A stretch of DNA of 56,903 nucleotides from Ignavibacteriales bacterium (GTDB lineage Bacteria; Bacteroidota; Ignavibacteria; Ignavibacteriales; SURF-24), in assembly GCA_026390815.1 (NCBI GenBank), contig JAPLFH010000032.1, positions 1-56,903 on the forward strand. Reading direction: 5' to 3'. Below, in pieces: positions 1-56,903 of this stretch; positions within the stretch are counted from its first letter, which is position 1, and every line of letters starts with the position of its first letter. A model generated the notes under the pieces. That model ran no database searches. It saw nothing but the letters and a program-made list of their open reading frames with translations, and was not told the origin of the DNA. A program made the position numbers and the translations under genes.

Positions 1-59
1 AACTTATTTAATTCTTTTTCATCCAATTTTAATCGTGGACGACTACTTTTTCTGGACAT
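1..59 (-). CDS. N-terminus of a putative IS630-family transposase (partial)
   Basis: Only 19 codons are visible before the window edge. They begin MSRKSSRPRLKLDEKELNK, a basic, charged start resembling the helix-turn-helix N-termini of IS630-type transposases. The ATG at 59 has a good ribosome binding site (AGGAG, 6 nt upstream on the minus strand). Another small DNA-binding protein remains possible, because the DDE catalytic region is not in view. Confidence 0.4.
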   Translation of the reverse strand, partial: MSRKSSRPRLKLDEKELNK

Positions 60-132
60 ATTTACTCCTTTTCTTTTCAGAAGTAAATATAACTCTTTTA
101 TTTCTATTTGTAAAGCTATTTGTGAAACGTTA
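1..132 (-). mobile_element. end of a probable IS630-like element (partial)
   Basis: The AbiEii-type reading frame downstream stops abruptly at 130-132. Beyond that point lies unrelated DNA with a direct repeat of ACAAATAG and then the start of a new minus-strand gene with a strong ribosome binding site. The simplest reading is that an element inserted at a TA dinucleotide around 131-134 and the window holds only one of its ends. The other end and most of the transposase are outside. The IS630 assignment rests on the short N-terminus of the gene and on the TA junction, so it is tentative. Confidence 0.4.
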
Positions 133-483
133 TACTAGTTCCAACAAATCAGGCATTCTGCAAATGGATTCAAATTCTAGATCCGCCTTAACGGGATAGG
201 GATAAGTAAAAAAAGTAATTTTTACATCATTTATTTTTATATGAAATTGGTCAAATGCTTCATATAAAACACTTTTATTAGCATTTAGAACTTTTTTATA
301 TTCATTTTTAATATATTTCAGGTTTAACGATTCGGCATTAATAAACAAGTCAAAATCTATTGACCGCCGATGCCCCAGTTGTAATGCTATAGCTGTACCG
401 CCAACTAAATAAAAGTCCTTTTTGAATTTTTTTATAAACGGGAGCAATTCAACTTGTGATGGTAGAAGTATTTCTTTGTGCAT
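130..483 (-). pseudogene. AbiEii-type nucleotidyltransferase, C-terminally truncated
   Basis: Residues 27-47 carry the NTase core of the AbiEii/DUF1814 toxin family: GGTAIALQLG followed by a basic stretch and the acidic motif DFDLF. Family members are usually over 200 residues, whereas this one stops at 117, just after MPDLLELV. That point is where family members normally continue into the helical region with the conserved Lys/Asp residues. The stop coincides with the edge of a probable insertion element. The gene overlaps its upstream partner (449-763) by 35 bases, as in intact pairs. The NTase core survives but the missing C-terminal half makes activity doubtful. Confidence 0.7.
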
Positions 484-763
484 GCCTGTTGAAATAAAGT
501 GTAAAATAATTTTTTACTTTGGGCAAGTAGCTATTTCTTTCTCTACTGCTTTGTTTAAAGAATATTTCAGCTGTTTTTTTGAAACCGATTAGCTCGAACA
601 TTTTTTTTACATCATTAAGTGTTCCATAGTTTAATATGGTCTCTATTAAAAATTCAAGACTGATTCTTTCCTTTGCTTCTTCTTTTATATACCAAAATAA
701 ATCCTTGTGATCTCTAATAAATGTCTTCAGCTCAGGAGAATTTTCTTTTTGTTCTCTTATCAT
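449..763 (-). CDS. small DUF6922-like partner of the truncated AbiEii NTase
   Basis: This 104-residue protein resembles the short proteins often encoded directly upstream of AbiEii-type NTases. It has a central block FLIETILNYGTLNDVKK followed by a helical stretch and a conserved-looking end (PKVKNYFTLYF). Its 3' end overlaps the NTase start by 35 bases, so the two are co-transcribed and probably translationally coupled. It is likely the antitoxin or partner component. The family name is given from memory of sequence style and is not certain. It has no signal peptide or membrane segment. Confidence 0.55.
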   Translation of the reverse strand: MIREQKENSPELKTFIRDHKDLFWYIKEEAKERISLEFLIETILNYGTLNDVKKMFELIGFKKTAEIFFKQSSRERNSYLPKVKNYFTLYFNRHAQRNTSTITS

Positions 764-1176
764 TAGACTATCGTTATTATCTTAATCTTATGCAAAAACA
801 ATTAAAAATATCTGCAAGTTCTATCCGGTATTGTATTATCATGTTGCATTTTTCTTCAATTCTAAATTTAACTTTACATTGTAATAATTCGTGTCTCTTT
901 ATTCCCAACCGTCTGTTATAATCTTACCTGCTTGAACTTGTTCACTTAGAAGGCAATGCTTAAAGTTCTTTATCAATATAGGCGGGTCAGAAATAAAATA
1001 ATCGTTGTTGATGCCGTTTTCAGTAAAGATGTTTTGGATGTTGAGCATACCGTCAACGTTTTCATGGTAAATTTTTGTTACACAGAGTTCCTGAGAGTTA
1101 GCACGGAGCTTCACAAAGCATCATCAAGTTTTAGTAGCCAATAATTATTAAAATAGAAACAAGAAATGTTCTTACG
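764..1176. other. non-coding gap between two NTase modules
   Basis: No convincing gene was found here. Short open frames on both strands lack recognisable motifs and ribosome binding sites. A stretch near 1078-1112 resembles the degenerate CACAGAG.../GCACGGAG-type sequence scattered between genes in related genomes. The gap should contain the promoter of the 449-763/130-483 pair, but no clear -35/-10 was identified. Confidence 0.4.
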
Positions 1177-1875
1177 TTAATTAACTAATGAATTTATCCT
1201 GCCGTTAAAAATATCGTCTGCAATAACTGAAAGATCATTTTTAAAATGAATTGGGTCGGGTTTATTAATCCATTTAATAAGATTCAACTTATCAACCGGG
1301 AAAGAGCTAAGGATTTCAAAAATTGAAACAGGGTCAACTCCAGCTTCTTTATTTTTTGCTTCAGAAATAATCTCTTTAAAGTTGCACTTAAAATTTTTAC
1401 AAATAATCCAGATATCGACAATATCCTTCGGTTCGAATCTGTAAAGAGCGGAAAATTTATTGGATAAAATGTTCCTTAGGCTATCGATTTTCCCAAGCAC
1501 TGCGTCAAAATAAAACTCATCATAGTGCGGAGCAACATCGTTAACCAAATCAATTTTTAATTCGAGGTCAGCTTTTGAGATGTATACCTGCATAAAATTG
1601 TTTGATCGATTGAGCTTTTGTTTATCGATGATGAAGTTAAGTTTAGTTTGTGAATCGGCTAATTTATTAAAAATGATATTACAATACTCACTAAAACTGC
1701 TATCATCATTAACAAATAAATCGAGATCATCGGAATAACGGTGCTTAAAATAAATGCGGCTAAGAGGCGTACCACCTGTTAGATAAAATGGTAGTTTTAA
1801 TTCTCTTAATATATTCAGAATCCCATCCTGAAAGGGGTAAAGGCTCTTTATATAAAATTCGTCGGATTCGTTCAT
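1177..1875 (-). CDS. AbiEii-type nucleotidyltransferase (toxin candidate)
   Basis: A full-length, 232-residue member of the AbiEii/DUF1814 NTase family. Near residue 34 it has TGGTPLSRIYFKHRYSDDLD, which combines the GG(S/T) NTase motif with the catalytic D-x-D. A third acidic strand follows (ADLELKIDLV), then the family helical block KFSALYRFEPKDIVDIWII. Proteins of this family act as toxins in abortive-infection type systems by transferring nucleotides to target RNA or protein. The start overlaps the upstream gene 1760-2131 by 116 bases, which is unusually long, yet the N-terminus LYPFQDGILNIL is family-typical, so the overlap appears real. Confidence 0.8.
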   Translation of the reverse strand: MNESDEFYIKSLYPFQDGILNILRELKLPFYLTGGTPLSRIYFKHRYSDDLDLFVNDDSSFSEYCNIIFNKLADSQTKLNFIIDKQKLNRSNNFMQVYISKADLELKIDLVNDVAPHYDEFYFDAVLGKIDSLRNILSNKFSALYRFEPKDIVDIWIICKNFKCNFKEIISEAKNKEAGVDPVSIFEILSSFPVDKLNLIKWINKPDPIHFKNDLSVIADDIFNGRINSLVN

Positions 1876-2131
1876 ATCTATCCTTTAATTCATTGCTTCT
1901 CAATCTATTTACTGAACCGGAAACTAATATCTTCTTCAATAAATCAATTCCCAAAATGTCCAGAAGATCAAACCAACTTAATCTTTCGAGCATACGATTA
2001 ATTATCAGATCAAATTCATATTTATCAATAACATCAAATTGCATGTCCACAACATTATTCAAAGGGAGTAGATCAATATTATAATCCCAGAATATTTTTT
2101 TTAGAGTGTTGTATTTTTCTTCTATTGACAT
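1760..2131 (-). CDS. DUF6922-like partner of the AbiEii NTase (antitoxin candidate)
   Basis: This 123-residue protein lies immediately upstream of, and overlaps, the NTase at 1177-1875. It shares the general plan of the partner at 449-763: a helical block (IINRMLERLSWFDLLDILG) and a basic segment (RYERIRRILYKEPLPLSGW). It also has a C-terminal extension ending LSNRWYAS that is read in a different frame from the NTase start. Context suggests it is the antitoxin or regulatory partner. No signal peptide or transmembrane segment is present. The exact family is uncertain. Confidence 0.55.
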   Translation of the reverse strand: MSIEEKYNTLKKIFWDYNIDLLPLNNVVDMQFDVIDKYEFDLIINRMLERLSWFDLLDILGIDLLKKILVSGSVNRLRSNELKDRYERIRRILYKEPLPLSGWDSEYIKRIKTTILSNRWYAS

Positions 2132-2194
2132 GGGTTAATTACTATTTTCTGTGTTTGAAAAAAGGATGGCTCCATATACAAAACTTTGTTATAC

Positions 2195-2263
2195 TTATGC
2201 TACTATAGTAGTTTCCTTGCTAAGTCTGGCTCCAAGTCCATCAGCCAATATTACTACTTTCAT
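2195..2263 (-). pseudogene. remnant of a glucose-1-phosphate cytidylyltransferase-like gene
   Basis: Reading the minus strand from the ATG at 2263 gives MKVVILADGLGARLSKETT and then a stop. This matches the N-terminal nucleotide-binding loop of sugar-1-phosphate cytidylyltransferases (RfbF type, normally MKVVILAGGLGTRLSEET). One glycine is replaced by Asp, and the following KPM..GGKP region is missing. Only about 20 codons are left. It is a relic of a nucleotide-sugar gene that lay close to the sugar genes now at 4321-9550. Confidence 0.6.
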
Positions 2264-2379
2264 AATTTATTTATCATTTATAAAAAATTTTGTTTTTTAG
2301 TAATTGTTCAGAAGCCAGAATAATAAAAAGTGAAACGACAAAGGTCAAACGGGAGAAGATGCTACAGATGAAACCGCAG

Positions 2380-2898
2380 TTAAAAAAGTGTTGGTGTCTC
2401 AAGCTCTTCGATGTACGGTTTTAACTCATTTTCAAATTTATTTATTACTAAATTTTTGATGTTTATAAAAATATTGTAAATATCCTGCAGTTTATAATAT
2501 AATTGATTAATTGCCGTTATATTATCATCAAACGAATTACTGTATTCATGCAAAAATTCATTACGTAGCTTTCTTAGGTATAGCCATGAATCTTTTGATT
2601 CCAGTAAATGTAGTTGTTCTAATCTATTAAGTATATCAAGAAATGACATTTTGTTTATATCTTCAGCAAGCATCAGAAGTACAGCGCTAAATAAACGTTC
2701 ACCCATCGCATCTTGTAATTTGAAAAATCTGTAGATAAACTGATCAAGTGTTCTGATGTCAGTTTCAGATAATGAATTGTACTTTTCGGCATTAAGAGGA
2801 ATAGTAGTTTTAAGATCTTTTACTGCAGAGCTTAGCCTTTTAATATGCGTATTACATTCTTTTAAGGCTTCGTATAATTTTGTAATTGCCATTTTCAC
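2380..2898 (-). CDS. HEPN-domain toxin, HepT-like
   Basis: A 172-residue, mostly helical protein. Near residue 112 it contains RNEFLHEY, the RX4HXY motif of HEPN ribonucleases of the HepT type. It follows the MntA-like NTase at 2895-3191 with a 4-base overlap (GTG start inside the upstream stop), the usual arrangement of these pairs. In characterised HepT/MntA systems the HEPN protein cleaves RNA, and the NTase partner inactivates it by adding AMP to the tyrosine of this motif. That tyrosine is present here. Confidence 0.75.
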   Translation of the reverse strand: MKMAITKLYEALKECNTHIKRLSSAVKDLKTTIPLNAEKYNSLSETDIRTLDQFIYRFFKLQDAMGERLFSAVLLMLAEDINKMSFLDILNRLEQLHLLESKDSWLYLRKLRNEFLHEYSNSFDDNITAINQLYYKLQDIYNIFINIKNLVINKFENELKPYIEELETPTLF

Positions 2899-3191
2899 AA
2901 TCTGATACCTGTTGATTCAGCAATTTTAAATATAGGTTTTACAATAGCTTTGGGGTGGTTAATAATCACGTCAATTTTTTGCTCGCCTAGTAATTTTTCA
3001 AGTTTTATTAAATACTTAATTTTTTTATCCAACAGGTTTTCTTTATTTAAGCATTTAAGGTAAATATCAATATCCCCGCCTTTCAGCGTATCATCAACTC
3101 GGCTACCGAAGATAAATATTTCGGTATCTTCGCCAAAAATTTCTTTAGCAGTATTCTTTATTATTCCTTTTTCAAATTCATTTAAGCGCAT
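2895..3191 (-). CDS. MntA-like minimal nucleotidyltransferase antitoxin
   Basis: A 98-residue minimal NTase. It contains FIFGSRVDDTLKGGDIDIYL, the GSx(n)DxD motif, and a third acidic strand QKIDVII, so all three metal-binding acidic positions appear intact. It is translationally coupled to the HEPN protein downstream. By analogy with type VII toxin-antitoxin systems it would adenylylate the HEPN partner and neutralise it. The length is normal for the family. Confidence 0.78.
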   Translation of the reverse strand: MRLNEFEKGIIKNTAKEIFGEDTEIFIFGSRVDDTLKGGDIDIYLKCLNKENLLDKKIKYLIKLEKLLGEQKIDVIINHPKAIVKPIFKIAESTGIRL

Positions 3192-3232
3192 AAGCTAACA
3201 AGTGTTGAGCACTATTTAGTTCTAAATTTTGA

Positions 3233-3250
3233 GCCTGCCTGACGGTAGGC
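3233..3250. repeat. short palindromic repeat, GCCTGCC / GGTAGGC
   Basis: This small palindrome (GCCTGCCTGACGGTAGGC) lies in a non-coding stretch (3192-3410) rich in degenerate TTTAGT / TTGAGT units. Its flanks (TTTTGA on the left, AAGTGTTTAG on the right) are the same as those of the larger copy at 4213-4271. Both therefore belong to one intergenic repeat family. Confidence 0.6.
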
Positions 3251-3410
3251 AAGTGTTTAGTCTTATTCAGTGTTGAGTTTTTAGTGTTTAGTCTTGAGTT
3301 AAGAATTTAAGAATAACAACTAATTAAGTTTTAAGTCCCGATTCTCGGGTTCTACGCTTTGCTAAGATTTTGAGTATTCCGTATTGAGCTATATCAGTTT
3401 AACATTGCGG

Positions 3411-3848
3411 TCAAGTAGTAATTGTAATAATTTTTTCCTTCACATTATTGAGTTCATCTTTAAATGCGCCCATAAGAAGATCATAAATATTTTGTATTTC
3501 ATAAGGTAAATAATCGTGTACAATCCGATTTCTGATATCCCGCATATCTACCCAGATTTCTACTGCTGATATTATCTTTTGCTTTTCCATATTTAAAAGC
3601 AGATCCCTATAAGTATCAGACGAAAATGTATACAGGTAATATTCATATGTTTTAAAAAATTTAATACAAGTTTCTACTGCTCTGATAAACCTGTCAGATA
3701 AAGCATCATAAGGCTCAAGCTCTTTAGGGTTATATTTTTTGTTTATAATATATTTTTCAAGACCGATAAGTGACGCTTCAACTAAACCAATAGAAGATAT
3801 AACTTTCTGTTTGGAGTTTTCAAACAAAATCTTATAGTTATTTTTCAT
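3411..3848 (-). CDS. HEPN-domain toxin, HepT-like (second module)
   Basis: A 145-residue helical protein with RNRIVHDY near residue 108, the RX4HXY catalytic and modification motif of HepT-type HEPN RNases. The start overlaps the stop of the upstream MntA-like gene by 4 bases (ATGA). It is not a recent copy of the HEPN at 2380-2898: outside the motif region the two look clearly different. They are therefore likely independent modules rather than a local duplication. Confidence 0.75.
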   Translation of the reverse strand: MKNNYKILFENSKQKVISSIGLVEASLIGLEKYIINKKYNPKELEPYDALSDRFIRAVETCIKFFKTYEYYLYTFSSDTYRDLLLNMEKQKIISAVEIWVDMRDIRNRIVHDYLPYEIQNIYDLLMGAFKDELNNVKEKIITITT

Positions 3849-4147
3849 TTTATTCTTACTGGTTTAATAGTATTGATAAAAGCTTTTTGTTCTTCAGTTA
3901 GATTTTCTTTGTTTAAAACCAGTACATCAATTTTTTCTTCACATTCCATAAAGAATTTGCGGCTGATTTTTCTGGATAAATCCAGGCTATTTTGGGTTGA
4001 AAAGATCAGTATATCAATATCTCCGCCTTTTTTTAAGGAATTTAATCGGGAGCCAAATAAATATACCTCCTCAGTAATATCCTTTATAGCATACAATAGT
4101 GCACGTTTTTCTGCAGCATCTATTCTTATATTTTCTAGCATACCCAT
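3845..4147 (-). CDS. MntA-like minimal nucleotidyltransferase antitoxin (second module)
   Basis: A 100-residue minimal NTase with YLFGSRLNSLKKGGDIDILI (GS...DxD) and a third acidic strand EEKIDVLVL. The first gene of a two-gene unit, coupled by ATGA to the HepT-like gene at 3411-3848. The role inferred from family knowledge is AMP transfer to the HEPN partner tyrosine. No ribosome binding site better than a weak purine run was seen upstream of the ATG at 4147. Confidence 0.78.
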   Translation of the reverse strand: MGMLENIRIDAAEKRALLYAIKDITEEVYLFGSRLNSLKKGGDIDILIFSTQNSLDLSRKISRKFFMECEEKIDVLVLNKENLTEEQKAFINTIKPVRIK

Positions 4148-4212
4148 CTATTTGTTAGCAATACCAATAAAGTTATAAGAAAGGAAACAAAATAAGAAGT
4201 TTTTAGTTTTGA

Positions 4213-4271
4213 GCCTGCCTGACCTGCCTGACGCCTGCCCGCGGTAGGCAGGGTAGGTAGGCGGTAGGCAA
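4213..4271. repeat. nested palindromic repeat of the CCTGCC/GGTAGG family
   Basis: Consecutive GCCTGCCTGAC units on the left pair with GGTAGGC units on the right around a central CCCGCGG. The flanking bases match those of the short copy at 3233-3250, so this copy looks like the same element enlarged from the inside. It could fold into a long hairpin in the spacer between the toxin-antitoxin and sugar genes. Confidence 0.6.
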
Positions 4272-4320
4272 GTGTTTAGTTTTTAGTTAAAGACTAATAA
4301 CAAAAAGTAAAAATGATTTA

Positions 4321-5661
4321 TTAGGCTTTAAAAATATTACCAGATTTCACACCATTTTTTTCAAATGCATTCCGGGTATCAACAATCAAATTTGAGTTAT
4401 CGGCTATGAACTTATAATCATAAGAAGAATGATCGGTGCTTAAAACAATCAGGTCGTAGGTTTTCAGATTTTCTTTTGTAAGATCAACCGATTGTAAATC
4501 ATAATTATATTTTCTTGTCTTGTACAATTTAGGAACGAAAGGGTCATTATAACTAACATCAGCACCCTGCTCAGCAAATATTTCTATCAGCTTTAAGGTT
4601 GGTGATTCGCGCATATCATCAATATCTTTTTTGTATGCAGCTCCAAGGATAAGAACCTTAGAACCATTAAGGGATTTCTTAAATTTATTTAATACTTCTG
4701 ATGACTTTTCCACAACGTAGTATGGCTGTAAAGTATTTATCTCACCTGCAAGCTCTATAAACTTAGTATTGATGTCGTATTCCCGCGCTTTCCATGTTAA
4801 ATAGAAAGGGTCTATTGGAATACAATGTCCACCTAACCCTGGTCCAGGATAAAAAGGATGAAAACCAAATGGCTTTGTCTTAGCAGCTTCAATAACTTCC
4901 CAAACATCAATATCCATTCTGTCAAATACCATTTTAAGTTCATTCACCAGCGCAATATTAACAGAGCGATAAATATTTTCTAATAGCTTTGTAGCTTCTG
5001 CTGCTCTGGTAGAACTTACCGGTACAGTCTTAACAATTATTTTATCATATAATGCTTTAGCGATTTCCAAACACTTAGGAGTAACGCCTCCCACTACTTT
5101 GGGAATCGTTCCTGTTGTAAAATCAGGATTGTTGGGATCTTCACGTTCGGGACTAAATGCCAAATAAAAATCCACACCTACATTGAATGTTGAGTTTTTA
5201 GTTTTTAGTTTTGAGTTTTGACTTTCCTCAAACATCGGCAGAAGAATTTCATCTGTTGTTCCGGGATAAGTTGAAGATTCCAATACGACCAATTGCCCCT
5301 TTCTTAAGTACTGAGCAATTACTTTACCGGAATTAACAATATAACTTACATCTGGCTCGCGGTGTTCATCAAGAGGAGTTGGAACACAGATAATAATCGC
5401 ATCCACTTCCGGTAAAAGCGAAAAATTTGTTGTTGCAGAAAAGAATCCACTCGATATGGCAGTTTTAATCCGCTCTTCACTTATATGCTTTATATAAGAT
5501 TTACCCTTTGATAAAATCTCGGGTTTCTTCGGATCGAGATCGAATCCGATAACTTTAAATTTCTTGTTTACAAATTCCAGGGCTAAAGGCAAGCCAACAT
5601 AACCAAGTCCAATAATGCCAATAACGGCAGATGTGTTGTTGATTTTTTCTAATAGTGTCAT
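4321..5661 (-). CDS. UDP-N-acetyl-hexosamine 6-dehydrogenase (WbpA/WecC family)
   Basis: A 446-residue NAD-dependent nucleotide-sugar dehydrogenase that oxidises C6 of a UDP-sugar to the uronic acid for surface polysaccharide. Visible features are the Rossmann loop GIIGLGYVGLPLA (15-27), the central helix with Lys225 (ATKLLENIYRSVN), the catalytic-cysteine motif GPGLGGHCIPIDP (Cys280), and the C-terminal GAAYKKDIDDMRESP. The GGHCIP form fits UDP-GlcNAc/ManNAc dehydrogenases best. Residues 148-160 (QNSKLKTKNSTFN) are an extra low-complexity segment encoded by a block of repeat DNA. wecB at 8438 could supply UDP-ManNAc as substrate. Confidence 0.9.
   Translation of the reverse strand: MTLLEKINNTSAVIGIIGLGYVGLPLALEFVNKKFKVIGFDLDPKKPEILSKGKSYIKHISEERIKTAISSGFFSATTNFSLLPEVDAIIICVPTPLDEHREPDVSYIVNSGKVIAQYLRKGQLVVLESSTYPGTTDEILLPMFEESQNSKLKTKNSTFNVGVDFYLAFSPEREDPNNPDFTTGTIPKVVGGVTPKCLEIAKALYDKIIVKTVPVSSTRAAEATKLLENIYRSVNIALVNELKMVFDRMDIDVWEVIEAAKTKPFGFHPFYPGPGLGGHCIPIDPFYLTWKAREYDINTKFIELAGEINTLQPYYVVEKSSEVLNKFKKSLNGSKVLILGAAYKKDIDDMRESPTLKLIEIFAEQGADVSYNDPFVPKLYKTRKYNYDLQSVDLTKENLKTYDLIVLSTDHSSYDYKFIADNSNLIVDTRNAFEKNGVKSGNIFKA
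5182..5220. repeat. repeat block inserted in frame in the UDP-sugar dehydrogenase gene
   Basis: On the plus strand this is a run of TTTTTAGT / TTTTGAGT units, the same units that fill the non-coding spacers at 3192-3410 and 4190-4300. It encodes QNSKLKTKNSTFN between the strand ending LPMFEES and the strand VGVDFYLAFSPE. Relatives usually have only a couple of residues there. Confidence 0.7.
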
Positions 5662-5989
5662 AATAATTATGAAGGTTTAATTCTAAATGTTAAATGAAAA
5701 TATTAGTTACTCTTTGAACTTTTCTTGGGATATTTTAACAATAGAAGTTTGTTCCGGATACAGCTTCGCCATGTGAGTCACAATTTTGGATTTACATATA
5801 TAATAAATAATAGAACGAACTGATTACAAAAGACCCCTTTAAATTCGGAGTGTATTTCACAAAATCTTTTTGGGGGATACGGGTTATAAAAATATTTGGT
5901 TAATATCACCCCAATATGTTTTTTGCAAACTTAAGATATTAAAAAAAAACTAAAATGGAAATTTTTTTTAAATAAATAATGATTTTTGT
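5662..5989. other. spacer with a possible gene-tail relic
   Basis: Mostly AT-rich non-coding DNA. On the minus strand, a frame from about 5823 to the stop at 5707-5709 reads like a natural protein end. Its last 21 codons start at ATG 5772 and give MAKLYPEQTSIVKISQEKF plus two residues. No family was recognised. It may be the surviving C-terminus of a lost polysaccharide-locus gene. From 5822 to 5989 nothing was seen beyond A/T runs. Confidence 0.3.
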
Positions 5990-7129
5990 TTAATAACCTC
6001 TTTTTAATACTTTTTCAAAATCAGCTTTAGCCATTAATTTTACAAGGTCTTCAAATTTTGTTTTTGCCTTCCATCCTAATAATTCATTAGCTTTTGTTGC
6101 ATCACCGATAAGCAATTCCACTTCTGTCGGTCTGTAATAACCGGGTGATACTTCTACAACCACATCTCCAGATTGCAGATTGCGGGTTGCGGATTGCGGA
6201 TTTGAAAAATTGGAACCGCCTACCCCTGATTTCTGACTTCTGATTTCTGACTTCTGTTTAATGACTTCTTTTACAATTCCTTTTTCATTTTCATTTTCAC
6301 CAATCCACGTAAGTTCAATTCCCAATTCTCTAAATGACAGCTCTGTAAATTCGCGTACTGTATGAGTCTCACCAGTAGCAAGCACAAAATCTTCAGCTTT
6401 TTCATGCTGTAAAATCCGCCACATGCCTTCACAAAATTCCGGAGCAAAACCCCAATCACGTTTTGCATTTAGATTACCCAAAACAAGTTTATCTTGTAAA
6501 CCTAAAATAATCCTTGCAGCAGCGCGGGTAATTTTTCTTGTTACAAAAGTTTCACCTCTTCTTGGCGATTCGTGATTGAATAAAATTCCATTGCAGGCAA
6601 AAAGATTATATGCTTCGCGATAATTAACTATTATCCAATAGCCAAAAAGTTTTGCTACCCCATAAGGTGAGCGGGGATAAAAAGGAGTTGTTTCTTTTTG
6701 CGGCACTTCCTGCACTTTACCAAAAAGCTCGCTTGTAGAAGCCTGATATAATTTTGTTTCTTTTCCTAATCCCACTTCTCTTATGGCATCTAAAAATCGC
6801 AATGTCCCAAGTGCATCCACCTGTGCTGTGTAATCAGGAATTTCGAAAGATACTTTTACATGGCTTTGCGCACCCAGGTTATAAATTTCGTGCGGAGCAA
6901 TTTTTTCCAATATCCTATTTAAATTGCTTGTATCAACCAGGTCTCCGTAATGAAGAAATAATGTTTTATTTACAATCTCAGGATTATTATAAAGGTGATC
7001 GATCCTTCCGGTATTAAAAGAACTGCTCCTTCTGATTATTCCATGAACTTCGTAACCTTTCTCCAACAAGATTTCCGCAAGATAGCTTCCATCCTGCCCG
7101 GTAATGCCGGTTATGAGTGCTTTTTTCAT
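5990..7129 (-). CDS. gmd: GDP-mannose 4,6-dehydratase
   Basis: A 379-residue short-chain dehydrogenase-type enzyme converting GDP-mannose to GDP-4-keto-6-deoxymannose. It has the NADP loop [12 protein letters not shown] (8-19), STSELFG (131-137), and the catalytic YGVAK (Tyr156, Lys160). Gmd-specific segments include [14 protein letters not shown] and RDWGFAPEF. The start has a strong ribosome binding site (GGAGG, 6 nt upstream). Residues 291-321 are an extra segment encoded by repeat DNA, placed just before the conserved [13 protein letters not shown]. This makes the protein longer than typical Gmd. It forms a GDP-fucose pathway with the fcl gene directly upstream. Confidence 0.95.
6167..6259. 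repeat. two repeat types inserted in frame in gmd
   Basis: The plus strand shows GATTGCGG-type units (about 6170-6200) followed by two copies of CTGATTTCTGACTT (about 6226-6256). Similar CTGACTTCTG units occur in the spacer at 34014-34038. The encoded peptide ([10 protein letters not shown]... to ...SATRNLQSG, residues 291-321) has no counterpart in usual Gmd proteins. Confidence 0.7.
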
Positions 7130-7264
7130 TAATACCTCCGAGCAAAAATTAGTAATAATAACATTCTTTTTATATCACATTTTTATGTGATACAGAAACC
7201 TACCCTTACCCAAAGAAGAACTTAATACACAGAAATTGCTACTCATCATTTTTATGTACTTGTT

Positions 7265-8230
7265 CTACTTTATGTTTACCAAAAACCATTTATAAGCTTT
7301 TTCTATTCCGTCTTTCAAATTGGTTTTGTGCTGCCAGCCTAAATTGTTGAGTCTTGTTACATCAAGAAGTTTTCTGGGAGTACCATCCGGTTTTGCTGCA
7401 TCAAATACAATTTTTCCATTATACCCAACCACTTCAGAAATTATCTTAGCTAATTCTTTAATCGTTAGATCGATACCTGTCCCGATGTTAATGTGAGAAA
7501 TTCCATTCTCATATAAATCAGCAGCGTTTACTTTTTGCATAATATAATAAACAGCTTCTGCCAGGTCTTCTACATAAAGAAATTCTCTTCTAGGATTCCC
7601 GGTTCCCCACACTACTACCGATTGCTGATTGTGGATTGCTGCTTGCTGATTAATTTTGGCTTCGTGAAATTTCCTTATTAGAGCTGGAAGTACATGCGAT
7701 GTTTCCAGATTGAAGTTATCATTTGGTCCGTAAAGATTAGTTGGCATAACTGAAATAAAATTACTGCCAAATTGTTTATAATAACTTTCGCATAATTTAA
7801 TTCCGGCAATTTTTGCTATCGCATAAGGTTCATTTGTATATTCAAGTTTATCTGATAAAAGATATTCTTCCTTTAAAGGTTGAGGTGCCAGCTTGGGATA
7901 AATACACGAGCTGCCAAGAAACAAAAGTTTTTCAGCTCCATTCTGGTGAGCAGCGTGAATTAAATTAGATTCAATCATCAGGTTTTCATAAATGAACTGT
8001 GCACGGTAAGTATTATTGGCAAGTATTCCACCGACTTTTGCTGCGGCAATAATTACTAATTCTGGTTTTTCTATTTCAAAGAATTTTTCTACCTGATCCT
8101 GGCGGATAAGATTTAATTCATTCAATTCCTTTGTAACAATATTTTTGCAGCCTTCCGACAAGAACTTTCTATAAATGGCAGAGCCAACCATTCCACGGTG
8201 ACCAGCAACATAGATTTTTTTGTTTTTCAT
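7265..8230 (-). CDS. fcl: GDP-L-fucose synthase
   Basis: A 321-residue bifunctional epimerase/reductase turning GDP-4-keto-6-deoxymannose into GDP-L-fucose with NADPH. It has the N-terminal loop VAGHRGMVGSAI (8-19), the substrate segment FLGSSCIYPK (105-114 region), and the catalytic YAIAK (Tyr136, Lys140). NLYGPNDNFNLETSHVLPA is highly characteristic of Fcl. Residues 193-204 (INQQAAIHNQQS) replace a short loop before VVVWGTGNPRREFLYV and are encoded by a repeat block. It is the first gene of the fcl-gmd-dehydrogenase series, and AAGG precedes the ATG. Confidence 0.95.
   Translation of the reverse strand: MKNKKIYVAGHRGMVGSAIYRKFLSEGCKNIVTKELNELNLIRQDQVEKFFEIEKPELVIIAAAKVGGILANNTYRAQFIYENLMIESNLIHAAHQNGAEKLLFLGSSCIYPKLAPQPLKEEYLLSDKLEYTNEPYAIAKIAGIKLCESYYKQFGSNFISVMPTNLYGPNDNFNLETSHVLPALIRKFHEAKINQQAAIHNQQSVVVWGTGNPRREFLYVEDLAEAVYYIMQKVNAADLYENGISHINIGTGIDLTIKELAKIISEVVGYNGKIVFDAAKPDGTPRKLLDVTRLNNLGWQHKTNLKDGIEKAYKWFLVNIK
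7619..7654. repeat. GATTGCTGATT-type repeat inserted in frame in fcl
   Basis: Degenerate copies of GATTGCTG / GATTGTGG / GCTTGCTG encode the Gln/Asn-rich loop INQQAAIHNQQS. The neighbouring gmd block contains related GATTGCGG units, which suggests a common origin for the two blocks. Confidence 0.65.
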
Positions 8231-8360
8231 AATTACCTTAAATTAAGCACGCGGTAAATATAACTAATTCCAAATTATAATTCTGATAGCGGGGAATTTG
8301 AAATATTTGCCTTTTACATAAAAATCTTTTTAATAATTGACGTTAAGGGCATTATCCCGA

Positions 8361-8389
8361 TTGCTTCATTTATAATTTTCAATTATAAT
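8361..8389 (+). promoter_or_regulatory. sigma-70-like promoter for wecB
   Basis: TTGCTT at 8361-8366 and a perfect TATAAT at 8384-8389 are separated by 17 bases. This lies 49 bases upstream of the wecB TTG start, in the divergent spacer with fcl. Confidence 0.5.
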
Positions 8390-8437
8390 AACAGATAAAA
8401 AATCTTTGTTAGAATATTCACATTCCGGAGAAAAATT

Positions 8438-9550
8438 TTGAAGAAAGTTATTTCAGTTGTTGGTGCCCGCCCAAATTTTATGAAAGTAGCACCAATTCAT
8501 AAAGCATTTGAAAAATTAAAAATGAAAAATGAAAAATTAGAAATTGAACACCTGATTTGTCATACCGGGCAACATTATGATGAAAAGATGTCTAAAATAT
8601 TTTTTGATGACCTGGAACTGCCACAACCTCATTTTTATTTAGGAGTTGGTTCTGGTTCTCATGCAGAACAAACTGCTAAAGTTATGATCGAATTTGAAAA
8701 AGTTCTTCTGGCAGAAAAACCTGACCTGGTGATTGTTGTTGGAGATGTTAATTCAACAATTGCGTGTACTTTAGTTGCTTCAAAATTAAATATTAAAACT
8801 GCGCACGTAGAAGCCGGGTTAAGAAGTTTTGATAGAGAGATGCCAGAAGAAATCAACAGGCTGCTTACGGATTCCATAGCCGATTTTCTTTTTGTAACAG
8901 AAAAAACTGGAATAATAAATTTAAAACACGAAGGGGTGCCCGACGAAAAAGTTTTTTTTACTGGCAATGTAATGATTGACAGCCTTGTTAATTATTTACC
9001 TAAAACTGAAAAGTCTAATATTATTAAAGAACATCATTTGGAAAAAGGAAAATATATTCTTGTCACTCTACATCGCCCGAGTAATGTTGATACTAAAGAA
9101 GGACTTGAAGCATTATTGAATATGCTTAATACCGTAGCAAACAAACGCAATCTTCTTTTCCCGATTCATCCACGTACTAAATCCAATATGCAAAAATTTG
9201 GATTGGATGATCTGCTAAGTGAGAATATAATCCTGACCGAACCAATCGGTTATATAGATTTTCTTGCTCTTACAAAAGATGCTGAATTGATAATCACTGA
9301 TAGCGGCGGTATCCAGGAAGAAAGCACTTTCCTTGGTGTTCAATGTATAACTGTCCGGAATAATACTGAGCGCCCAATAACTGTTGAAGTTGGTACCAAT
9401 CAATTAGTCGGAACTGATTTAAAGAAAGTAGAAAAAGCTGCTCTTGAAATCCTTGATGGGAAAATTAAAAAAGGGACAATTCCAGAATTATGGGACGGGA
9501 AAGCTGCGGAAAGAATTACTAAGATAATTGTAGATCATTTAATTTCTTAA
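8438..9550 (+). CDS. wecB: UDP-N-acetylglucosamine 2-epimerase (non-hydrolysing)
   Basis: A 370-residue enzyme interconverting UDP-GlcNAc and UDP-ManNAc. Family signatures are RPNFMKVAPI (11-20), HTGQHYDEKMS, VVGDVNST, HVEAGLRSF, MPEEINR, HRPSNVD and TDSGGIQEE. The start is TTG at 8438 with GGAG 7 bases upstream; no closer ATG would keep the conserved MKKVISVVGARPNF. Residues 27-35 (LKMKNEKLE) are a lysine-rich insertion encoded by AAAAATGA repeats. It would feed the UDP-sugar dehydrogenase at 4321-5661 for a ManNAcA-type sugar. Confidence 0.95.
   Translation: MKKVISVVGARPNFMKVAPIHKAFEKLKMKNEKLEIEHLICHTGQHYDEKMSKIFFDDLELPQPHFYLGVGSGSHAEQTAKVMIEFEKVLLAEKPDLVIVVGDVNSTIACTLVASKLNIKTAHVEAGLRSFDREMPEEINRLLTDSIADFLFVTEKTGIINLKHEGVPDEKVFFTGNVMIDSLVNYLPKTEKSNIIKEHHLEKGKYILVTLHRPSNVDTKEGLEALLNMLNTVANKRNLLFPIHPRTKSNMQKFGLDDLLSENIILTEPIGYIDFLALTKDAELIITDSGGIQEESTFLGVQCITVRNNTERPITVEVGTNQLVGTDLKKVEKAALEILDGKIKKGTIPELWDGKAAERITKIIVDHLIS
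8510..8546. repeat. GAAAAATTA/AAAAATGA repeat inside wecB
   Basis: About four degenerate GAAAAATx units in frame encode KLKMKNEKLEI, where relatives typically have a short loop (for example KYSDKIEH). Similar GAAAATGAA-type units occur in the spacer after the gene (about 9585-9605). Confidence 0.6.
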
Positions 9551-9817
9551 TCATCAAATCTTGCTTGTTGGCTATAAGTAAGTGCAAAATGAAAATGAAG
9601 TAAAATTCCAAATAACAAATTGCAAATATGCTTCAATCTTCAAGATCCAATCCCCAAAAAGTTTTTGTAATTTTGTTGTTGGTATTTAGAAATTATTTGT
9701 TATTTATGTTTTGGTATTTGTTATTTTATTTTATCTGGCACTTCTTTTTTCCTTCTTGCCTTTAGTAAATCCTTAAACTATTTTTATTCTCAGAATATTC
9801 TATACATCGAGGAGTAA

Positions 9818-11851
9818 ATGAAAAAAGTTTTCTTTCTTTCAGTCATTTTCCTAACAATTTCTAATTTTCTTTTGCCACAAAAGAAAGCTATGACTATTGA
9901 TGATCTTTGGGCAATGAAAAGAGTTGGCGATATTTCACTTTCACCTGATGGAAATACAATCGCATTCGCTTTAACCGCATATGATATGGAAAAGAATAAA
10001 GGGAACACTGATATACGGCTGATTGGTTCGGATGGTAAAAATTTAAGAACATTAAAGAACTCAGAAAAGAATGAAGCCCAGCCAAAATTTTCTCCAGATG
10101 GAAAAAGAATTGTTTATACTCTTGAAGATCAAATTTGGTACTGCAACATTGATGGATCTGACGATAAACAATTAACTGATCTTTATACCGGAGCTTCCGG
10201 ATTGGTCTGGTTAAAAGATGGAAGTAAATTTCTTTTTGTTTCTTCTGTTTATCCAGAATGCGAAGATCAGAACTGCAACAAAACAAAAGACAAAGCAAAA
10301 GAAGATAGTAAAGTTAAAGCAAGCATTTTTACTGAACTAATGTTCCGGCATTGGGATAACTGGAGAGGAGAAAAACGAAGTCATTTATTCCTGATGGAAT
10401 TAAATAAGAAAAATTACGTTGACCTGATGCTCAATTCCAAATCAGATTGCCCTCCGCTTGCACTTGGCAGCTCTAACGATTATAACTTTTCCCCAGATGG
10501 TAATGAAGTTGTCTTTACAATGAATGAAGCTGATACACTGGCTGCCAGTACAAACAATGATATTTTTATTATTGATTTAAAAGATGTGAAAGCGGGAAGT
10601 AAAACTCCTTACAAAAAAATTTCTGTTAGCAAAGGAAATGATTTCCAACCCATTTATTCACCAGATGGAAAGTATATTGCTTTTTGTTCTATGGAAAGAG
10701 CTGGCTTTGAAGCTGATAGAAAGCGGTTGATGTTGTTTGAAAGAGGAACCGGAAAAACAAATGAGTTAACAAATGGTTTTGATTTTAATGTTGAAGAATT
10801 CATTTGGTCACCGGATTCAAAATCAATTTATTTTACTTCGCAAAAAGAAACGAATAATCCAATCTTAAAAGTTGATGTTTCAACCGGCAAAATAGAAGTT
10901 GTGCTAAAAGAACATTGCAACGCAAATATTCTTATCTCGCCTGATGGAAAAAAGCTTTTCTTCAGACAGCAGCGGAGTAATCTTCCGGATGAAATTTTTT
11001 CGATGGATAATTCTGGTTCCAATCTTCAGCAAATATCATTTTTAAATAAAGATATTTTAGAAAAGATTGAAATGAATCCAATGGAAACTTTCTGGTGCGA
11101 AGGTGCCGGGAAAACCAAAGTGCAATCAGTTTTAATTAAACCGCCATTCTTTGATGCCAATAAGAAATACCCGATGATATTTTTAATTCATGGTGGACCA
11201 CAGGGAAAGTGGGAAGATGAATTTCACTACAGGTGGAATTATCAATTATTCGCATCAAGGGGATATATTGTTGTTGCTCCAAATCCACGCGGCAGCACAG
11301 GATACGGACAAAAATTTACTGATGAAATCTCCCGCGATTGGGGCGGAAAAGTTTATACTGATTTAATGAACTGTTATGATTATGCAATCAAAAATTTTAA
11401 TTTCATCGATAAGAAAAATACTTTTGCTGCTGGTGCATCTTACGGTGGGTACATGACAAACTGGATTGAAGGACACACCAATAAATTTAACGCACTTGTT
11501 AGCCACGATGGTACTTTCAATCTTGAAAGCATGTACGGAACAACTGAAGAACTTTGGTTTCCGGAATGGGAACTTGGTGGCAAACCTTGGACGAACAGAA
11601 ATCTTTACCACAAATGGTCTCCACATTCATACGTCCAGAACTTTAAAACGCCAATGCTGGTAATTCATGGCGCAAAAGATTTCAGACTTTCTGAAGAGCA
11701 GGCGTTCCAATTATTTACATCGTTACAAAGAATGGGAGTTCCAAGTAAATTACTTTACTTTCCGGATGAAACACACTTTGTAACAAAGCCGCAAAACTCA
11801 AATTTGTGGTGGAATACTATTTTTGACTGGTTTGAAAAATATCGCAAATAG
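9818..11851 (+). CDS. S9 family peptidase (prolyl oligopeptidase/acylaminoacyl peptidase type), secreted
   Basis: A 677-residue serine peptidase with a signal peptide (residues 1-21, ending FLLPQ). A WD40-like beta-propeller (about 35-400) holds repeated SPDGK-type motifs. The C-terminal alpha/beta-hydrolase domain has the oxyanion region HGGPQGKW, the nucleophile motif GASYGGYM (Ser541), Asp621 in HGAKDFRL, and His653 in DETHFV. This is a complete catalytic triad. It likely trims peptides in the periplasm. GAGGAG precedes the ATG. YkvA follows 12 bases downstream, so the two may be co-transcribed. Confidence 0.92.
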   Translation: MKKVFFLSVIFLTISNFLLPQKKAMTIDDLWAMKRVGDISLSPDGNTIAFALTAYDMEKNKGNTDIRLIGSDGKNLRTLKNSEKNEAQPKFSPDGKRIVYTLEDQIWYCNIDGSDDKQLTDLYTGASGLVWLKDGSKFLFVSSVYPECEDQNCNKTKDKAKEDSKVKASIFTELMFRHWDNWRGEKRSHLFLMELNKKNYVDLMLNSKSDCPPLALGSSNDYNFSPDGNEVVFTMNEADTLAASTNNDIFIIDLKDVKAGSKTPYKKISVSKGNDFQPIYSPDGKYIAFCSMERAGFEADRKRLMLFERGTGKTNELTNGFDFNVEEFIWSPDSKSIYFTSQKETNNPILKVDVSTGKIEVVLKEHCNANILISPDGKKLFFRQQRSNLPDEIFSMDNSGSNLQQISFLNKDILEKIEMNPMETFWCEGAGKTKVQSVLIKPPFFDANKKYPMIFLIHGGPQGKWEDEFHYRWNYQLFASRGYIVVAPNPRGSTGYGQKFTDEISRDWGGKVYTDLMNCYDYAIKNFNFIDKKNTFAAGASYGGYMTNWIEGHTNKFNALVSHDGTFNLESMYGTTEELWFPEWELGGKPWTNRNLYHKWSPHSYVQNFKTPMLVIHGAKDFRLSEEQAFQLFTSLQRMGVPSKLLYFPDETHFVTKPQNSNLWWNTIFDWFEKYRK

Positions 11852-11863
11852 GAGGATTAAGAG

Positions 11864-12226
11864 ATGAGTAAAACAATTCCAAACATTAACGATCTTGATT
11901 ATGATATGATGTATGAAGAAGAATTTGAAAGGAAGAAAAAGGAAGTTGAAAATGGATTGTGGGTAAAGCTTGAACAGGTCGGCAAGAAAATTTCTTTTGC
12001 AAAGGATGTTATGGCGCTGTATAGATATATGCGCGACCGTTATGTATCGTGGCACCGCAAAGCAATTGTAGTTGCAGCTTTGATTTATTTTATTTCACCA
12101 ATTGATGCAATCCCGGATTTAACCCCACTCTTTGGTTACCTTGATGATCTTGGTGTAATTACAGCAGTACTAAAATTTCTTGGAAGCGAATTGATTCCAT
12201 ATTACGAAACAAGTTACAGAAGGTAG
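11864..12226 (+). CDS. YkvA (DUF1232) family protein
   Basis: A 120-residue protein with the DUF1232 core WHRKAIVVAALIYFISPIDA continuing into IPDLTPLFGYLDDLGVI (about 64-105). This core is a short hydrophobic helix pair with the SPIDxIPD signature. The function of the family is unknown; it is thought to be membrane-associated. The N-terminal half is charged. A strong AGGAGG precedes the ATG. It lies 12 bases after the S9 peptidase. Confidence 0.85.
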   Translation: MSKTIPNINDLDYDMMYEEEFERKKKEVENGLWVKLEQVGKKISFAKDVMALYRYMRDRYVSWHRKAIVVAALIYFISPIDAIPDLTPLFGYLDDLGVITAVLKFLGSELIPYYETSYRR

Positions 12227-12236
12227 AGTAGTTGCA

Positions 12237-12286
12237 TTGTTAAATTGTTTTGATATTGTTTTAACAACAATTAAGCAATTTAACAA
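12237..12286. repeat. TTGTTAAATTG inverted repeat
   Basis: TTGTTAAATTG (12237-12247) and CAATTTAACAA (12276-12286) form a perfect 11-bp inverted repeat just after the YkvA gene. It could act as a weak terminator hairpin or be an intergenic repeat. No T-run follows. Confidence 0.5.
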
Positions 12287-12340
12287 TTTATCCTTCCGTG
12301 AATAAAAGCAGAATAAAGAAAAATTAATTAAGAGATTTAA

Positions 12341-12871
12341 ATGAATTTTTCAATCAAGAAGAGTGAAATACTTTTTAGAGGAAAAGTCTTTGATTTACAG
12401 GTTGACGAACTGGAATACAATAGCGGTAATAGCGGTGTTCGGGAAATTGCTGTTCATCCCGGAGGTGCCGTTGTTGTTCCAATAAAAAATGATGGGAAGA
12501 TTGTTATGGTTCAGCAGTACCGCTATCCTCTTCAAAAAGTTTTATTAGAACTGCCCGCTGGTAAATTAGATAAGAATGAAGATCCTTTTGTATGTGCAGT
12601 TAGAGAGCTTGAAGAAGAGACCGGTTATAAATCAAATAATGTTGTAAGGCTTGGTGCAATTTTTACCACGCCAGGGTTTTGTACAGAGATTCTTCATATT
12701 TATCTTGCAAGAGATTTACAAGCCGGTAACCACAACCGCGAAGAAGGTGAATATGGCATGGAAATACTGGAATATTCTTTACCCGAGATTGATGATATGA
12801 TAAAGTCCGGCGAGTTGATGGATGCTAAAAGTATTTGTGGAATTCAGATGGCAAAATTGTTTTTAAAATAA
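12341..12871 (+). CDS. NUDIX hydrolase, ADP-ribose pyrophosphatase type
   Basis: A 176-residue protein with a complete NUDIX box at 74-96 (G-x5-E-x7-REL-x-EE-x-G: GKLDKNE ... RELEEETGY). It is preceded by the ADP-ribose pyrophosphatase-like VQQYRYPLQKVLLELPAG. It probably hydrolyses ADP-ribose or a related nucleoside-diphosphate sugar to the monophosphates. It is cytoplasmic and stands alone between spacers. No strong ribosome binding site was seen. Confidence 0.9.
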   Translation: MNFSIKKSEILFRGKVFDLQVDELEYNSGNSGVREIAVHPGGAVVVPIKNDGKIVMVQQYRYPLQKVLLELPAGKLDKNEDPFVCAVRELEEETGYKSNNVVRLGAIFTTPGFCTEILHIYLARDLQAGNHNREEGEYGMEILEYSLPEIDDMIKSGELMDAKSICGIQMAKLFLK

Positions 12872-12920
12872 CATTCCTTAAGGTACAGCAATGAACTTAT
12901 CAGAGATCTTCATTTCATGT

Positions 12921-13090
12921 ATACTAAATAGAAAGTGGTTTTCGGTATGTTGGTATAGGGGTATAAAGGTATATAATAAAGTTCACTACATACTTTAAAC
13001 CTCTATACCAATATACCTTTATACCAAAACATCTTTCAATATATAATTTATTTTTTACTTTGAAAATGAAAACCAATTTATTTCAAGTAT
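12921..13090. mobile_element. MITE-like inverted-repeat element, copy 1
   Basis: This 170-bp unit has 23-bp imperfect terminal inverted repeats (18/23 matching): ATACTAAATAGAAAGTGGTT... on the left, and GAAAACCAATTTATTTCAAG... on the right. The centre has a perfect 15-bp inverted repeat (GGTATAAAGGTATAT / ATATACCTTTATACC). A second copy with the same ends and plan lies at 33835-34001. It encodes no protein, which fits a non-autonomous transposable element. Confidence 0.65.
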
Positions 13091-13108
13091 ATTATCAATA
13101 ACGAACTC

Positions 13109-13945
13109 TTATCGCTGATAAAACGAAATTAAAGTTTCCAGATCTACTTTTTTAATATGCTCTAAAGTTCTTCCCATAAAAATTTCGGAAATCTCTTTGA
13201 ACTTCTGGGGTATATCACTTACAAAGTAATCCTGTAAACCAAGCGAGTTAGCATTTGTGTGAAGATTTGTTCTATCCAATTCACTTGCAAGTACTTTTGC
13301 AGCGGCAATTCCGGAATCAATTAAAGTTACTTTATCACCTACAACCTGCCGGATTACTTTTGCAAGGATTGGATAATGTGTACATCCTAAAACCAGAGTA
13401 TCAATATCCTGTTCTTTAATTTCCTGCAAATATTCTTCAGCAATCAAATACGTTGCAGGATGATCAATCCAACCTTCTTCAGCCAATGGAACAAATAGTG
13501 GGCAGGCTTTTTCAAAAACCCGGGCTTTAGGATCGAGGCGATTAATTTCTTTAGAATAAGCTTTATTATTAATTGTTGCGCTTGTACCAATTACACCAAT
13601 CTTTCCGCTCTTTGTATTTTCAATTGCCATCAAAGCGCCGGGTTCAATCATTCCAATTACAGGAACACTGAATCGATTTCGTAATTCGCTCAAAGCAACC
13701 GAAGATACAGTATTGCAGGCAACAACAATTACTTTAACATTTTTATTCAAAAGAAATTTCGCATCCTGGATTGCATATTCAATTACAGTAGAATTTGATT
13801 TTGAACCATAAGGAACGCGGGCGGTATCGCCAAAGTAAACAATGTTTTCTAATGGCAGGATTGAGATTATTCTTTTTACAACTGTTAAACCGCCAATACC
13901 AGAATCAAAAACTCCGATTGGTTTTTCCTTTTCCATAAAATTCAT
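13109..13945 (-). CDS. murI: glutamate racemase
   Basis: This enzyme makes D-glutamate for peptidoglycan. Signatures are PIGVFDSGIGGLTVVKRI (catalytic Asp), ACNTVSS (first catalytic Cys), and LGCTHYPIL (second catalytic Cys and His). The start is placed at the ATG at 13945, because AAGGA lies 6 bases upstream of it. A TTG two codons earlier abuts the same AAGGA, and another ATG lies at 13935. Length is 278 residues, normal for the family. Confidence 0.93.
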   Translation of the reverse strand: MNFMEKEKPIGVFDSGIGGLTVVKRIISILPLENIVYFGDTARVPYGSKSNSTVIEYAIQDAKFLLNKNVKVIVVACNTVSSVALSELRNRFSVPVIGMIEPGALMAIENTKSGKIGVIGTSATINNKAYSKEINRLDPKARVFEKACPLFVPLAEEGWIDHPATYLIAEEYLQEIKEQDIDTLVLGCTHYPILAKVIRQVVGDKVTLIDSGIAAAKVLASELDRTNLHTNANSLGLQDYFVSDIPQKFKEISEIFMGRTLEHIKKVDLETLISFYQR

Positions 13946-14014
13946 GTGCAATCCTTAAAGAATGAATGATGGTCTGAAAAATTTCTCCATCAATAATAAT
14001 TTCTATAAATCAAT

Positions 14015-16573
14015 TTATAAAATTTGTTCAATCGCTGCTGTCAGTTCAGCTTTAATAAACTCGTAATCATTTGGAGAAACTTTTTTTCCGTTACGATCCA
14101 GAAGATAAAATGAATCAACTACATCATCAGCTTTTGTGGAAATTTTTGCAAAGAAAATTGATAGACCAAGTTCGCCCATTTTTCTTGTAATCTGGTAAAG
14201 CAAACCTAATCTGTCCGGAGAAAAAATATCCAGTATCGAAAATTTTTCATGTTCTTCAAAAACTACTTTCACCTTACCAGACCGCTTGAAGAATTTATTT
14301 TCAATTCTCCACCATTTGGATTTCAGTTTTGTAAATTCCTGTAAAAGCTGAAGAGAACCATCCATAACGGCATTCAGATCCTTGCTTATTTTATCATACC
14401 TTTCAGGCTCTACAAGTTTATGAGTTCTAAAATCTGTTACTGCAAAACTATCTATTACAACTCCATCCTTACGTGTAAATATTCTTGCATCGTGGATGTT
14501 CAAATCATTTATAGAAAGAACACCGCACAATTTTGAAAGCAGCATCGGAGCATCTTTAGCAATGATGGTAATATTTGTAAAAGTATTTAATTCCTTAAAG
14601 AAGGTGGAGATATTTGATCCTTTTTCAATTTCTTCTAAATGTAGGGCGATTTCATCTTCAGTAAAAACTTGCGTATAGCTCATATCATTAATAGAATCAA
14701 TATGATCCTGAAGTGAGGCGTTCATTTCACCTATAGCTTGAGGAAACTTGATAATGCTTGAATAGAGAAGTTCTTCGCCGGATACTTGTTCTTCCAGCAT
14801 GGCGCGGGTTTTACGAAATAATTCATCCAGCAAATTGCTTTTCCATTCGGTCCAAACAACTGGATTAACTGCCGAAAGATCTGCATAAGTAACAAGATAA
14901 AGTAGATCCAATTGCAATACGGAATTAAATTTTGAGGTGAAGTTATTTAATGTTTCAGGATCGTTAAGATTTCTACGGAAAGCAACCTGCTCCATTACCA
15001 AATGATTTGCTACGAGAAATTTTACCTGGTCAACTTCTTCCTCCTCATAACCCATACGATACATTTCAGAAGATGCAATCTCGGCACCAAGAATTTCGTG
15101 ACCGGATACACTAATTGGTTTAGCAATATCGTGGAAGAGAATGGCAAGAAAAAGAATTTCTCTTTCTTTCAACCCAGTAAAAAGTCTACCAAGCTGAGTT
15201 TCCTGCTTAACAAGATTTTCTACATTTGAGATTGCTACAATAGTATGTTCATCAGCCGTAAAATTGTGGTAAACTCCAGGTTGGAAAAATCCATTCAACT
15301 CTTTATATTCCGGCAGCACCAAACTTAAAACACCCAATTCATTCATATGAAAAAGAGTTTCCCCAACATTTTTGGGCAGTCTTAAAATTTCTCTAAAGAA
15401 AACTGAAGATTCGGATTCATCTAATTCAGAATTTTCAAGATGCTCTACACATTCAATTACAAGCGAGCGAAGATTTTCATCAAATCTGCCGTTGTGCAAA
15501 CCACGATAATAAAATAGTCTTAATATATCCGAAAGAGAAAGTTCTCTATTATTAACGATGGAAAGACTATTTCCTTTAAGAAAAAAATCTTCGTCAAGTT
15601 GAATTGCTAAAAACTGGGAAAGCGGATCTGTAATTTCTTCTTCAATCCTGCGTGTCATTGTTTTAAAGAACCGGCTAATTCTATTGGAAGCATCAAAGTA
15701 GCTTTGCATAAAATTAACAACGGATGATTTTCCTTTGTAACTTAAATGATGCGCTATTTTTTCCTGGGAAGTGAATTCCAGCCGGTCATTCCTTTGCTTA
15801 GTTAAAAGGTGCATCAGGTTACGGATATGCAGAATAAATTTATAACTCTCCAGCACTTTTTTATATTCCTTTTGTGAAGCGTGTTTCTTTCCGCGAAGAA
15901 TATTAAAAAAGTTTTCCGTCTGGGTTATTTCATTCTGGCTGGTTAAAGAAATTTTATTCTTCAATGAATAAATCCATTCTACCGCTTGCAAATCGCGCAA
16001 GCCGCCGGCAGAATATTTTACATTTGGTTCAAGCATTTTTGAAGAGCTGCCATACTTTTGATATCGCTTTTGAGTATCTTCAAAAAATTGAAAGATTAAA
16101 GCAGGTTGATTTTTTTCATCAAGACAATCAAATAACTGCGTTTGCCATTTGTTATAAATTTTTTCATCGCCTAACAACAAACGTGTTTCAAAAAATTGAG
16201 TGAAAGCATGTAAATCATCTGCAAGGTATTTATCGATGTCTGTAAAATCCCGTACCGTGTGAGATACTTCTATACCGCAATCCCACAACTGATGAATACA
16301 TTTTTGTATCGGATCAACATTCTCTTCAATCGATTCAACAATAAACATTAAATCAATATCGGAGTTTGGTGAAAGCTCTCTTCTGCTAAAACTGCCGACT
16401 GACGCAATAACAAAATTGAATTTCTGTCCTTCGAATATTTTAAATATGTACTCTTCAACTAAAAGACTGTACGCGACACAAAACTTAAAAGAATCTTTCA
16501 ACAGCTCAGGATCTTTAAAACTCTTCTCCCGATCTTTAATAAAATTCTTTTTTATGGTTGCAGATTTAGGCAT
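14015..16573 (-). CDS. glnD: [protein-PII] uridylyltransferase/uridylyl-removing enzyme (GlnD-like)
   Basis: An 852-residue nitrogen-sensor enzyme. The order of domains is NTase with GSFSRRELSPNSDIDLMFI (Gly60-Ser61, Asp72, Asp74), a long helical region, an HD phosphohydrolase (LFHDIAKPISVSGHE, about 480) and two C-terminal ACT domains (ITIIAKDAPMLLSKL near 665; FSPDRLGLLYQITRKMG near 775). Such enzymes add UMP to PII when glutamine is low and remove it when glutamine is high. No PII or glutamine synthetase gene is nearby, so the partner is elsewhere. All key motifs look intact. Confidence 0.88.
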   Translation of the reverse strand: MPKSATIKKNFIKDREKSFKDPELLKDSFKFCVAYSLLVEEYIFKIFEGQKFNFVIASVGSFSRRELSPNSDIDLMFIVESIEENVDPIQKCIHQLWDCGIEVSHTVRDFTDIDKYLADDLHAFTQFFETRLLLGDEKIYNKWQTQLFDCLDEKNQPALIFQFFEDTQKRYQKYGSSSKMLEPNVKYSAGGLRDLQAVEWIYSLKNKISLTSQNEITQTENFFNILRGKKHASQKEYKKVLESYKFILHIRNLMHLLTKQRNDRLEFTSQEKIAHHLSYKGKSSVVNFMQSYFDASNRISRFFKTMTRRIEEEITDPLSQFLAIQLDEDFFLKGNSLSIVNNRELSLSDILRLFYYRGLHNGRFDENLRSLVIECVEHLENSELDESESSVFFREILRLPKNVGETLFHMNELGVLSLVLPEYKELNGFFQPGVYHNFTADEHTIVAISNVENLVKQETQLGRLFTGLKEREILFLAILFHDIAKPISVSGHEILGAEIASSEMYRMGYEEEEVDQVKFLVANHLVMEQVAFRRNLNDPETLNNFTSKFNSVLQLDLLYLVTYADLSAVNPVVWTEWKSNLLDELFRKTRAMLEEQVSGEELLYSSIIKFPQAIGEMNASLQDHIDSINDMSYTQVFTEDEIALHLEEIEKGSNISTFFKELNTFTNITIIAKDAPMLLSKLCGVLSINDLNIHDARIFTRKDGVVIDSFAVTDFRTHKLVEPERYDKISKDLNAVMDGSLQLLQEFTKLKSKWWRIENKFFKRSGKVKVVFEEHEKFSILDIFSPDRLGLLYQITRKMGELGLSIFFAKISTKADDVVDSFYLLDRNGKKVSPNDYEFIKAELTAAIEQIL

Positions 16574-16740
16574 AATAAAATTTCTTTGTATTATAATTCC
16601 AGAGGCGAGGGGAATCTCGTCTCTTTGAATTTAGTAAAACATTAATCCTAAAAAATAAATTTCAATTTTCTAAGCCGTTAAAAAATCGGGAGTAAGTAAA
16701 TAGTTATTAGAAACTTCTGAAAAATCAATAATAAGTTGAG

Positions 16741-16845
16741 TGTCATTCCCACGAACCTGCCAGCAGTAGGCAGGAGTGGGAATCTAAAATAAAATCAATG
16801 GATTCCTGCCTGCTTACCAGTAGGCAAGCTTTCGCAGGAATGACA
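16741..16845. repeat. 105-bp extragenic element with TGTCATTCC ends
   Basis: The ends TGTCATTCCCACGAACCTGCC and the complement of GCAGGAATGACA form an imperfect terminal inverted repeat. Two internal hairpins (CCTGCCAGCAGTAGGCAGG and CCTGCC...GTAGGC) belong to the CCTGCC/GTAGGC family seen at 3233 and 4213. It resembles the TCATTCC...GGAATGA intergenic repeats widespread in environmental bacteria. It lies in the 308-base gap 16574-16881, which holds nothing else recognisable. Confidence 0.65.
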
Positions 16846-16881
16846 TATTGAAATTATCAGAAATTTCTATTACTTAATCAA

Positions 16882-18270
16882 TTAAAGTTTTTCAAATCTT
16901 GCCTGGAAGAAACGAAGATACTTTGGTTCGTACACCATCTTCAAACCTTTTATTTTCTTCCTGTCTTCATAAACCTGAACAATGGATTCGTGGGTAACAT
17001 CAATATGAGCTTGAGTATAAACTCTCCTTGGGAATGTTAACCTAACCAGTTCAAGTTTTGGATAATTATGATCTCCGGTTACTTTATTTCTTCCGGAAGA
17101 AACTACTCCTCGTTCCATTGCGCGAACACCGGAATCAACATAAATCTCATTCGTTAATGTTTGAGCCGGGAATTCCGATTGTTTAATATGAGGCAAAAAT
17201 CTTTTTGCATCAAGGAAAATTCCATGCCCACCTATTGGCAGAACTATCGGCACATTATATTCAATAAGTTTTTTCCCAAGGTACTCAACCTGTCCAACTC
17301 TTGCTTTTATCGTATCGAAGTCAACCATTTCTTCAATTCCCCGTGCCATAGCTTCCATATCTCTTCCGGCTAATCCACCGTAAGTATGTAATCCTTCGTA
17401 AACAACAACTAAGTTTCTCGATTCCTCATACACTTTTTTATTTCTTGTTGCTAAAAATCCTCCGATGTTTACCATTAAATCTTTTTTAGCACTAACCCAA
17501 ATACCTTCAAAGTGGGAACACATTTCTTTTAAGATATGCGCAACCGTTTTTTCTGCGTAACCTTTCTCGCGTAATTTTATAAAGTAAGCGTTTTCAACTG
17601 CGCGTGTAGCATCCAGCCACATGGCAATTCCATTCTTTTTACAATATTCTTTTACTTCAAGAATATTAGCCATAGAAACAGGCTGTCCGCCCGCCATATT
17701 TACCGGTCCAGCAATACTTATATAAGGAATTTTCTTTGCTCCAACTTCTTTAACAAGTTTGTCCAATTTTTTAAGATCAATATTACCTTTGAAAATGTGT
17801 GTGCTTTGTGGATTATGAGCTTCATCGATAATAACATCTACAAAGGTTGCTCCGGCTAATTCCTGATGTAGTCTGGTAGTTGTAAAATACATATTGCCAG
17901 GAATATAATCCCCTGGTTTAATTAATATTTTTGAAATTATATGTTCGGCTGCTCTTCCCTGATGTGTTGGAACAAAGTAAGGATAACCATAATACTTTTT
18001 TACATTATCCCATAAGTAATAGAAATTTCTACTGCCGGCATATGCTTCATCACCAATCATCATTCCCGCCCACTGGTAATCGCTCATTGCATTAGTACCG
18101 CTGTCAGTCAGCAAATCAATGTAAACATCTTCAGATTTTAGTAAAAAAGTATTATAACCAGCTTCTTTAGCAGCTTTCTGGCGGTATTCTTTAGTTGTCA
18201 TTTTGATTGGTTCGACAACTTTTATTTTAAAATTTTCCGCCCAGGATCTTTTAAGTAATTTCTTAGCCAT
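16882..18270 (-). CDS. beta-eliminating lyase, tyrosine phenol-lyase-like (tryptophanase family)
   Basis: A 462-residue PLP enzyme that splits an aromatic amino acid to pyruvate, ammonia and an aromatic product. The PLP lysine is Lys263 in SAKKDLMVNIGGF; Asp220 and Arg223 lie in LDATRAVENAYFI. Compared with Citrobacter tyrosine phenol-lyase there is a constant +6 offset. The residues that recognise the phenol ring there are all present: Thr124 (here T130), Met379 (M385), Arg381 (R387) and Phe448 (F454). Tryptophanase of E. coli has Ile and His at the last two. Automatic annotation will probably say tryptophanase, but the active site argues for tyrosine. Confidence 0.88.
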   Translation of the reverse strand: MAKKLLKRSWAENFKIKVVEPIKMTTKEYRQKAAKEAGYNTFLLKSEDVYIDLLTDSGTNAMSDYQWAGMMIGDEAYAGSRNFYYLWDNVKKYYGYPYFVPTHQGRAAEHIISKILIKPGDYIPGNMYFTTTRLHQELAGATFVDVIIDEAHNPQSTHIFKGNIDLKKLDKLVKEVGAKKIPYISIAGPVNMAGGQPVSMANILEVKEYCKKNGIAMWLDATRAVENAYFIKLREKGYAEKTVAHILKEMCSHFEGIWVSAKKDLMVNIGGFLATRNKKVYEESRNLVVVYEGLHTYGGLAGRDMEAMARGIEEMVDFDTIKARVGQVEYLGKKLIEYNVPIVLPIGGHGIFLDAKRFLPHIKQSEFPAQTLTNEIYVDSGVRAMERGVVSSGRNKVTGDHNYPKLELVRLTFPRRVYTQAHIDVTHESIVQVYEDRKKIKGLKMVYEPKYLRFFQARFEKL

Positions 18271-18415
18271 TTTAATCTCCGAGAATAATTATTGATATTA
18301 AATTGTTATTTGAATAAAGAAAGATTACTCAATCCCCTATTCCCGGTGGAGTAAAATTAAACTAAAAATTTTTGTTAGCATCCAACTTGGATTTGTTGCC
18401 AGAATATTTTTCAAA

Positions 18416-18769
18416 TCAGTCTTTTGCATATTCCACTTCAATTACAGATGAAATTCCACCGCGAACATTAAACTCGGCAGTAAGAAGCATGTATCTTGGT
18501 TTAAGAACCTTTACAAGATCATCCAAGATTTTGTTTGTTACACTTTCATAATAAATACCATCATTGCGAAAAGATTGCAGATAGATTTTATATGATTTGA
18601 GCTCCACGCAAAGTTTATCCGGAATATATTCCAGGATAATATTTGCAAAATCGGGCTGCCCGGTCTTTGGGCAAAGAGATGTGAACTCCGGTGCTTCATG
18701 AATAATTGTGTAATCCCTGTCCGAATATTGGTTCTCAAACGTTTCAAGCAATTTATATTTTTCTTTCAT
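18416..18769 (-). CDS. queF: NADPH-dependent 7-cyano-7-deazaguanine reductase
   Basis: A 117-residue, short-type QueF that reduces preQ0 to preQ1 in queuosine synthesis. It has the active-site cysteine segment [13 protein letters not shown] (Cys33), the QueF motif [14 protein letters not shown], and a downstream conserved Glu region. The ATG shares one base with the stop of queC (TGATG), so the two are translationally coupled. The size matches the unimodular, Bacillus-type enzymes. Confidence 0.93.
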
Positions 18770-19467
18770 CAGTTCTCCTTAAAATAATCAGGTTTAAATT
18801 TATAAATGATTGGATCTTCAATACCAGCTTGTTGAAATCCTCTCAATCGTAATGCACAACTATCGCAAACTCCACATGCTTCATCTTCATTTTGATAACA
18901 AGACCAGGTAAGATGAAGCGGTGCTTTTAATTCAATTCCTCTCAGAACAATTTCCTTTTTGGAAAGAAGAATTATTGGAGTTTCAATTTTAATTTTTGTA
19001 TCCGGTTTTGTACCAAGATCAACCATCTTCTCAAAAGCATTAAAAAAATCAGGACGGCAATCGGGGTACCCGGATGAATCTTCGAAAATCGCACCAATAA
19101 AAACTGCTGTCGCTCCAATTACTTCCGCCCAGCTTACACAAGCTGAAAGAATATTTGCGTTTCTGAATGGAACGTATGAAGTTGGGATTTCTTTATTGCT
19201 TAAATCAGCTTTGGATACTTCAATTCTTTTATCTGTAAGAGAAGATCCGCCAATTTTTGAGAGATGTGTATAATCAATTACTAATTTATTTTTAACATTG
19301 TAAAAATCAGCAACATCGTTGAAAGATTTTAGTTCTCTCTTTTCGGTACGCTGTCCATAATTTATATGAGCAAAAGCTAATTCGTAATTTTCATTGGCGA
19401 TGGCAGCAGTAACACAGCTATCCATTCCTCCACTTACAGCAACTACAGCTATTTTTTTTTCTTTCAT
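18769..19467 (-). CDS. queC: 7-cyano-7-deazaguanine synthase
   Basis: A 232-residue ATP-dependent enzyme making preQ0 from CDG. It has the PP-loop [11 protein letters not shown] (9-19), [10 protein letters not shown], and a zinc site [18 protein letters not shown]. It lies upstream of and overlaps queF, giving consecutive pathway steps. Genes for QueD and QueE are not in the window. No preQ1 riboswitch was recognised in the leader. Confidence 0.94.
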
Positions 19468-19540
19468 TCAACAATTCTTAATTAAGAAAGAGTTGCAATA
19501 AAAATACGAAAAAGTGATTTGAAAAGGAAAAAGATGGTTG

Positions 19541-19608
<68 letters not shown>

Positions 19609-19656
19609 AAAAAAAGATTTAGTAATGTACTTAGCAACTCTTCCACTAAAAGAATT

Positions 19657-20829
19657 TTACTTTTTGCGTAGTGCAAATAATATTATTGCTAAAATAAAAC
19701 TTACTGCTGATGAGATATAAAATGGAATAGCCGAACCAAATTTATCCCAGAGAAATCCAGTTAAGATTGAACCGATCATAACCGCAAAACTTGATAGCAT
19801 TGTTAGTAAACCGATTGCCGTACCACGTTGTTCATCGGGAATTAAATCTGACACCCACGCTTTTGCAATTCCTTCTGTTGATGCTGCGTAAATTCCATAA
19901 AGAGCAAAGAGAACCCACATAAGAACAAAATTTTGAGACAACCCGAACCCAAAATAAACAAGCGAGAAAATTAACATGCCAAACACAAAAACATTTCTCT
20001 TACCAAGTTTATCGGAAATCAATCCTGCGGGATATGAGGAAGCTGCATAAACTATGTTGTAAAAAATGTAACCTACGATTGCCAGAGTGTTTGATTGTGA
20101 AATATCTCTCGACTTCAAAATCAAAAAAACATCGCTGCTATTTACAAGTGAAAATAAAGTGAGAAGAATTATCAAAGTACGATATTGCTTTGGCGCTTCT
20201 TTCCAAAATACCGAATAATGATTTGATCGTTTTGTCTTAATAGAAGTTGGTTTATCTTTAACAGTAAATGTAAATGCGACAGCAAAAAAGGATGGAATGA
20301 ATGCAACTAAAAAAATCAAGCTAAAGTTTCCGGGATAAAGTGCAAGAAGTATTAATGAAAGTACCGGTCCAATAGCAGCGCCAAGAGTGTCCATTCCCCT
20401 ATGAAAACCAAATACTGCACCGGAATTTCCATCTGAATAACTTGCAAGCAAAGCATCACGTGGAGCGGTTCTAATTCCTTTACCAATTCTATCAGATACT
20501 CTTGAGACTAAAACAGTTGAGAAATAAGGAAAAATTCCAGGCAGCGGTTTTACTATAGCAGATATTGCATAACCAAAAACTACAAAAATTGAGCGCTTAC
20601 CAACTTTATCTGATAGCTTTCCAAAATATCCTTTAAGAAAACCTGCGGTAACCTCTGCAATGCCTTCAATCAACCCAACTGCAGCCATAGAAGTACCGAG
20701 AACCGCTGTAAGAAAAATGGGAGTAATTGGATAGAGCATTTCACTTGCTATATCCGTAAACAAGCTTACTAAGCCGAGTATAATAACTTGTTTAGATAAT
20801 TTTTTACTATTCACCAAAATAAATTCCAA
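19657..20829 (-). CDS. MFS transporter
   Basis: An approximately 390-residue major facilitator protein with about 12 hydrophobic segments. Early motifs include SLFTDIASEMLYPITPIFL and, in loop 2-3, GYFGKLSDKVGKRS, a variant of the MFS motif G-x3-D-R-x-G-R-R. A second, similar loop follows the central segment (LISDKLGKRNVF). The substrate cannot be predicted. The start is uncertain: TTG at 20829 or GTG at 20814, the latter with GGAA about 9 bases upstream. Confidence 0.85.
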   Translation of the reverse strand: MEFILVNSKKLSKQVIILGLVSLFTDIASEMLYPITPIFLTAVLGTSMAAVGLIEGIAEVTAGFLKGYFGKLSDKVGKRSIFVVFGYAISAIVKPLPGIFPYFSTVLVSRVSDRIGKGIRTAPRDALLASYSDGNSGAVFGFHRGMDTLGAAIGPVLSLILLALYPGNFSLIFLVAFIPSFFAVAFTFTVKDKPTSIKTKRSNHYSVFWKEAPKQYRTLIILLTLFSLVNSSDVFLILKSRDISQSNTLAIVGYIFYNIVYAASSYPAGLISDKLGKRNVFVFGMLIFSLVYFGFGLSQNFVLMWVLFALYGIYAASTEGIAKAWVSDLIPDEQRGTAIGLLTMLSSFAVMIGSILTGFLWDKFGSAIPFYISSAVSFILAIILFALRKK

Positions 20830-20901
20830 TATTTAATTGGAGAAATATAATAGAAATGCTTTTGTTTTCAATCAATATTTTTTTTCACCAAAAAAATTCC
20901 A

Positions 20902-20929
20902 TTGACAATTTCATTAGGTATGTTATCTT
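20902..20929 (+). promoter_or_regulatory. sigma-70 promoter for tsaC
   Basis: TTGACA (20902-20907) and TATCTT (20924-20929) are 16 bases apart. They precede the TsaC gene by about 110 bases and point away from the MFS gene. Confidence 0.5.
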
Positions 20930-21038
20930 TCTACTAAGGTAAATTATTAATGTTGGATTTATAGAATGAAATTACCGATCAAGCCTCATTTCTCAAATAG
21001 CTAACCATTTAAAAAAACTAAAGGCAAAGGAGTGATGT

Positions 21039-21650
21039 ATGGAATATTACGAACTGCATCCGGTAACGCCTCAGATGAGGTACATTAACAAGGCAGTAGA
21101 AGTATTAAAAGAAGGAGGTGTAATAATCTATCCAACCGATACAGTCTATGGCATCGGCTGCGATATATTCAACAAAAACGCTTTAGAAAGAGTATTTGCA
21201 ATCAAACAGGATTCCGGCACAAAACTTTTTAGCTTTGTAATCCCAAATTTAAAAGATATTGCAAAGTATGCAAAAGTTTCGGACTATGCTTATAAAAGTA
21301 TGAAGCATTTACTACCAGGTCCTTACACATTTATTTTACCGGCAGCGCGAGAAATTCCTAAAAAACTTTGGACTAAAAGACAAACGGTTGGAATCAGAAT
21401 TCCAAAACATAATGTCGCCTTAACATTAACCAGGGAACTTGGTAACCCTATTGTTAGCACAAGTGTTACAAGCAGAAAAGGAGAAGTGTTGTACGATGCT
21501 CTTGAAATTAAAATGATATTTAATACCCAGGTAGATTTAATGTTAGCAAGTGGAAATTTGCAAGGGCAGCCATCCAGTATAATAGATTTAAGCACAGACA
21601 ATCCTGAAATTGTAAGACATGGTGCAGGTGATATAAGCTACTTTATGTGA
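21039..21650 (+). CDS. tsaC: L-threonylcarbamoyladenylate synthase (Sua5/YrdC/TsaC family)
   Basis: A 203-residue protein that makes threonylcarbamoyl-AMP for tRNA t6A. Signatures are IIYPTDTVYGIGCD (27-40), a basic nucleotide-binding segment (KQDSGTKLFSFVIP), LLPGPYTFIL, and VGIRIPKH. Near the end, PIVSTSVTSRKGE contributes to the active site. AAGGAG stands upstream of the ATG. It lacks the C-terminal Sua5 domain, so it is the short form. It is followed by a clear terminator. Confidence 0.9.
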   Translation: MEYYELHPVTPQMRYINKAVEVLKEGGVIIYPTDTVYGIGCDIFNKNALERVFAIKQDSGTKLFSFVIPNLKDIAKYAKVSDYAYKSMKHLLPGPYTFILPAAREIPKKLWTKRQTVGIRIPKHNVALTLTRELGNPIVSTSVTSRKGEVLYDALEIKMIFNTQVDLMLASGNLQGQPSSIIDLSTDNPEIVRHGAGDISYFM

Positions 21651-21674
21651 TTAGCCAATCTTCCAATTCATTTT

Positions 21675-21710
21675 AACCCGGTTTAATGGAGCCGGGTTTT
21701 TTATTTTTTT
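21675..21710 (+). terminator. rho-independent terminator after tsaC
   Basis: AACCCGG ... CCGGGTT forms a 7-bp GC-rich stem directly followed by a T-rich run of more than ten bases. Confidence 0.8.
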
Positions 21711-21824
21711 TGCGATAAGATATACATTACTTCAATTTTAACTTTTTCCAATTGTTTTTTCTTCTTTGATTTATCCTCAAATAATATTAATATGCTTCAC
21801 AAATAATAATTATGAGGGAACTTT

Positions 21825-22712
21825 ATGAAAAAAATATCTCTGGTTATTTTTCTGTCTTTATTATTTACCAAAACTTTGTTTTCGCAGGTAGACGACCATT
21901 TTGGTTATATTGACGAAAATGAGATAAAACAGTTTGGTAAACCACTTGTTACTTCACTTGGCATAGCGATGAATACGGGTGCATTTCATAGTGCAAGCAT
22001 TCCAAAAATCTTTGGATTTTCTATTGGTATAAGAGGAATGATCATGATGATTCCTGATAAACAAAAAACATTTATGCCCAATCTTCCTGATGGCTATAAA
22101 TCAACCACGGGTAAAGATGAAACTGCAACTTTCTTTGGTAACGAAGGCGGGATATATTCAGGTCCCGGTGGATTTATTACATATCCAAATGGAATTAATG
22201 AATCCACTATTCCTTTTATTTTTCCCCAGGCAACTGTTAGTTTTATGGGAACGGAATTGCTACTTAGATATGTACCATTAAAAATAAAAGACACTAAAAT
22301 AGATCTCATTGGTGTGGGATTAAAACACAGTATCAGTCAATACATTCCGTTGCTTCCGGTTGATATTGCTGTTCAGGTTTTATATAACAATTTTAGCGTG
22401 CAAGACCTGGTTACTTCTACTCATTTTGCTTTTAGCGGTCAAGTAAGCAAAACATTTAGTATGTTCACTCTCTACGGTGGTTTGCAATATGAGTCTTCTA
22501 AGCTTAAGTTTGAATATAATATAAAAGGAGATCCTAAAAGCGCTAATCCTTTACTGCAAAAGGACAGGAAAGTTTCCGCTGATGTTGATGGAGATAATTC
22601 TGTTAGACTTACAGTTGGCGGTACGTTCAGCCTTGCATTCCTTGTAATAAATGCTGATTATAGTTTAGGTTCACAATCGGTAGCTTCTGCCGGTTTAACT
22701 TTTGAATTTTAA
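21825..22712 (+). CDS. DUF6588-like outer-membrane beta-barrel protein
   Basis: A 295-residue protein with a signal peptide (1-20, ending TLFSQ). Alternating amphipathic strands follow and end in an aromatic terminal residue (LTFEF), typical of an outer-membrane barrel. The overall pattern (IGIRGMIM..., FPQATVSFMGTELLLRYVP, GVGLKHSISQYIP) resembles DUF6588 proteins of Bacteroidota. The function is unknown. It is closely followed by a lipoprotein gene (14-base spacing), so the two probably form an operon. GAGGGA precedes the ATG. Confidence 0.75.
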   Translation: MKKISLVIFLSLLFTKTLFSQVDDHFGYIDENEIKQFGKPLVTSLGIAMNTGAFHSASIPKIFGFSIGIRGMIMMIPDKQKTFMPNLPDGYKSTTGKDETATFFGNEGGIYSGPGGFITYPNGINESTIPFIFPQATVSFMGTELLLRYVPLKIKDTKIDLIGVGLKHSISQYIPLLPVDIAVQVLYNNFSVQDLVTSTHFAFSGQVSKTFSMFTLYGGLQYESSKLKFEYNIKGDPKSANPLLQKDRKVSADVDGDNSVRLTVGGTFSLAFLVINADYSLGSQSVASAGLTFEF

Positions 22713-22726
22713 TGAGGAGAGGAAAC

Positions 22727-23287
22727 ATGAAAAAATATAAATTACTATCAACTTTAGCTTTAGTAACAGCAGCAGCTTTTTATTTCAATGGCTGTATTTT
22801 AGATGCTTTCGATGAGTTAGTGCAAAACTTATCTATCGAACGCAACTTTACTGTTTCTGGAAATACTAATAATATCCCGAAACAATCGGAAACATTTAAA
22901 CTTGGTGATTCTCAATTATACCAGGATAATAAGGATAAAATAAAGAAGTTAAAGTATAAAGCGGCTGCGTTTTGCGTTACGGAAAATAATGTGCCTGCAC
23001 TTCAGGGGAATATAATTCTTACTCTTAAAACTGCAACCGGAATACCGTTATTTACAAAAACATTAACAGGTTTTAAACCAAACGATTATCTGGGGGTGCA
23101 AGCCAAAGATCTTGATCTAACACAAACTGAAATTGACGCTATAAATTCTTATTTAAGTAACAGTGCTCTTTTCGATACAATAAGTTTTACCGCTGAACTT
23201 GAAGTTCAAAACGCGACACCAGCAAACACAAATGTTATTTTAAAATGCTTTATTAGCGTTGCCCTGGAAATGACTGTTACACTCTGA
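22727..23287 (+). CDS. hypothetical lipoprotein
   Basis: An approximately 186-residue protein with a lipoprotein signal ending FNGC. The rest is a soluble, probably beta-rich domain with an invariant-looking FTVSGNTNNIP and repeated threonine-rich strands. The ATG at 22727 is chosen because GAGGAGAGG lies just upstream; an in-frame ATG five codons earlier overlaps the previous stop. It probably works with the DUF6588 barrel encoded before it. No specific function could be recognised. Confidence 0.65.
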   Translation: MKKYKLLSTLALVTAAAFYFNGCILDAFDELVQNLSIERNFTVSGNTNNIPKQSETFKLGDSQLYQDNKDKIKKLKYKAAAFCVTENNVPALQGNIILTLKTATGIPLFTKTLTGFKPNDYLGVQAKDLDLTQTEIDAINSYLSNSALFDTISFTAELEVQNATPANTNVILKCFISVALEMTVTL

Positions 23288-23310
23288 TGATTTTAGTTTG
23301 TAGTTATTAT

Positions 23311-23432
23311 GTCACCTTACGCAAAATTGTAATTCTGAACGGAGTGAAGAATCTCGATATCTCGATTTCAAACTGGTTTGAGATATTTCGCTCCGCTCAA
23401 TATGACAATTACAATTCTTTGCGTAAGGCGAC
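23311..23432. repeat. 122-bp inverted-repeat element
   Basis: The ends GTCACCTTACGCAAAATTG and the complement of CAATTCTTTGCGTAAGGCGA match over about 24 of 26 bases. Inside is the familiar GGAGTGAAGAATCTC...GAGATATTTCGCTCC pairing of intergenic repeats related to GTCATTCTGAGCGGAGCGAAG sequences. It lies in the 306-base gap before the sigma factor gene. Confidence 0.65.
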
Positions 23433-23536
23433 TTATTATTTAAAGACTGGAGTACTGGAATGATGATTATTATTCCAGTCGCATTTCCACTTTTATCTTA
23501 TTATAATGGCGAGTGAATCTTCTATTTGATTTTTAC

Positions 23537-23554
23537 AAACTATAATTATAGTTT
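23537..23554. promoter_or_regulatory. perfect 18-bp palindrome upstream of the sigma factor
   Basis: AAACTATAATTATAGTTT is a perfect palindrome ending 39 bases before the TTG start of the ECF sigma gene. It could be an operator or a binding site in the autoregulated promoter. In such AT-rich DNA chance cannot be excluded. Confidence 0.35.
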
Positions 23555-23593
23555 TACAATTAAAGTAATACAAACAAAAAATAAGAAACCACC

Positions 23594-24178
23594 TTGAACC
23601 AAAACTCATCCCTAACCGAAATTGATCTTTTCAAAAATATTGCCGCTAATGATTCTAAAGCGCTTGAAACTCTTTACGATCGATATTCGCCACTGCTATT
23701 TACCTTGATAAAAAAAATTGTTTCAAATGATAGAGTAGCTGCGGAAATATTGGTGGATGTTTTTGAAATACTCTGGAAGAAAATTGATAAATTTAATTTC
23801 TCTTCAGAAAATACTTATGCGTGGTTAGTTACCCTTTCAAGAAATAAAGCAACCGATTATTTAAGAAGAAACAATTCTCCAAACCAGTTTACCGAACCTT
23901 ACAATGATGAATATGAAGATAATTTTATCATTCCAAAGCTATCTGACCAAATAGACAGCCTGGATCTTGATACCGCTTTTAGAATAAAAAGCAATATTGA
24001 AAGAGCATTGAGCAAACTTACTGATGCACAAAAATATGTAATACATCTTTCTTATTATGAAGGATACACACAAAAGGGGATTGCCGATAAATTAAAAATT
24101 CCTTTACCAACAGTTAAAAGCAAAATAAAAATTGCATTGAATAATTTGAGAGACAACCTGATAAAGGAAAAAGAGTAG
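23594..24178 (+). CDS. RNA polymerase ECF sigma factor
   Basis: A 194-residue sigma-70 family protein. Region 2 spans about 20-85 (LYDRYSPLLFTLIKKIV ... TYAWLVTLSRNKATDYLRR) and region 4 about 130-185 (ALSKLTDAQKYVIHLSYYEG, then a helix-turn-helix IADKLKIPLPTVKSKIKIAL). The start is TTG at 23594. The anti-sigma gene begins 5 bases after the stop, the usual ECF/anti-sigma arrangement. It is likely autoregulated. The group resembles the sigma factors paired with RskA-like anti-sigmas. Confidence 0.92.
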   Translation: MNQNSSLTEIDLFKNIAANDSKALETLYDRYSPLLFTLIKKIVSNDRVAAEILVDVFEILWKKIDKFNFSSENTYAWLVTLSRNKATDYLRRNNSPNQFTEPYNDEYEDNFIIPKLSDQIDSLDLDTAFRIKSNIERALSKLTDAQKYVIHLSYYEGYTQKGIADKLKIPLPTVKSKIKIALNNLRDNLIKEKE

Positions 24179-24183
24179 TTAAC

Positions 24184-25290
24184 ATGGAAGAAAATAACCT
24201 AAATGATTTAATTCATGCGTTTGCGGCAGGATGCCTTGATGATAACGAATTGCGGTTGTTCCTCAATCACCCGGAATCTGCTGAGTTCAATACAGTAGAG
24301 CTTGGCGAGCTACAAAACGTAATAAGTCTTTTACCGGCAATATTGGAACTGGAATATCCTCAACTAAACATCAAAGATAAAGTTGCTCAAAAACTTTATA
24401 AGTTCAGAGAAGAAATAAAGGAAAGGAAAAAATCAATAACGATTGTGCCTCCGGAATTAGAAAAACAAATTGAGCCGGAGATTATTGAGGAAGTTTCGCA
24501 AAGTAAAAAGGAAATAGAAGAAGCACCTGAAGCTGAAAGAAGTTACGAGAAAGCTCTTGTTGATGAAATTCAATTTAAAGAATTGCAGGAAAGGATTGAA
24601 GAAGAAATTGAAGAATTACCATCCATAAAAGATGTTGATTTTGTTGAGAGTGAAAAGCCTGTAAAAAAAATGTTATATGAACCCCTGCCTGCCGGTAATC
24701 TGGAGTTAGTTCTTCCAAAACCCCAAAAGGAAAGTAAACTTGGTTTGATATTGCTTATTGTAATTCTGTTTTTACTTTCATTAAGTGCGGCTGGAATAGT
24801 TTACTATTTAATGAACAAAGAAGTCCAATCCAACAGAAAACAGATTGCCTCACTAAATGGTGAAATTGTTGCTGTAAATAGTGAGATTAGCCGGTTGAAT
24901 AAAATTCAAAGAATACTTTCCATCCTTGGCTCTAAAGATATCTGGACAATTAATCTTAATGGCACAGTTAGCAATCCAACAGGATTTGGAAAACTTGTAA
25001 TTGACTACCAGGCAAAAGAAGGATTACTTCAATTATACAACATGCCTTTACTTCAACCAAAACAATATTATCAGCTTTGGTTAATGAGCAAAGGTTCGGC
25101 TTACTCACTTGGCACTTATAAACCAAGAAGAACAGTAGAATATTTGCCTGTAAGTCAAATACCGGAAATACCCCAGGGAGAAATAGAATCGTTTGTAGTT
25201 ACTATTGAAGAAGGTGAAGGAGCATTAACTCCACTGGGAATTCAGTATTTATCAACCACATTTCAACAAACAACAAAAGGAAACAGATAG
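24184..25290 (+). CDS. transmembrane anti-sigma factor, RskA-like
   Basis: A 368-residue protein. A short N-terminal cytoplasmic helix bundle (LIHAFAAGCLDDNELRLFL) resembles anti-sigma domains. A long acidic/charged linker (about 80-175) and one membrane segment (about 185-208: LGLILLIVILFLLSL...) follow, then a coiled coil. The C-terminal periplasmic domain has the RskA pattern YYQLWLMSKG ... SLGTYKP ... FVVTIEEGEGA. It would hold the ECF sigma factor inactive at the membrane until cleaved or released. Confidence 0.82.
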   Translation: MEENNLNDLIHAFAAGCLDDNELRLFLNHPESAEFNTVELGELQNVISLLPAILELEYPQLNIKDKVAQKLYKFREEIKERKKSITIVPPELEKQIEPEIIEEVSQSKKEIEEAPEAERSYEKALVDEIQFKELQERIEEEIEELPSIKDVDFVESEKPVKKMLYEPLPAGNLELVLPKPQKESKLGLILLIVILFLLSLSAAGIVYYLMNKEVQSNRKQIASLNGEIVAVNSEISRLNKIQRILSILGSKDIWTINLNGTVSNPTGFGKLVIDYQAKEGLLQLYNMPLLQPKQYYQLWLMSKGSAYSLGTYKPRRTVEYLPVSQIPEIPQGEIESFVVTIEEGEGALTPLGIQYLSTTFQQTTKGNR

Positions 25291-25358
25291 AAAGAGAAAG
25301 AGCAAGTTACTGATTATGATCGAGAACGTTTAATAAAAGAAAAACTGTGCGAAGTTAG

Positions 25359-25880
25359 TTATTTAATAGACGTATTCTTTCTGTTCAACAAACCTATTAC
25401 TCCTGTAAGAATTATTAAAACCGGATAATACTCAAGGAATAAATTCCCAAGTGTGGAAAGTGATCCGCGTACAGTATAATTTTTAGAAAGGTAAATAATA
25501 AAGACCGCAAAGAATAAAAGCGTTAGTGAACAATAAAGAATTATTACATTAGAATAATTATCGAGATATAAAATTAAAAAACAAGATCCCAGCACAAATA
25601 TTATAGCTGGCAAAATAAGCGGTGCTGGAAACTTGATCGTATAATTTTCCAGAACAAATAAAAGTACACCAACCATAAAAGCCGAAGTATTAAAAAACAG
25701 GAATCCTTTTCTGTTTGTGTTAAAAGAAAAGTAAACAGACACAATACCATAAACCAAAAAAGCATATGAAAAGAATCCGGTATTACTTATTCTGATTGCT
25801 CCAATTAATTTAAGTAAGTATGCAAACCCGATTAACACAATAATTAATTTAATAATTGATTGGCTGCTTTTATTCTGCAT
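25359..25880 (-). CDS. hypothetical multi-pass membrane protein
   Basis: An approximately 173-residue, very hydrophobic protein with about five or six predicted membrane helices and no recognised family. The ATG at 25880 overlaps the end of the PspC gene by 11 bases; in-frame ATGs further upstream (25892, 25910) are possible but enlarge the overlap. Co-translation with the PspC protein suggests a joint membrane-stress role, which is inference only. Confidence 0.6.
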   Translation of the reverse strand: MQNKSSQSIIKLIIVLIGFAYLLKLIGAIRISNTGFFSYAFLVYGIVSVYFSFNTNRKGFLFFNTSAFMVGVLLFVLENYTIKFPAPLILPAIIFVLGSCFLILYLDNYSNVIILYCSLTLLFFAVFIIYLSKNYTVRGSLSTLGNLFLEYYPVLIILTGVIGLLNRKNTSIK

Positions 25881-26580
25881 TGTTACTACCATTTTTAATT
25901 GGGACAACAAACACCATTAATAGATAAATGATTACTCCAACACCAAGCGTTAATACTGAAAGAGCAACCCAATAAATTCTTACACTTAATACCGGAACAT
26001 TTATATATTCGGCAAAACCAAGGCAAACTCCGGCAATCATTTTGTTTTGTGATGATCTAAACAAACCCGATGGTTGAATTACTTCAGAAAAAGAAAAATC
26101 AAAGCGAAGAGACAAAATAATAACCACAACAACTAAAAAAGCCGGAACTATTACCTGTTGTCTTATCCCAAAGAAACTGAAATGGTTTGATAAGCCAAAG
26201 TGTAAAAGTAGAAGGTACGTGCCCAGCAATATTAAAAAAGCTGAGAATAGAATTTTCACATTCTCCACATTCACGGAAGCAGTTAAATCATTCGTCTGGT
26301 AATTAGAGTACGGCGCTGTTTGCAGTACAATAGAAAGGATAAAATAAATTACAATTCCCCATCCACCTAAAATTAAACTAAGAATAAAAAACAACTGGAA
26401 GATTATCGGATCTAAATTAAAGTAATCTGCAAGACCGCCACAAACTCCAAAAATAATTTTGTTAGTTCGTGATCTGAACAATCTTTTTGGTTGAACTAAT
26501 TTATTTTCTTCTGAAATTTTTTGCGACGCATCTTCATCAAATTCGGAATTAGATTCTTCGGGTAAATTATTTTCTTCCAT
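25870..26580 (-). CDS. double PspC-domain membrane protein
   Basis: A 236-residue protein with two PspC domains: residues about 32-90 (KRLFRSRTNKIIFGVCGGLA ... DYFNLDP) and about 172-230 (GLFRSSQNKMIAGVCLGFAE ... YINVPV). Two extra membrane segments lie between them. The repeats are clearly homologous but diverged, implying an internal duplication. PspC proteins anchor or signal envelope stress in phage-shock systems. No pspA-like gene lies nearby. The first domain keeps GVCGGLA, whereas the second has GVCLGFA. Confidence 0.85.
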   Translation of the reverse strand: MEENNLPEESNSEFDEDASQKISEENKLVQPKRLFRSRTNKIIFGVCGGLADYFNLDPIIFQLFFILSLILGGWGIVIYFILSIVLQTAPYSNYQTNDLTASVNVENVKILFSAFLILLGTYLLLLHFGLSNHFSFFGIRQQVIVPAFLVVVVIILSLRFDFSFSEVIQPSGLFRSSQNKMIAGVCLGFAEYINVPVLSVRIYWVALSVLTLGVGVIIYLLMVFVVPIKNGSNNAE

Positions 26581-26734
26581 AAAATATTATATCAACTTCT
26601 AAAAATTTTAGTAATAAAGTGATCGTAAAATGAAGTGTTAGTTATAATCTGTTCGTACTAAGTATAAACCAAGTTATTCTTCCAATTTTGATTTCAATCC
26701 TGATCTTCCTCTTGATCTACTTTCAACTACATTG

Positions 26735-27331
26735 TTAAACAAAACTAAGCTTATAAGCCTCCCTGGTGTTAATAGTTCTTCGCTCAGTAATTATTTTATC
26801 AACTCTAACATCGTGGCGGTCAGTTTCAATGCTGTCAAAAAGTTGAAATTCGAATGCAACTACATATTTAGTTGCGAATGAATTAATTAAAAGTCGGTCA
26901 TAATATCCACCGCCGGAACCAACACGCTGACCTAAAAGTGAAACTGCGGTAGCCGGAACAAATATTAAATCGATATCGGATAGATCCTCATCGTAGCCAA
27001 CTTGCGGTTCTAAATATCCATCACGATTTTCCACCAGGTTATCCCAACCTGTAAATTGAAAGCGTTTGAATAATTTAGCTTCTTTGTGAAGTTTTGGTAA
27101 AAAAATTTGTTTTCCCCATCCAGCAGCAAAGTTAATTATTTTCTTTGTATCCACTTCGCCAGGTTTGTTGGATATATAAATATGGATTTTCTTGGCGTAA
27201 ACAAAATCATCCGCAGAAGAAAGCCTTTGAATTATTTTATCAGTTTTAATATTAACATCCTGCGGGGATATGTTTCGTTTTTTCTCTAAAACTAATTTTC
27301 TCACTTCAGATTTTGGAATTAATGGTTGCAT
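26735..27331 (-). CDS. 5-formyltetrahydrofolate cyclo-ligase
   Basis: A 198-residue enzyme converting 5-formyl-THF to 5,10-methenyl-THF with ATP. It has an N-terminal basic segment (SEVRKLVLEKKRNIS), YISNKPGEVDTKKI, LEPQVGYDEDLSDIDLIFVPA, and the nucleotide-binding glycine-rich loop RVGSGGGYYDRLL. Length is normal. It stands alone on the minus strand between PspC and a kinase. Confidence 0.9.
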   Translation of the reverse strand: MQPLIPKSEVRKLVLEKKRNISPQDVNIKTDKIIQRLSSADDFVYAKKIHIYISNKPGEVDTKKIINFAAGWGKQIFLPKLHKEAKLFKRFQFTGWDNLVENRDGYLEPQVGYDEDLSDIDLIFVPATAVSLLGQRVGSGGGYYDRLLINSFATKYVVAFEFQLFDSIETDRHDVRVDKIITERRTINTREAYKLSFV

Positions 27332-27433
27332 TTCTAGTTCACTTCTTTTTGGATTTAGAACAATAAACTATTTTCAATATAATCAAAGAGAAAATTATTA
27401 TAAAGATCCAACCAAACTTTGGATGGAAATATT

Positions 27434-28198
27434 TTAACCTTTTGGTAACATAAAGGAGAATTTTGTTCCTCTATTCGGCTCACTTTCCAAAATTAGTTTA
27501 CTATTGTGTAATAGTAATAAATCATTTGTTATCAAAAGTCCCAACCCCGTTCCTCTCTCACCGGCAGTACCAATAGTAGAAAATTTGGAATCAAAGTTAT
27601 TGATTTTACAAATCATTTCATTATCCATTCCAACACCTTCATCTATAACAGAAATTACCACATTTTCATTAATTACCTTCATTGCAATTTTAGCAATTCC
27701 GCCTTTATTGCTGAACTTAATTGCATTAGATATAAGATTCCCTAGTATTGCTGCAAACATATTTTCATCCGCATTAACAAAGGTGTCTTTATTTATATCA
27801 GCTATAAATTTGATTTCCTTTTTAGAAGCTTTAGATTGAAACAATAATAAAATTTTCTTCACATTTTCATAAATGTCGATCGGTTTGGGATTAAAATCAA
27901 TCTTGCCGGTTTTAATTCGTGCCCAATCCAGAATATTTGTAAGCAAATCATATTGATTATGTATGGACTTATTAAGTTCGGAACTGAACCGGAATATTTC
28001 TTCCTTATTTAATGTATTTAATTCTGTTGTAAGAATTTCGGACAAACCAAGTAGCGCTTGAAAAGGACTTCTTAGATCATGAGCCAATGTAAAGAAGAAC
28101 TTGTCTTTGTTGGCATTTTGCTCTTTCAGATCCTCGTTTTCTTTGTTAAGCAGTTTTATTTCTTTTAGTAATTCTTCGTTAGTAATTATATCATTCAT
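27434..28198 (-). CDS. soluble sensor histidine kinase
   Basis: A 254-residue kinase without membrane segments or a recognised sensory domain. A coiled coil (about 1-30) leads into HisKA with FFTLAHDLRSPFQALLGLSE (phospho-His near 39) and a HATPase domain. The latter has the N box NLISNAIKFS, the G1 box DEGVGMDN and the G2 box GERGTGLGLLITNDLL. The response regulator is not adjacent, so it is an orphan kinase here. AAGGGA precedes the ATG. Confidence 0.88.
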   Translation of the reverse strand: MNDIITNEELLKEIKLLNKENEDLKEQNANKDKFFFTLAHDLRSPFQALLGLSEILTTELNTLNKEEIFRFSSELNKSIHNQYDLLTNILDWARIKTGKIDFNPKPIDIYENVKKILLLFQSKASKKEIKFIADINKDTFVNADENMFAAILGNLISNAIKFSNKGGIAKIAMKVINENVVISVIDEGVGMDNEMICKINNFDSKFSTIGTAGERGTGLGLLITNDLLLLHNSKLILESEPNRGTKFSFMLPKG

Positions 28199-28361
28199 TA
28201 TTTCCCTTAATTCAATTTTACAACGGAATTTATGAAATAAAAATCATTTATTCCGTAAAAGAATCGGTTAAAGTGGATTAAATAACGAAAATTTTTTTTG
28301 GGTTTCTTTGATTTAATACAAATTTAAATTCTACAAATACTTTGGAATAAGTGAAATTAAG

Positions 28362-28654
28362 TATAAAACTGAATCAAACTTTACAGCGACAGTTCCTGGG
28401 AAACTATGGGCGCCGTAGGTGGTTCAATTTCAAATATTCTTATGTACAATCTGCCGGACGATTATTACTCTAATTATATTAATGTTGTTAAGAATTTATC
28501 AATCAGTGATCTTACAAACGCAGCTAAGAAAGTTGTTTTTCCTGATAAATTGGTTTGGGTAATAGTTGGAGATAAAGCAAAGATTGAAGGTCCAGTAAAG
28601 GAATTAGGTTACGAAATAAAATACATTGATGGCAATGGTAATGTAATAGAATAG
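28362..28654 (+). pseudogene. C-terminal relic of an M16 family metallopeptidase
   Basis: The 3' part from ATG 28406 gives ISNILMYNLPDDYYSNYI and PDKLVWVIVGDKAKIE, typical of the last domain of bacterial M16 (pitrilysin-type) peptidases. Upstream, the family pattern VPGK continues in another frame (28383-28403), so there is a frameshift near 28400. The remaining roughly 350 residues, including the HXXEH site of a partner domain, are absent. A terminator follows. Confidence 0.7.
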
Positions 28655-28666
28655 AAATTGTTATTT

Positions 28667-28702
28667 AATTCCCACCCAATTAATTAGGACGGGAATTTTT
28701 TT
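28667..28702 (+). terminator. rho-independent terminator after the M16 relic
   Basis: AATTCCC / GGGAATT form a 7-bp stem around a 17-base loop, followed by seven T. Its survival indicates that the original M16 gene ended here. Confidence 0.55.
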
Positions 28703-28772
28703 AAAATAAAAAAACTCCAACCCGATAAGGAAATTCAATTCAGGCTGAAGCTAATAATAAGGAGGAGAAACT

Positions 28773-29486
28773 CTACACCGCCAATTTTTTTGCTAATCTT
28801 CTTTTTGCAATTGGTAAAATTGTTTCTTCAAACGGAAAATCAAGATCGCAAACCATATTAAATGTTGCCGGATTTGGCAACGTATCATATTCTTTTATCA
28901 AATTTAATTTAATAGAACTTAGTGATTCTTGTTCAACATCATTTTTCCATAAAGATTGAATTAAAGAAACTCTCATTAGTGATGAAGAATTTGTATCAAG
29001 AGAAATAAAAGGAATTTCGTAACGGTAAATCTGTTCAGAATCATTTTTTTGATTAGTTATAAAAAAGTATCCTTCATTTTTATAAAGCGGTATCAATCCA
29101 ATTTCTTCAATCTGTATATTCTGTTTAACAAAACTATAAATTGCCTTTCCTTCAGTAATAATTTCCAAAATTTGCGGATGAGCCCAATTTACAAAATCAA
29201 AGACCTGGTTAACATCATTTGCAATCGCGGAATCATCCGGAAAATCTTTTTCCTTTGCCAGCGAAGTATTTGGTGTTAGCTGCGGGAAAATAATTTCCAG
29301 TTTAGTTTTTTCTTTTATAATACCATCAAGCAATTCTTCCATTTCAATAAGTTCTGAAAGAGCAGGGTATACCTTGTTTTTATGCAATTGTTCTGAATAA
29401 TTCTTCAAGGTTCCAAGCAACTGATATTGACTCATTTCATAATCAGTTGCCGATGATAAAAATGTATCTAATGTTAGTTTTTTCAT
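28773..29486 (-). CDS. hypothetical cytoplasmic protein
   Basis: A 237-residue protein with no signal peptide, no membrane segments and no recognised family. The N-terminal half is helical and charged (MSQYQLLGTLKNYSEQLHKN; MEELLDGIIKEKTKLE). The C-terminal half looks mixed alpha/beta (GYFFITNQKNDSEQIYRYEI). A purine-rich stretch (GGGAAAAG) precedes the ATG. The codon usage and lack of stops support a real gene, but nothing in its neighbourhood suggests a job. Confidence 0.6.
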   Translation of the reverse strand: MKKLTLDTFLSSATDYEMSQYQLLGTLKNYSEQLHKNKVYPALSELIEMEELLDGIIKEKTKLEIIFPQLTPNTSLAKEKDFPDDSAIANDVNQVFDFVNWAHPQILEIITEGKAIYSFVKQNIQIEEIGLIPLYKNEGYFFITNQKNDSEQIYRYEIPFISLDTNSSSLMRVSLIQSLWKNDVEQESLSSIKLNLIKEYDTLPNPATFNMVCDLDFPFEETILPIAKRRLAKKLAV

Positions 29487-29818
29487 TTCGCTTTTCCCTT
29501 ACAAATATTCTTTCTTTTGGTTGTACGCTGCTCCTATCTTATTAACAAAATTTATTCAACAATAATTGTGCTTTTAGACAAATAAATTTTAAGGAGAACA
29601 TTGAAAGCAGGACAAATATTTTTAGCAAAAATTTCTAACGACATTTATAATCCTGCTTCAATATGATTATCGAAAAAAGTAAAAATAGTTTAATACCAAA
29701 AATGAGCAGTAAGATTTTGGAAGAAAACACGAGGCGAGGGTGAGTGACGAGAGATTGAGGACAAGAGCAGGTACCAAATAAATTTTAATGCTCCTATCCC
29801 CTTTTCTAAATTACTATT
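29487..29818. other. non-coding gap downstream of the efflux locus
   Basis: No gene or clear motif. It contains one GAGGCGAGGGTGAGTGACGA-type low-complexity stretch (about 29730-29762) of the kind found between genes in this region. No terminator was identified for the permease genes. Confidence 0.4.
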
Positions 29819-30949
29819 CTATTCTAATTTCTTTTTAAACCTTAAAGAGCTTGCTATAAGAATTGCAATTCCCATTAAGAAAAGTATTAAAGTATCCAAC
29901 CAGAGATCGGAAAAGCCAATTCCTTTAAGAACTATTCCACGAAGAATTGTAATATAATACTTAAGAGGAATAACGTAAGTTATCCATTGAATAACCTGCG
30001 GCATGTTCTCAATTGGGAATGCAAAACCGGATAGATATATCATTGGCATAAGGATGCCAAACTGTGCTACCATCATTGCCTGTTGTTGTGTTTTAGAAAT
30101 TGTGGAAACAAATAATCCTAATCCTAAAGTAGACAAAACAAATAATAGGGATGTAAACATTAAAAAGAAAAAACTACCCCGGATTCCAATATTGAACCAG
30201 AAAACCATAATTGTGGTAACGATAAGTACATCAATAAAACCGATGATAACAAACGGAATTAGCTTTCCGATTATTAACTGGTAAGGTTTAATAGGAGTTA
30301 CAATTAACTGTTCAAGTGTTCCAATTTCTCTTTCTTTAACAACAGCCATCGACATAAGAATGGTTGTAATTACCATAAGAATTAATCCCATAATGCTTGG
30401 TACCATAAAATTACGTGTCTTCAAATCGGGATTGTACCAAATCCTAACTTCCGGGGTTAACGAACCAACAAGTAAACCTTTTCTTCCGCTCTTATCCTGA
30501 ATATCGAGTAATATATTTTTTGAAAAACCAATTGTAATTGCCTGAACATACCCCAATGCAATGGAAGCTTTGTTTCCATCAGAACCATCAAATATTGCCT
30601 GGAGCTGTGTTGTTTCCCTTCTGTTTATTTTATTCTCAAAATCTTTAGGAATTACTAAAGCAGCAACTGCTTTTCCCTTATTGATAAGATCTGTTACTTG
30701 TTCATAGTTATCAGCAAAGTAATCAACAGCAAAATATCCGGAGCCTTCAAGACTTCGAACAAACTGCCGGCTTGTTTCGGATTTATCCTGATCATATACA
30801 ACTGTATTAACTGTATTTACATCCATGGTTGCAGCATACCCCAGCAGTAACAATTGAAGCACCGGTGCCAGAAAAATGATTCCAAATAATTTAGGATCGC
30901 GTTTAACTTGTATAAATTCTTTTATTAAAATTGCAAATATCGTTTTCAA
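29819..30949 (-). CDS. ABC-2 type efflux permease (YbhR/YhhJ-like)
   Basis: A 376-residue permease with one N-terminal membrane helix, a large periplasmic domain (about 45-175) and five C-terminal membrane helices. KEREIGTLEQLIVTPIKPYQ follows the second helix and is the family hallmark. The start is TTG at 30949 with AGGAG 8 bases upstream. It follows a second permease of the same length, and together they form the membrane part of a tripartite exporter. The closest known plan is E. coli YbhS/YbhR, which export drugs and cations. Confidence 0.88.
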   Translation of the reverse strand: MKTIFAILIKEFIQVKRDPKLFGIIFLAPVLQLLLLGYAATMDVNTVNTVVYDQDKSETSRQFVRSLEGSGYFAVDYFADNYEQVTDLINKGKAVAALVIPKDFENKINRRETTQLQAIFDGSDGNKASIALGYVQAITIGFSKNILLDIQDKSGRKGLLVGSLTPEVRIWYNPDLKTRNFMVPSIMGLILMVITTILMSMAVVKEREIGTLEQLIVTPIKPYQLIIGKLIPFVIIGFIDVLIVTTIMVFWFNIGIRGSFFFLMFTSLLFVLSTLGLGLFVSTISKTQQQAMMVAQFGILMPMIYLSGFAFPIENMPQVIQWITYVIPLKYYITILRGIVLKGIGFSDLWLDTLILFLMGIAILIASSLRFKKKLE

Positions 30950-30983
30950 AATTATCTCCTAACTTTAGAATGATGATGCATAA

Positions 30984-32114
30984 CTAAGCATTTGTAGATT
31001 TCTTATATCTGATTGTTGCTAATCCTAAAAATATGGTTGAGAAAATGATTAAGTAAATAACCTGTTGCCAAAACGCTTCAAGCCCCACTCCTTTAATTAA
31101 TATATCTCTTAGAATAACAATAAAAAATTTTGCCGGAGTAATGTTTGTAAAAATCTGGACTACTACCGGCATGCTCTCTATTGGAAAAATAAATCCGGAC
31201 AGTATAAAAGATGGCAGCATTGAAATAAGCGTTGCCATTTGAAATGCAACTTGCTGAGATTCGGCAATAGTAGAAACAAAAATACCTAAACTTAAAGAAG
31301 CGAAAATGAAAATCAACATTGTAATGAAAAGAAGTAATATGCTTCCTTTAATTACTATTCCAAATAAAAAATATCCTGCTATCAAAATCATCCCGGCTAT
31401 CATTAAAGAAGTTATTGCATAAGGAATAGTTTTACCAATCATCAACTCGATGGCATTAACCGGTGACACATTTATTTGTTCAATTGTTCCTTGTTCTTTT
31501 TCTCTAACAATAGAAAGTGAAATTGAAATGACAGAAGTTATTATCATAATCATTGCAATTAAGCCTGGAATAAGAAATGTTGTTGACTTCAAATCGGGAT
31601 TGAACCAAAAAACCGGTTGTAAATCAATTGGTACATAAGAACTTTTTCCGGTTACTGCCAAGTACTCTTTAGAAAATTTTTGCGAGTAATCCCGTGTTGC
31701 AGCATTCATATAATTCATTATAATAGTTGCAGTGTTTCCATTTACTCCATCAACTAAAACCTGCACTTTAGTATCGTTTTTGGAATAAATATCGTGCGAT
31801 GTTTCTTTTGAAACCACAATCACGCATTGTGCTTTCTGCCCGTCAAGATATTCCTTTATCTGATAGTCGTTATTTAGGGAACCAACCAAATCAAAATAAT
31901 TTGAGCTTGTTAATGCATTTATAAATTCACGGGAGTTGGAAGATTTATCTTTGTCATAAATTGCAACTTTAATATGATGAACATCGAAATTTATAGCATA
32001 GCCAAAAATTACCAGCAGTAAAACTGGAAACAGAAAGAGTACCATCAGCATCCTAACATCTCTTTTAAGTTGCCTTATTTCTTTTTTTGCTATTGCTTTA
32101 ATTCTATTAAACAT
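30984..32114 (-). CDS. ABC-2 type efflux permease (YbhS-like)
   Basis: A 376-residue paralogue of the following permease. The basic N-terminus FNRIKAIAKKEIRQLKRDVR precedes helix 1, then come a periplasmic domain and five helices with VREKEQGTIEQINVSPVNAI. The pair probably makes a heterodimer. It lies directly after the inserted REP-associated transposase unit, which now separates it from the ATPase gene. GGGAAAAC precedes the ATG. Confidence 0.88.
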   Translation of the reverse strand: MFNRIKAIAKKEIRQLKRDVRMLMVLFLFPVLLLVIFGYAINFDVHHIKVAIYDKDKSSNSREFINALTSSNYFDLVGSLNNDYQIKEYLDGQKAQCVIVVSKETSHDIYSKNDTKVQVLVDGVNGNTATIIMNYMNAATRDYSQKFSKEYLAVTGKSSYVPIDLQPVFWFNPDLKSTTFLIPGLIAMIMIITSVISISLSIVREKEQGTIEQINVSPVNAIELMIGKTIPYAITSLMIAGMILIAGYFLFGIVIKGSILLLFITMLIFIFASLSLGIFVSTIAESQQVAFQMATLISMLPSFILSGFIFPIESMPVVVQIFTNITPAKFFIVILRDILIKGVGLEAFWQQVIYLIIFSTIFLGLATIRYKKSTNA

Positions 32115-32129
32115 GTTTTCCCTTACAAC

Positions 32130-32154
32130 CTTCGAGGTTCAACAAACCTCGAAG
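32130..32154. repeat. REP-like hairpin flanking the transposase (one side)
   Basis: CTTCGAGGTT (32130-32139) and AACCTCGAAG (32145-32154) form a perfect 10-bp stem with a 5-base loop. It lies 18 bases beyond the stop of the REP-associated transposase and pairs with a similar hairpin at 32748-32778 on its other side. Confidence 0.7.
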
Positions 32155-32172
32155 ATTATTGTCTTTTTTTAG

Positions 32173-32730
32173 TTAAAATAAAATTGAATAATCAAATCTT
32201 TCTTCTTTCTGAATAAGGAGATTCTTAAAATCCGCGACCTTGTCAAATATCTTTAGTATTTCAGATGTATCTGTTACTATAGATGAATAAGAAAAATATT
32301 CTTTTGCTGAAGAATATTCCCAGTCTTCTGGCAAGTATACTAAACCGGATCTAACTGGATTATTTACAATATATTTGAAAAGTGTTATGTAATGGTTTTT
32401 ATCTATTATTAATTTACTTTTTGTTCGTCCTTGAAATAAAACCCCCGTTCTTCCATACCTTTTATTTGTTCCTTTAGTGTAAGCGTTGGTTAAATCTCCA
32501 ATAAACTTTCCGATTTCATGCTCAGTGGTAATCTGTTTTACAAACAAATGAAAATGATTTGGCATTAAACAATAACAAAGTATTTTCACGGAATATTTTA
32601 ATTTATACTCCACCATCTTTCTTAAGAAATACACATAATCACTTTTATCACTAAATATTTTATCCTTGTTTACACCCTGGTTATAAAGATGATGATAAGT
32701 GTTCATATGATAATATTTTGGGCTTTCCAT
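32173..32730 (-). CDS. REP-associated tyrosine transposase (Y1_Tnp family)
   Basis: A 185-residue HUH-type single-strand transposase. It has the metal-binding motif MPNHFHLFV (about 57-65) and the candidate catalytic tyrosine in LTNAYTKGTNKRYG. The C-terminal basic part includes FQGRTKSK and YIVNNPVRSGLV. The length and motifs are complete. It is bracketed by two AACCTTC-type hairpins (32130-32154 and 32748-32778), which look like its cognate REP substrates. The whole unit lies between an ABC ATPase and its permease and is read in the same direction, so it may be transcribed with them. Confidence 0.85.
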   Translation of the reverse strand: MESPKYYHMNTYHHLYNQGVNKDKIFSDKSDYVYFLRKMVEYKLKYSVKILCYCLMPNHFHLFVKQITTEHEIGKFIGDLTNAYTKGTNKRYGRTGVLFQGRTKSKLIIDKNHYITLFKYIVNNPVRSGLVYLPEDWEYSSAKEYFSYSSIVTDTSEILKIFDKVADFKNLLIQKEERFDYSILF

Positions 32731-32747
32731 ATTTTTTGTCCCAATAG

Positions 32748-32778
32748 AACCTTCAAGGTTTTAAGAACCTTGAAGGTT
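32748..32778. repeat. REP-like hairpin flanking the transposase (other side)
   Basis: AACCTTCAAGGTT (32748-32760) and AACCTTGAAGGTT (32766-32778) form a perfect 13-bp stem with loop TTAAG. It shares AACCTTC.AGGTT with the hairpin beyond the other end of the transposase gene. It ends 4 bases from the stop of the ATPase gene. Confidence 0.75.
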
Positions 32779-32782
32779 GGTG

Positions 32783-33709
32783 TTATTTGCTATCCTTTTC
32801 TAAAAGGTGAATAAAAACATCTTCAAGTGTTGGAACAATTTTATCCACCCGTTTTGTGGAAATTGAATTAAGCAGCAGGACATCAAAAATCTGCCTTTCA
32901 TCAATATACCCTTCATTAACAGCCAGATGGATATTGTTGCCGAAGATAGAAACTTCATCAACAAAATTTTCTTTCTCAAGAATCTCAAGTGCAGCCACCG
33001 GTTTATCACATTCAACTTGCAGTATTGTTCCTTTCAGATAATTTGTTTTTAATTCTTTTGAATTTCCTTCGGCTATCAATTTACCGGCATTAATTAAAAT
33101 AATATTATTACAGAATTCTGCTTCTTCAAGATAATGCGTTGTAACAAATACAGTTGTTCCTTCGGCAGAAAGATCGTTAATCAGATCCCAGAAATTTCTT
33201 CTGGAAATTGGATCAACTCCGCTTGTAGGCTCATCAAGAAAAACAATTTTTGGTTGATGAATAACTGCGGTACCAAGAGCGAGTCTCTGTTTTATTCCAC
33301 CGGGTAATGAAGCGGTTAATGTGTTTTCTTTTCCTTCAAGATTTGCGACCTTAAGAACCCATTTTTTTCTTTCATTCAGCTTGTGATTATATAAACCATA
33401 AACTCCACCAAAAAAATTAATGTTTTCCTCAACTGTAAGATCATTATAAAGTGAAAAACGCTGAGACATATAACCGATATTTTTCTTAACCATATCGGGT
33501 TCTTTTTTAATGCTGTACCCGCCAACCAAAGCATCTCCGCTGGTTGGTTCTATAATTCCGCACAGCATTCTTATTGTTGTAGATTTACCAGCGCCGTTTG
33601 CACCAAGGAATCCAAATATTTCACCCTCCTTAACATTAAAGGAAATATTATCAACCGAGATGAACTTGCCGAATTTCTTTGTTAGGTTTTTTATTTCAAT
33701 TGAATACAT
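32783..33709 (-). CDS. ABC transporter ATPase (second half of a YbhF-like pair)
   Basis: A 308-residue ATPase with Walker A GFLGANGAGKSTTIRML, a Q-loop region (MSQRFSLY), an unusual signature LPGGIKQRLALG (Pro for Ser), Walker B IVFLDEPTSGVDP and the H-loop TTHYLEEAE. A C-terminal domain of about 90 residues follows, typical of drug-export ATPases. Walker A is also less usual (ANGAGKS). It probably pairs with the ATPase at 35434-36348. The REP-transposase unit is inserted directly downstream. Confidence 0.9.
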   Translation of the reverse strand: MYSIEIKNLTKKFGKFISVDNISFNVKEGEIFGFLGANGAGKSTTIRMLCGIIEPTSGDALVGGYSIKKEPDMVKKNIGYMSQRFSLYNDLTVEENINFFGGVYGLYNHKLNERKKWVLKVANLEGKENTLTASLPGGIKQRLALGTAVIHQPKIVFLDEPTSGVDPISRRNFWDLINDLSAEGTTVFVTTHYLEEAEFCNNIILINAGKLIAEGNSKELKTNYLKGTILQVECDKPVAALEILEKENFVDEVSIFGNNIHLAVNEGYIDERQIFDVLLLNSISTKRVDKIVPTLEDVFIHLLEKDSK

Positions 33710-33834
33710 TCGTTAATTAATTATCCTTTTAATTTTTGAAGAAGCCAGGAGACAGAAGTAAGGAGTCTGTTAGAAAATAATTTATTCATTTTCCACATTC
33801 CCTGCTTGATTTAATATTGCTTTCGAATATGCAT

Positions 33835-34001
33835 ATACTAAATGAAAAGTGGTTTTCCTAAAATAGGTATACTGGTATAGGGTATAGGGCATAAGGTAAA
33901 TATCCATGCTTTATACCATTATACCTTTATATCCTTATACCCTGCATCTCCATAAAGCATAACTTATTTAAAGGAACTGAAAACCAAGTTATTTCAAGTA
34001 T
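33835..34001. mobile_element. MITE-like inverted-repeat element, copy 2
   Basis: This 167-bp unit has the same ends as the copy at 12921-13090: ATACTAAATGAAAAGTGGTT... on the left, and GAAAACCAAGTTATTTCAAG... on the right (16/23 terminal match). GGTATA-rich internal arms are also shared. It lies between tolC and the second ATPase gene. On both sides the surrounding spacer carries GACTTCTGTCTTCT-type low-complexity units (33738-33765, 34014-34038). Confidence 0.65.
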
Positions 34002-34040
34002 ATACGCTTTTAATTCTGCCTTCTGACTTCTGTCTTCTAT

Positions 34041-35354
34041 TTAATAAATTTTTCTTCCAACTGATTTTTCTAACCTGGACTTTGCTAACTGGTAATCCAC
34101 CAATGCCGTATTGTTGTTTGTTTCTGCTAGAAGAACCGACGCTTCAGCATCGATCAAATCAGTGCTGGTTGCCAACTGAGCATTGTATTTTTCTTTTATC
34201 GATCTGTAATTCTCTTTTGCTTGTTCAAGACTTGTTCTGCTAACAGAAATTTTTTCTGCTGCACGTTGATAAGTTAAATAATTCTGATATACTTCAATCT
34301 CCACCGCTTCATTTAATTGTGCAAGAGAAGTTTCTGTTTGAATCTTTGTTTGTTCTGCCTGTGCAGTTTGGGATGAAGTGAATCCCCAATTCCACAAATC
34401 CCAGTTAAGTGCCACACCAACATCCCAGGTATCTTTGAATTTATCCTGTGTTGGTAAAATGCGTTGATTTGGTCGGTTGTAATAAAAATTTCCGGAGAGA
34501 TAAATCGATGGAAACCAACCAGAATTAGCCGCAGTAATTCCATTTTCGCTTGCTTCCAGGCGATACTGCATTGCTTTCAATTCATTTCTGTTTTCTTTAG
34601 CTTCCTGAAAAAGATCATCCAATTTATAATTTGCCTGCTCAGAATTAATATCTTTTATATCAATTTCCGTTGGCGTTTCAAGAGGAATACCAAGCGCCTG
34701 GTTAAATACCATTCGCGCAATATCTAAATTATTCTGTCCATCAATCTGCATTAATTTTGTATTGGAATATTGGACTTCGAGCTTTAACATATCATTCTTT
34801 GTAACCAACTCATTCTCTAAAAAGTTTTTCGTATCCTGCAAATGTTTTTCTGTTTGAACAAGGTTTTCATTGATATAATCTATTTGCTGCTGAGCTTTAT
34901 AATAATTCCAGAATGCAGTTTGAATCTTGAAAGCTGCTTCATTTATATCTTTTATCAATTCCAGTTCAGTTGCCTGATTATTTAGTTTGGCAGCACTGCG
35001 AATGGATGTTAATCTAAATCCTGTGAACAGAGGCTGCTGAAGCGATAACTTCATTGTGTAATTATTTAATATTACGTCAGACAATCTTATTGGAGTTGGG
35101 GAGAATGGTACTTTAACTTCAAAGGGAGGAATATCACTTAACCGTGAATATCCAGCCTGGAATTTTAACTGCGGCAAAAGCTGCGATGTTGTTTCAGTTA
35201 TTTTAGCATCGGTACTAACAACTTTGGAGCGGGAAATTTTCAAATCCTTGCTGTTCTTTAAACCCAGTTCAATACTTTCCTTTAAGGTAAATTTTTGTGC
35301 CTGGGCAAATAATCCAATCGCTAAAAACATATTTAAAATGATCAACTTTTTCAT
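34041..35354 (-). CDS. TolC-family outer-membrane efflux protein
   Basis: A 437-residue protein with a signal peptide (1-19, ending LFAQAQ) and two repeated long coiled-coil/beta-barrel halves. An internal resemblance is visible between NYTMKLSLQQPLFTGFRL and WDVGVALNWDLWNWGF. It forms the outer-membrane channel of the exporter encoded around it. The position between the two ATPase genes is unusual. Confidence 0.9.
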   Translation of the reverse strand: MKKLIILNMFLAIGLFAQAQKFTLKESIELGLKNSKDLKISRSKVVSTDAKITETTSQLLPQLKFQAGYSRLSDIPPFEVKVPFSPTPIRLSDVILNNYTMKLSLQQPLFTGFRLTSIRSAAKLNNQATELELIKDINEAAFKIQTAFWNYYKAQQQIDYINENLVQTEKHLQDTKNFLENELVTKNDMLKLEVQYSNTKLMQIDGQNNLDIARMVFNQALGIPLETPTEIDIKDINSEQANYKLDDLFQEAKENRNELKAMQYRLEASENGITAANSGWFPSIYLSGNFYYNRPNQRILPTQDKFKDTWDVGVALNWDLWNWGFTSSQTAQAEQTKIQTETSLAQLNEAVEIEVYQNYLTYQRAAEKISVSRTSLEQAKENYRSIKEKYNAQLATSTDLIDAEASVLLAETNNNTALVDYQLAKSRLEKSVGRKIY

Positions 35355-35433
35355 TTTCCATTTTCCTCAAATTTCATTTTCTTTGTTCAAGTGAATCAAT
35401 AATAATATTTTAATCCTGCAATAATTCTTTAAT

Positions 35434-36348
35434 CTAATTTGCTTCTTTAATCAGGTGCATAAAAACATTTTCCAGCGAAGGTGTAATAGATCTAACATCC
35501 ATTACTGAAATATTATTTTCCGTCAGAAGTTTTTCCAAAGCGCTGCAATCGTTTTTACAGTTATCTACAACAACATTTAACCGGTCCCCAAACATCTGTA
35601 CTTCAAAATCCGTCTTTTCTTTGATGATGGCATATGCCGCTCTAATAGGATTACATACAATTTCAACCACATCTTTATCAAGAGCCGATTTTACTTTTTG
35701 TGGAGTATCGAAGCTGATAATTTCCCCTTTGTTCATAAGTGCAACGCGGTTGCAACGTTCGGCTTCATCAAGATAAGGTGTAGACATAAAAATTGTAATT
35801 CCTTCTTTTAACAAACTTGCAAGAATTTTCCAGAAGTCGCGGCGCGAGACCGGATCCACACCAGTAGTTGGTTCATCAAGAAAAATAATGCTCGGTTTAT
35901 GAATAAGCGTGCAGGCTAATGCAAGTTTCTGTTTCATTCCGCCCGATAGTTTTCCGGCAAGCCGTGTGCGGAATGGAGTTAACCTTGTAAACTCAAGCAG
36001 TTCGTTCCTTCTTTCTTTGTAATTTTTTACACCGTGAATGTCTGCAAAAAATTCTATGTTCTCATCAACCGTCAAATCTCCATAAAGACTAAACTTTTGT
36101 GAAAGGTAACCAATTTGATTTTTAATTTTACTTTTATTTTTTTTCAAATCCATACCAAGAATTTCTATGTTCCCTTCATCCTGTGTTAGCAAGCTGCACA
36201 ATATTCTGATCGTAGTTGTTTTTCCAGCGCCATCTGGTCCAACTAAGCCAAACATCTCTCCACTTTCTACATCCAAGGATATTCCGTTTATTGCCTTAAC
36301 TTCCCCAAAACTTTTTTTAAGGTTTTCTATTTTAATTGCTGAATTCAT
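35434..36348 (-). CDS. ABC transporter ATPase (first half of a YbhF-like pair)
   Basis: A 304-residue ATPase with Walker A GLVGPDGAGKTTTIRIL, signature LSGGMKQKLALA, Walker B IIFLDEPTTGVDP and the H-loop region STPYLDEAERCN, where Pro-Tyr replaces the usual His-Tyr. The PDGAGKT form of Walker A is the one seen in the N-terminal ATPase of E. coli YbhF. In this genome the two halves are separate genes. A 426-base spacer separates it from hlyD. Confidence 0.9.
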   Translation of the reverse strand: MNSAIKIENLKKSFGEVKAINGISLDVESGEMFGLVGPDGAGKTTTIRILCSLLTQDEGNIEILGMDLKKNKSKIKNQIGYLSQKFSLYGDLTVDENIEFFADIHGVKNYKERRNELLEFTRLTPFRTRLAGKLSGGMKQKLALACTLIHKPSIIFLDEPTTGVDPVSRRDFWKILASLLKEGITIFMSTPYLDEAERCNRVALMNKGEIISFDTPQKVKSALDKDVVEIVCNPIRAAYAIIKEKTDFEVQMFGDRLNVVVDNCKNDCSALEKLLTENNISVMDVRSITPSLENVFMHLIKEAN

Positions 36349-36774
36349 TTTATCCTTATTGCAAAATTGCAGGATTGCAAAATTTCAAAATTATTTTACT
36401 CTTCACTTTTTGATTCTTTCGCGTAAATATTTTATAAAATTTGAAAATTGTGCTGCAATTAATGTTAAAATTAAAATGACCATTAAACTTCCAACTTTTA
36501 TTACAATTCTTTTAAAACTGTTATGCCAACACTTGGTTTATTTTTAATATTCTTAGTCTTTTCGAAGAGATAAGCGTAACACGGTCAATTTCAATTCTTC
36601 TTTTACTTTCACGAAAAGTTTGAGATTATAAATTGGTTTAATAAAAATCAATGAACCTTTCAAATTTTCAATCTTCATTCCTGCTTCCTTTTATATTCTT
36701 TACAGAATTGCTGCATACCATTTAAATTTTCCAATCTTGCAATCTTGCAATCTTGTAATTTTGTAATCTTGTAA
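36349..36774. other. 426-base spacer inside the efflux locus
   Basis: It contains GCAAAATTGCAGGATTGCAA-type units (36358-36392) and 9-base AATCTTGCA / AATCTTGTA units (36732-36775). One 41-codon minus-strand frame (36553-36678) begins MKIENLKGSLIFIKPIYN and has AAGGAAGCAGGA before its ATG. No family was recognised, and whether it is translated is unclear. Confidence 0.4.
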
Positions 36775-37740
36775 TTAAAGTTTTATAATCGCATCTGCCG
36801 GCATACCAGGTTTCAAATCAAAGCTGGGATTTTTTATTTTAATCTTAACTGCAAAAACAAGTTTTGTTCTTTCATCTTTAGTTTGGATATTTTTTGGTGT
36901 AAACTCAGCTTCCGGAGAGATGAAAATTACTTCTCCTTCAAATATTTTATCCTTGAATGCATCAACAGAAACATCAGCATTTTGACCAAGTTTAACCAAG
37001 CCCAGTTCTTCCTCGGAAACATAAATCACCAGGTCGACTGTGCTTAAATCTGATATCTTGAATAAAGAAGATAGCGGATTAACCATTTCACCGATCTCAA
37101 CAAATTTCTTTACAATAAATCCACCCATTGGCGCTACCACACTGCAATCTTTAATATTCTTTTTAAATAAGTCAACACTGGATTCCGATTTTTTAAAATT
37201 TGCCTCTGCCTGCTGCAGTTCTTCGGGTCTTGCCAGATTCTTGATCTTCCTTAAATTCTCTTTTGCAGAATTAAATTGGGCTTTAGTGATTTCAAATTTT
37301 GCAATAGCATCTTCATATTGTTTCTTTGTTATAGATTTTGATTCATACAAACTTTGCATTCTAACTTTATCTTTCTCAGCTAAGCCAAAGTTAATTTCAG
37401 CTTGATTCAACACTTCTTCAACTTGTTTTATGTCCTCAGTTCTGGCACCATTTTTCAACATAGCATATTGTGCTGAAGATAAATCTCTTCCTGCTATTGC
37501 TTGCTTTAATTGTATATCAAGTAATTCGTGATCAATCACCAAAAGTGTATCTCCTTTTTTAACCATGGTTCCTTCATCAACATTTAGGGAACTCACTTGT
37601 CCGGAGGATTTTGAACTTACAATAATATTTGTTGCTTCAATTGTACCTGATGCTTCGATAGTTTTTAGGTTATTTCCTTTTCCACAACCCAAAATAAACA
37701 TCGAAATAATAAATGCTGATAATATAAATATCTTATTCAT
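36775..37740 (-). CDS. HlyD-family membrane fusion protein (YbhG-like lipoprotein)
   Basis: A 321-residue periplasmic adaptor with a lipobox-like N-terminus (FILGCGKG). It has the biotinyl-lipoyl half motif SSGQVSSLNVDEGTMVKKGD, a coiled-coil hairpin (about 85-185) and the matching second half SVVAPMGGFIVKKFVEIGEM. The C-terminal barrel ends LKPGMPADAIIKL. Its ATG lies inside the end of tetR (8-base overlap), so the two are co-translated. It bridges the permeases and TolC. Confidence 0.9.
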   Translation of the reverse strand: MNKIFILSAFIISMFILGCGKGNNLKTIEASGTIEATNIIVSSKSSGQVSSLNVDEGTMVKKGDTLLVIDHELLDIQLKQAIAGRDLSSAQYAMLKNGARTEDIKQVEEVLNQAEINFGLAEKDKVRMQSLYESKSITKKQYEDAIAKFEITKAQFNSAKENLRKIKNLARPEELQQAEANFKKSESSVDLFKKNIKDCSVVAPMGGFIVKKFVEIGEMVNPLSSLFKISDLSTVDLVIYVSEEELGLVKLGQNADVSVDAFKDKIFEGEVIFISPEAEFTPKNIQTKDERTKLVFAVKIKIKNPSFDLKPGMPADAIIKL

Positions 37741-38350
37741 TGTCTAATCCTTTGATTGATTGATTAAATAATTTCTTGCCTTTATCTGTTAGAATACCGT
37801 TAAGAATAATTCTGAAAGTAAACTCCATTGCTTCCTTAAATGTAAATTTATTGTTCATTACAAATGTAGGATTGATTACTGCTCGTATTGATGAAATATA
37901 AATTGTCATTATAATTTCAATTGGGAAATCAATAATAAATCCTTCCTTCTTTCCTTGGTTAACAATAAGTGTAAAGAATTGATTAATCTGTTTTGTTCTG
38001 AATTCATCTATACCAGCCCATATTTTAGGTAAATGTTTTTGCAGATCAACCATCATTCTTTCATCTACTTTTGCGAATACTTCTCCCACGGTTCTTAAGA
38101 GTCCGATAATTTTAACAACTGCATTCTCATCGGATTTAATTATTTCTTTCACTCTATCTCGCATATTTTCTCTTAATTGAAGAGAAACTTCTTCCACAAG
38201 TTTTTCTTTGGAAGGAAAGTATTTATAGATTGTTTTTTTGCTCATTCTTAACTCTGAAGCAATTTCATCCATGGAGACTTTATAAAATCCTCCAGTTAGA
38301 AATTTCTGGTGAGCGTAGTTTAGTATTTTGTTTTTATCTTCATCCATCAT
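37733..38350 (-). CDS. TetR-family transcriptional regulator (CecR-like position)
   Basis: A 205-residue regulator. The N-terminal helix-turn-helix is YKVSMDEIASELRMSKKTIY (residues about 22-41, followed by KYFPSKEKLVEEV). The C-terminal ligand domain is helical. It is the first gene of the efflux locus and overlaps hlyD by 8 bases, so it most likely represses its own operon. A set of GGAAACT/AGTTTCC repeats directly upstream (38358-38425) is the probable operator. Confidence 0.9.
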   Translation of the reverse strand: MMDEDKNKILNYAHQKFLTGGFYKVSMDEIASELRMSKKTIYKYFPSKEKLVEEVSLQLRENMRDRVKEIIKSDENAVVKIIGLLRTVGEVFAKVDERMMVDLQKHLPKIWAGIDEFRTKQINQFFTLIVNQGKKEGFIIDFPIEIIMTIYISSIRAVINPTFVMNNKFTFKEAMEFTFRIILNGILTDKGKKLFNQSIKGLDNE

Positions 38351-38357
38351 TACCTCT

Positions 38358-38425
38358 GGAAACTATTTTAGTTTTTCTGGTTTCTAAAATAACAAACGGA
38401 AACTATTTTGTCAAGAGCAGTTTCC
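38358..38425. promoter_or_regulatory. candidate TetR operator cluster
   Basis: GGAAACTATTTT occurs twice, at 38358-38369 and 38398-38409. The second copy forms a perfect 7-bp inverted repeat with AGTTTCC at 38419-38425 (14-base gap). TATTTTAG / CTAAAATA form another inverted pair between them. The cluster begins 8 bases upstream of the tetR start codon. Confidence 0.55.
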
Positions 38426-38463
38426 ATCTTTTTACAAAAAAACTTCGGAAGTAACAAAAAGTG

Positions 38464-39066
38464 TTATTCGGTAGTTTTAATTCCAACAAAACGAATTACA
38501 GCCGCTTTTCCCAAATGGTGTTTCCCTTCGTTAATGTTCAGAGATTCTTTGCTAAGCTTCTTAAAATCAAGATCGATAAAATCTACGACGATATCCTCAA
38601 GCGAATAAAGCAAAGCGACGTCCTTCGGTCCTCCGGAGCTGTATTTGATTTGCTCCTTTTCAAATACTTCCAGAATTAACGCCCCATCTTTCTTTAATGC
38701 CTTAAAAATTTTTTTGTGTACTGCTTTGCGTAGTTCTTCCTCTAGATGCAGGTAAATTATTCCCACAGCGTCATAATAATTTTCAACTGGTACAAAATCG
38801 ATTAAGTTCTGTACATTATAATTTAAGACAACATCATTTTCCTTTGCAAGAATAAGTGCTTTCCGTTTTGCTGATTCGCTAAAATCAACTGCATCCACCT
38901 GCCAGCCAAGTTTAGCTGCATAAACAGCATTTCTTCCTTCACCTTCACCAATCAACAGCAGATTACCAGGATTTAGCTTTTCAATCTCCTGCTTAAAAAA
39001 TTCGTTGGGCTCTTTGCCGTAAACAAATTCTTCGGTTGAATATCTTTCATTCCAAAATTTTTCCAT
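38464..39066 (-). CDS. class I SAM-dependent methyltransferase
   Basis: A 200-residue methyltransferase of the TehB-like small type. An N-terminal WNERYSTEEFVYGKEPNEF is followed by motif I LLIGEGEGRNAVYAAKLG (about 36-53), where EGEGRNA is common in this group. The motif II acidic residue lies in VDAVDFSE, and YDAVGIIYLHLE follows. The target is unknown. It lies upstream of tetR on the same strand, 113 bases away, and has its own start. Confidence 0.85.
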   Translation of the reverse strand: MEKFWNERYSTEEFVYGKEPNEFFKQEIEKLNPGNLLLIGEGEGRNAVYAAKLGWQVDAVDFSESAKRKALILAKENDVVLNYNVQNLIDFVPVENYYDAVGIIYLHLEEELRKAVHKKIFKALKKDGALILEVFEKEQIKYSSGGPKDVALLYSLEDIVVDFIDLDFKKLSKESLNINEGKHHLGKAAVIRFVGIKTTE

Positions 39067-39225
39067 TTCCAGAAATTCCTAAATTAATTATTGCTTTACC
39101 CGTTAACAAAATAACACAATTTGGCGTTCAACATTGCATATACACTTTAAGATATATTAAAACATTACCATAGCAATTCTATTTTTTTCTGAATATTTTT
39201 AGGTCGTAAAAGTAACGGAATAAAG

Positions 39226-39591
39226 TTGGTTAACATTCAGAAAATAATTGTAGTAGGCGACCGCGTTTTAATTAAACCGGAAGAAAATTTAGATAAAACG
39301 AATAGCGGTTTATACTTACCTCCAAATGTACAGGAAAAAGAAAAAGTTCAGTCTGGTTATATTTTGAAGGTTGGTCCCGGTTATCCGGTGGCAGCAAATA
39401 TGGATGAGGATGAACCCTGGAAGGAAAAGAAAAACTCCGCCAAATATATTCCACTCCAAGCAAAGGATGGCGATCTTGCTGTATTTCTTCGCAAGGAAGC
39501 TATTGAAATAGAAGTTGAAAAAGAAAGACTCCTTATCGTTCCGCAATCTGCCGTCCTTTTATTGTTCAGAGAGGATATGCTTAATTATTAA
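39226..39591 (+). CDS. GroES-like co-chaperonin, divergent orphan
   Basis: A 121-residue protein with a GroES-like N-terminus (VVGDRVLIKPEENLDKTNSG, then LYLPP) and a C-terminal strand pair (EIEVEKERLLIVPQSAVL). The middle (GYPVAANMDEDEPWKEKKNS) replaces the normal mobile-loop/roof part and makes it about 25 residues longer than standard GroES. The start is TTG at 39226 with CGGAA upstream. No groEL follows; an M2-type peptidase does. It may be a specialised cap or an unrelated use of the fold. Confidence 0.75.
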   Translation: MVNIQKIIVVGDRVLIKPEENLDKTNSGLYLPPNVQEKEKVQSGYILKVGPGYPVAANMDEDEPWKEKKNSAKYIPLQAKDGDLAVFLRKEAIEIEVEKERLLIVPQSAVLLLFREDMLNY

Positions 39592-39668
39592 AAAGACTAC
39601 CATGAAACGACTGATTCTTTCTTTTTCATTCAAATGACTTCAAAGCTAATTAAAAATAAAGGTGTTTT

Positions 39669-41360
39669 ATGAAATCCAAAATAATTTACTTCGGATCTTT
39701 CCTTGTTTTATTAACTCTAATTTTAGGATGCGGTAAATCGGAGAGCGAAAAAATGAAAGAAGAACTAACCAAGTTCATAAAGGATTACGAAATAAAAGTA
39801 ATTCCTTTAACCAACGAATCAGCATTAGCATATTTCAACGCTTCTATTTCCGGTAGGAAGGAGGACTACGATAAGTCTGCGGAGATAGAAATTAAAAGAA
39901 GTAAGATCTATTCAAACAAGGTAGATTTTGCGAAGTTGAAAAAAATTAAAGAATCTAACAAGATAGAAGACGAACTCCTTAAGCGGCAGCTTGATATAAT
40001 GTATTATGCTTATCTCCGGAATCAGATTGATGACGCCAAACTTGAGAAGATGATTAAAGCGCAAAGTGAAATTGAAAACAAATTTTCTACTTTCAGAACA
40101 GAAGTTAACGGCAAGAAATTAACTGATAATCAAATTGAAGAGATATTAAAAAATTCAAAGGATTCTAAAGAACTTCAGGCAGCATGGCTCGGAAGTAAAC
40201 TTATTGGTAGAGTTGTTGCATCTGATGTTGTTAACTTAGTAAAACTTAGAAATGGTGCAGCAAAAGAACTTGGTTTTAATAACTACCACGAAATGAGTTT
40301 GAAGCTTAGCGAGCAAGACCCACAGGAGATAGAGAAAATATTTGATGAATTAGATAACCTTACAAGAGATACATTTGTAAAAATTAAAAGTGAAATGGAT
40401 GATGTTCTGGCGAAAAAATATAACATTGCAAAAGAAAAGCTGATGCCCTGGCATTATCAAAATAGATTTTTCCAGGAAGCACCAAAAATTTACAGCGTTA
40501 ATTTAGATTCCTACTACAAGGATAAAGACATTGTAAACACCACCAAAACATATTATGATGGCATTGGTTTGCCAATAGACGAGATGATTTCCAAAAGCGA
40601 CCTTTATGAAAAAGAAGGCAAGTACCAGCATGCTTATTGCACAACCATCGAGCGTAATACTGATGTTAGAGTTGTAATGAACGTTAAGCCAAATTATAAT
40701 TGGATGGGCACATCACTTCACGAATTTGGTCATGCGGTGTATGATAAAAATATCGATCAAAAACTTCCCTGGACTTTACGCGAACCTGCCCACACTTTTA
40801 CAACAGAAGCAATTGCAATGTTGTTCGGAAGATTTGCTTCCAATCCAGTATGGATGAAAGACAATCTTGGTATTTCTGATGCTGAAAAAACAAAAATCGC
40901 AGAAGACGCAAATAAATCGCTGCGGCTTGAACAATTAGTATTCAGCAGATGGACACAGGTTGTTTACCGTTTTGAAAAAAGTATGTATGAAAATCCGGAT
41001 CAGGATTTAAATAAACTTTGGTGGGACCTGGTGGAAAAATATCAAATGTTGAAACGACCTGAAGGAAGGAACGAACCGGATTGGGCATCTAAGATTCATA
41101 TTGCAAGTTACCCAGCTTACTACCATAATTATCAGCTTGGTGAGTTGTTTGCTTCACAGCTTAGTTATTATATTGCCGATAAAATTCTTAAATCTTCCGA
41201 TCCTAAAAACGAAAGTTTCTACAATAAAAAGGAAGTTGGTAAATATTTAATAGACAATATCTTTTCCGTTGGAGAAAAATATTCCTGGAATACTATGATT
41301 GAAAAAGCCACTGGAGAAAAATTAACCGCGAAGTATTACGCTAAACAATTTGTAGAATAA
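39669..41360 (+). CDS. M2-type (ACE-like) metallopeptidase, lipoprotein
   Basis: A 563-residue zinc peptidase. It has a lipoprotein signal (LTLILGCGKS) and then a helical domain. The zinc site is HEFGH (His351, Glu352, His355), with the third ligand Glu380 in FTTEAIAMLFGRF, as in M2 dipeptidyl carboxypeptidases. Other M2-like features are MNVKPNYNWMGTSLHEFGHA and WASKIHIASYPAYYHNYQLG. It probably releases C-terminal dipeptides from peptides in the periplasm. A strong terminator follows. Confidence 0.88.
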   Translation: MKSKIIYFGSFLVLLTLILGCGKSESEKMKEELTKFIKDYEIKVIPLTNESALAYFNASISGRKEDYDKSAEIEIKRSKIYSNKVDFAKLKKIKESNKIEDELLKRQLDIMYYAYLRNQIDDAKLEKMIKAQSEIENKFSTFRTEVNGKKLTDNQIEEILKNSKDSKELQAAWLGSKLIGRVVASDVVNLVKLRNGAAKELGFNNYHEMSLKLSEQDPQEIEKIFDELDNLTRDTFVKIKSEMDDVLAKKYNIAKEKLMPWHYQNRFFQEAPKIYSVNLDSYYKDKDIVNTTKTYYDGIGLPIDEMISKSDLYEKEGKYQHAYCTTIERNTDVRVVMNVKPNYNWMGTSLHEFGHAVYDKNIDQKLPWTLREPAHTFTTEAIAMLFGRFASNPVWMKDNLGISDAEKTKIAEDANKSLRLEQLVFSRWTQVVYRFEKSMYENPDQDLNKLWWDLVEKYQMLKRPEGRNEPDWASKIHIASYPAYYHNYQLGELFASQLSYYIADKILKSSDPKNESFYNKKEVGKYLIDNIFSVGEKYSWNTMIEKATGEKLTAKYYAKQFVE

Positions 41361-41374
41361 TCATATAAACTTTA

Positions 41375-41402
41375 GGAGACGGTATATCCGTCTCCATTTT
41401 TT
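41375..41402 (+). terminator. rho-independent terminator after the M2-type peptidase
   Basis: GGAGACGG / CCGTCTCC form a perfect 8-bp stem with loop TATAT, followed by ATTTTTT. Confidence 0.85.
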
Positions 41403-41428
41403 AGAATTATCCCAAACAAGATATTTCC

Positions 41429-42472
41429 TTGATACAACAATTTTTAGAGAGGTACAAAATAATACGCACTTTTACTTCCATTCGTTATCTGTTTATAATT
41501 GCAATTTTCTTCTCAACTAATTTACAAGGTGCGGAAAAAATATTCCCCAAAACCCAGGATAGCAGTATCACTACAAAAGAAAGTTTTGCAAAGCCATTAA
41601 ACGATTCCAATTTTGTCTCCCAACAAAACGATTCACTAAAAGTATCTTCTGAAAGTATTTCAAAAGATTCATTAGAATTGCCCCCGGTAATTCTTCCTAA
41701 GTGGTATGAAATGATAACTAATGTACCAGATGATTGGTGGCGTTTTACAAAGGACCAATTTAATGAACCCAATTACCCGCTTTATATTTTGCTGGCTGGG
41801 GCAACTACCGCACTTATTATTAATGATGATTATACATTTAAAATCTCAGATAAATTTTATAAACAGAGTCAGTTTACAAGAAACTTTAGCGATTGGTTTA
41901 AAGAAATTGGTGACGGCAGAACTCAATTTGGGTTAGCAGCCGGGTTTGCAGCATTTGGATTTATTTCAGATGATCACCGCGCATTAAAAACAGCAAGTCA
42001 AATTGTAGAAGCAGTTCTTGCGGCAGGTTCTGTTGTTCAGTTAATAAAACATGTTACCGGAAGAGAAAGCCCTTTTGTTGCATCAAGCTCTACAGGCAAG
42101 TGGCGATTCTTTCCAAACCAGATAGAATATCATAAACATGTTCCGGTTTATGATGCATTCCCTTCGGGACATATTGCGACTTCTGTTGCGACGTTTGTTG
42201 TTATTATAGAAAATTATCCGGAATATAAAAGCTGGACGATTCACGCCAGCTATGCCTTATCCGCTCTGATATGTTTTGGCATGGTTAACAGTGGAATTCA
42301 CTGGTACAGCGATTATCCTTTGGGTATTGCAATTGGTTATGCTTTTGGAAAGTTGATTGCCAATCCACAAAGTATTAATTTAACTGAAGATGAAAACAGC
42401 AAAAAGAAACTTAGCATCTTGCCATATGTTAACAGGACCAGTCTCGGCTTGTCTTTCAATTTAAGCTTTTAA
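41429..42472 (+). CDS. PAP2-family phosphatase (membrane)
   Basis: A 347-residue protein. After a hydrophobic N-terminus (about 18-36) and a serine-rich linker come several membrane helices holding the PAP2 signatures: KHVTGRESPF, FPSGHIATSVAT, and GIHWYSDYPLG. All catalytic residues (Lys/Arg, His, His, Asp) appear present. It probably dephosphorylates an undecaprenyl- or phosphatidyl-pyrophosphate-type lipid. The start appears to be TTG at 41429; no nearby ATG exists. A homologue follows 3 bases after the stop. Confidence 0.85.
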   Translation: MIQQFLERYKIIRTFTSIRYLFIIAIFFSTNLQGAEKIFPKTQDSSITTKESFAKPLNDSNFVSQQNDSLKVSSESISKDSLELPPVILPKWYEMITNVPDDWWRFTKDQFNEPNYPLYILLAGATTALIINDDYTFKISDKFYKQSQFTRNFSDWFKEIGDGRTQFGLAAGFAAFGFISDDHRALKTASQIVEAVLAAGSVVQLIKHVTGRESPFVASSSTGKWRFFPNQIEYHKHVPVYDAFPSGHIATSVATFVVIIENYPEYKSWTIHASYALSALICFGMVNSGIHWYSDYPLGIAIGYAFGKLIANPQSINLTEDENSKKKLSILPYVNRTSLGLSFNLSF

Positions 42473-42475
42473 AGA

Positions 42476-43393
42476 ATGATGATTATATTTTCCATATTTC
42501 CTTACTTTTTTCTATTACTTACCTTGATTGTAAACGCACAGGATAGCCTGCCCATTGATGTGCACGTTATCGATTCAACCCAAATAATCTCTTCTGAAAA
42601 AGAAAAGTTAAATTCCATAACATGGCACCAAATGTTTACAAATATTCCGGATGATTATTATTCTTTTGGAAAGTATCATACAAACTTTGAAAATACCCGG
42701 GAAATATTTGGAGTAGTAAGTTTAACAGGATTATTAACTTTGGTGGATCATGAAGCATGGGATTTTACCGACAAATTATCCACCAAAAATCCATTTGTTC
42801 GCGATACAAAAGAAAAATTATTATATCTTGGTGATGGCAAATTTAGTTTAATAGTTGCCGGATTATTTTCCATTTATGGGTTGGCTGCCAACGACCAAAA
42901 AAGTTATAAAACTTCCAGCAATTTAATTGAAGCCTTGCTTGCTACCGGAATTTTGGTTCAGGTTCTTAAAAGATCTTTCGGACGAGAAAGCCCCGCGGTG
43001 AATTCAACAGGAAGCGGCAACTGGGATTTATTCCCTTCAATAAAAAAATATCAGAATAACCAGTCTAAGTATTACGCATTTCCATCCGGACATATTGCAA
43101 CCTTAACAGCCACATTAACGGTAATAGCAAATAATTATCCGGAAGAAACCTGGATTAAACCAGTCAGTTATGCAGCTATCGGGCTTGTCGGAATTTCTCT
43201 TGTAAGCAAAGGCTGGCACTGGTACAGCGACTTTCCGCTCGGAATTTATCTTGGATACACATTGGGAAATATTGTTGCCCCAACGAAAAAAACTGTTGAA
43301 CAATCAAATGGAAAATCCACTAATAATGAATTGTCAATACTTCCAATAATCCATCCACAGAATTTAGGAATCCAGCTACTCTATAAATTTTAA
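42476..43393 (+). CDS. PAP2-family phosphatase (tandem paralogue)
   Basis: A 305-residue paralogue of the preceding gene, with the motif set KRSFGRESP, FPSGHIATLTAT and GWHWYSDFPLG and a similar N-terminal NIPDDYYSFGKYH (NVPDDWWRFTKDQ in the first). The identical plan and back-to-back position indicate local duplication. The N-terminal signal sequence ends near LIVNAQD. The two may act on different lipid phosphates. Confidence 0.85.
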   Translation: MMIIFSIFPYFFLLLTLIVNAQDSLPIDVHVIDSTQIISSEKEKLNSITWHQMFTNIPDDYYSFGKYHTNFENTREIFGVVSLTGLLTLVDHEAWDFTDKLSTKNPFVRDTKEKLLYLGDGKFSLIVAGLFSIYGLAANDQKSYKTSSNLIEALLATGILVQVLKRSFGRESPAVNSTGSGNWDLFPSIKKYQNNQSKYYAFPSGHIATLTATLTVIANNYPEETWIKPVSYAAIGLVGISLVSKGWHWYSDFPLGIYLGYTLGNIVAPTKKTVEQSNGKSTNNELSILPIIHPQNLGIQLLYKF

Positions 43394-43489
43394 CTTTCTA
43401 ACTTCCTTTCGATTTAAATTGCACCAAACAAAGTGTTAAGAAATGTTAAGATGGAAGATTTTTATCTTATCCATTGTTACCTTTGTATT

Positions 43490-45154
43490 ATGAAGTTGAA
43501 GAAAAAAGCAATCATATTAATAACAATCTTAATTTCAATTGCTCTAACAGGATTGATTTTACTGCAAATATATTTTTTAAAGAATGCAATTCAACAAAAG
43601 GAACAAGCATTTGATCATAATATTCAAATTGTACTTAACAATGTTGTTCAAGAACTTGAAGCAAACGAGGCAACCAAAGGAATTTTTGAAGTTGCTGCTA
43701 ACGATACCACATTTTGGAATGGCAAACTTCCTCAGCCTGATTTAGATACAATTAAATATTTTAGAAATAACTCCCGGATGAAAAAACCAACGCAAATATT
43801 TGTATCTACATATTCCTCGAACGAAAATGGAAAGACGAAAAATATTGTAATTAAAATTGATTCTACCGGAAAGAGAACAACAGTAATTAAAGATTCTGTT
43901 TTGCAAATTAAGCCAGATGTACGGCTGCCTTCCGGCAGAAAAGGATTTGCGTATAAGTATTCTTTAGATAGCAATGTTGATTTTAAAATTGATGACGAAA
44001 AACAGGTGGGTATATTTCTTCGTGAACTTTCAACAAAAAACAAAAAGAGAATTGTTACGCGGGTAATGGACCGGCTAATCCTAACCGATGAAATACCGAT
44101 AGAAAAAAGGATCAATCTTGGTACTGTGGATTCCCTGCTAAAAAGTAAGCTAAATGAAACCGGGGTTTCTTTAGCTTATAAATTTGGAATCACTTCAGAA
44201 AAAGATAATAAACTAAAAATATTTCCAGTTGGAGCTGATAAAAAATTACTTACCTCAAATTTGAAAGTAAAATTATTTCCGACTGATGTTCTTACATCGC
44301 CGAATATGTTAACCATTTATTTTCCGGAAAGAACATTATTCATCTTAAAAGAAATTTCTTTATTGATGATCCTGGCATTCTTATTTATTCTTATTATCGT
44401 ATTAAGTTTTATTTATACAATCAGAACAATTGTAAATCAAAAACGATTTGCTTCCCTTGTTGTTGATTTTATTAATAACATGACGCACGAATTTAAAACA
44501 CCCATTTCCACAATATCTCTTGCTTCAGAAGCTATTGATAATCCGGTTGTATCTGATGATAAAGAAAAACTTAATAGGTACAATAGAATTATTAAAGATG
44601 AAAATAAGCGAATGCGCCAGCAGGTAGAAAAAATTCTTCAGATGGCTGTGCTGGAAGAAGGTGATTATGAATTGGATTTAACTAACTTAGATTTTCACTC
44701 AATAATTGAACAAGCAGCACAAAATACCGGACTAAAGGTTGATGGAAATGGTGGTAAGCTTTTATTAAATCTAACAGCCCAAAACCATTTTGTTAAAGGA
44801 GACGTAGTTCACCTGACAAACATTATCCATAACATTTTAGATAACGCAGTTAAATATTCTCCGGACATTATCGAAATAAACATTACTACAGTTGATTTAA
44901 ACGATGGGATTTTAATTAAGATTTCTGATAAAGGAATTGGAATTAAAGAAGAAGATTTAAAGAAAATTTTTGATAAATATTTCCGCGTGCTCTCCGGTAA
45001 TATCCACGATGTTAAAGGATTTGGATTGGGATTAAGTTATGTAAAACTAATGGTGGAAGCTCACAAAGGCACCATCACCATGAACAGCAAATACAATAAA
45101 GGAACTGAAGTGCAAATATTTCTTCCATCATTCGCTAAAAAGGATTTACAATAA
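43490..45154 (+). CDS. membrane sensor histidine kinase
   Basis: A 554-residue kinase from the ATG at 43490 (MKLKKKAIILITILISIA); an upstream in-frame start would add 19 residues that look unlike a signal segment. It has two membrane helices (about 8-28 and 290-320) around a large periplasmic domain of unknown fold. HisKA has INNMTHEFKTPISTISLA, and the HATPase has IIHNILDNAVKYS, DKGIGIKEEDL and GFGLGLSYVKLM. A TACCTTTG sequence (43478-43485), like the Bacteroidota -7 element, lies just upstream and could give a nearly leaderless mRNA. The OmpR-type regulator follows without a gap. Confidence 0.9.
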   Translation: MKLKKKAIILITILISIALTGLILLQIYFLKNAIQQKEQAFDHNIQIVLNNVVQELEANEATKGIFEVAANDTTFWNGKLPQPDLDTIKYFRNNSRMKKPTQIFVSTYSSNENGKTKNIVIKIDSTGKRTTVIKDSVLQIKPDVRLPSGRKGFAYKYSLDSNVDFKIDDEKQVGIFLRELSTKNKKRIVTRVMDRLILTDEIPIEKRINLGTVDSLLKSKLNETGVSLAYKFGITSEKDNKLKIFPVGADKKLLTSNLKVKLFPTDVLTSPNMLTIYFPERTLFILKEISLLMILAFLFILIIVLSFIYTIRTIVNQKRFASLVVDFINNMTHEFKTPISTISLASEAIDNPVVSDDKEKLNRYNRIIKDENKRMRQQVEKILQMAVLEEGDYELDLTNLDFHSIIEQAAQNTGLKVDGNGGKLLLNLTAQNHFVKGDVVHLTNIIHNILDNAVKYSPDIIEINITTVDLNDGILIKISDKGIGIKEEDLKKIFDKYFRVLSGNIHDVKGFGLGLSYVKLMVEAHKGTITMNSKYNKGTEVQIFLPSFAKKDLQ

Positions 45155-45847
45155 ATGCAAAAGATGAAAATTCTACTTTTAGAAGATGATGCAAATCTTG
45201 GCTTTATACTTAAAGAACATCTTGAAATGAAAGAGTTTGATGTAAAACTTTCTACAAATGGTGTTGAAGGAATGATCGAATATAATAAAGCCAATTACAA
45301 CATTTGTCTTGTAGATGTAATGATGCCCAAGAAGGATGGCTTTACTTTTGTAAAAGAAGTCCGCCAAAAAGATCAGAAAATCCCAATTATCTTTCTAACT
45401 GCAAAATCACTTAAGGAAGATCGGATAACCGGATTTAAAGTTGGCTGTGATGATTATATTACCAAGCCATTTAGTATGGAAGAACTCCTGCTGCGTATTC
45501 AAGCGGTTTTAAGACGAAGTGTTAATGGATTAGAAAATGAGGTACTTATTCAATTCAAAATCGGCAGATATTTTTTTGATAGTATTAATCAAACATTGCA
45601 GATTGGTAAACAAGTAGAATTCTTAACAACAAAAGAATCAGAACTTCTTCATTTACTTTGCTTAAATATGAATAGAGTTTTGGACCGCAATGAAGCCCTT
45701 ACTAAAATCTGGGGAAGCGATTCTTATTTTAGTGCCCGCAGCATGGATGTTTTTATCTCCAAAATCAGAAAATGTCTCGCGGAAGATTCAAGAATATCAA
45801 TTGTTAATGTTCACGGCAGAGGTTTTAAATTGGTGGTTAACTCATAG
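45155..45847 (+). CDS. OmpR-family response regulator
   Basis: A 230-residue regulator. The receiver domain has LLLEDDANLG, the phospho-Asp in LVDVMMPKKDG, LTAKS, and ITKPF. It is followed by a winged-helix domain with FLTTKESELLHLLCLN and SMDVFISKIRKCL. It begins directly after the stop of the kinase gene (no spacing), so the two form a cognate pair. Confidence 0.93.
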   Translation: MQKMKILLLEDDANLGFILKEHLEMKEFDVKLSTNGVEGMIEYNKANYNICLVDVMMPKKDGFTFVKEVRQKDQKIPIIFLTAKSLKEDRITGFKVGCDDYITKPFSMEELLLRIQAVLRRSVNGLENEVLIQFKIGRYFFDSINQTLQIGKQVEFLTTKESELLHLLCLNMNRVLDRNEALTKIWGSDSYFSARSMDVFISKIRKCLAEDSRISIVNVHGRGFKLVVNS

Positions 45848-45897
45848 AATTACTTTCCTATTCACTTTCCAATTAATATCAGATTCGTTAAGAAACT

Positions 45898-45919
45898 AAT
45901 AAGCTGGTTTGTGCTTATT
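45898..45919 (+). terminator. possible terminator after the response regulator
   Basis: AATAAGC / GCTTATT form a 7-bp stem with an 8-base loop about 50 bases after the stop. No strong T-run follows, so this is a weak call. Confidence 0.3.
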
Positions 45920-46016
45920 ATCATTGAATACTAATCGAAAATGGTTACCTTTAATAAGGTACCATAAATGTGGCAAATGATAAGTTGCATCAATCTAAAA
46001 ATTTTTTGAGGACTAT

Positions 46017-49000
46017 TTGAAAGTATCCATAATAATTCCGGCTTTTAATTCGGCAGAAACAATATCCGACACAATAAAATCTGTTCAAGCACAAACACAT
46101 AAAGATTGGGAAGCAATTGTTATAAATGATGGCTCAACTGATGATACTGCAAAGATTGTAGAAAAATTCATTGAATCAGATAAACGATTTCGAATTGTAA
46201 ATGGCTCACATCAAGGAGTTGGCGCAGCCAGAAACACTGGAATTAAACATGCGAAATATGACTGGCTTCTGTTTTTGGATTCTGATGATTGGATAGCGAA
46301 TAAACACCTTGAACTGCTAACAGCCAAACTAAAAGAAGATCCCAAGCTCGATGCAGTTCATTCAAATTGGGTACGTGTTGCAACCGGCGGCAAAATCATT
46401 CATCAAAAACCCTTTAAGGAGACTGGTGATTTATTTAAAACATTTGCAAGAACTTGCGCTATTACTATTCATCCCTGTCTTTTCCGCAAAAGTCTTATTG
46501 AAGAAGTTGGCTGTTTTGATACTTCCTTAAATACCTGCGAGGATTGGGATCTTTGGCAAAAAATTACCAGAAGCGGGGCAAATTTTGGATTTGTTGATGA
46601 AGTGCTCGCCTTTTACCGGATGAGAGAATTTTCAGCATCCAATGATGGATTTCAAATGGTTAAGGACGCACTTTTTGTTTTAGAACGTGGGCACTCAGAA
46701 GATCCAAGAGTACCAAATCCAAAACCTGAACATAAATTTGGTTTGCCCAAAAAAGAGCTGACTTACCGTAAATATCATTCTGCTTTTTGGGGAATAGGTT
46801 TAGCATTAGGAAATAAAAAGGATCCGATTCCTCTGCTCGATCTAATAGGCGATGAAGCCTGCCCAACAATAGAACCCTACGGTATTGCAGAAACTTTGTT
46901 TGAATCTGTTCCCCTCCCAAAGTGTTTGATGCCCGAAGATTGGGTCCAACTTTTACCGGAAATTGAGAATGATTTGGAAAAATTCCTGGATGCTCTGGAA
47001 ATTAAATCTAAAGCAACAAGATTAAAGCTTAGAGTTAAACAGTCACTAGAACTAATAATTGCAGAAAATATAAAATTTGATAAGCCGGTCATTCTTGGTA
47101 AGACATTTTGGACAAGTATTGAGGTTACTAAAAAAGTTATGGATCTGCATCTTCCGCATTCTGTTGAAAGATTAGGTTGTCAGGTTCTTTACAAGGGGAA
47201 CATTATTGGAAATATTGAATTACCGGTCTTTGATAATTTTGTTCCGGCGGATGTCTTGATAGACGATATTGCAAATAAATGCTCGTGGGACATTTTGAGA
47301 AAATATTTTTCAGAAACGATATATAAAGAACTCTTCTTAATTAGAAATGGAAATAAATTGCTGATTAAAAGAGGGAGTCTTGTATTAGGAGAATTAAACA
47401 GTAAATCAGAAACAATTAATTGGGATGAAATTCATGATCATATTGGATGGACTGTTTTCCTGCAAGAAGCCTGGCACTTACCCAAATATAGCAGTGATGA
47501 TTTTTACAATCCAAATTTGAGTTTATTTAACACAAAAAAAATCAAATTAAAAGACGGATTGATTAATATAGAAATTAGTAGCGCCTTAAATGATGTTCAA
47601 GTATCTACAAGATATTTGAATGTGCTTGTTTCAGTTGGCGGAGAGAAAATTGGTGTTGTTAATATCGAAGCTAAACACAGTAAAGTTTCTGCTGGTAAAA
47701 TTAGGACAGAGATAACAACTAAAACCGGATATGAACTTTGCAAAGCAGTCGTAAAAAATACATTAATTGGAAGTGAATTCGATGATGCCGGTACTTTATA
47801 CAACAGGTTAATTGCTTCCTATGAAAAGAGATTAAAAGAAAAATCAATTTCAGATAGTAAAAATGATTCCAATATTAATCTCCAATCATTTACCTTACCT
47901 GAAGGTAGTATGATAATTGGAAGGCGATATCCGGATTCATTTGGAACAAGTGCCTCTCGGAAAGCAATTTTACCCAAATCGATTTATATGGAGCTGCTTA
48001 ATTCTTCTAAAGTGAATAATGACTTTGTATTAAAAAACTTTAATGGAAAAGGACCAGATAAAGTTATTTACAATCCCGAAGTTATTAATTCTTCATCATT
48101 ACCTTCGTTAATAAGGAAGGAGGAAAATCATCAACCTGTAATTGATAGGACAATGATTGCTACGCATTATGACAAAGATTTTTTCGAAAACCTTTTTTCT
48201 GCGGCTGAAGATCCATGGAATTATACTTCTGAATATGAACAGATTAAATATGAGCAGACACTTTCACTAGTTCCAAAAAAAATAATTAATTCAGCCCTGG
48301 AAATCGCTTGTGCAGAAGGGCATTTTACAGCTCAACTTGCACCGCGTGTGATGAAACTTACTGCGGCAGATTTTTCGCAGACTGCTTTGGCAAGAACAAA
48401 ATCAAGATGTAGTTTTTATTCAAACATCTCTTATCTTCAATTAGATATTTCTGAAGATGCCATTCCAGAACAATACAATCTGATTATTTGCAGCGAGGTT
48501 CTATTATTCATGAAAGGGAAGGAAAATTTAATTGCAGTTGCTAAAAAAATTTCTGCTGCATTAAAACCTGGTGGAACTTTAATAATGGCAAATGGTAATG
48601 TAGCTGCAGATGAACCGAATGAAACGGGTTTCAATTGGGATGTTCCTTTTGGAGCAAAAGTAATTGGTGAAACCTTTTCATCAATAAATTCCATAAGAAA
48701 AATAAAAGAATTAAAAACCCCGCTATATCATATTCAGCAATTCATGAAGAAGCAGAAAATTGATTTTGGAATATTTAGTAAACCCAATATTATAGAACTT
48801 CCTCTCCAGGCAAAATTAACAAAAGAAGTTTATTCCCAGGTTTTGTGGAAGGGAAAAGTAGTTCCGGATAGCATTGTAAAATCCAAAGAATTAAACTCAA
48901 GTTTACCAATATTAATGTATCATCGGATTTCGGCCGATGGATTGGTTGAAACTTCGAGATATAAGATTACGCCGGATGATTTTTACGAACAAATGAAATA

Positions 49001-49613
49001 TTTATTTGAAAATGGTTTTTATACTATCTCCATAAATGAGTGGGGAAAAGCGATACTTAACAACAAGCCCCTTCCAGGCAAAGCTATAAGCCTAACATTT
49101 GATGATGGCTTTAAAGATTTTTACACTTATGCTGCCCCAATTTTGAAGGAGTTTGGATTTTCTGCAACTGTATTTTTGGTGGTCAATTGCATTGGTAAAA
49201 CCAATAAATGGGATAGTCATTATGGTGAAGAAATTGAATTGATGAATTGGGATGAGATTCGGGAACTGCAAATACAGGGAATTCAGTTTGGGTCCCACTC
49301 ACTAAATCATCTGCCGTTAACTTCTGTTCCACCAACAGAAGTGGTAATAGAAGCAATCAAATCAAGAGAGATTTTATCGCGTGAATTGGGAACGCAAGTT
49401 GATTTATTCGCATATCCATATGGTGATGTTAACGATTCCGTTAAACACATTATTGGTGCTTGCGGCTATTTGTATGCAGTATCAACTGAATATACTTTAA
49501 GCACTTTACAAGATAAACTGCTTTCTTTACCAAGAATTGAAATAATGGGTTCTGATTCAATTGAATCTTTCAGCGAAAAATTGGCTGCGGAATTTTCTAT
49601 TGCACAAAAATAA
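46017..49613 (+). CDS. trifunctional GT2 glycosyltransferase / methyltransferase / polysaccharide deacetylase fusion
   Basis: A 1198-residue protein. Residues 1-230 are a GT2 glycosyltransferase (IIPAFNSAETI; NDGSTDD at 37-43; LDSDDW at 87-92; CEDWDLW at 174-180). Residues about 350-610 hold two beta-rich segments of unknown role. Around 635-680 lies a conserved-looking GRRYPDSFGTSASRKAILP. Residues about 700-890 are a SAM methyltransferase (ALEIACAEGHFTAQL). Residues about 960-1195 are a NodB-type deacetylase (LMYHRIS; FDDG at 1028-1031; SHSLNHLPL). The start is TTG with GAGG upstream. No signal peptide or transmembrane helix is evident, so it acts in the cytoplasm or at the membrane face. 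Confidence 0.9.
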   Translation: MKVSIIIPAFNSAETISDTIKSVQAQTHKDWEAIVINDGSTDDTAKIVEKFIESDKRFRIVNGSHQGVGAARNTGIKHAKYDWLLFLDSDDWIANKHLELLTAKLKEDPKLDAVHSNWVRVATGGKIIHQKPFKETGDLFKTFARTCAITIHPCLFRKSLIEEVGCFDTSLNTCEDWDLWQKITRSGANFGFVDEVLAFYRMREFSASNDGFQMVKDALFVLERGHSEDPRVPNPKPEHKFGLPKKELTYRKYHSAFWGIGLALGNKKDPIPLLDLIGDEACPTIEPYGIAETLFESVPLPKCLMPEDWVQLLPEIENDLEKFLDALEIKSKATRLKLRVKQSLELIIAENIKFDKPVILGKTFWTSIEVTKKVMDLHLPHSVERLGCQVLYKGNIIGNIELPVFDNFVPADVLIDDIANKCSWDILRKYFSETIYKELFLIRNGNKLLIKRGSLVLGELNSKSETINWDEIHDHIGWTVFLQEAWHLPKYSSDDFYNPNLSLFNTKKIKLKDGLINIEISSALNDVQVSTRYLNVLVSVGGEKIGVVNIEAKHSKVSAGKIRTEITTKTGYELCKAVVKNTLIGSEFDDAGTLYNRLIASYEKRLKEKSISDSKNDSNINLQSFTLPEGSMIIGRRYPDSFGTSASRKAILPKSIYMELLNSSKVNNDFVLKNFNGKGPDKVIYNPEVINSSSLPSLIRKEENHQPVIDRTMIATHYDKDFFENLFSAAEDPWNYTSEYEQIKYEQTLSLVPKKIINSALEIACAEGHFTAQLAPRVMKLTAADFSQTALARTKSRCSFYSNISYLQLDISEDAIPEQYNLIICSEVLLFMKGKENLIAVAKKISAALKPGGTLIMANGNVAADEPNETGFNWDVPFGAKVIGETFSSINSIRKIKELKTPLYHIQQFMKKQKIDFGIFSKPNIIELPLQAKLTKEVYSQVLWKGKVVPDSIVKSKELNSSLPILMYHRISADGLVETSRYKITPDDFYEQMKYLFENGFYTISINEWGKAILNNKPLPGKAISLTFDDGFKDFYTYAAPILKEFGFSATVFLVVNCIGKTNKWDSHYGEEIELMNWDEIRELQIQGIQFGSHSLNHLPLTSVPPTEVVIEAIKSREILSRELGTQVDLFAYPYGDVNDSVKHIIGACGYLYAVSTEYTLSTLQDKLLSLPRIEIMGSDSIESFSEKLAAEFSIAQK

Positions 49614-49639
49614 AAAATAGTTCCGCTGTAAAATTCATA

Positions 49640-50437
49640 TCAGGCTATTAATGTATTACCGGTTTCAAACGCATTTGTAAAACGATCCAGCCCATGGCTT
49701 CCACCATTTACCAACCGCCGGGCAGACTTCAGATCATCATCCAGGAGCGCTTCTTTAATTTTCATTTCTTTATCCTTAAGAAATTTAGTTAGCAGCTTGG
49801 CTGCAATTTCCGGGTCATTGGCAAGGTCTGGATTTTCAATCAACTTATTTCCCAATCCAATTGCATTACCATACTTTTGATAATTGGCTCTGCCAGTTAA
49901 CTGAATGAATCCTCTTCCTTTAAAACTGGCTCCATCAGGCGCACCCTGGTTGCCAATATCTTTTCTGTTATCATAAAGATCGTAAGGCTTTCCACCCGGC
50001 GAAGTATTGTAACGTGAAATGTATTCACTTATCGGGACAAAACCTTCTGTTTCTGCACGGATAGTTGCAAGCGCCATTAAAATAAATCTTTTATCATTCA
50101 ATCCTTCATCAGCCAAAGCATTAAGAATATATGGCAGATATTTTTTTATGTTATCAATTGGAGCAGATGGAAACATTTTACATACAATCGCAACGGTAAC
50201 ATTGGAAGTTGAATCTGGAACTTCAACTTTAATATCCAAACCCAATGCATCTAAAGTATTTTGTCCGGCAATCCCATCGGCAAGCAATCCCTTGCTCTTT
50301 TGAAAATTTATTAGTGCGGCTTCAGTTCCCGATCCGAAATCGCCATCAATAGCTCCAGGATTAAATCCCAGTTCATTCAATTTTTGCTGAAGATTCTTTA
50401 CTTCAGTACCATTCATTCCTTCTTTAAGAGTTGTCAT
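49640..50437 (-). CDS. peptidoglycan-binding plus GH19-type glycoside hydrolase
   Basis: A 265-residue protein. Residues about 8-62 are a PG_binding_1 domain (VKNLQQKLNELGFNPGAIDG, DFGSGTEAALINFQ). Residues about 90-265 are a chitinase-19-like lysozyme domain with a Glu in ATIRAETEGF and the family signature FKGRGFIQLTGRANYQKYG. It has no signal peptide. This suits an endolysin-type or otherwise non-Sec-secreted enzyme. No other phage genes lie around it. It runs toward the trifunctional gene with a 26-base gap. Confidence 0.85.
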   Translation of the reverse strand: MTTLKEGMNGTEVKNLQQKLNELGFNPGAIDGDFGSGTEAALINFQKSKGLLADGIAGQNTLDALGLDIKVEVPDSTSNVTVAIVCKMFPSAPIDNIKKYLPYILNALADEGLNDKRFILMALATIRAETEGFVPISEYISRYNTSPGGKPYDLYDNRKDIGNQGAPDGASFKGRGFIQLTGRANYQKYGNAIGLGNKLIENPDLANDPEIAAKLLTKFLKDKEMKIKEALLDDDLKSARRLVNGGSHGLDRFTNAFETGNTLIA

Positions 50438-50721
50438 ATAATCCTTCTTTCTTTTTTGATGTATAGAATTATTTTCTTCAATTTGTTTTGAAGAGGTTAT
50501 CTTTTTATAAGATAGGTTATAAAGATGAAAATACCAATGCCCTGATTTTTTAGTGGCATCAAATTGTTTTAATTGTTACCCGGCTAACTCTTTTCTTTAG
50601 AACATTGATGATAAATCGAATTAGGAGATTGAATCAGCCATAACACAACGCCCGTCTAATAAATTATTTTTGCTTGTTTCCCACATATAATTTATTTAAA
50701 ATCAGACAGGCTTTTCATAAA

Positions 50722-53700
50722 ATGATTTCCATGATAAACAACTCAACAATATTTTTAATTTTCCTTTATCTCTCAGTTAATTGTTTCTCTCAAAACTTTT
50801 CTAATAAGTTCGTGCACATTTCTCTTGAGGCTGGTTTATCGCAAGCAAATGTGCGATGTATTCTGCAAGATAAACATGGTTTTCTATGGCTCGGTACACA
50901 AGATGGCCTGAATCGTTATGATGGTTATGAGTTTACAGTGTTCAAACACAATCCTTCGGATTCAAATTCTATTCTTGGAAACTTAGTAACCTGCCTGCTG
51001 GAAGATAGAGATGGCTTTTTGTGGATCGGTACTCTTGGTGGTTTAAATAAATATGATCCAATTAATAACAGGTTTACTTGTTTTGTTCCCAAACCGAATA
51101 ATAAAAACTCTTTGCAAGGGGAATCTGTTTTATCTTTGTATGAGGATACAGACGGAACAATTTGGGTAGGAACATACCTGGGTGGCGTAAGCAAGTTTGA
51201 TAAAAGGAATAATAATTTTATCACATATTTACACAATAAAAATGTTAACAGTCTTAGTCATAATAGTGTAATATCCATTTGTGGTGATGAAAGCGGAAAT
51301 TTGTGGATGGGTACATTTGGTGGAGGATTAAACAGATACCATAAAGCAACCGAGAAGTTTTACAATTATAAACACAATCCAAATGATAACAACAGCATCA
51401 GCTCTGATATTATAACTTCTATTTGTTTTGGTTCACCCGATAAATTATTTATTGGAACAGCGGACGGTTTTAATATTTTAAATCTTAAAACCAATAAAAT
51501 TGAAATATTCCGCAATAATCCCCAAAATAATGCAAGCTTAAGTGGAAATGATATCCAAACTGTTTACAAGGACAAAATTGGTGGTATATGGATTGGAACA
51601 GTTGAGGAAGGAATGAATTACTTTAATGAAGAAGAGAAAAAATTTGTTCGGTTTCAGAAGAATGAAAATAATTTAAATAGCTTAAGCGAAAATAATATCA
51701 CTTCAATTTTGCTTGATAGAAACGGAATCTTATGGGCTGGCACTAATACAAGCGGCTTGAACAAATTGCTTATCACGACTAAAAAGTTTGATAACTTTTC
51801 GTCTAATCCGAATTCGGAATTTCCATTAAGTAATAGTAGCGTGCGTTCCATCTTTGAAGATAGAAATGAAAACCTGTGGATTGGTACAGATGATGGACTT
51901 AATAAATTTGATCCGATTACAAAAAAGCTGACAAAATTTTTTCATAATCCGCTTAACAAGAATTCATTAAGCAATAGTAAAGTTTGGGCAATAACGGAAG
52001 ACAGAGCTGGTAATTTTTGGATTGGAACTCAACAAGGATTAAATAAATATCATATCAGTCAGAACAAATTTGTTCGCTTTGTAAACAGCTATTCCGATAA
52101 AAATAGTATTCCATTCAATTTGATAAGATGTGTATTTAATGATGGTGACAGCGTTTTATGGCTTGGTACTTACGGTGGAGGGTTAATTAAATTTGATCAA
52201 TTAAGGAATAAATATAAAAGCTACACGAATGATCCGAATGATTTAACCAGCATTCGAGATAATATTGTCCTTCGAATTTTTGAAGATAGTAAAAGCAACA
52301 TTTGGTTGTGTACTTCACTCGGGTTAAATCTTTTAAACCGGACTACCGGTAAATTCACAAGATATTTTCAAACAGAACAAAACCAAAAGTTACCGGCTAT
52401 TAAAGCCATTTTTGCAATATCTGAAGATAAAAATAACATCCTTTGGCTGGGGACTTTAGATGCGGGATTGGTAAAATTCGATCCGGTTAAAAATACAGTC
52501 CATTATTATTCTGAAAAAGATGGATTGCAAAACGATGTTATTTATGGGATACTAATTGATAGGAAAGAAAACATATGGTTATCTACAAATAAAGGAATTA
52601 CCAAATTCAATACAAAAGAAGAAAAATTTAAAAATTATGATTTGAAAGACGGTTTGGCATCAGACGAGTTTAACACCGGAGCATTTTTAATAAATAAAAA
52701 AGGGAAGCTTTTTTTTGGCGGCATAAATGGTTTAACAAGTTTTTATCCGGACAGTCTTTTGGAAAATACCTTCCAGCCAAATATTGTTGTTTCAAAGTTT
52801 AGAATTTTTAACAAGGAAATAAATTTGAAAAAATTCCTGCTTGATGGTGAGCAGGTTGCTCTTTCTTATTCAGACAATTATTTTTCCTTTGAGTTTACTG
52901 CACTCGATTTTACAGATCCTGCCAAAAATCAATATGCTTATAAACTGGAGGGTGCGGATTCCGGATGGATTTATTCTGGCACACGGCGTTATGCTGCTTA
53001 CACAAATTTGGAACCAGGCGAATATATTTTTAAAGTTAAAGCATCAAACAGCGATGGAGTATGGAACAATAAGGGAATTGCAATCAAGATTTTTATATCG
53101 CCGCCTTATTGGAAAACCTGGTGGTTTCAGAGTCTTTCCGTTTTGCTGTTTGTAAGTATTGTGTTGGTTTTTATTAAGACAAGATTCAATCAATTAAAAA
53201 ATGAAAAGGAAATTCAGCAGCAGTTTTCCAAGCAGCTTATTGATTCTCAGGAAATGGAAAGGAAAAGAATTGCCGGTGAATTGCATGATGGAATAGGACA
53301 AAATCTTTTAATTATGAATAATCGCGCTAAATTGGGATTGAAAAGTAAAACAGATGAAGACATAAAAAAGCAGCTTGAAAATATTTCGGACTTAGCTTTA
53401 GAATCAATAGAAGATGTAAGAAAAATAGCCTATAATCTTCATCCATACAATCTGGACGAATTTGGATTAACAAATACCATTCAATCTATGCTCAATAAAT
53501 CGTCTGAATCGAGCAATATTAAATTCTCGGTATACACTGATAATATTGATGGATTGTTTCCTGCTGATGTGGAAATAAATATTTTTAGGATAATTCAGGA
53601 AGGTATAAATAATATCATTAAACATTCAGATGCTGAACAAGGAATTGTTTCAATTAACAGGGAAAAGGATAAAGTAGTAATTATAATCCGTGATGATGGC

Positions 53701-53874
53701 AGGGGCATACCGGCTGGTAGTGAGAAGAAACAAATGGGCTTTGGATTAAAAGGAATTACAGAAAGAATAAATTTCATTCATGGTCGTTTACATATTTTAT
53801 CTGCACCAAACGATGGAACAACTTTAAAAATTGAACTACCAATTATTGAGGGCATAATTGCAAAAAAAAGTTAG
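50722..53874 (+). CDS. two-component regulator propeller sensor kinase
   Basis: An approximately 1050-residue kinase. A signal sequence (LSVNCFSQ) leads into about 14 Reg_prop repeats (LWLGTQDGLNRYD-like) forming two propellers, and a Y_Y_Y domain (EYIFKVKASNSDGVWNN). One membrane helix lies near 797-817. HisKA_3 has RIAGELHDGIGQNLL (His855), and the HATPase has EGINNIIKHS, DDGRGIP and GFGLKGITERI. The start is set at ATG 50722 (or 50731), because upstream TTG codons add residues before the signal peptide. The NarL-type regulator overlaps its end by 17 bases. Confidence 0.9.
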   Translation: MISMINNSTIFLIFLYLSVNCFSQNFSNKFVHISLEAGLSQANVRCILQDKHGFLWLGTQDGLNRYDGYEFTVFKHNPSDSNSILGNLVTCLLEDRDGFLWIGTLGGLNKYDPINNRFTCFVPKPNNKNSLQGESVLSLYEDTDGTIWVGTYLGGVSKFDKRNNNFITYLHNKNVNSLSHNSVISICGDESGNLWMGTFGGGLNRYHKATEKFYNYKHNPNDNNSISSDIITSICFGSPDKLFIGTADGFNILNLKTNKIEIFRNNPQNNASLSGNDIQTVYKDKIGGIWIGTVEEGMNYFNEEEKKFVRFQKNENNLNSLSENNITSILLDRNGILWAGTNTSGLNKLLITTKKFDNFSSNPNSEFPLSNSSVRSIFEDRNENLWIGTDDGLNKFDPITKKLTKFFHNPLNKNSLSNSKVWAITEDRAGNFWIGTQQGLNKYHISQNKFVRFVNSYSDKNSIPFNLIRCVFNDGDSVLWLGTYGGGLIKFDQLRNKYKSYTNDPNDLTSIRDNIVLRIFEDSKSNIWLCTSLGLNLLNRTTGKFTRYFQTEQNQKLPAIKAIFAISEDKNNILWLGTLDAGLVKFDPVKNTVHYYSEKDGLQNDVIYGILIDRKENIWLSTNKGITKFNTKEEKFKNYDLKDGLASDEFNTGAFLINKKGKLFFGGINGLTSFYPDSLLENTFQPNIVVSKFRIFNKEINLKKFLLDGEQVALSYSDNYFSFEFTALDFTDPAKNQYAYKLEGADSGWIYSGTRRYAAYTNLEPGEYIFKVKASNSDGVWNNKGIAIKIFISPPYWKTWWFQSLSVLLFVSIVLVFIKTRFNQLKNEKEIQQQFSKQLIDSQEMERKRIAGELHDGIGQNLLIMNNRAKLGLKSKTDEDIKKQLENISDLALESIEDVRKIAYNLHPYNLDEFGLTNTIQSMLNKSSESSNIKFSVYTDNIDGLFPADVEINIFRIIQEGINNIIKHSDAEQGIVSINREKDKVVIIIRDDGRGIPAGSEKKQMGFGLKGITERINFIHGRLHILSAPNDGTTLKIELPIIEGIIAKKS

Positions 53875-54508
53875 CATAGTTATCGCCGATGACCATCCAA
53901 TTTTCAGAAAAGGTCTGTCAGAAATTATTTCTTCAGAGGAATCATTTATTATTTCTGCTGAGACCGGTGATGGAAAAACCGCTGTTAAATTAATAGAAAA
54001 GCTTAAACCGGATGTTGCAATACTTGATATCCGAATGCCAGGATTGACCGGGTTTGAAGTTGTAAATACGCTCCGCGGAAAAGAAATTGGAGTAAAGATT
54101 ATTTTCCTTACTATGCACAAAGAAGAGGAAGTATTTTTTCATGCAATGGATATTGGAGTTAGTGGATATGTGTTAAAAGAAAGTGCCACCGATGATATTA
54201 TTGAATGCATTAAAGGGGTGATAAATGGCAAGCATTATATAAGTCCGCAAATTTCTGATTTGCTCTTAAACCGAGAAAAACTTAGCAAAGATAAAATTGA
54301 GAAAACAGGATTAAATAAACTATCTCCTTCAGAACGACTGGTTTTAAAATTAATTTCTGAAAAGAAAACCAGTAAGGAAATAGCAGATGTTTTATTTATA
54401 AGCAAAAGAACTGTGGAAAATCACAGGATGAATATCTGTAATAAACTTGAACTGCACGGGATCAATTCATTAATAAAGTTTGCCATAGAAAACAAGCAGC
54501 TTTTCTAA
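53858..54508 (+). CDS. NarL/FixJ-family response regulator
   Basis: A 216-residue regulator. The receiver has IADDHPIFRKGL, the phospho-Asp in ILDIRMPGLTG, LTMH and VLKES. The C-terminal LuxR-type helix-turn-helix is LSPSERLVLKLISEKKTSKE, continuing IADVLFISKRTVENHR. The start is TTG at 53858 within the last codons of the propeller kinase gene. The HisKA_3 kinase and NarL-type regulator are the expected partner types. Confidence 0.93.
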   Translation: MQKKVSIVIADDHPIFRKGLSEIISSEESFIISAETGDGKTAVKLIEKLKPDVAILDIRMPGLTGFEVVNTLRGKEIGVKIIFLTMHKEEEVFFHAMDIGVSGYVLKESATDDIIECIKGVINGKHYISPQISDLLLNREKLSKDKIEKTGLNKLSPSERLVLKLISEKKTSKEIADVLFISKRTVENHRMNICNKLELHGINSLIKFAIENKQLF

Positions 54509-54545
54509 ATCCAACTCTAAATCAACATCTAATTTTTTCATTTGG

Positions 54546-54569
54546 CAGTCACGGTCCACACCGTGACTG
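54546..54569. repeat. CAGTCACGGT hairpin
   Basis: CAGTCACGGT / ACCGTGACTG form a perfect 10-bp stem with a 4-base loop. It starts 38 bases after the NarL-type gene. GTCACGG is shared with the larger inverted-repeat element that follows at 54600-54744. There is no T-run, so it is not a typical terminator. Confidence 0.6.
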
Positions 54570-54599
54570 AATTGTTCTGGTTGTGTATGTTTTGCGCTT

Positions 54600-54744
54600 C
54601 TGTCACGGATTGGGAGTCTGTCCGAGAACTTAGATTTGTTAAATTAATTTTCACAATATTGCATTTAAATAATTTATAACCCCCTCTTATTGGATTTTTA
54701 TTCTTGCAATACTAGTTCTCGGACAGGCTCTTGGTCCGTGACAG
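54600..54744. mobile_element. 145-bp inverted-repeat element with CTGTCACGG ends
   Basis: The ends CTGTCACGGATTGGGAGTCT... and (reverse complement of the right end) CTGTCACGGACCAAGAGCCT... match over about 33 bases with six or seven differences. About 80 AT-rich bases lie between them. A further GCCGAG/CTCGGC hairpin adjoins on the right (54744-54775). It occupies the 480-base gap before the receiver gene. No protein is encoded. Confidence 0.6.
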
Positions 54745-54988
54745 CCGAGCTGATTAGTTCTGCAACAGACTCGGCGGACAGGCGTGAGATGGTAAATATT
54801 GAATAATTGATCTAATTCCCCTTTTTATTTCTGATGTTTGACTTAACACTGGATTCATTCTTCAACTAACTTTTTAATTTGCCAGCACCTTTAACCTGAG
54901 TAGCTCTACTCATATAAAATAAGTACTTCCAACTATTTTCTTATTGATTAATACTTATCAATTTACTTACCGAAAAGAAGGTGTGTTT

Positions 54989-55333
54989 ATGAAAATAATG
55001 ATAGTTGATGACAATGCTGGAATCCGGCAGATGATTAAAGATTCCTTTTCCGGATTGTTTAAACAATTTTATGAATGCAGCAATGGTAAGCAGGCTGTTA
55101 ATGATTACAACAAATACAAACCGGATTGGGTACTAATGGATATTAAGATGAAAGAGATGAATGGAATTTCTGCAACGAATGAAATCGTGAAATCATATCC
55201 CGAAGCAAAAATAATTATTACAACAAATTTCAATGATGATTCGCTTAGAATTGCAGCAAGAGAAGCCGGAGCATTAGCTTATGTACTCAAGGAAAATTTA
55301 AGCTCAATTCAGGAAATAATTTTGGGTTACTAA
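54989..55333 (+). CDS. receiver-only (CheY-like) response regulator
   Basis: A 114-residue single REC domain: Asp7-Asp8, phospho-acceptor Asp51 (VLMDIKM), Thr79 and Lys101. There is no output domain. The ATG at 54989 is used, because AAGAAGG lies upstream and the codons before it are unlike a receiver start. It is followed 27 bases later by a large secreted repeat protein gene. It may take phosphate from the neighbouring kinase or act by protein contact. Confidence 0.88.
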   Translation: MKIMIVDDNAGIRQMIKDSFSGLFKQFYECSNGKQAVNDYNKYKPDWVLMDIKMKEMNGISATNEIVKSYPEAKIIITTNFNDDSLRIAAREAGALAYVLKENLSSIQEIILGY

Positions 55334-55359
55334 AAATAAATTTTATAGAGGGTAATAAA

Positions 55360-56903
55360 ATGAAGAATCTAATTTTTACAATCGCATTGATTCTGTTCTT
55401 GTGCGGTAATGCTTACACACAATGGACACAGCAGACAAGCCCGGTAAGTGTTGACTTTAATACAATTCATTTCTTTGATGCAAACAACGGTTGGGCTTTT
55501 GGTGGTTCTAATTCTGTTAAAACTACAAATGGCGGAACTACCTGGATTGATCAATCAACAAATTACGGTTTTAAAAAAGTAAGCGTAGTTGACCAAAACA
55601 CTGCATTTGCAATTGTTGGCGATAAATTTGTTTATGCTACAACAAACGGCGGTTCAACCTGGATTCAAAAAACCACACCGGCATGGGCTCCCCAATTAAA
55701 CACGCTTGATGGAATTTCATTCGTTTCTTCAACCACCGGTTATGTAGGTGGAACAAATGGATATATTTTTAAAACAACTAATGGCGGTACAAGCTGGAGT
55801 TTAGTTAATGCGGGAGGTTTTTATGTAAATGATTTATTCTTTCTTGACGAAAACAACGGTTGGAGCTGCAGACCAGGCGGGCAATGGACTAAAACAACAG
55901 ATGGAGGTGCTAACTGGACTGGTGGCACAGTAGGCAGCGAAAGTTTTTCCTCTGTTTTTGCTCTTGATGTGAATAACGCTTTTTTAGCAGGTGGAAATGG
56001 TACGGTTTATAAAACCAATAATGGAGGAACTAACTGGACGCTTTGCACCACCGGTATTACGAATGCTCTTTATGATATCCGTGCGATTGACAACCAAACA
56101 ATTTGGGCTGCCGATGATGCTGGAACTATTATTCATTCAACAAACGGTGGTACTACATGGAGCAGCCAGGCAAGCGGCGTTACTTCCATAATTAAATCAC
56201 TATTCTTTTTAGATGCAAATACAGGTTGGGCTTGCGGTTCTTCTAGTACTTTGCTGAAATATTCTAATGTTCCTAAAACGATAACCGTTATCTCTCCAAA
56301 CGGAGGAGAGAACTGGGAATATGGAACAACCCGTAACATAACCTGGACAAGCAGTAATGTAACAAATATTAAGATTGAAGTTACAACTAACAACGGAACA
56401 AACTGGAATGTAGTAACGGCAAGTACAAGTGCCGCAACCGGAAGCTATTTATGGTCTGTTAATTATGGACCATCGGCAAATTGTAAGATAAAAATTAGTG
56501 ACGCTGCAGATGCAACAGTAAATGATGTTAGTAATAATACTTTTACTGTATATGAAAAGTCGATTACTCTTACTTCACCCAATGGTGGAGAAAACTGGCG
56601 TGTAGGAACTCAACATAATATTACCTGGACAAGTAATTTTATTACAAATGTTTCAATCTATTATCAGACAACAAGCGGAAGTAGTTGGACACTTGTTGCG
56701 GCTTCTGTGGCGGCTGCAACTGGCAGTTATAGCTGGACAGTTCCAAATACTCCATCAACAACCTGTAAAGTACAAGTATGGGGAGATGGTGATGATGCCT
56801 TCATTGATGAAAGTGATAATACATTTAATATTTACCAGTCGGGTGTTACCGTTACTAGTCCAAACGGAGGAGAGGACTGGTTGGTTGGAACTAACCAGAA
56901 CAT
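55360..56903 (+). CDS. large secreted protein with YCF48-like and SPNGGE repeats (partial)
   Basis: An open frame runs from ATG 55360 to the window end (514 codons seen). It begins with a signal peptide ending GNAYTQ. Residues about 20-300 form a YCF48/BNR-like propeller of about seven repeats, each with NGWAFGG / KTTNGGTTW motifs. From about 306 come tandem modules of about 90 residues starting SPNGGENW..G....ITWTS; two are complete and a third begins at the edge. AGAGGG precedes the ATG. Proteins of this plan in related bacteria often end in a type IX secretion signal, which would lie outside this window. Confidence 0.88.
   Translation, partial: MKNLIFTIALILFLCGNAYTQWTQQTSPVSVDFNTIHFFDANNGWAFGGSNSVKTTNGGTTWIDQSTNYGFKKVSVVDQNTAFAIVGDKFVYATTNGGSTWIQKTTPAWAPQLNTLDGISFVSSTTGYVGGTNGYIFKTTNGGTSWSLVNAGGFYVNDLFFLDENNGWSCRPGGQWTKTTDGGANWTGGTVGSESFSSVFALDVNNAFLAGGNGTVYKTNNGGTNWTLCTTGITNALYDIRAIDNQTIWAADDAGTIIHSTNGGTTWSSQASGVTSIIKSLFFLDANTGWACGSSSTLLKYSNVPKTITVISPNGGENWEYGTTRNITWTSSNVTNIKIEVTTNNGTNWNVVTASTSAATGSYLWSVNYGPSANCKIKISDAADATVNDVSNNTFTVYEKSITLTSPNGGENWRVGTQHNITWTSNFITNVSIYYQTTSGSSWTLVAASVAAATGSYSWTVPNTPSTTCKVQVWGDGDDAFIDESDNTFNIYQSGVTVTSPNGGEDWLVGTNQN

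Follow-up and report, generated by a model that had tools for sequence, protein, structure and literature searches.

A trifunctional glycosyltransferase, NodS-like methyltransferase, and deacetylase from an Ignavibacteriales bacterium: a duplicated domain and relatives in ABC export clusters

What might a single protein make if it joined the three enzyme types that NodC, NodS, and NodB supply separately? The question is raised by one open reading frame (ORF) at positions 46017 to 49613 (+) of the window, as we call the whole 56,903-nucleotide stretch of an Ignavibacteriales genome that was analyzed. The ORF encodes 1,198 amino acids from a TTG start, 4 nt downstream of a plausible ribosome-binding site, GAGGA, in the sequence (46008..46012, +). 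A preliminary description had read it as a GT2 glycosyltransferase (GT), a methyltransferase (MTase), and a deacetylase on one polypeptide, and the domain search bears this out: Pfam places GT2, NodS, and Polysacc_deac_1 matches along the chain in the order GT2, NodS-family MTase, CE4 deacetylase. Homologues agree with this assignment, as does the AlphaFold2 prediction from 54 sequences, in which the whole chain is modeled confidently (mean pLDDT, 90; pTM, 0.79). No membrane segment was predicted anywhere in the protein, whose top 19-residue mean hydropathy is ∼1.5 (1.51).

Proteins that combine these three domains in this order are already named "trifunctional glycosyltransferase/class I SAM-dependent methyltransferase/polysaccharide deacetylase" by NCBI, and the fusion is therefore known by name. 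Named members, such as WP_013334356.1 of Gloeothece verrucosa, WP_243254667.1 of Sulfitobacter indolifex, and WP_094088823.1 of Rhizobium leguminosarum, match the window protein over its full length at ∼35 to 45% identity. The preliminary description had mentioned such names without a known product; indeed, we found neither a paper nor a product under this name in the openly accessible literature, outside which most work on the Rhizobium etli O antigen lies. A genome scan recovered 79 loci with homologues in Cyanobacteriota, Ignavibacteriota, Planctomycetota, Verrucomicrobiota, Acidobacteriota, Gemmatimonadota, Myxococcota, Calditrichota, Omnitrophota, and Pseudomonadota. Since the full fusion is present in ∼10 phyla, it is not an accident of assembly. 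Loss of catalytic residues among homologues, which the preliminary description had thought would count against its reading, is rare: at all three sites, the window protein and almost all of 53 homologues have intact catalytic residues, with the exceptions of L054, L113, and a second copy in L053. This second copy lacks the MTase.

The most literal reading is that NodC, NodB, and NodS work here in one polypeptide, as a synthase of Nod-factor-like chitin oligosaccharides. A NodS family match together with a CE4 deacetylase speaks for it, but the domains themselves point elsewhere. The GT2 domain (residues 4 to 164; 46026..46508, +; Glycos_transf_2 E value, 5.7e-37) has conserved D88 and D90, followed by conserved E175 and D176 just past its end; across the 54 aligned sequences, the catalytic positions D88, E175, D176, and Q181 are kept almost throughout. 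Its closest sequence matches are chondroitin polymerase and GalT1, both soluble GT2s. NodC-type enzymes are membrane-spanning, processive GT2s, whereas the window GT2 is soluble, without predicted membrane helices.

The C-terminal domain (residues 963 to 1184; 48903..49568, +) is a CE4 deacetylase of the PgaB/IcaB/PplD type by NCBIfam, Pfam, PDB match, and alignment, with the motifs MYH, TFDDG, AYPYG, and LPRIE and a Polysacc_deac_1 match at residues 1017 to 1153 (E value, 2.1e-24). Its best sequence and fold matches, PplD (6dq3), PgaB, and IcaB, have the same metal-site motifs. The CE4 metal site (TFDD and H-x3-H) is present as D1029, D1030, H1094, and H1098, which are kept almost throughout the 54 aligned sequences; D1029 is also kept in the full alignment of L110, a homologue with a longer C terminus. 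PgaB and IcaB are exported or sit at the cell surface and modify their polymer outside the cytosol, whereas the window deacetylase is apparently cytosolic and fused.

The MTase domain (residues 729 to 888; 48201..48680, +) was assigned to the NodS family by Pfam (PF05401; E value, 3.1e-25), PDB match, and tree, and carries DPWNY..YEQIKY, LEIACAEGHFT, and CSEVL; the positions DPW, E762, G768, D785, and E827 are kept almost throughout the same 54 sequences. Its closest solved relative is NodS (3ofj/3ofk), with which it shares the DPW..YE and (A/S)EVLYY signatures, although NodS is free-standing and the window MTase is fused. NCBIfam matches the C terminus to PgaB/IcaB and the middle to NodS, with every score far under its equivalog cutoff; the window protein reaches 83.2 bits against the NodS equivalog, whose cutoff is 300 bits. 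In the tree, which has long outgroup branches, NodS forms its own clade (support, 99/98), separate from the fused MTase domains. Most carriers of the fusion are nonsymbionts, and nodA, nodC, and nodI/NodIJ were not found among its neighbors. The type of GT, the type of deacetylase, the tree, and the neighbors thus effectively rule out Nod-factor-like synthesis, which we regard as extremely improbable. What the preliminary description had suggested, that the protein builds and trims an N-modified glycan, consequently fails as a literal NodC/NodS/NodB set; in its broader form, it fits both the polysaccharide clusters and the NodS-like MTases beside deacetylases and GT2s that are described below.

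The company kept by NodS-like MTases is informative about their substrate. NodS itself is neighbored by NodB and NodC. Among plasmid-borne, free-standing NodS-like MTases, for which loci were selected from the top matches and 13 annotated loci were counted, a deacetylase lies in the flank in 10 (9 PIG-L and 1 CE4) and a GT in 12. The commonest plasmid layout is an acyl-CoA dehydrogenase/PIG-L deacetylase/NodS-like MTase operon, usually with a GT2, and such operons occur in Deinococcus, Acinetobacter, Novosphingobium, Komagataeibacter, Bradyrhizobium, Roseivivax, Roseomonas, and Sphingobium; a Rubrobacter plasmid locus has a CE4 deacetylase in place of PIG-L. The functional trio thus equals that of the window protein but is encoded by separate genes, with an unrelated deacetylase fold and an added acyl-CoA dehydrogenase, and in the tree the PIG-L-linked MTases form a further clade, separate from NodS and from the fused domains. 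Because two unrelated deacetylase folds accompany one MTase family, we argue that the MTase acts on the freed amine. Our search of the openly accessible literature found no paper on the PIG-L/NodS-like operon.

The reading that we favor, though tentatively and with slightly less than even confidence, is that the fusion is a cytosolic three-step enzyme. Its GT2 domain would transfer a sugar, probably a HexNAc, onto a lipid-linked glycan. Removal of the acetyl group by the C-terminal CE4 domain would then free the amine, which the NodS-like domain would methylate, presumably on N rather than on O. The resulting N-methyl amino sugar would most likely mark the chain end, and in most lineages the finished glycan would leave through an ABC transporter of the Wzm/Wzt or MsbA type. 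In the lipooligosaccharide of Acinetobacter baumannii, glucosamine is inferred to be made and placed by a paired GT and deacetylase (PMC10936431). If true, our reading would show how, independently of the Nod pathway, N-methyl amino sugars could come to be on the surface glycans of bacteria, and it would offer a single protein as a catalyst for their production. The evidence gives the fusion a testable place, the finishing of ABC-exported glycans by deacetylation and then N-methylation.

The export step is suggested by the gene-neighbor survey, which found ABC-exported polysaccharide clusters in most loci outside Mesorhizobium. By clustering of neighbor ORFs and Pfam, 16 of these 44 loci have Wzm/Wzt close to the fusion, 17 have an MsbA-type ABC transporter, and 32 have one or both; the exporter is often the adjacent gene, and in many clusters the fusion directly adjoins wzt or wzm. 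In those clusters, Wzm is an ABC2_membrane protein and Wzt carries Wzt_C, and the further genes include several GT2s, epimerases, and acyltransferases. Such neighborhoods are clusters for cytosolic glycan assembly and ABC export. Among the modules of known terminators in ABC-export glycan clusters are methyltransferases, kinases, and GTs (PMC11231755, PMC3482155). The window protein resembles WbdD, Klebsiella pneumoniae O7 ORF6, and WbbB, which terminate the chains of ABC-dependent O antigens, in its multimodule makeup, with methyltransferase and GT modules, and in its presumed role as a cytosolic finishing enzyme of a kind found in wzm/wzt clusters, but it has different domains and no kinase. 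A coiled-coil molecular ruler is a feature of such terminators (PMC11231755); in the AlphaFold2 model, no helix exceeds ∼26 residues, and no long WbdD- or WbbB-like coiled coil was seen.

The same neighborhoods would also suit an enzyme that acts on each repeat unit, or on a branch sugar, instead of the chain end, with the GT2 contributing to assembly of the repeat and the MTase and deacetylase decorating it. Half of the exporter loci use MsbA-type transporters, for which we know of no end cap that is needed, and the model without a ruler also agrees with this alternative. A further observation in its favor comes from a comparison of Wzt proteins. In three cyanobacterial genomes (L228 to L230), the gene after Wzt encodes not the fusion but a sulfotransferase followed by the duplicated domain pair and CE4, while the partner GTs are unchanged; in two of the three clusters, Wzt itself is extended at its C terminus by a second sulfotransferase. 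Identities of the Wzt carbohydrate-binding domain are 45 to 65% among cyanobacterial trifunctional clusters and 45 to 58% between these and the sulfotransferase clusters. These values do not separate the two cluster types, so that the identity test lends no support to a cap recognized by Wzt or to the idea that the binding domain tracks the finishing enzyme. Against modification of every repeat stands the Nod pathway, the best-studied relative of this chemistry, in which the terminal residue is the site of deacetylation and N-methylation. In addition, the gene adjoins wzt or wzm in many clusters, and the sulfotransferase form takes its place there as if the finishing chemistry had been exchanged. 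We consider modification along the chain unlikely, though worth keeping in mind.

The sulfotransferase forms also bear on whether the MTase and deacetylase share a substrate. Their CE4 sites carry D1030G and H1094M/L in all three and H1098Y in two, and the second copy in L053, also without MTase, has H1094R; all four MTase-less proteins therefore have a broken deacetylase metal site, although they may represent just two origins. N-sulfation of the kind performed by N-deacetylase/N-sulfotransferase (NDST) enzymes is ruled out for the sulfotransferase-CE4 forms, whose metal site is broken in three of three. Since these proteins retain the domain pair along with an inactive CE4, that half of them may have a structural role. 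Alternatively, each domain might have its own position or substrate, such that one sugar is O-methylated, for instance, and a different one deacetylated, with the fusion serving coassembly only. Two homologues lend this some weight: in L054, the MTase is kept but CE4 is degenerate, and in L113, CE4 is kept but the MTase is degenerate. Because each retains one activity, the coupling of MTase and deacetylase is not strict, and class I MTases readily switch their acceptor atom. On the other hand, the fusion is conserved across phyla, deacetylases of two folds repeatedly accompany NodS-like MTases, and loss of the MTase went with loss of the deacetylase site in four of four cases, which makes separate substrates rather improbable. 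We therefore retain deacetylation followed by N-methylation of one residue as the preferred reading.

The most interesting new part of the window protein is an undescribed domain of ∼66 amino acids. The preliminary description had noted two loosely similar beta-rich segments at about residues 350 to 430 and 520 to 600. They are an internal duplication of one domain, which hhalign and a hidden Markov model (HMM) place at residues 368 to 433 (47118..47315, +) and 518 to 580 (47568..47756, +); hhalign pairs the copies with a probability of 97.3 and an E value of 1.9e-11. Pfam finds nothing above noise in this middle region (DUF6073, 0.07; RexA, 0.095), and comparisons with PDB gave no convincing match by sequence (best E value, 0.54) or by fold (Foldseek best E value, 0.72; VIA-align best Z, 3.4; the copies were not folded singly), which does not prove a new fold. 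Farther along the chain, the GTSASRKAILP motif that had caught the eye in the first reading (residues 643 to 653; 47943..47975, +) is conserved in an alignment of 24 long homologues as IGTSxSRRAxLP, in which R and L reach ≥90% and P is invariant.

Iteration of the HMM converged at 83 matches, of which 25 fall in proteins other than the fusion; with shuffled sequences, the best match had an E value of ∼0.7 to 1.9. Beyond the fusion, two families of neighboring GTs, found in 11 loci, carry the domain on the N-terminal side of their GT2 modules: single GT2s (12 proteins in 7 loci) and double GT2s with one domain ahead of each module (4 loci). The domain occurs in 12 of 146 sampled cyanobacterial genomes, mostly in a single cluster per genome, and among 296 sampled genomes of the window's phylum only in the window's own. 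Long fusions from cyanobacteria, Ignavibacteria, Planctomycetes, and others have two copies; one is detectable in those of Rhizobium, Maritimibacter, and Novosphingobium, and none in those of Mesorhizobium, Bradyrhizobium, and others. The fusion carries the domain in 15 of 16 Wzm/Wzt loci versus 5 of 16 MsbA-only loci (Fisher P = 0.0006, with kinship of the loci ignored). In the reading that we favor, the domain would dock partner GTs or bind the acceptor. One could go further and propose an exchangeable finishing module of a widespread system for ABC-exported glycans, in which a docking domain common to the finishing enzyme and its partner GTs would assemble a complex where the chain end is closed by an N-methylated amino sugar or, in the swapped forms, by sulfate; we think this doubtful, and to our knowledge neither chain end is known for an ABC-exported glycan pathway.

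The window gene itself stands apart. Many NCBI-named members lie in polysaccharide clusters with ABC exporters; the window protein is a divergent orphan member of this family, with no polysaccharide genes noted adjoining its ORF. No Wzt_C gene was found in the window's genome (G000) or in G001, the one other genome of the family with the fusion, so that encoding together with Wzm/Wzt and a carbohydrate-binding domain, as for the chain terminators, is not seen in the window's genome. Directly upstream are a sensor histidine kinase (43433..45154, +) and an OmpR-type response regulator (45155..45847, +), and a convergent gene (49640..50437, −) encodes a protein with peptidoglycan-binding and GH19 (chitinase/endolysin-like) domains, all assigned by Pfam. 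G001, an Ignavibacteriales SURF_24 assembly, has the same gene order (L127), with a fusion 47 to 48% identical to that of the window and a GH19 ortholog 75% identical at the equal position. In this lineage, then, the protein might have been reused for a cell wall glycan, peptidoglycan- or chitin-like, along with the GH19 protein and under the adjoining two-component system. The conserved order, the lack of Wzt_C in both genomes, and G004, a family member whose kinase-regulator pair is followed by other genes and which has neither fusion nor GH19, all agree with such reuse. The case rests on two genomes, however; the GH19 gene is convergent and so not cotranscribed, and GH19 with a peptidoglycan-binding domain may just be lysozyme-like. 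We judge this reuse very unlikely. Three more members of the family and another 34 genomes from the order yielded no full-length homologue, and the window gene was likely gained horizontally beside the two-component system.

In the three cyanobacterial clusters with a sulfotransferase form after Wzt, the position of the trifunctional gene is occupied by a gene for a single fused protein, in which a sulfotransferase is followed by the unannotated domain in duplicate and then by a CE4 domain (L228:13595-16069; L229:4300-7005, reverse strand; L230:12947-15442); the CE4 metal site is broken in all three proteins. The 690-residue Wzt proteins at L228:11444-13513 and L230:10428-12497 carry a sulfotransferase domain fused C-terminal to the Wzt_C carbohydrate-binding domain. 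In Brocadia, a 189-residue reading frame (L045:450-1016) consists almost entirely of the unannotated domain, present twice, with a second frame of 148 residues immediately ahead; the 189-residue frame is possibly the remnant of a bigger gene.

Free-standing NodS-like methyltransferases recur on plasmids (L128, L129, L130, L131, L139, L141, L195, L196, and L198) in an operon with an acyl-CoA dehydrogenase and a PIG-L deacetylase, usually together with a GT2; in Rubrobacter (L140), a CE4 deacetylase takes the place of PIG-L. Our literature search found no paper describing such an operon.

The fusion adjoins an endolysin-like protein (49640-50437, reverse strand) with peptidoglycan-binding and GH19 domains and no obvious signal peptide. 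In the one relative sharing this gene order, the GH19 protein is 75% identical, whereas the fusion is only 47 to 48% identical. Two PAP2-family phosphatase genes lie side by side shortly upstream of the histidine kinase gene (41429-43393, forward strand). Elsewhere in the window's genome (G000:C14, locus L004), a further long protein has a C-terminal polysaccharide-deacetylase domain, preceded by a large part that looks like a glycoside hydrolase.
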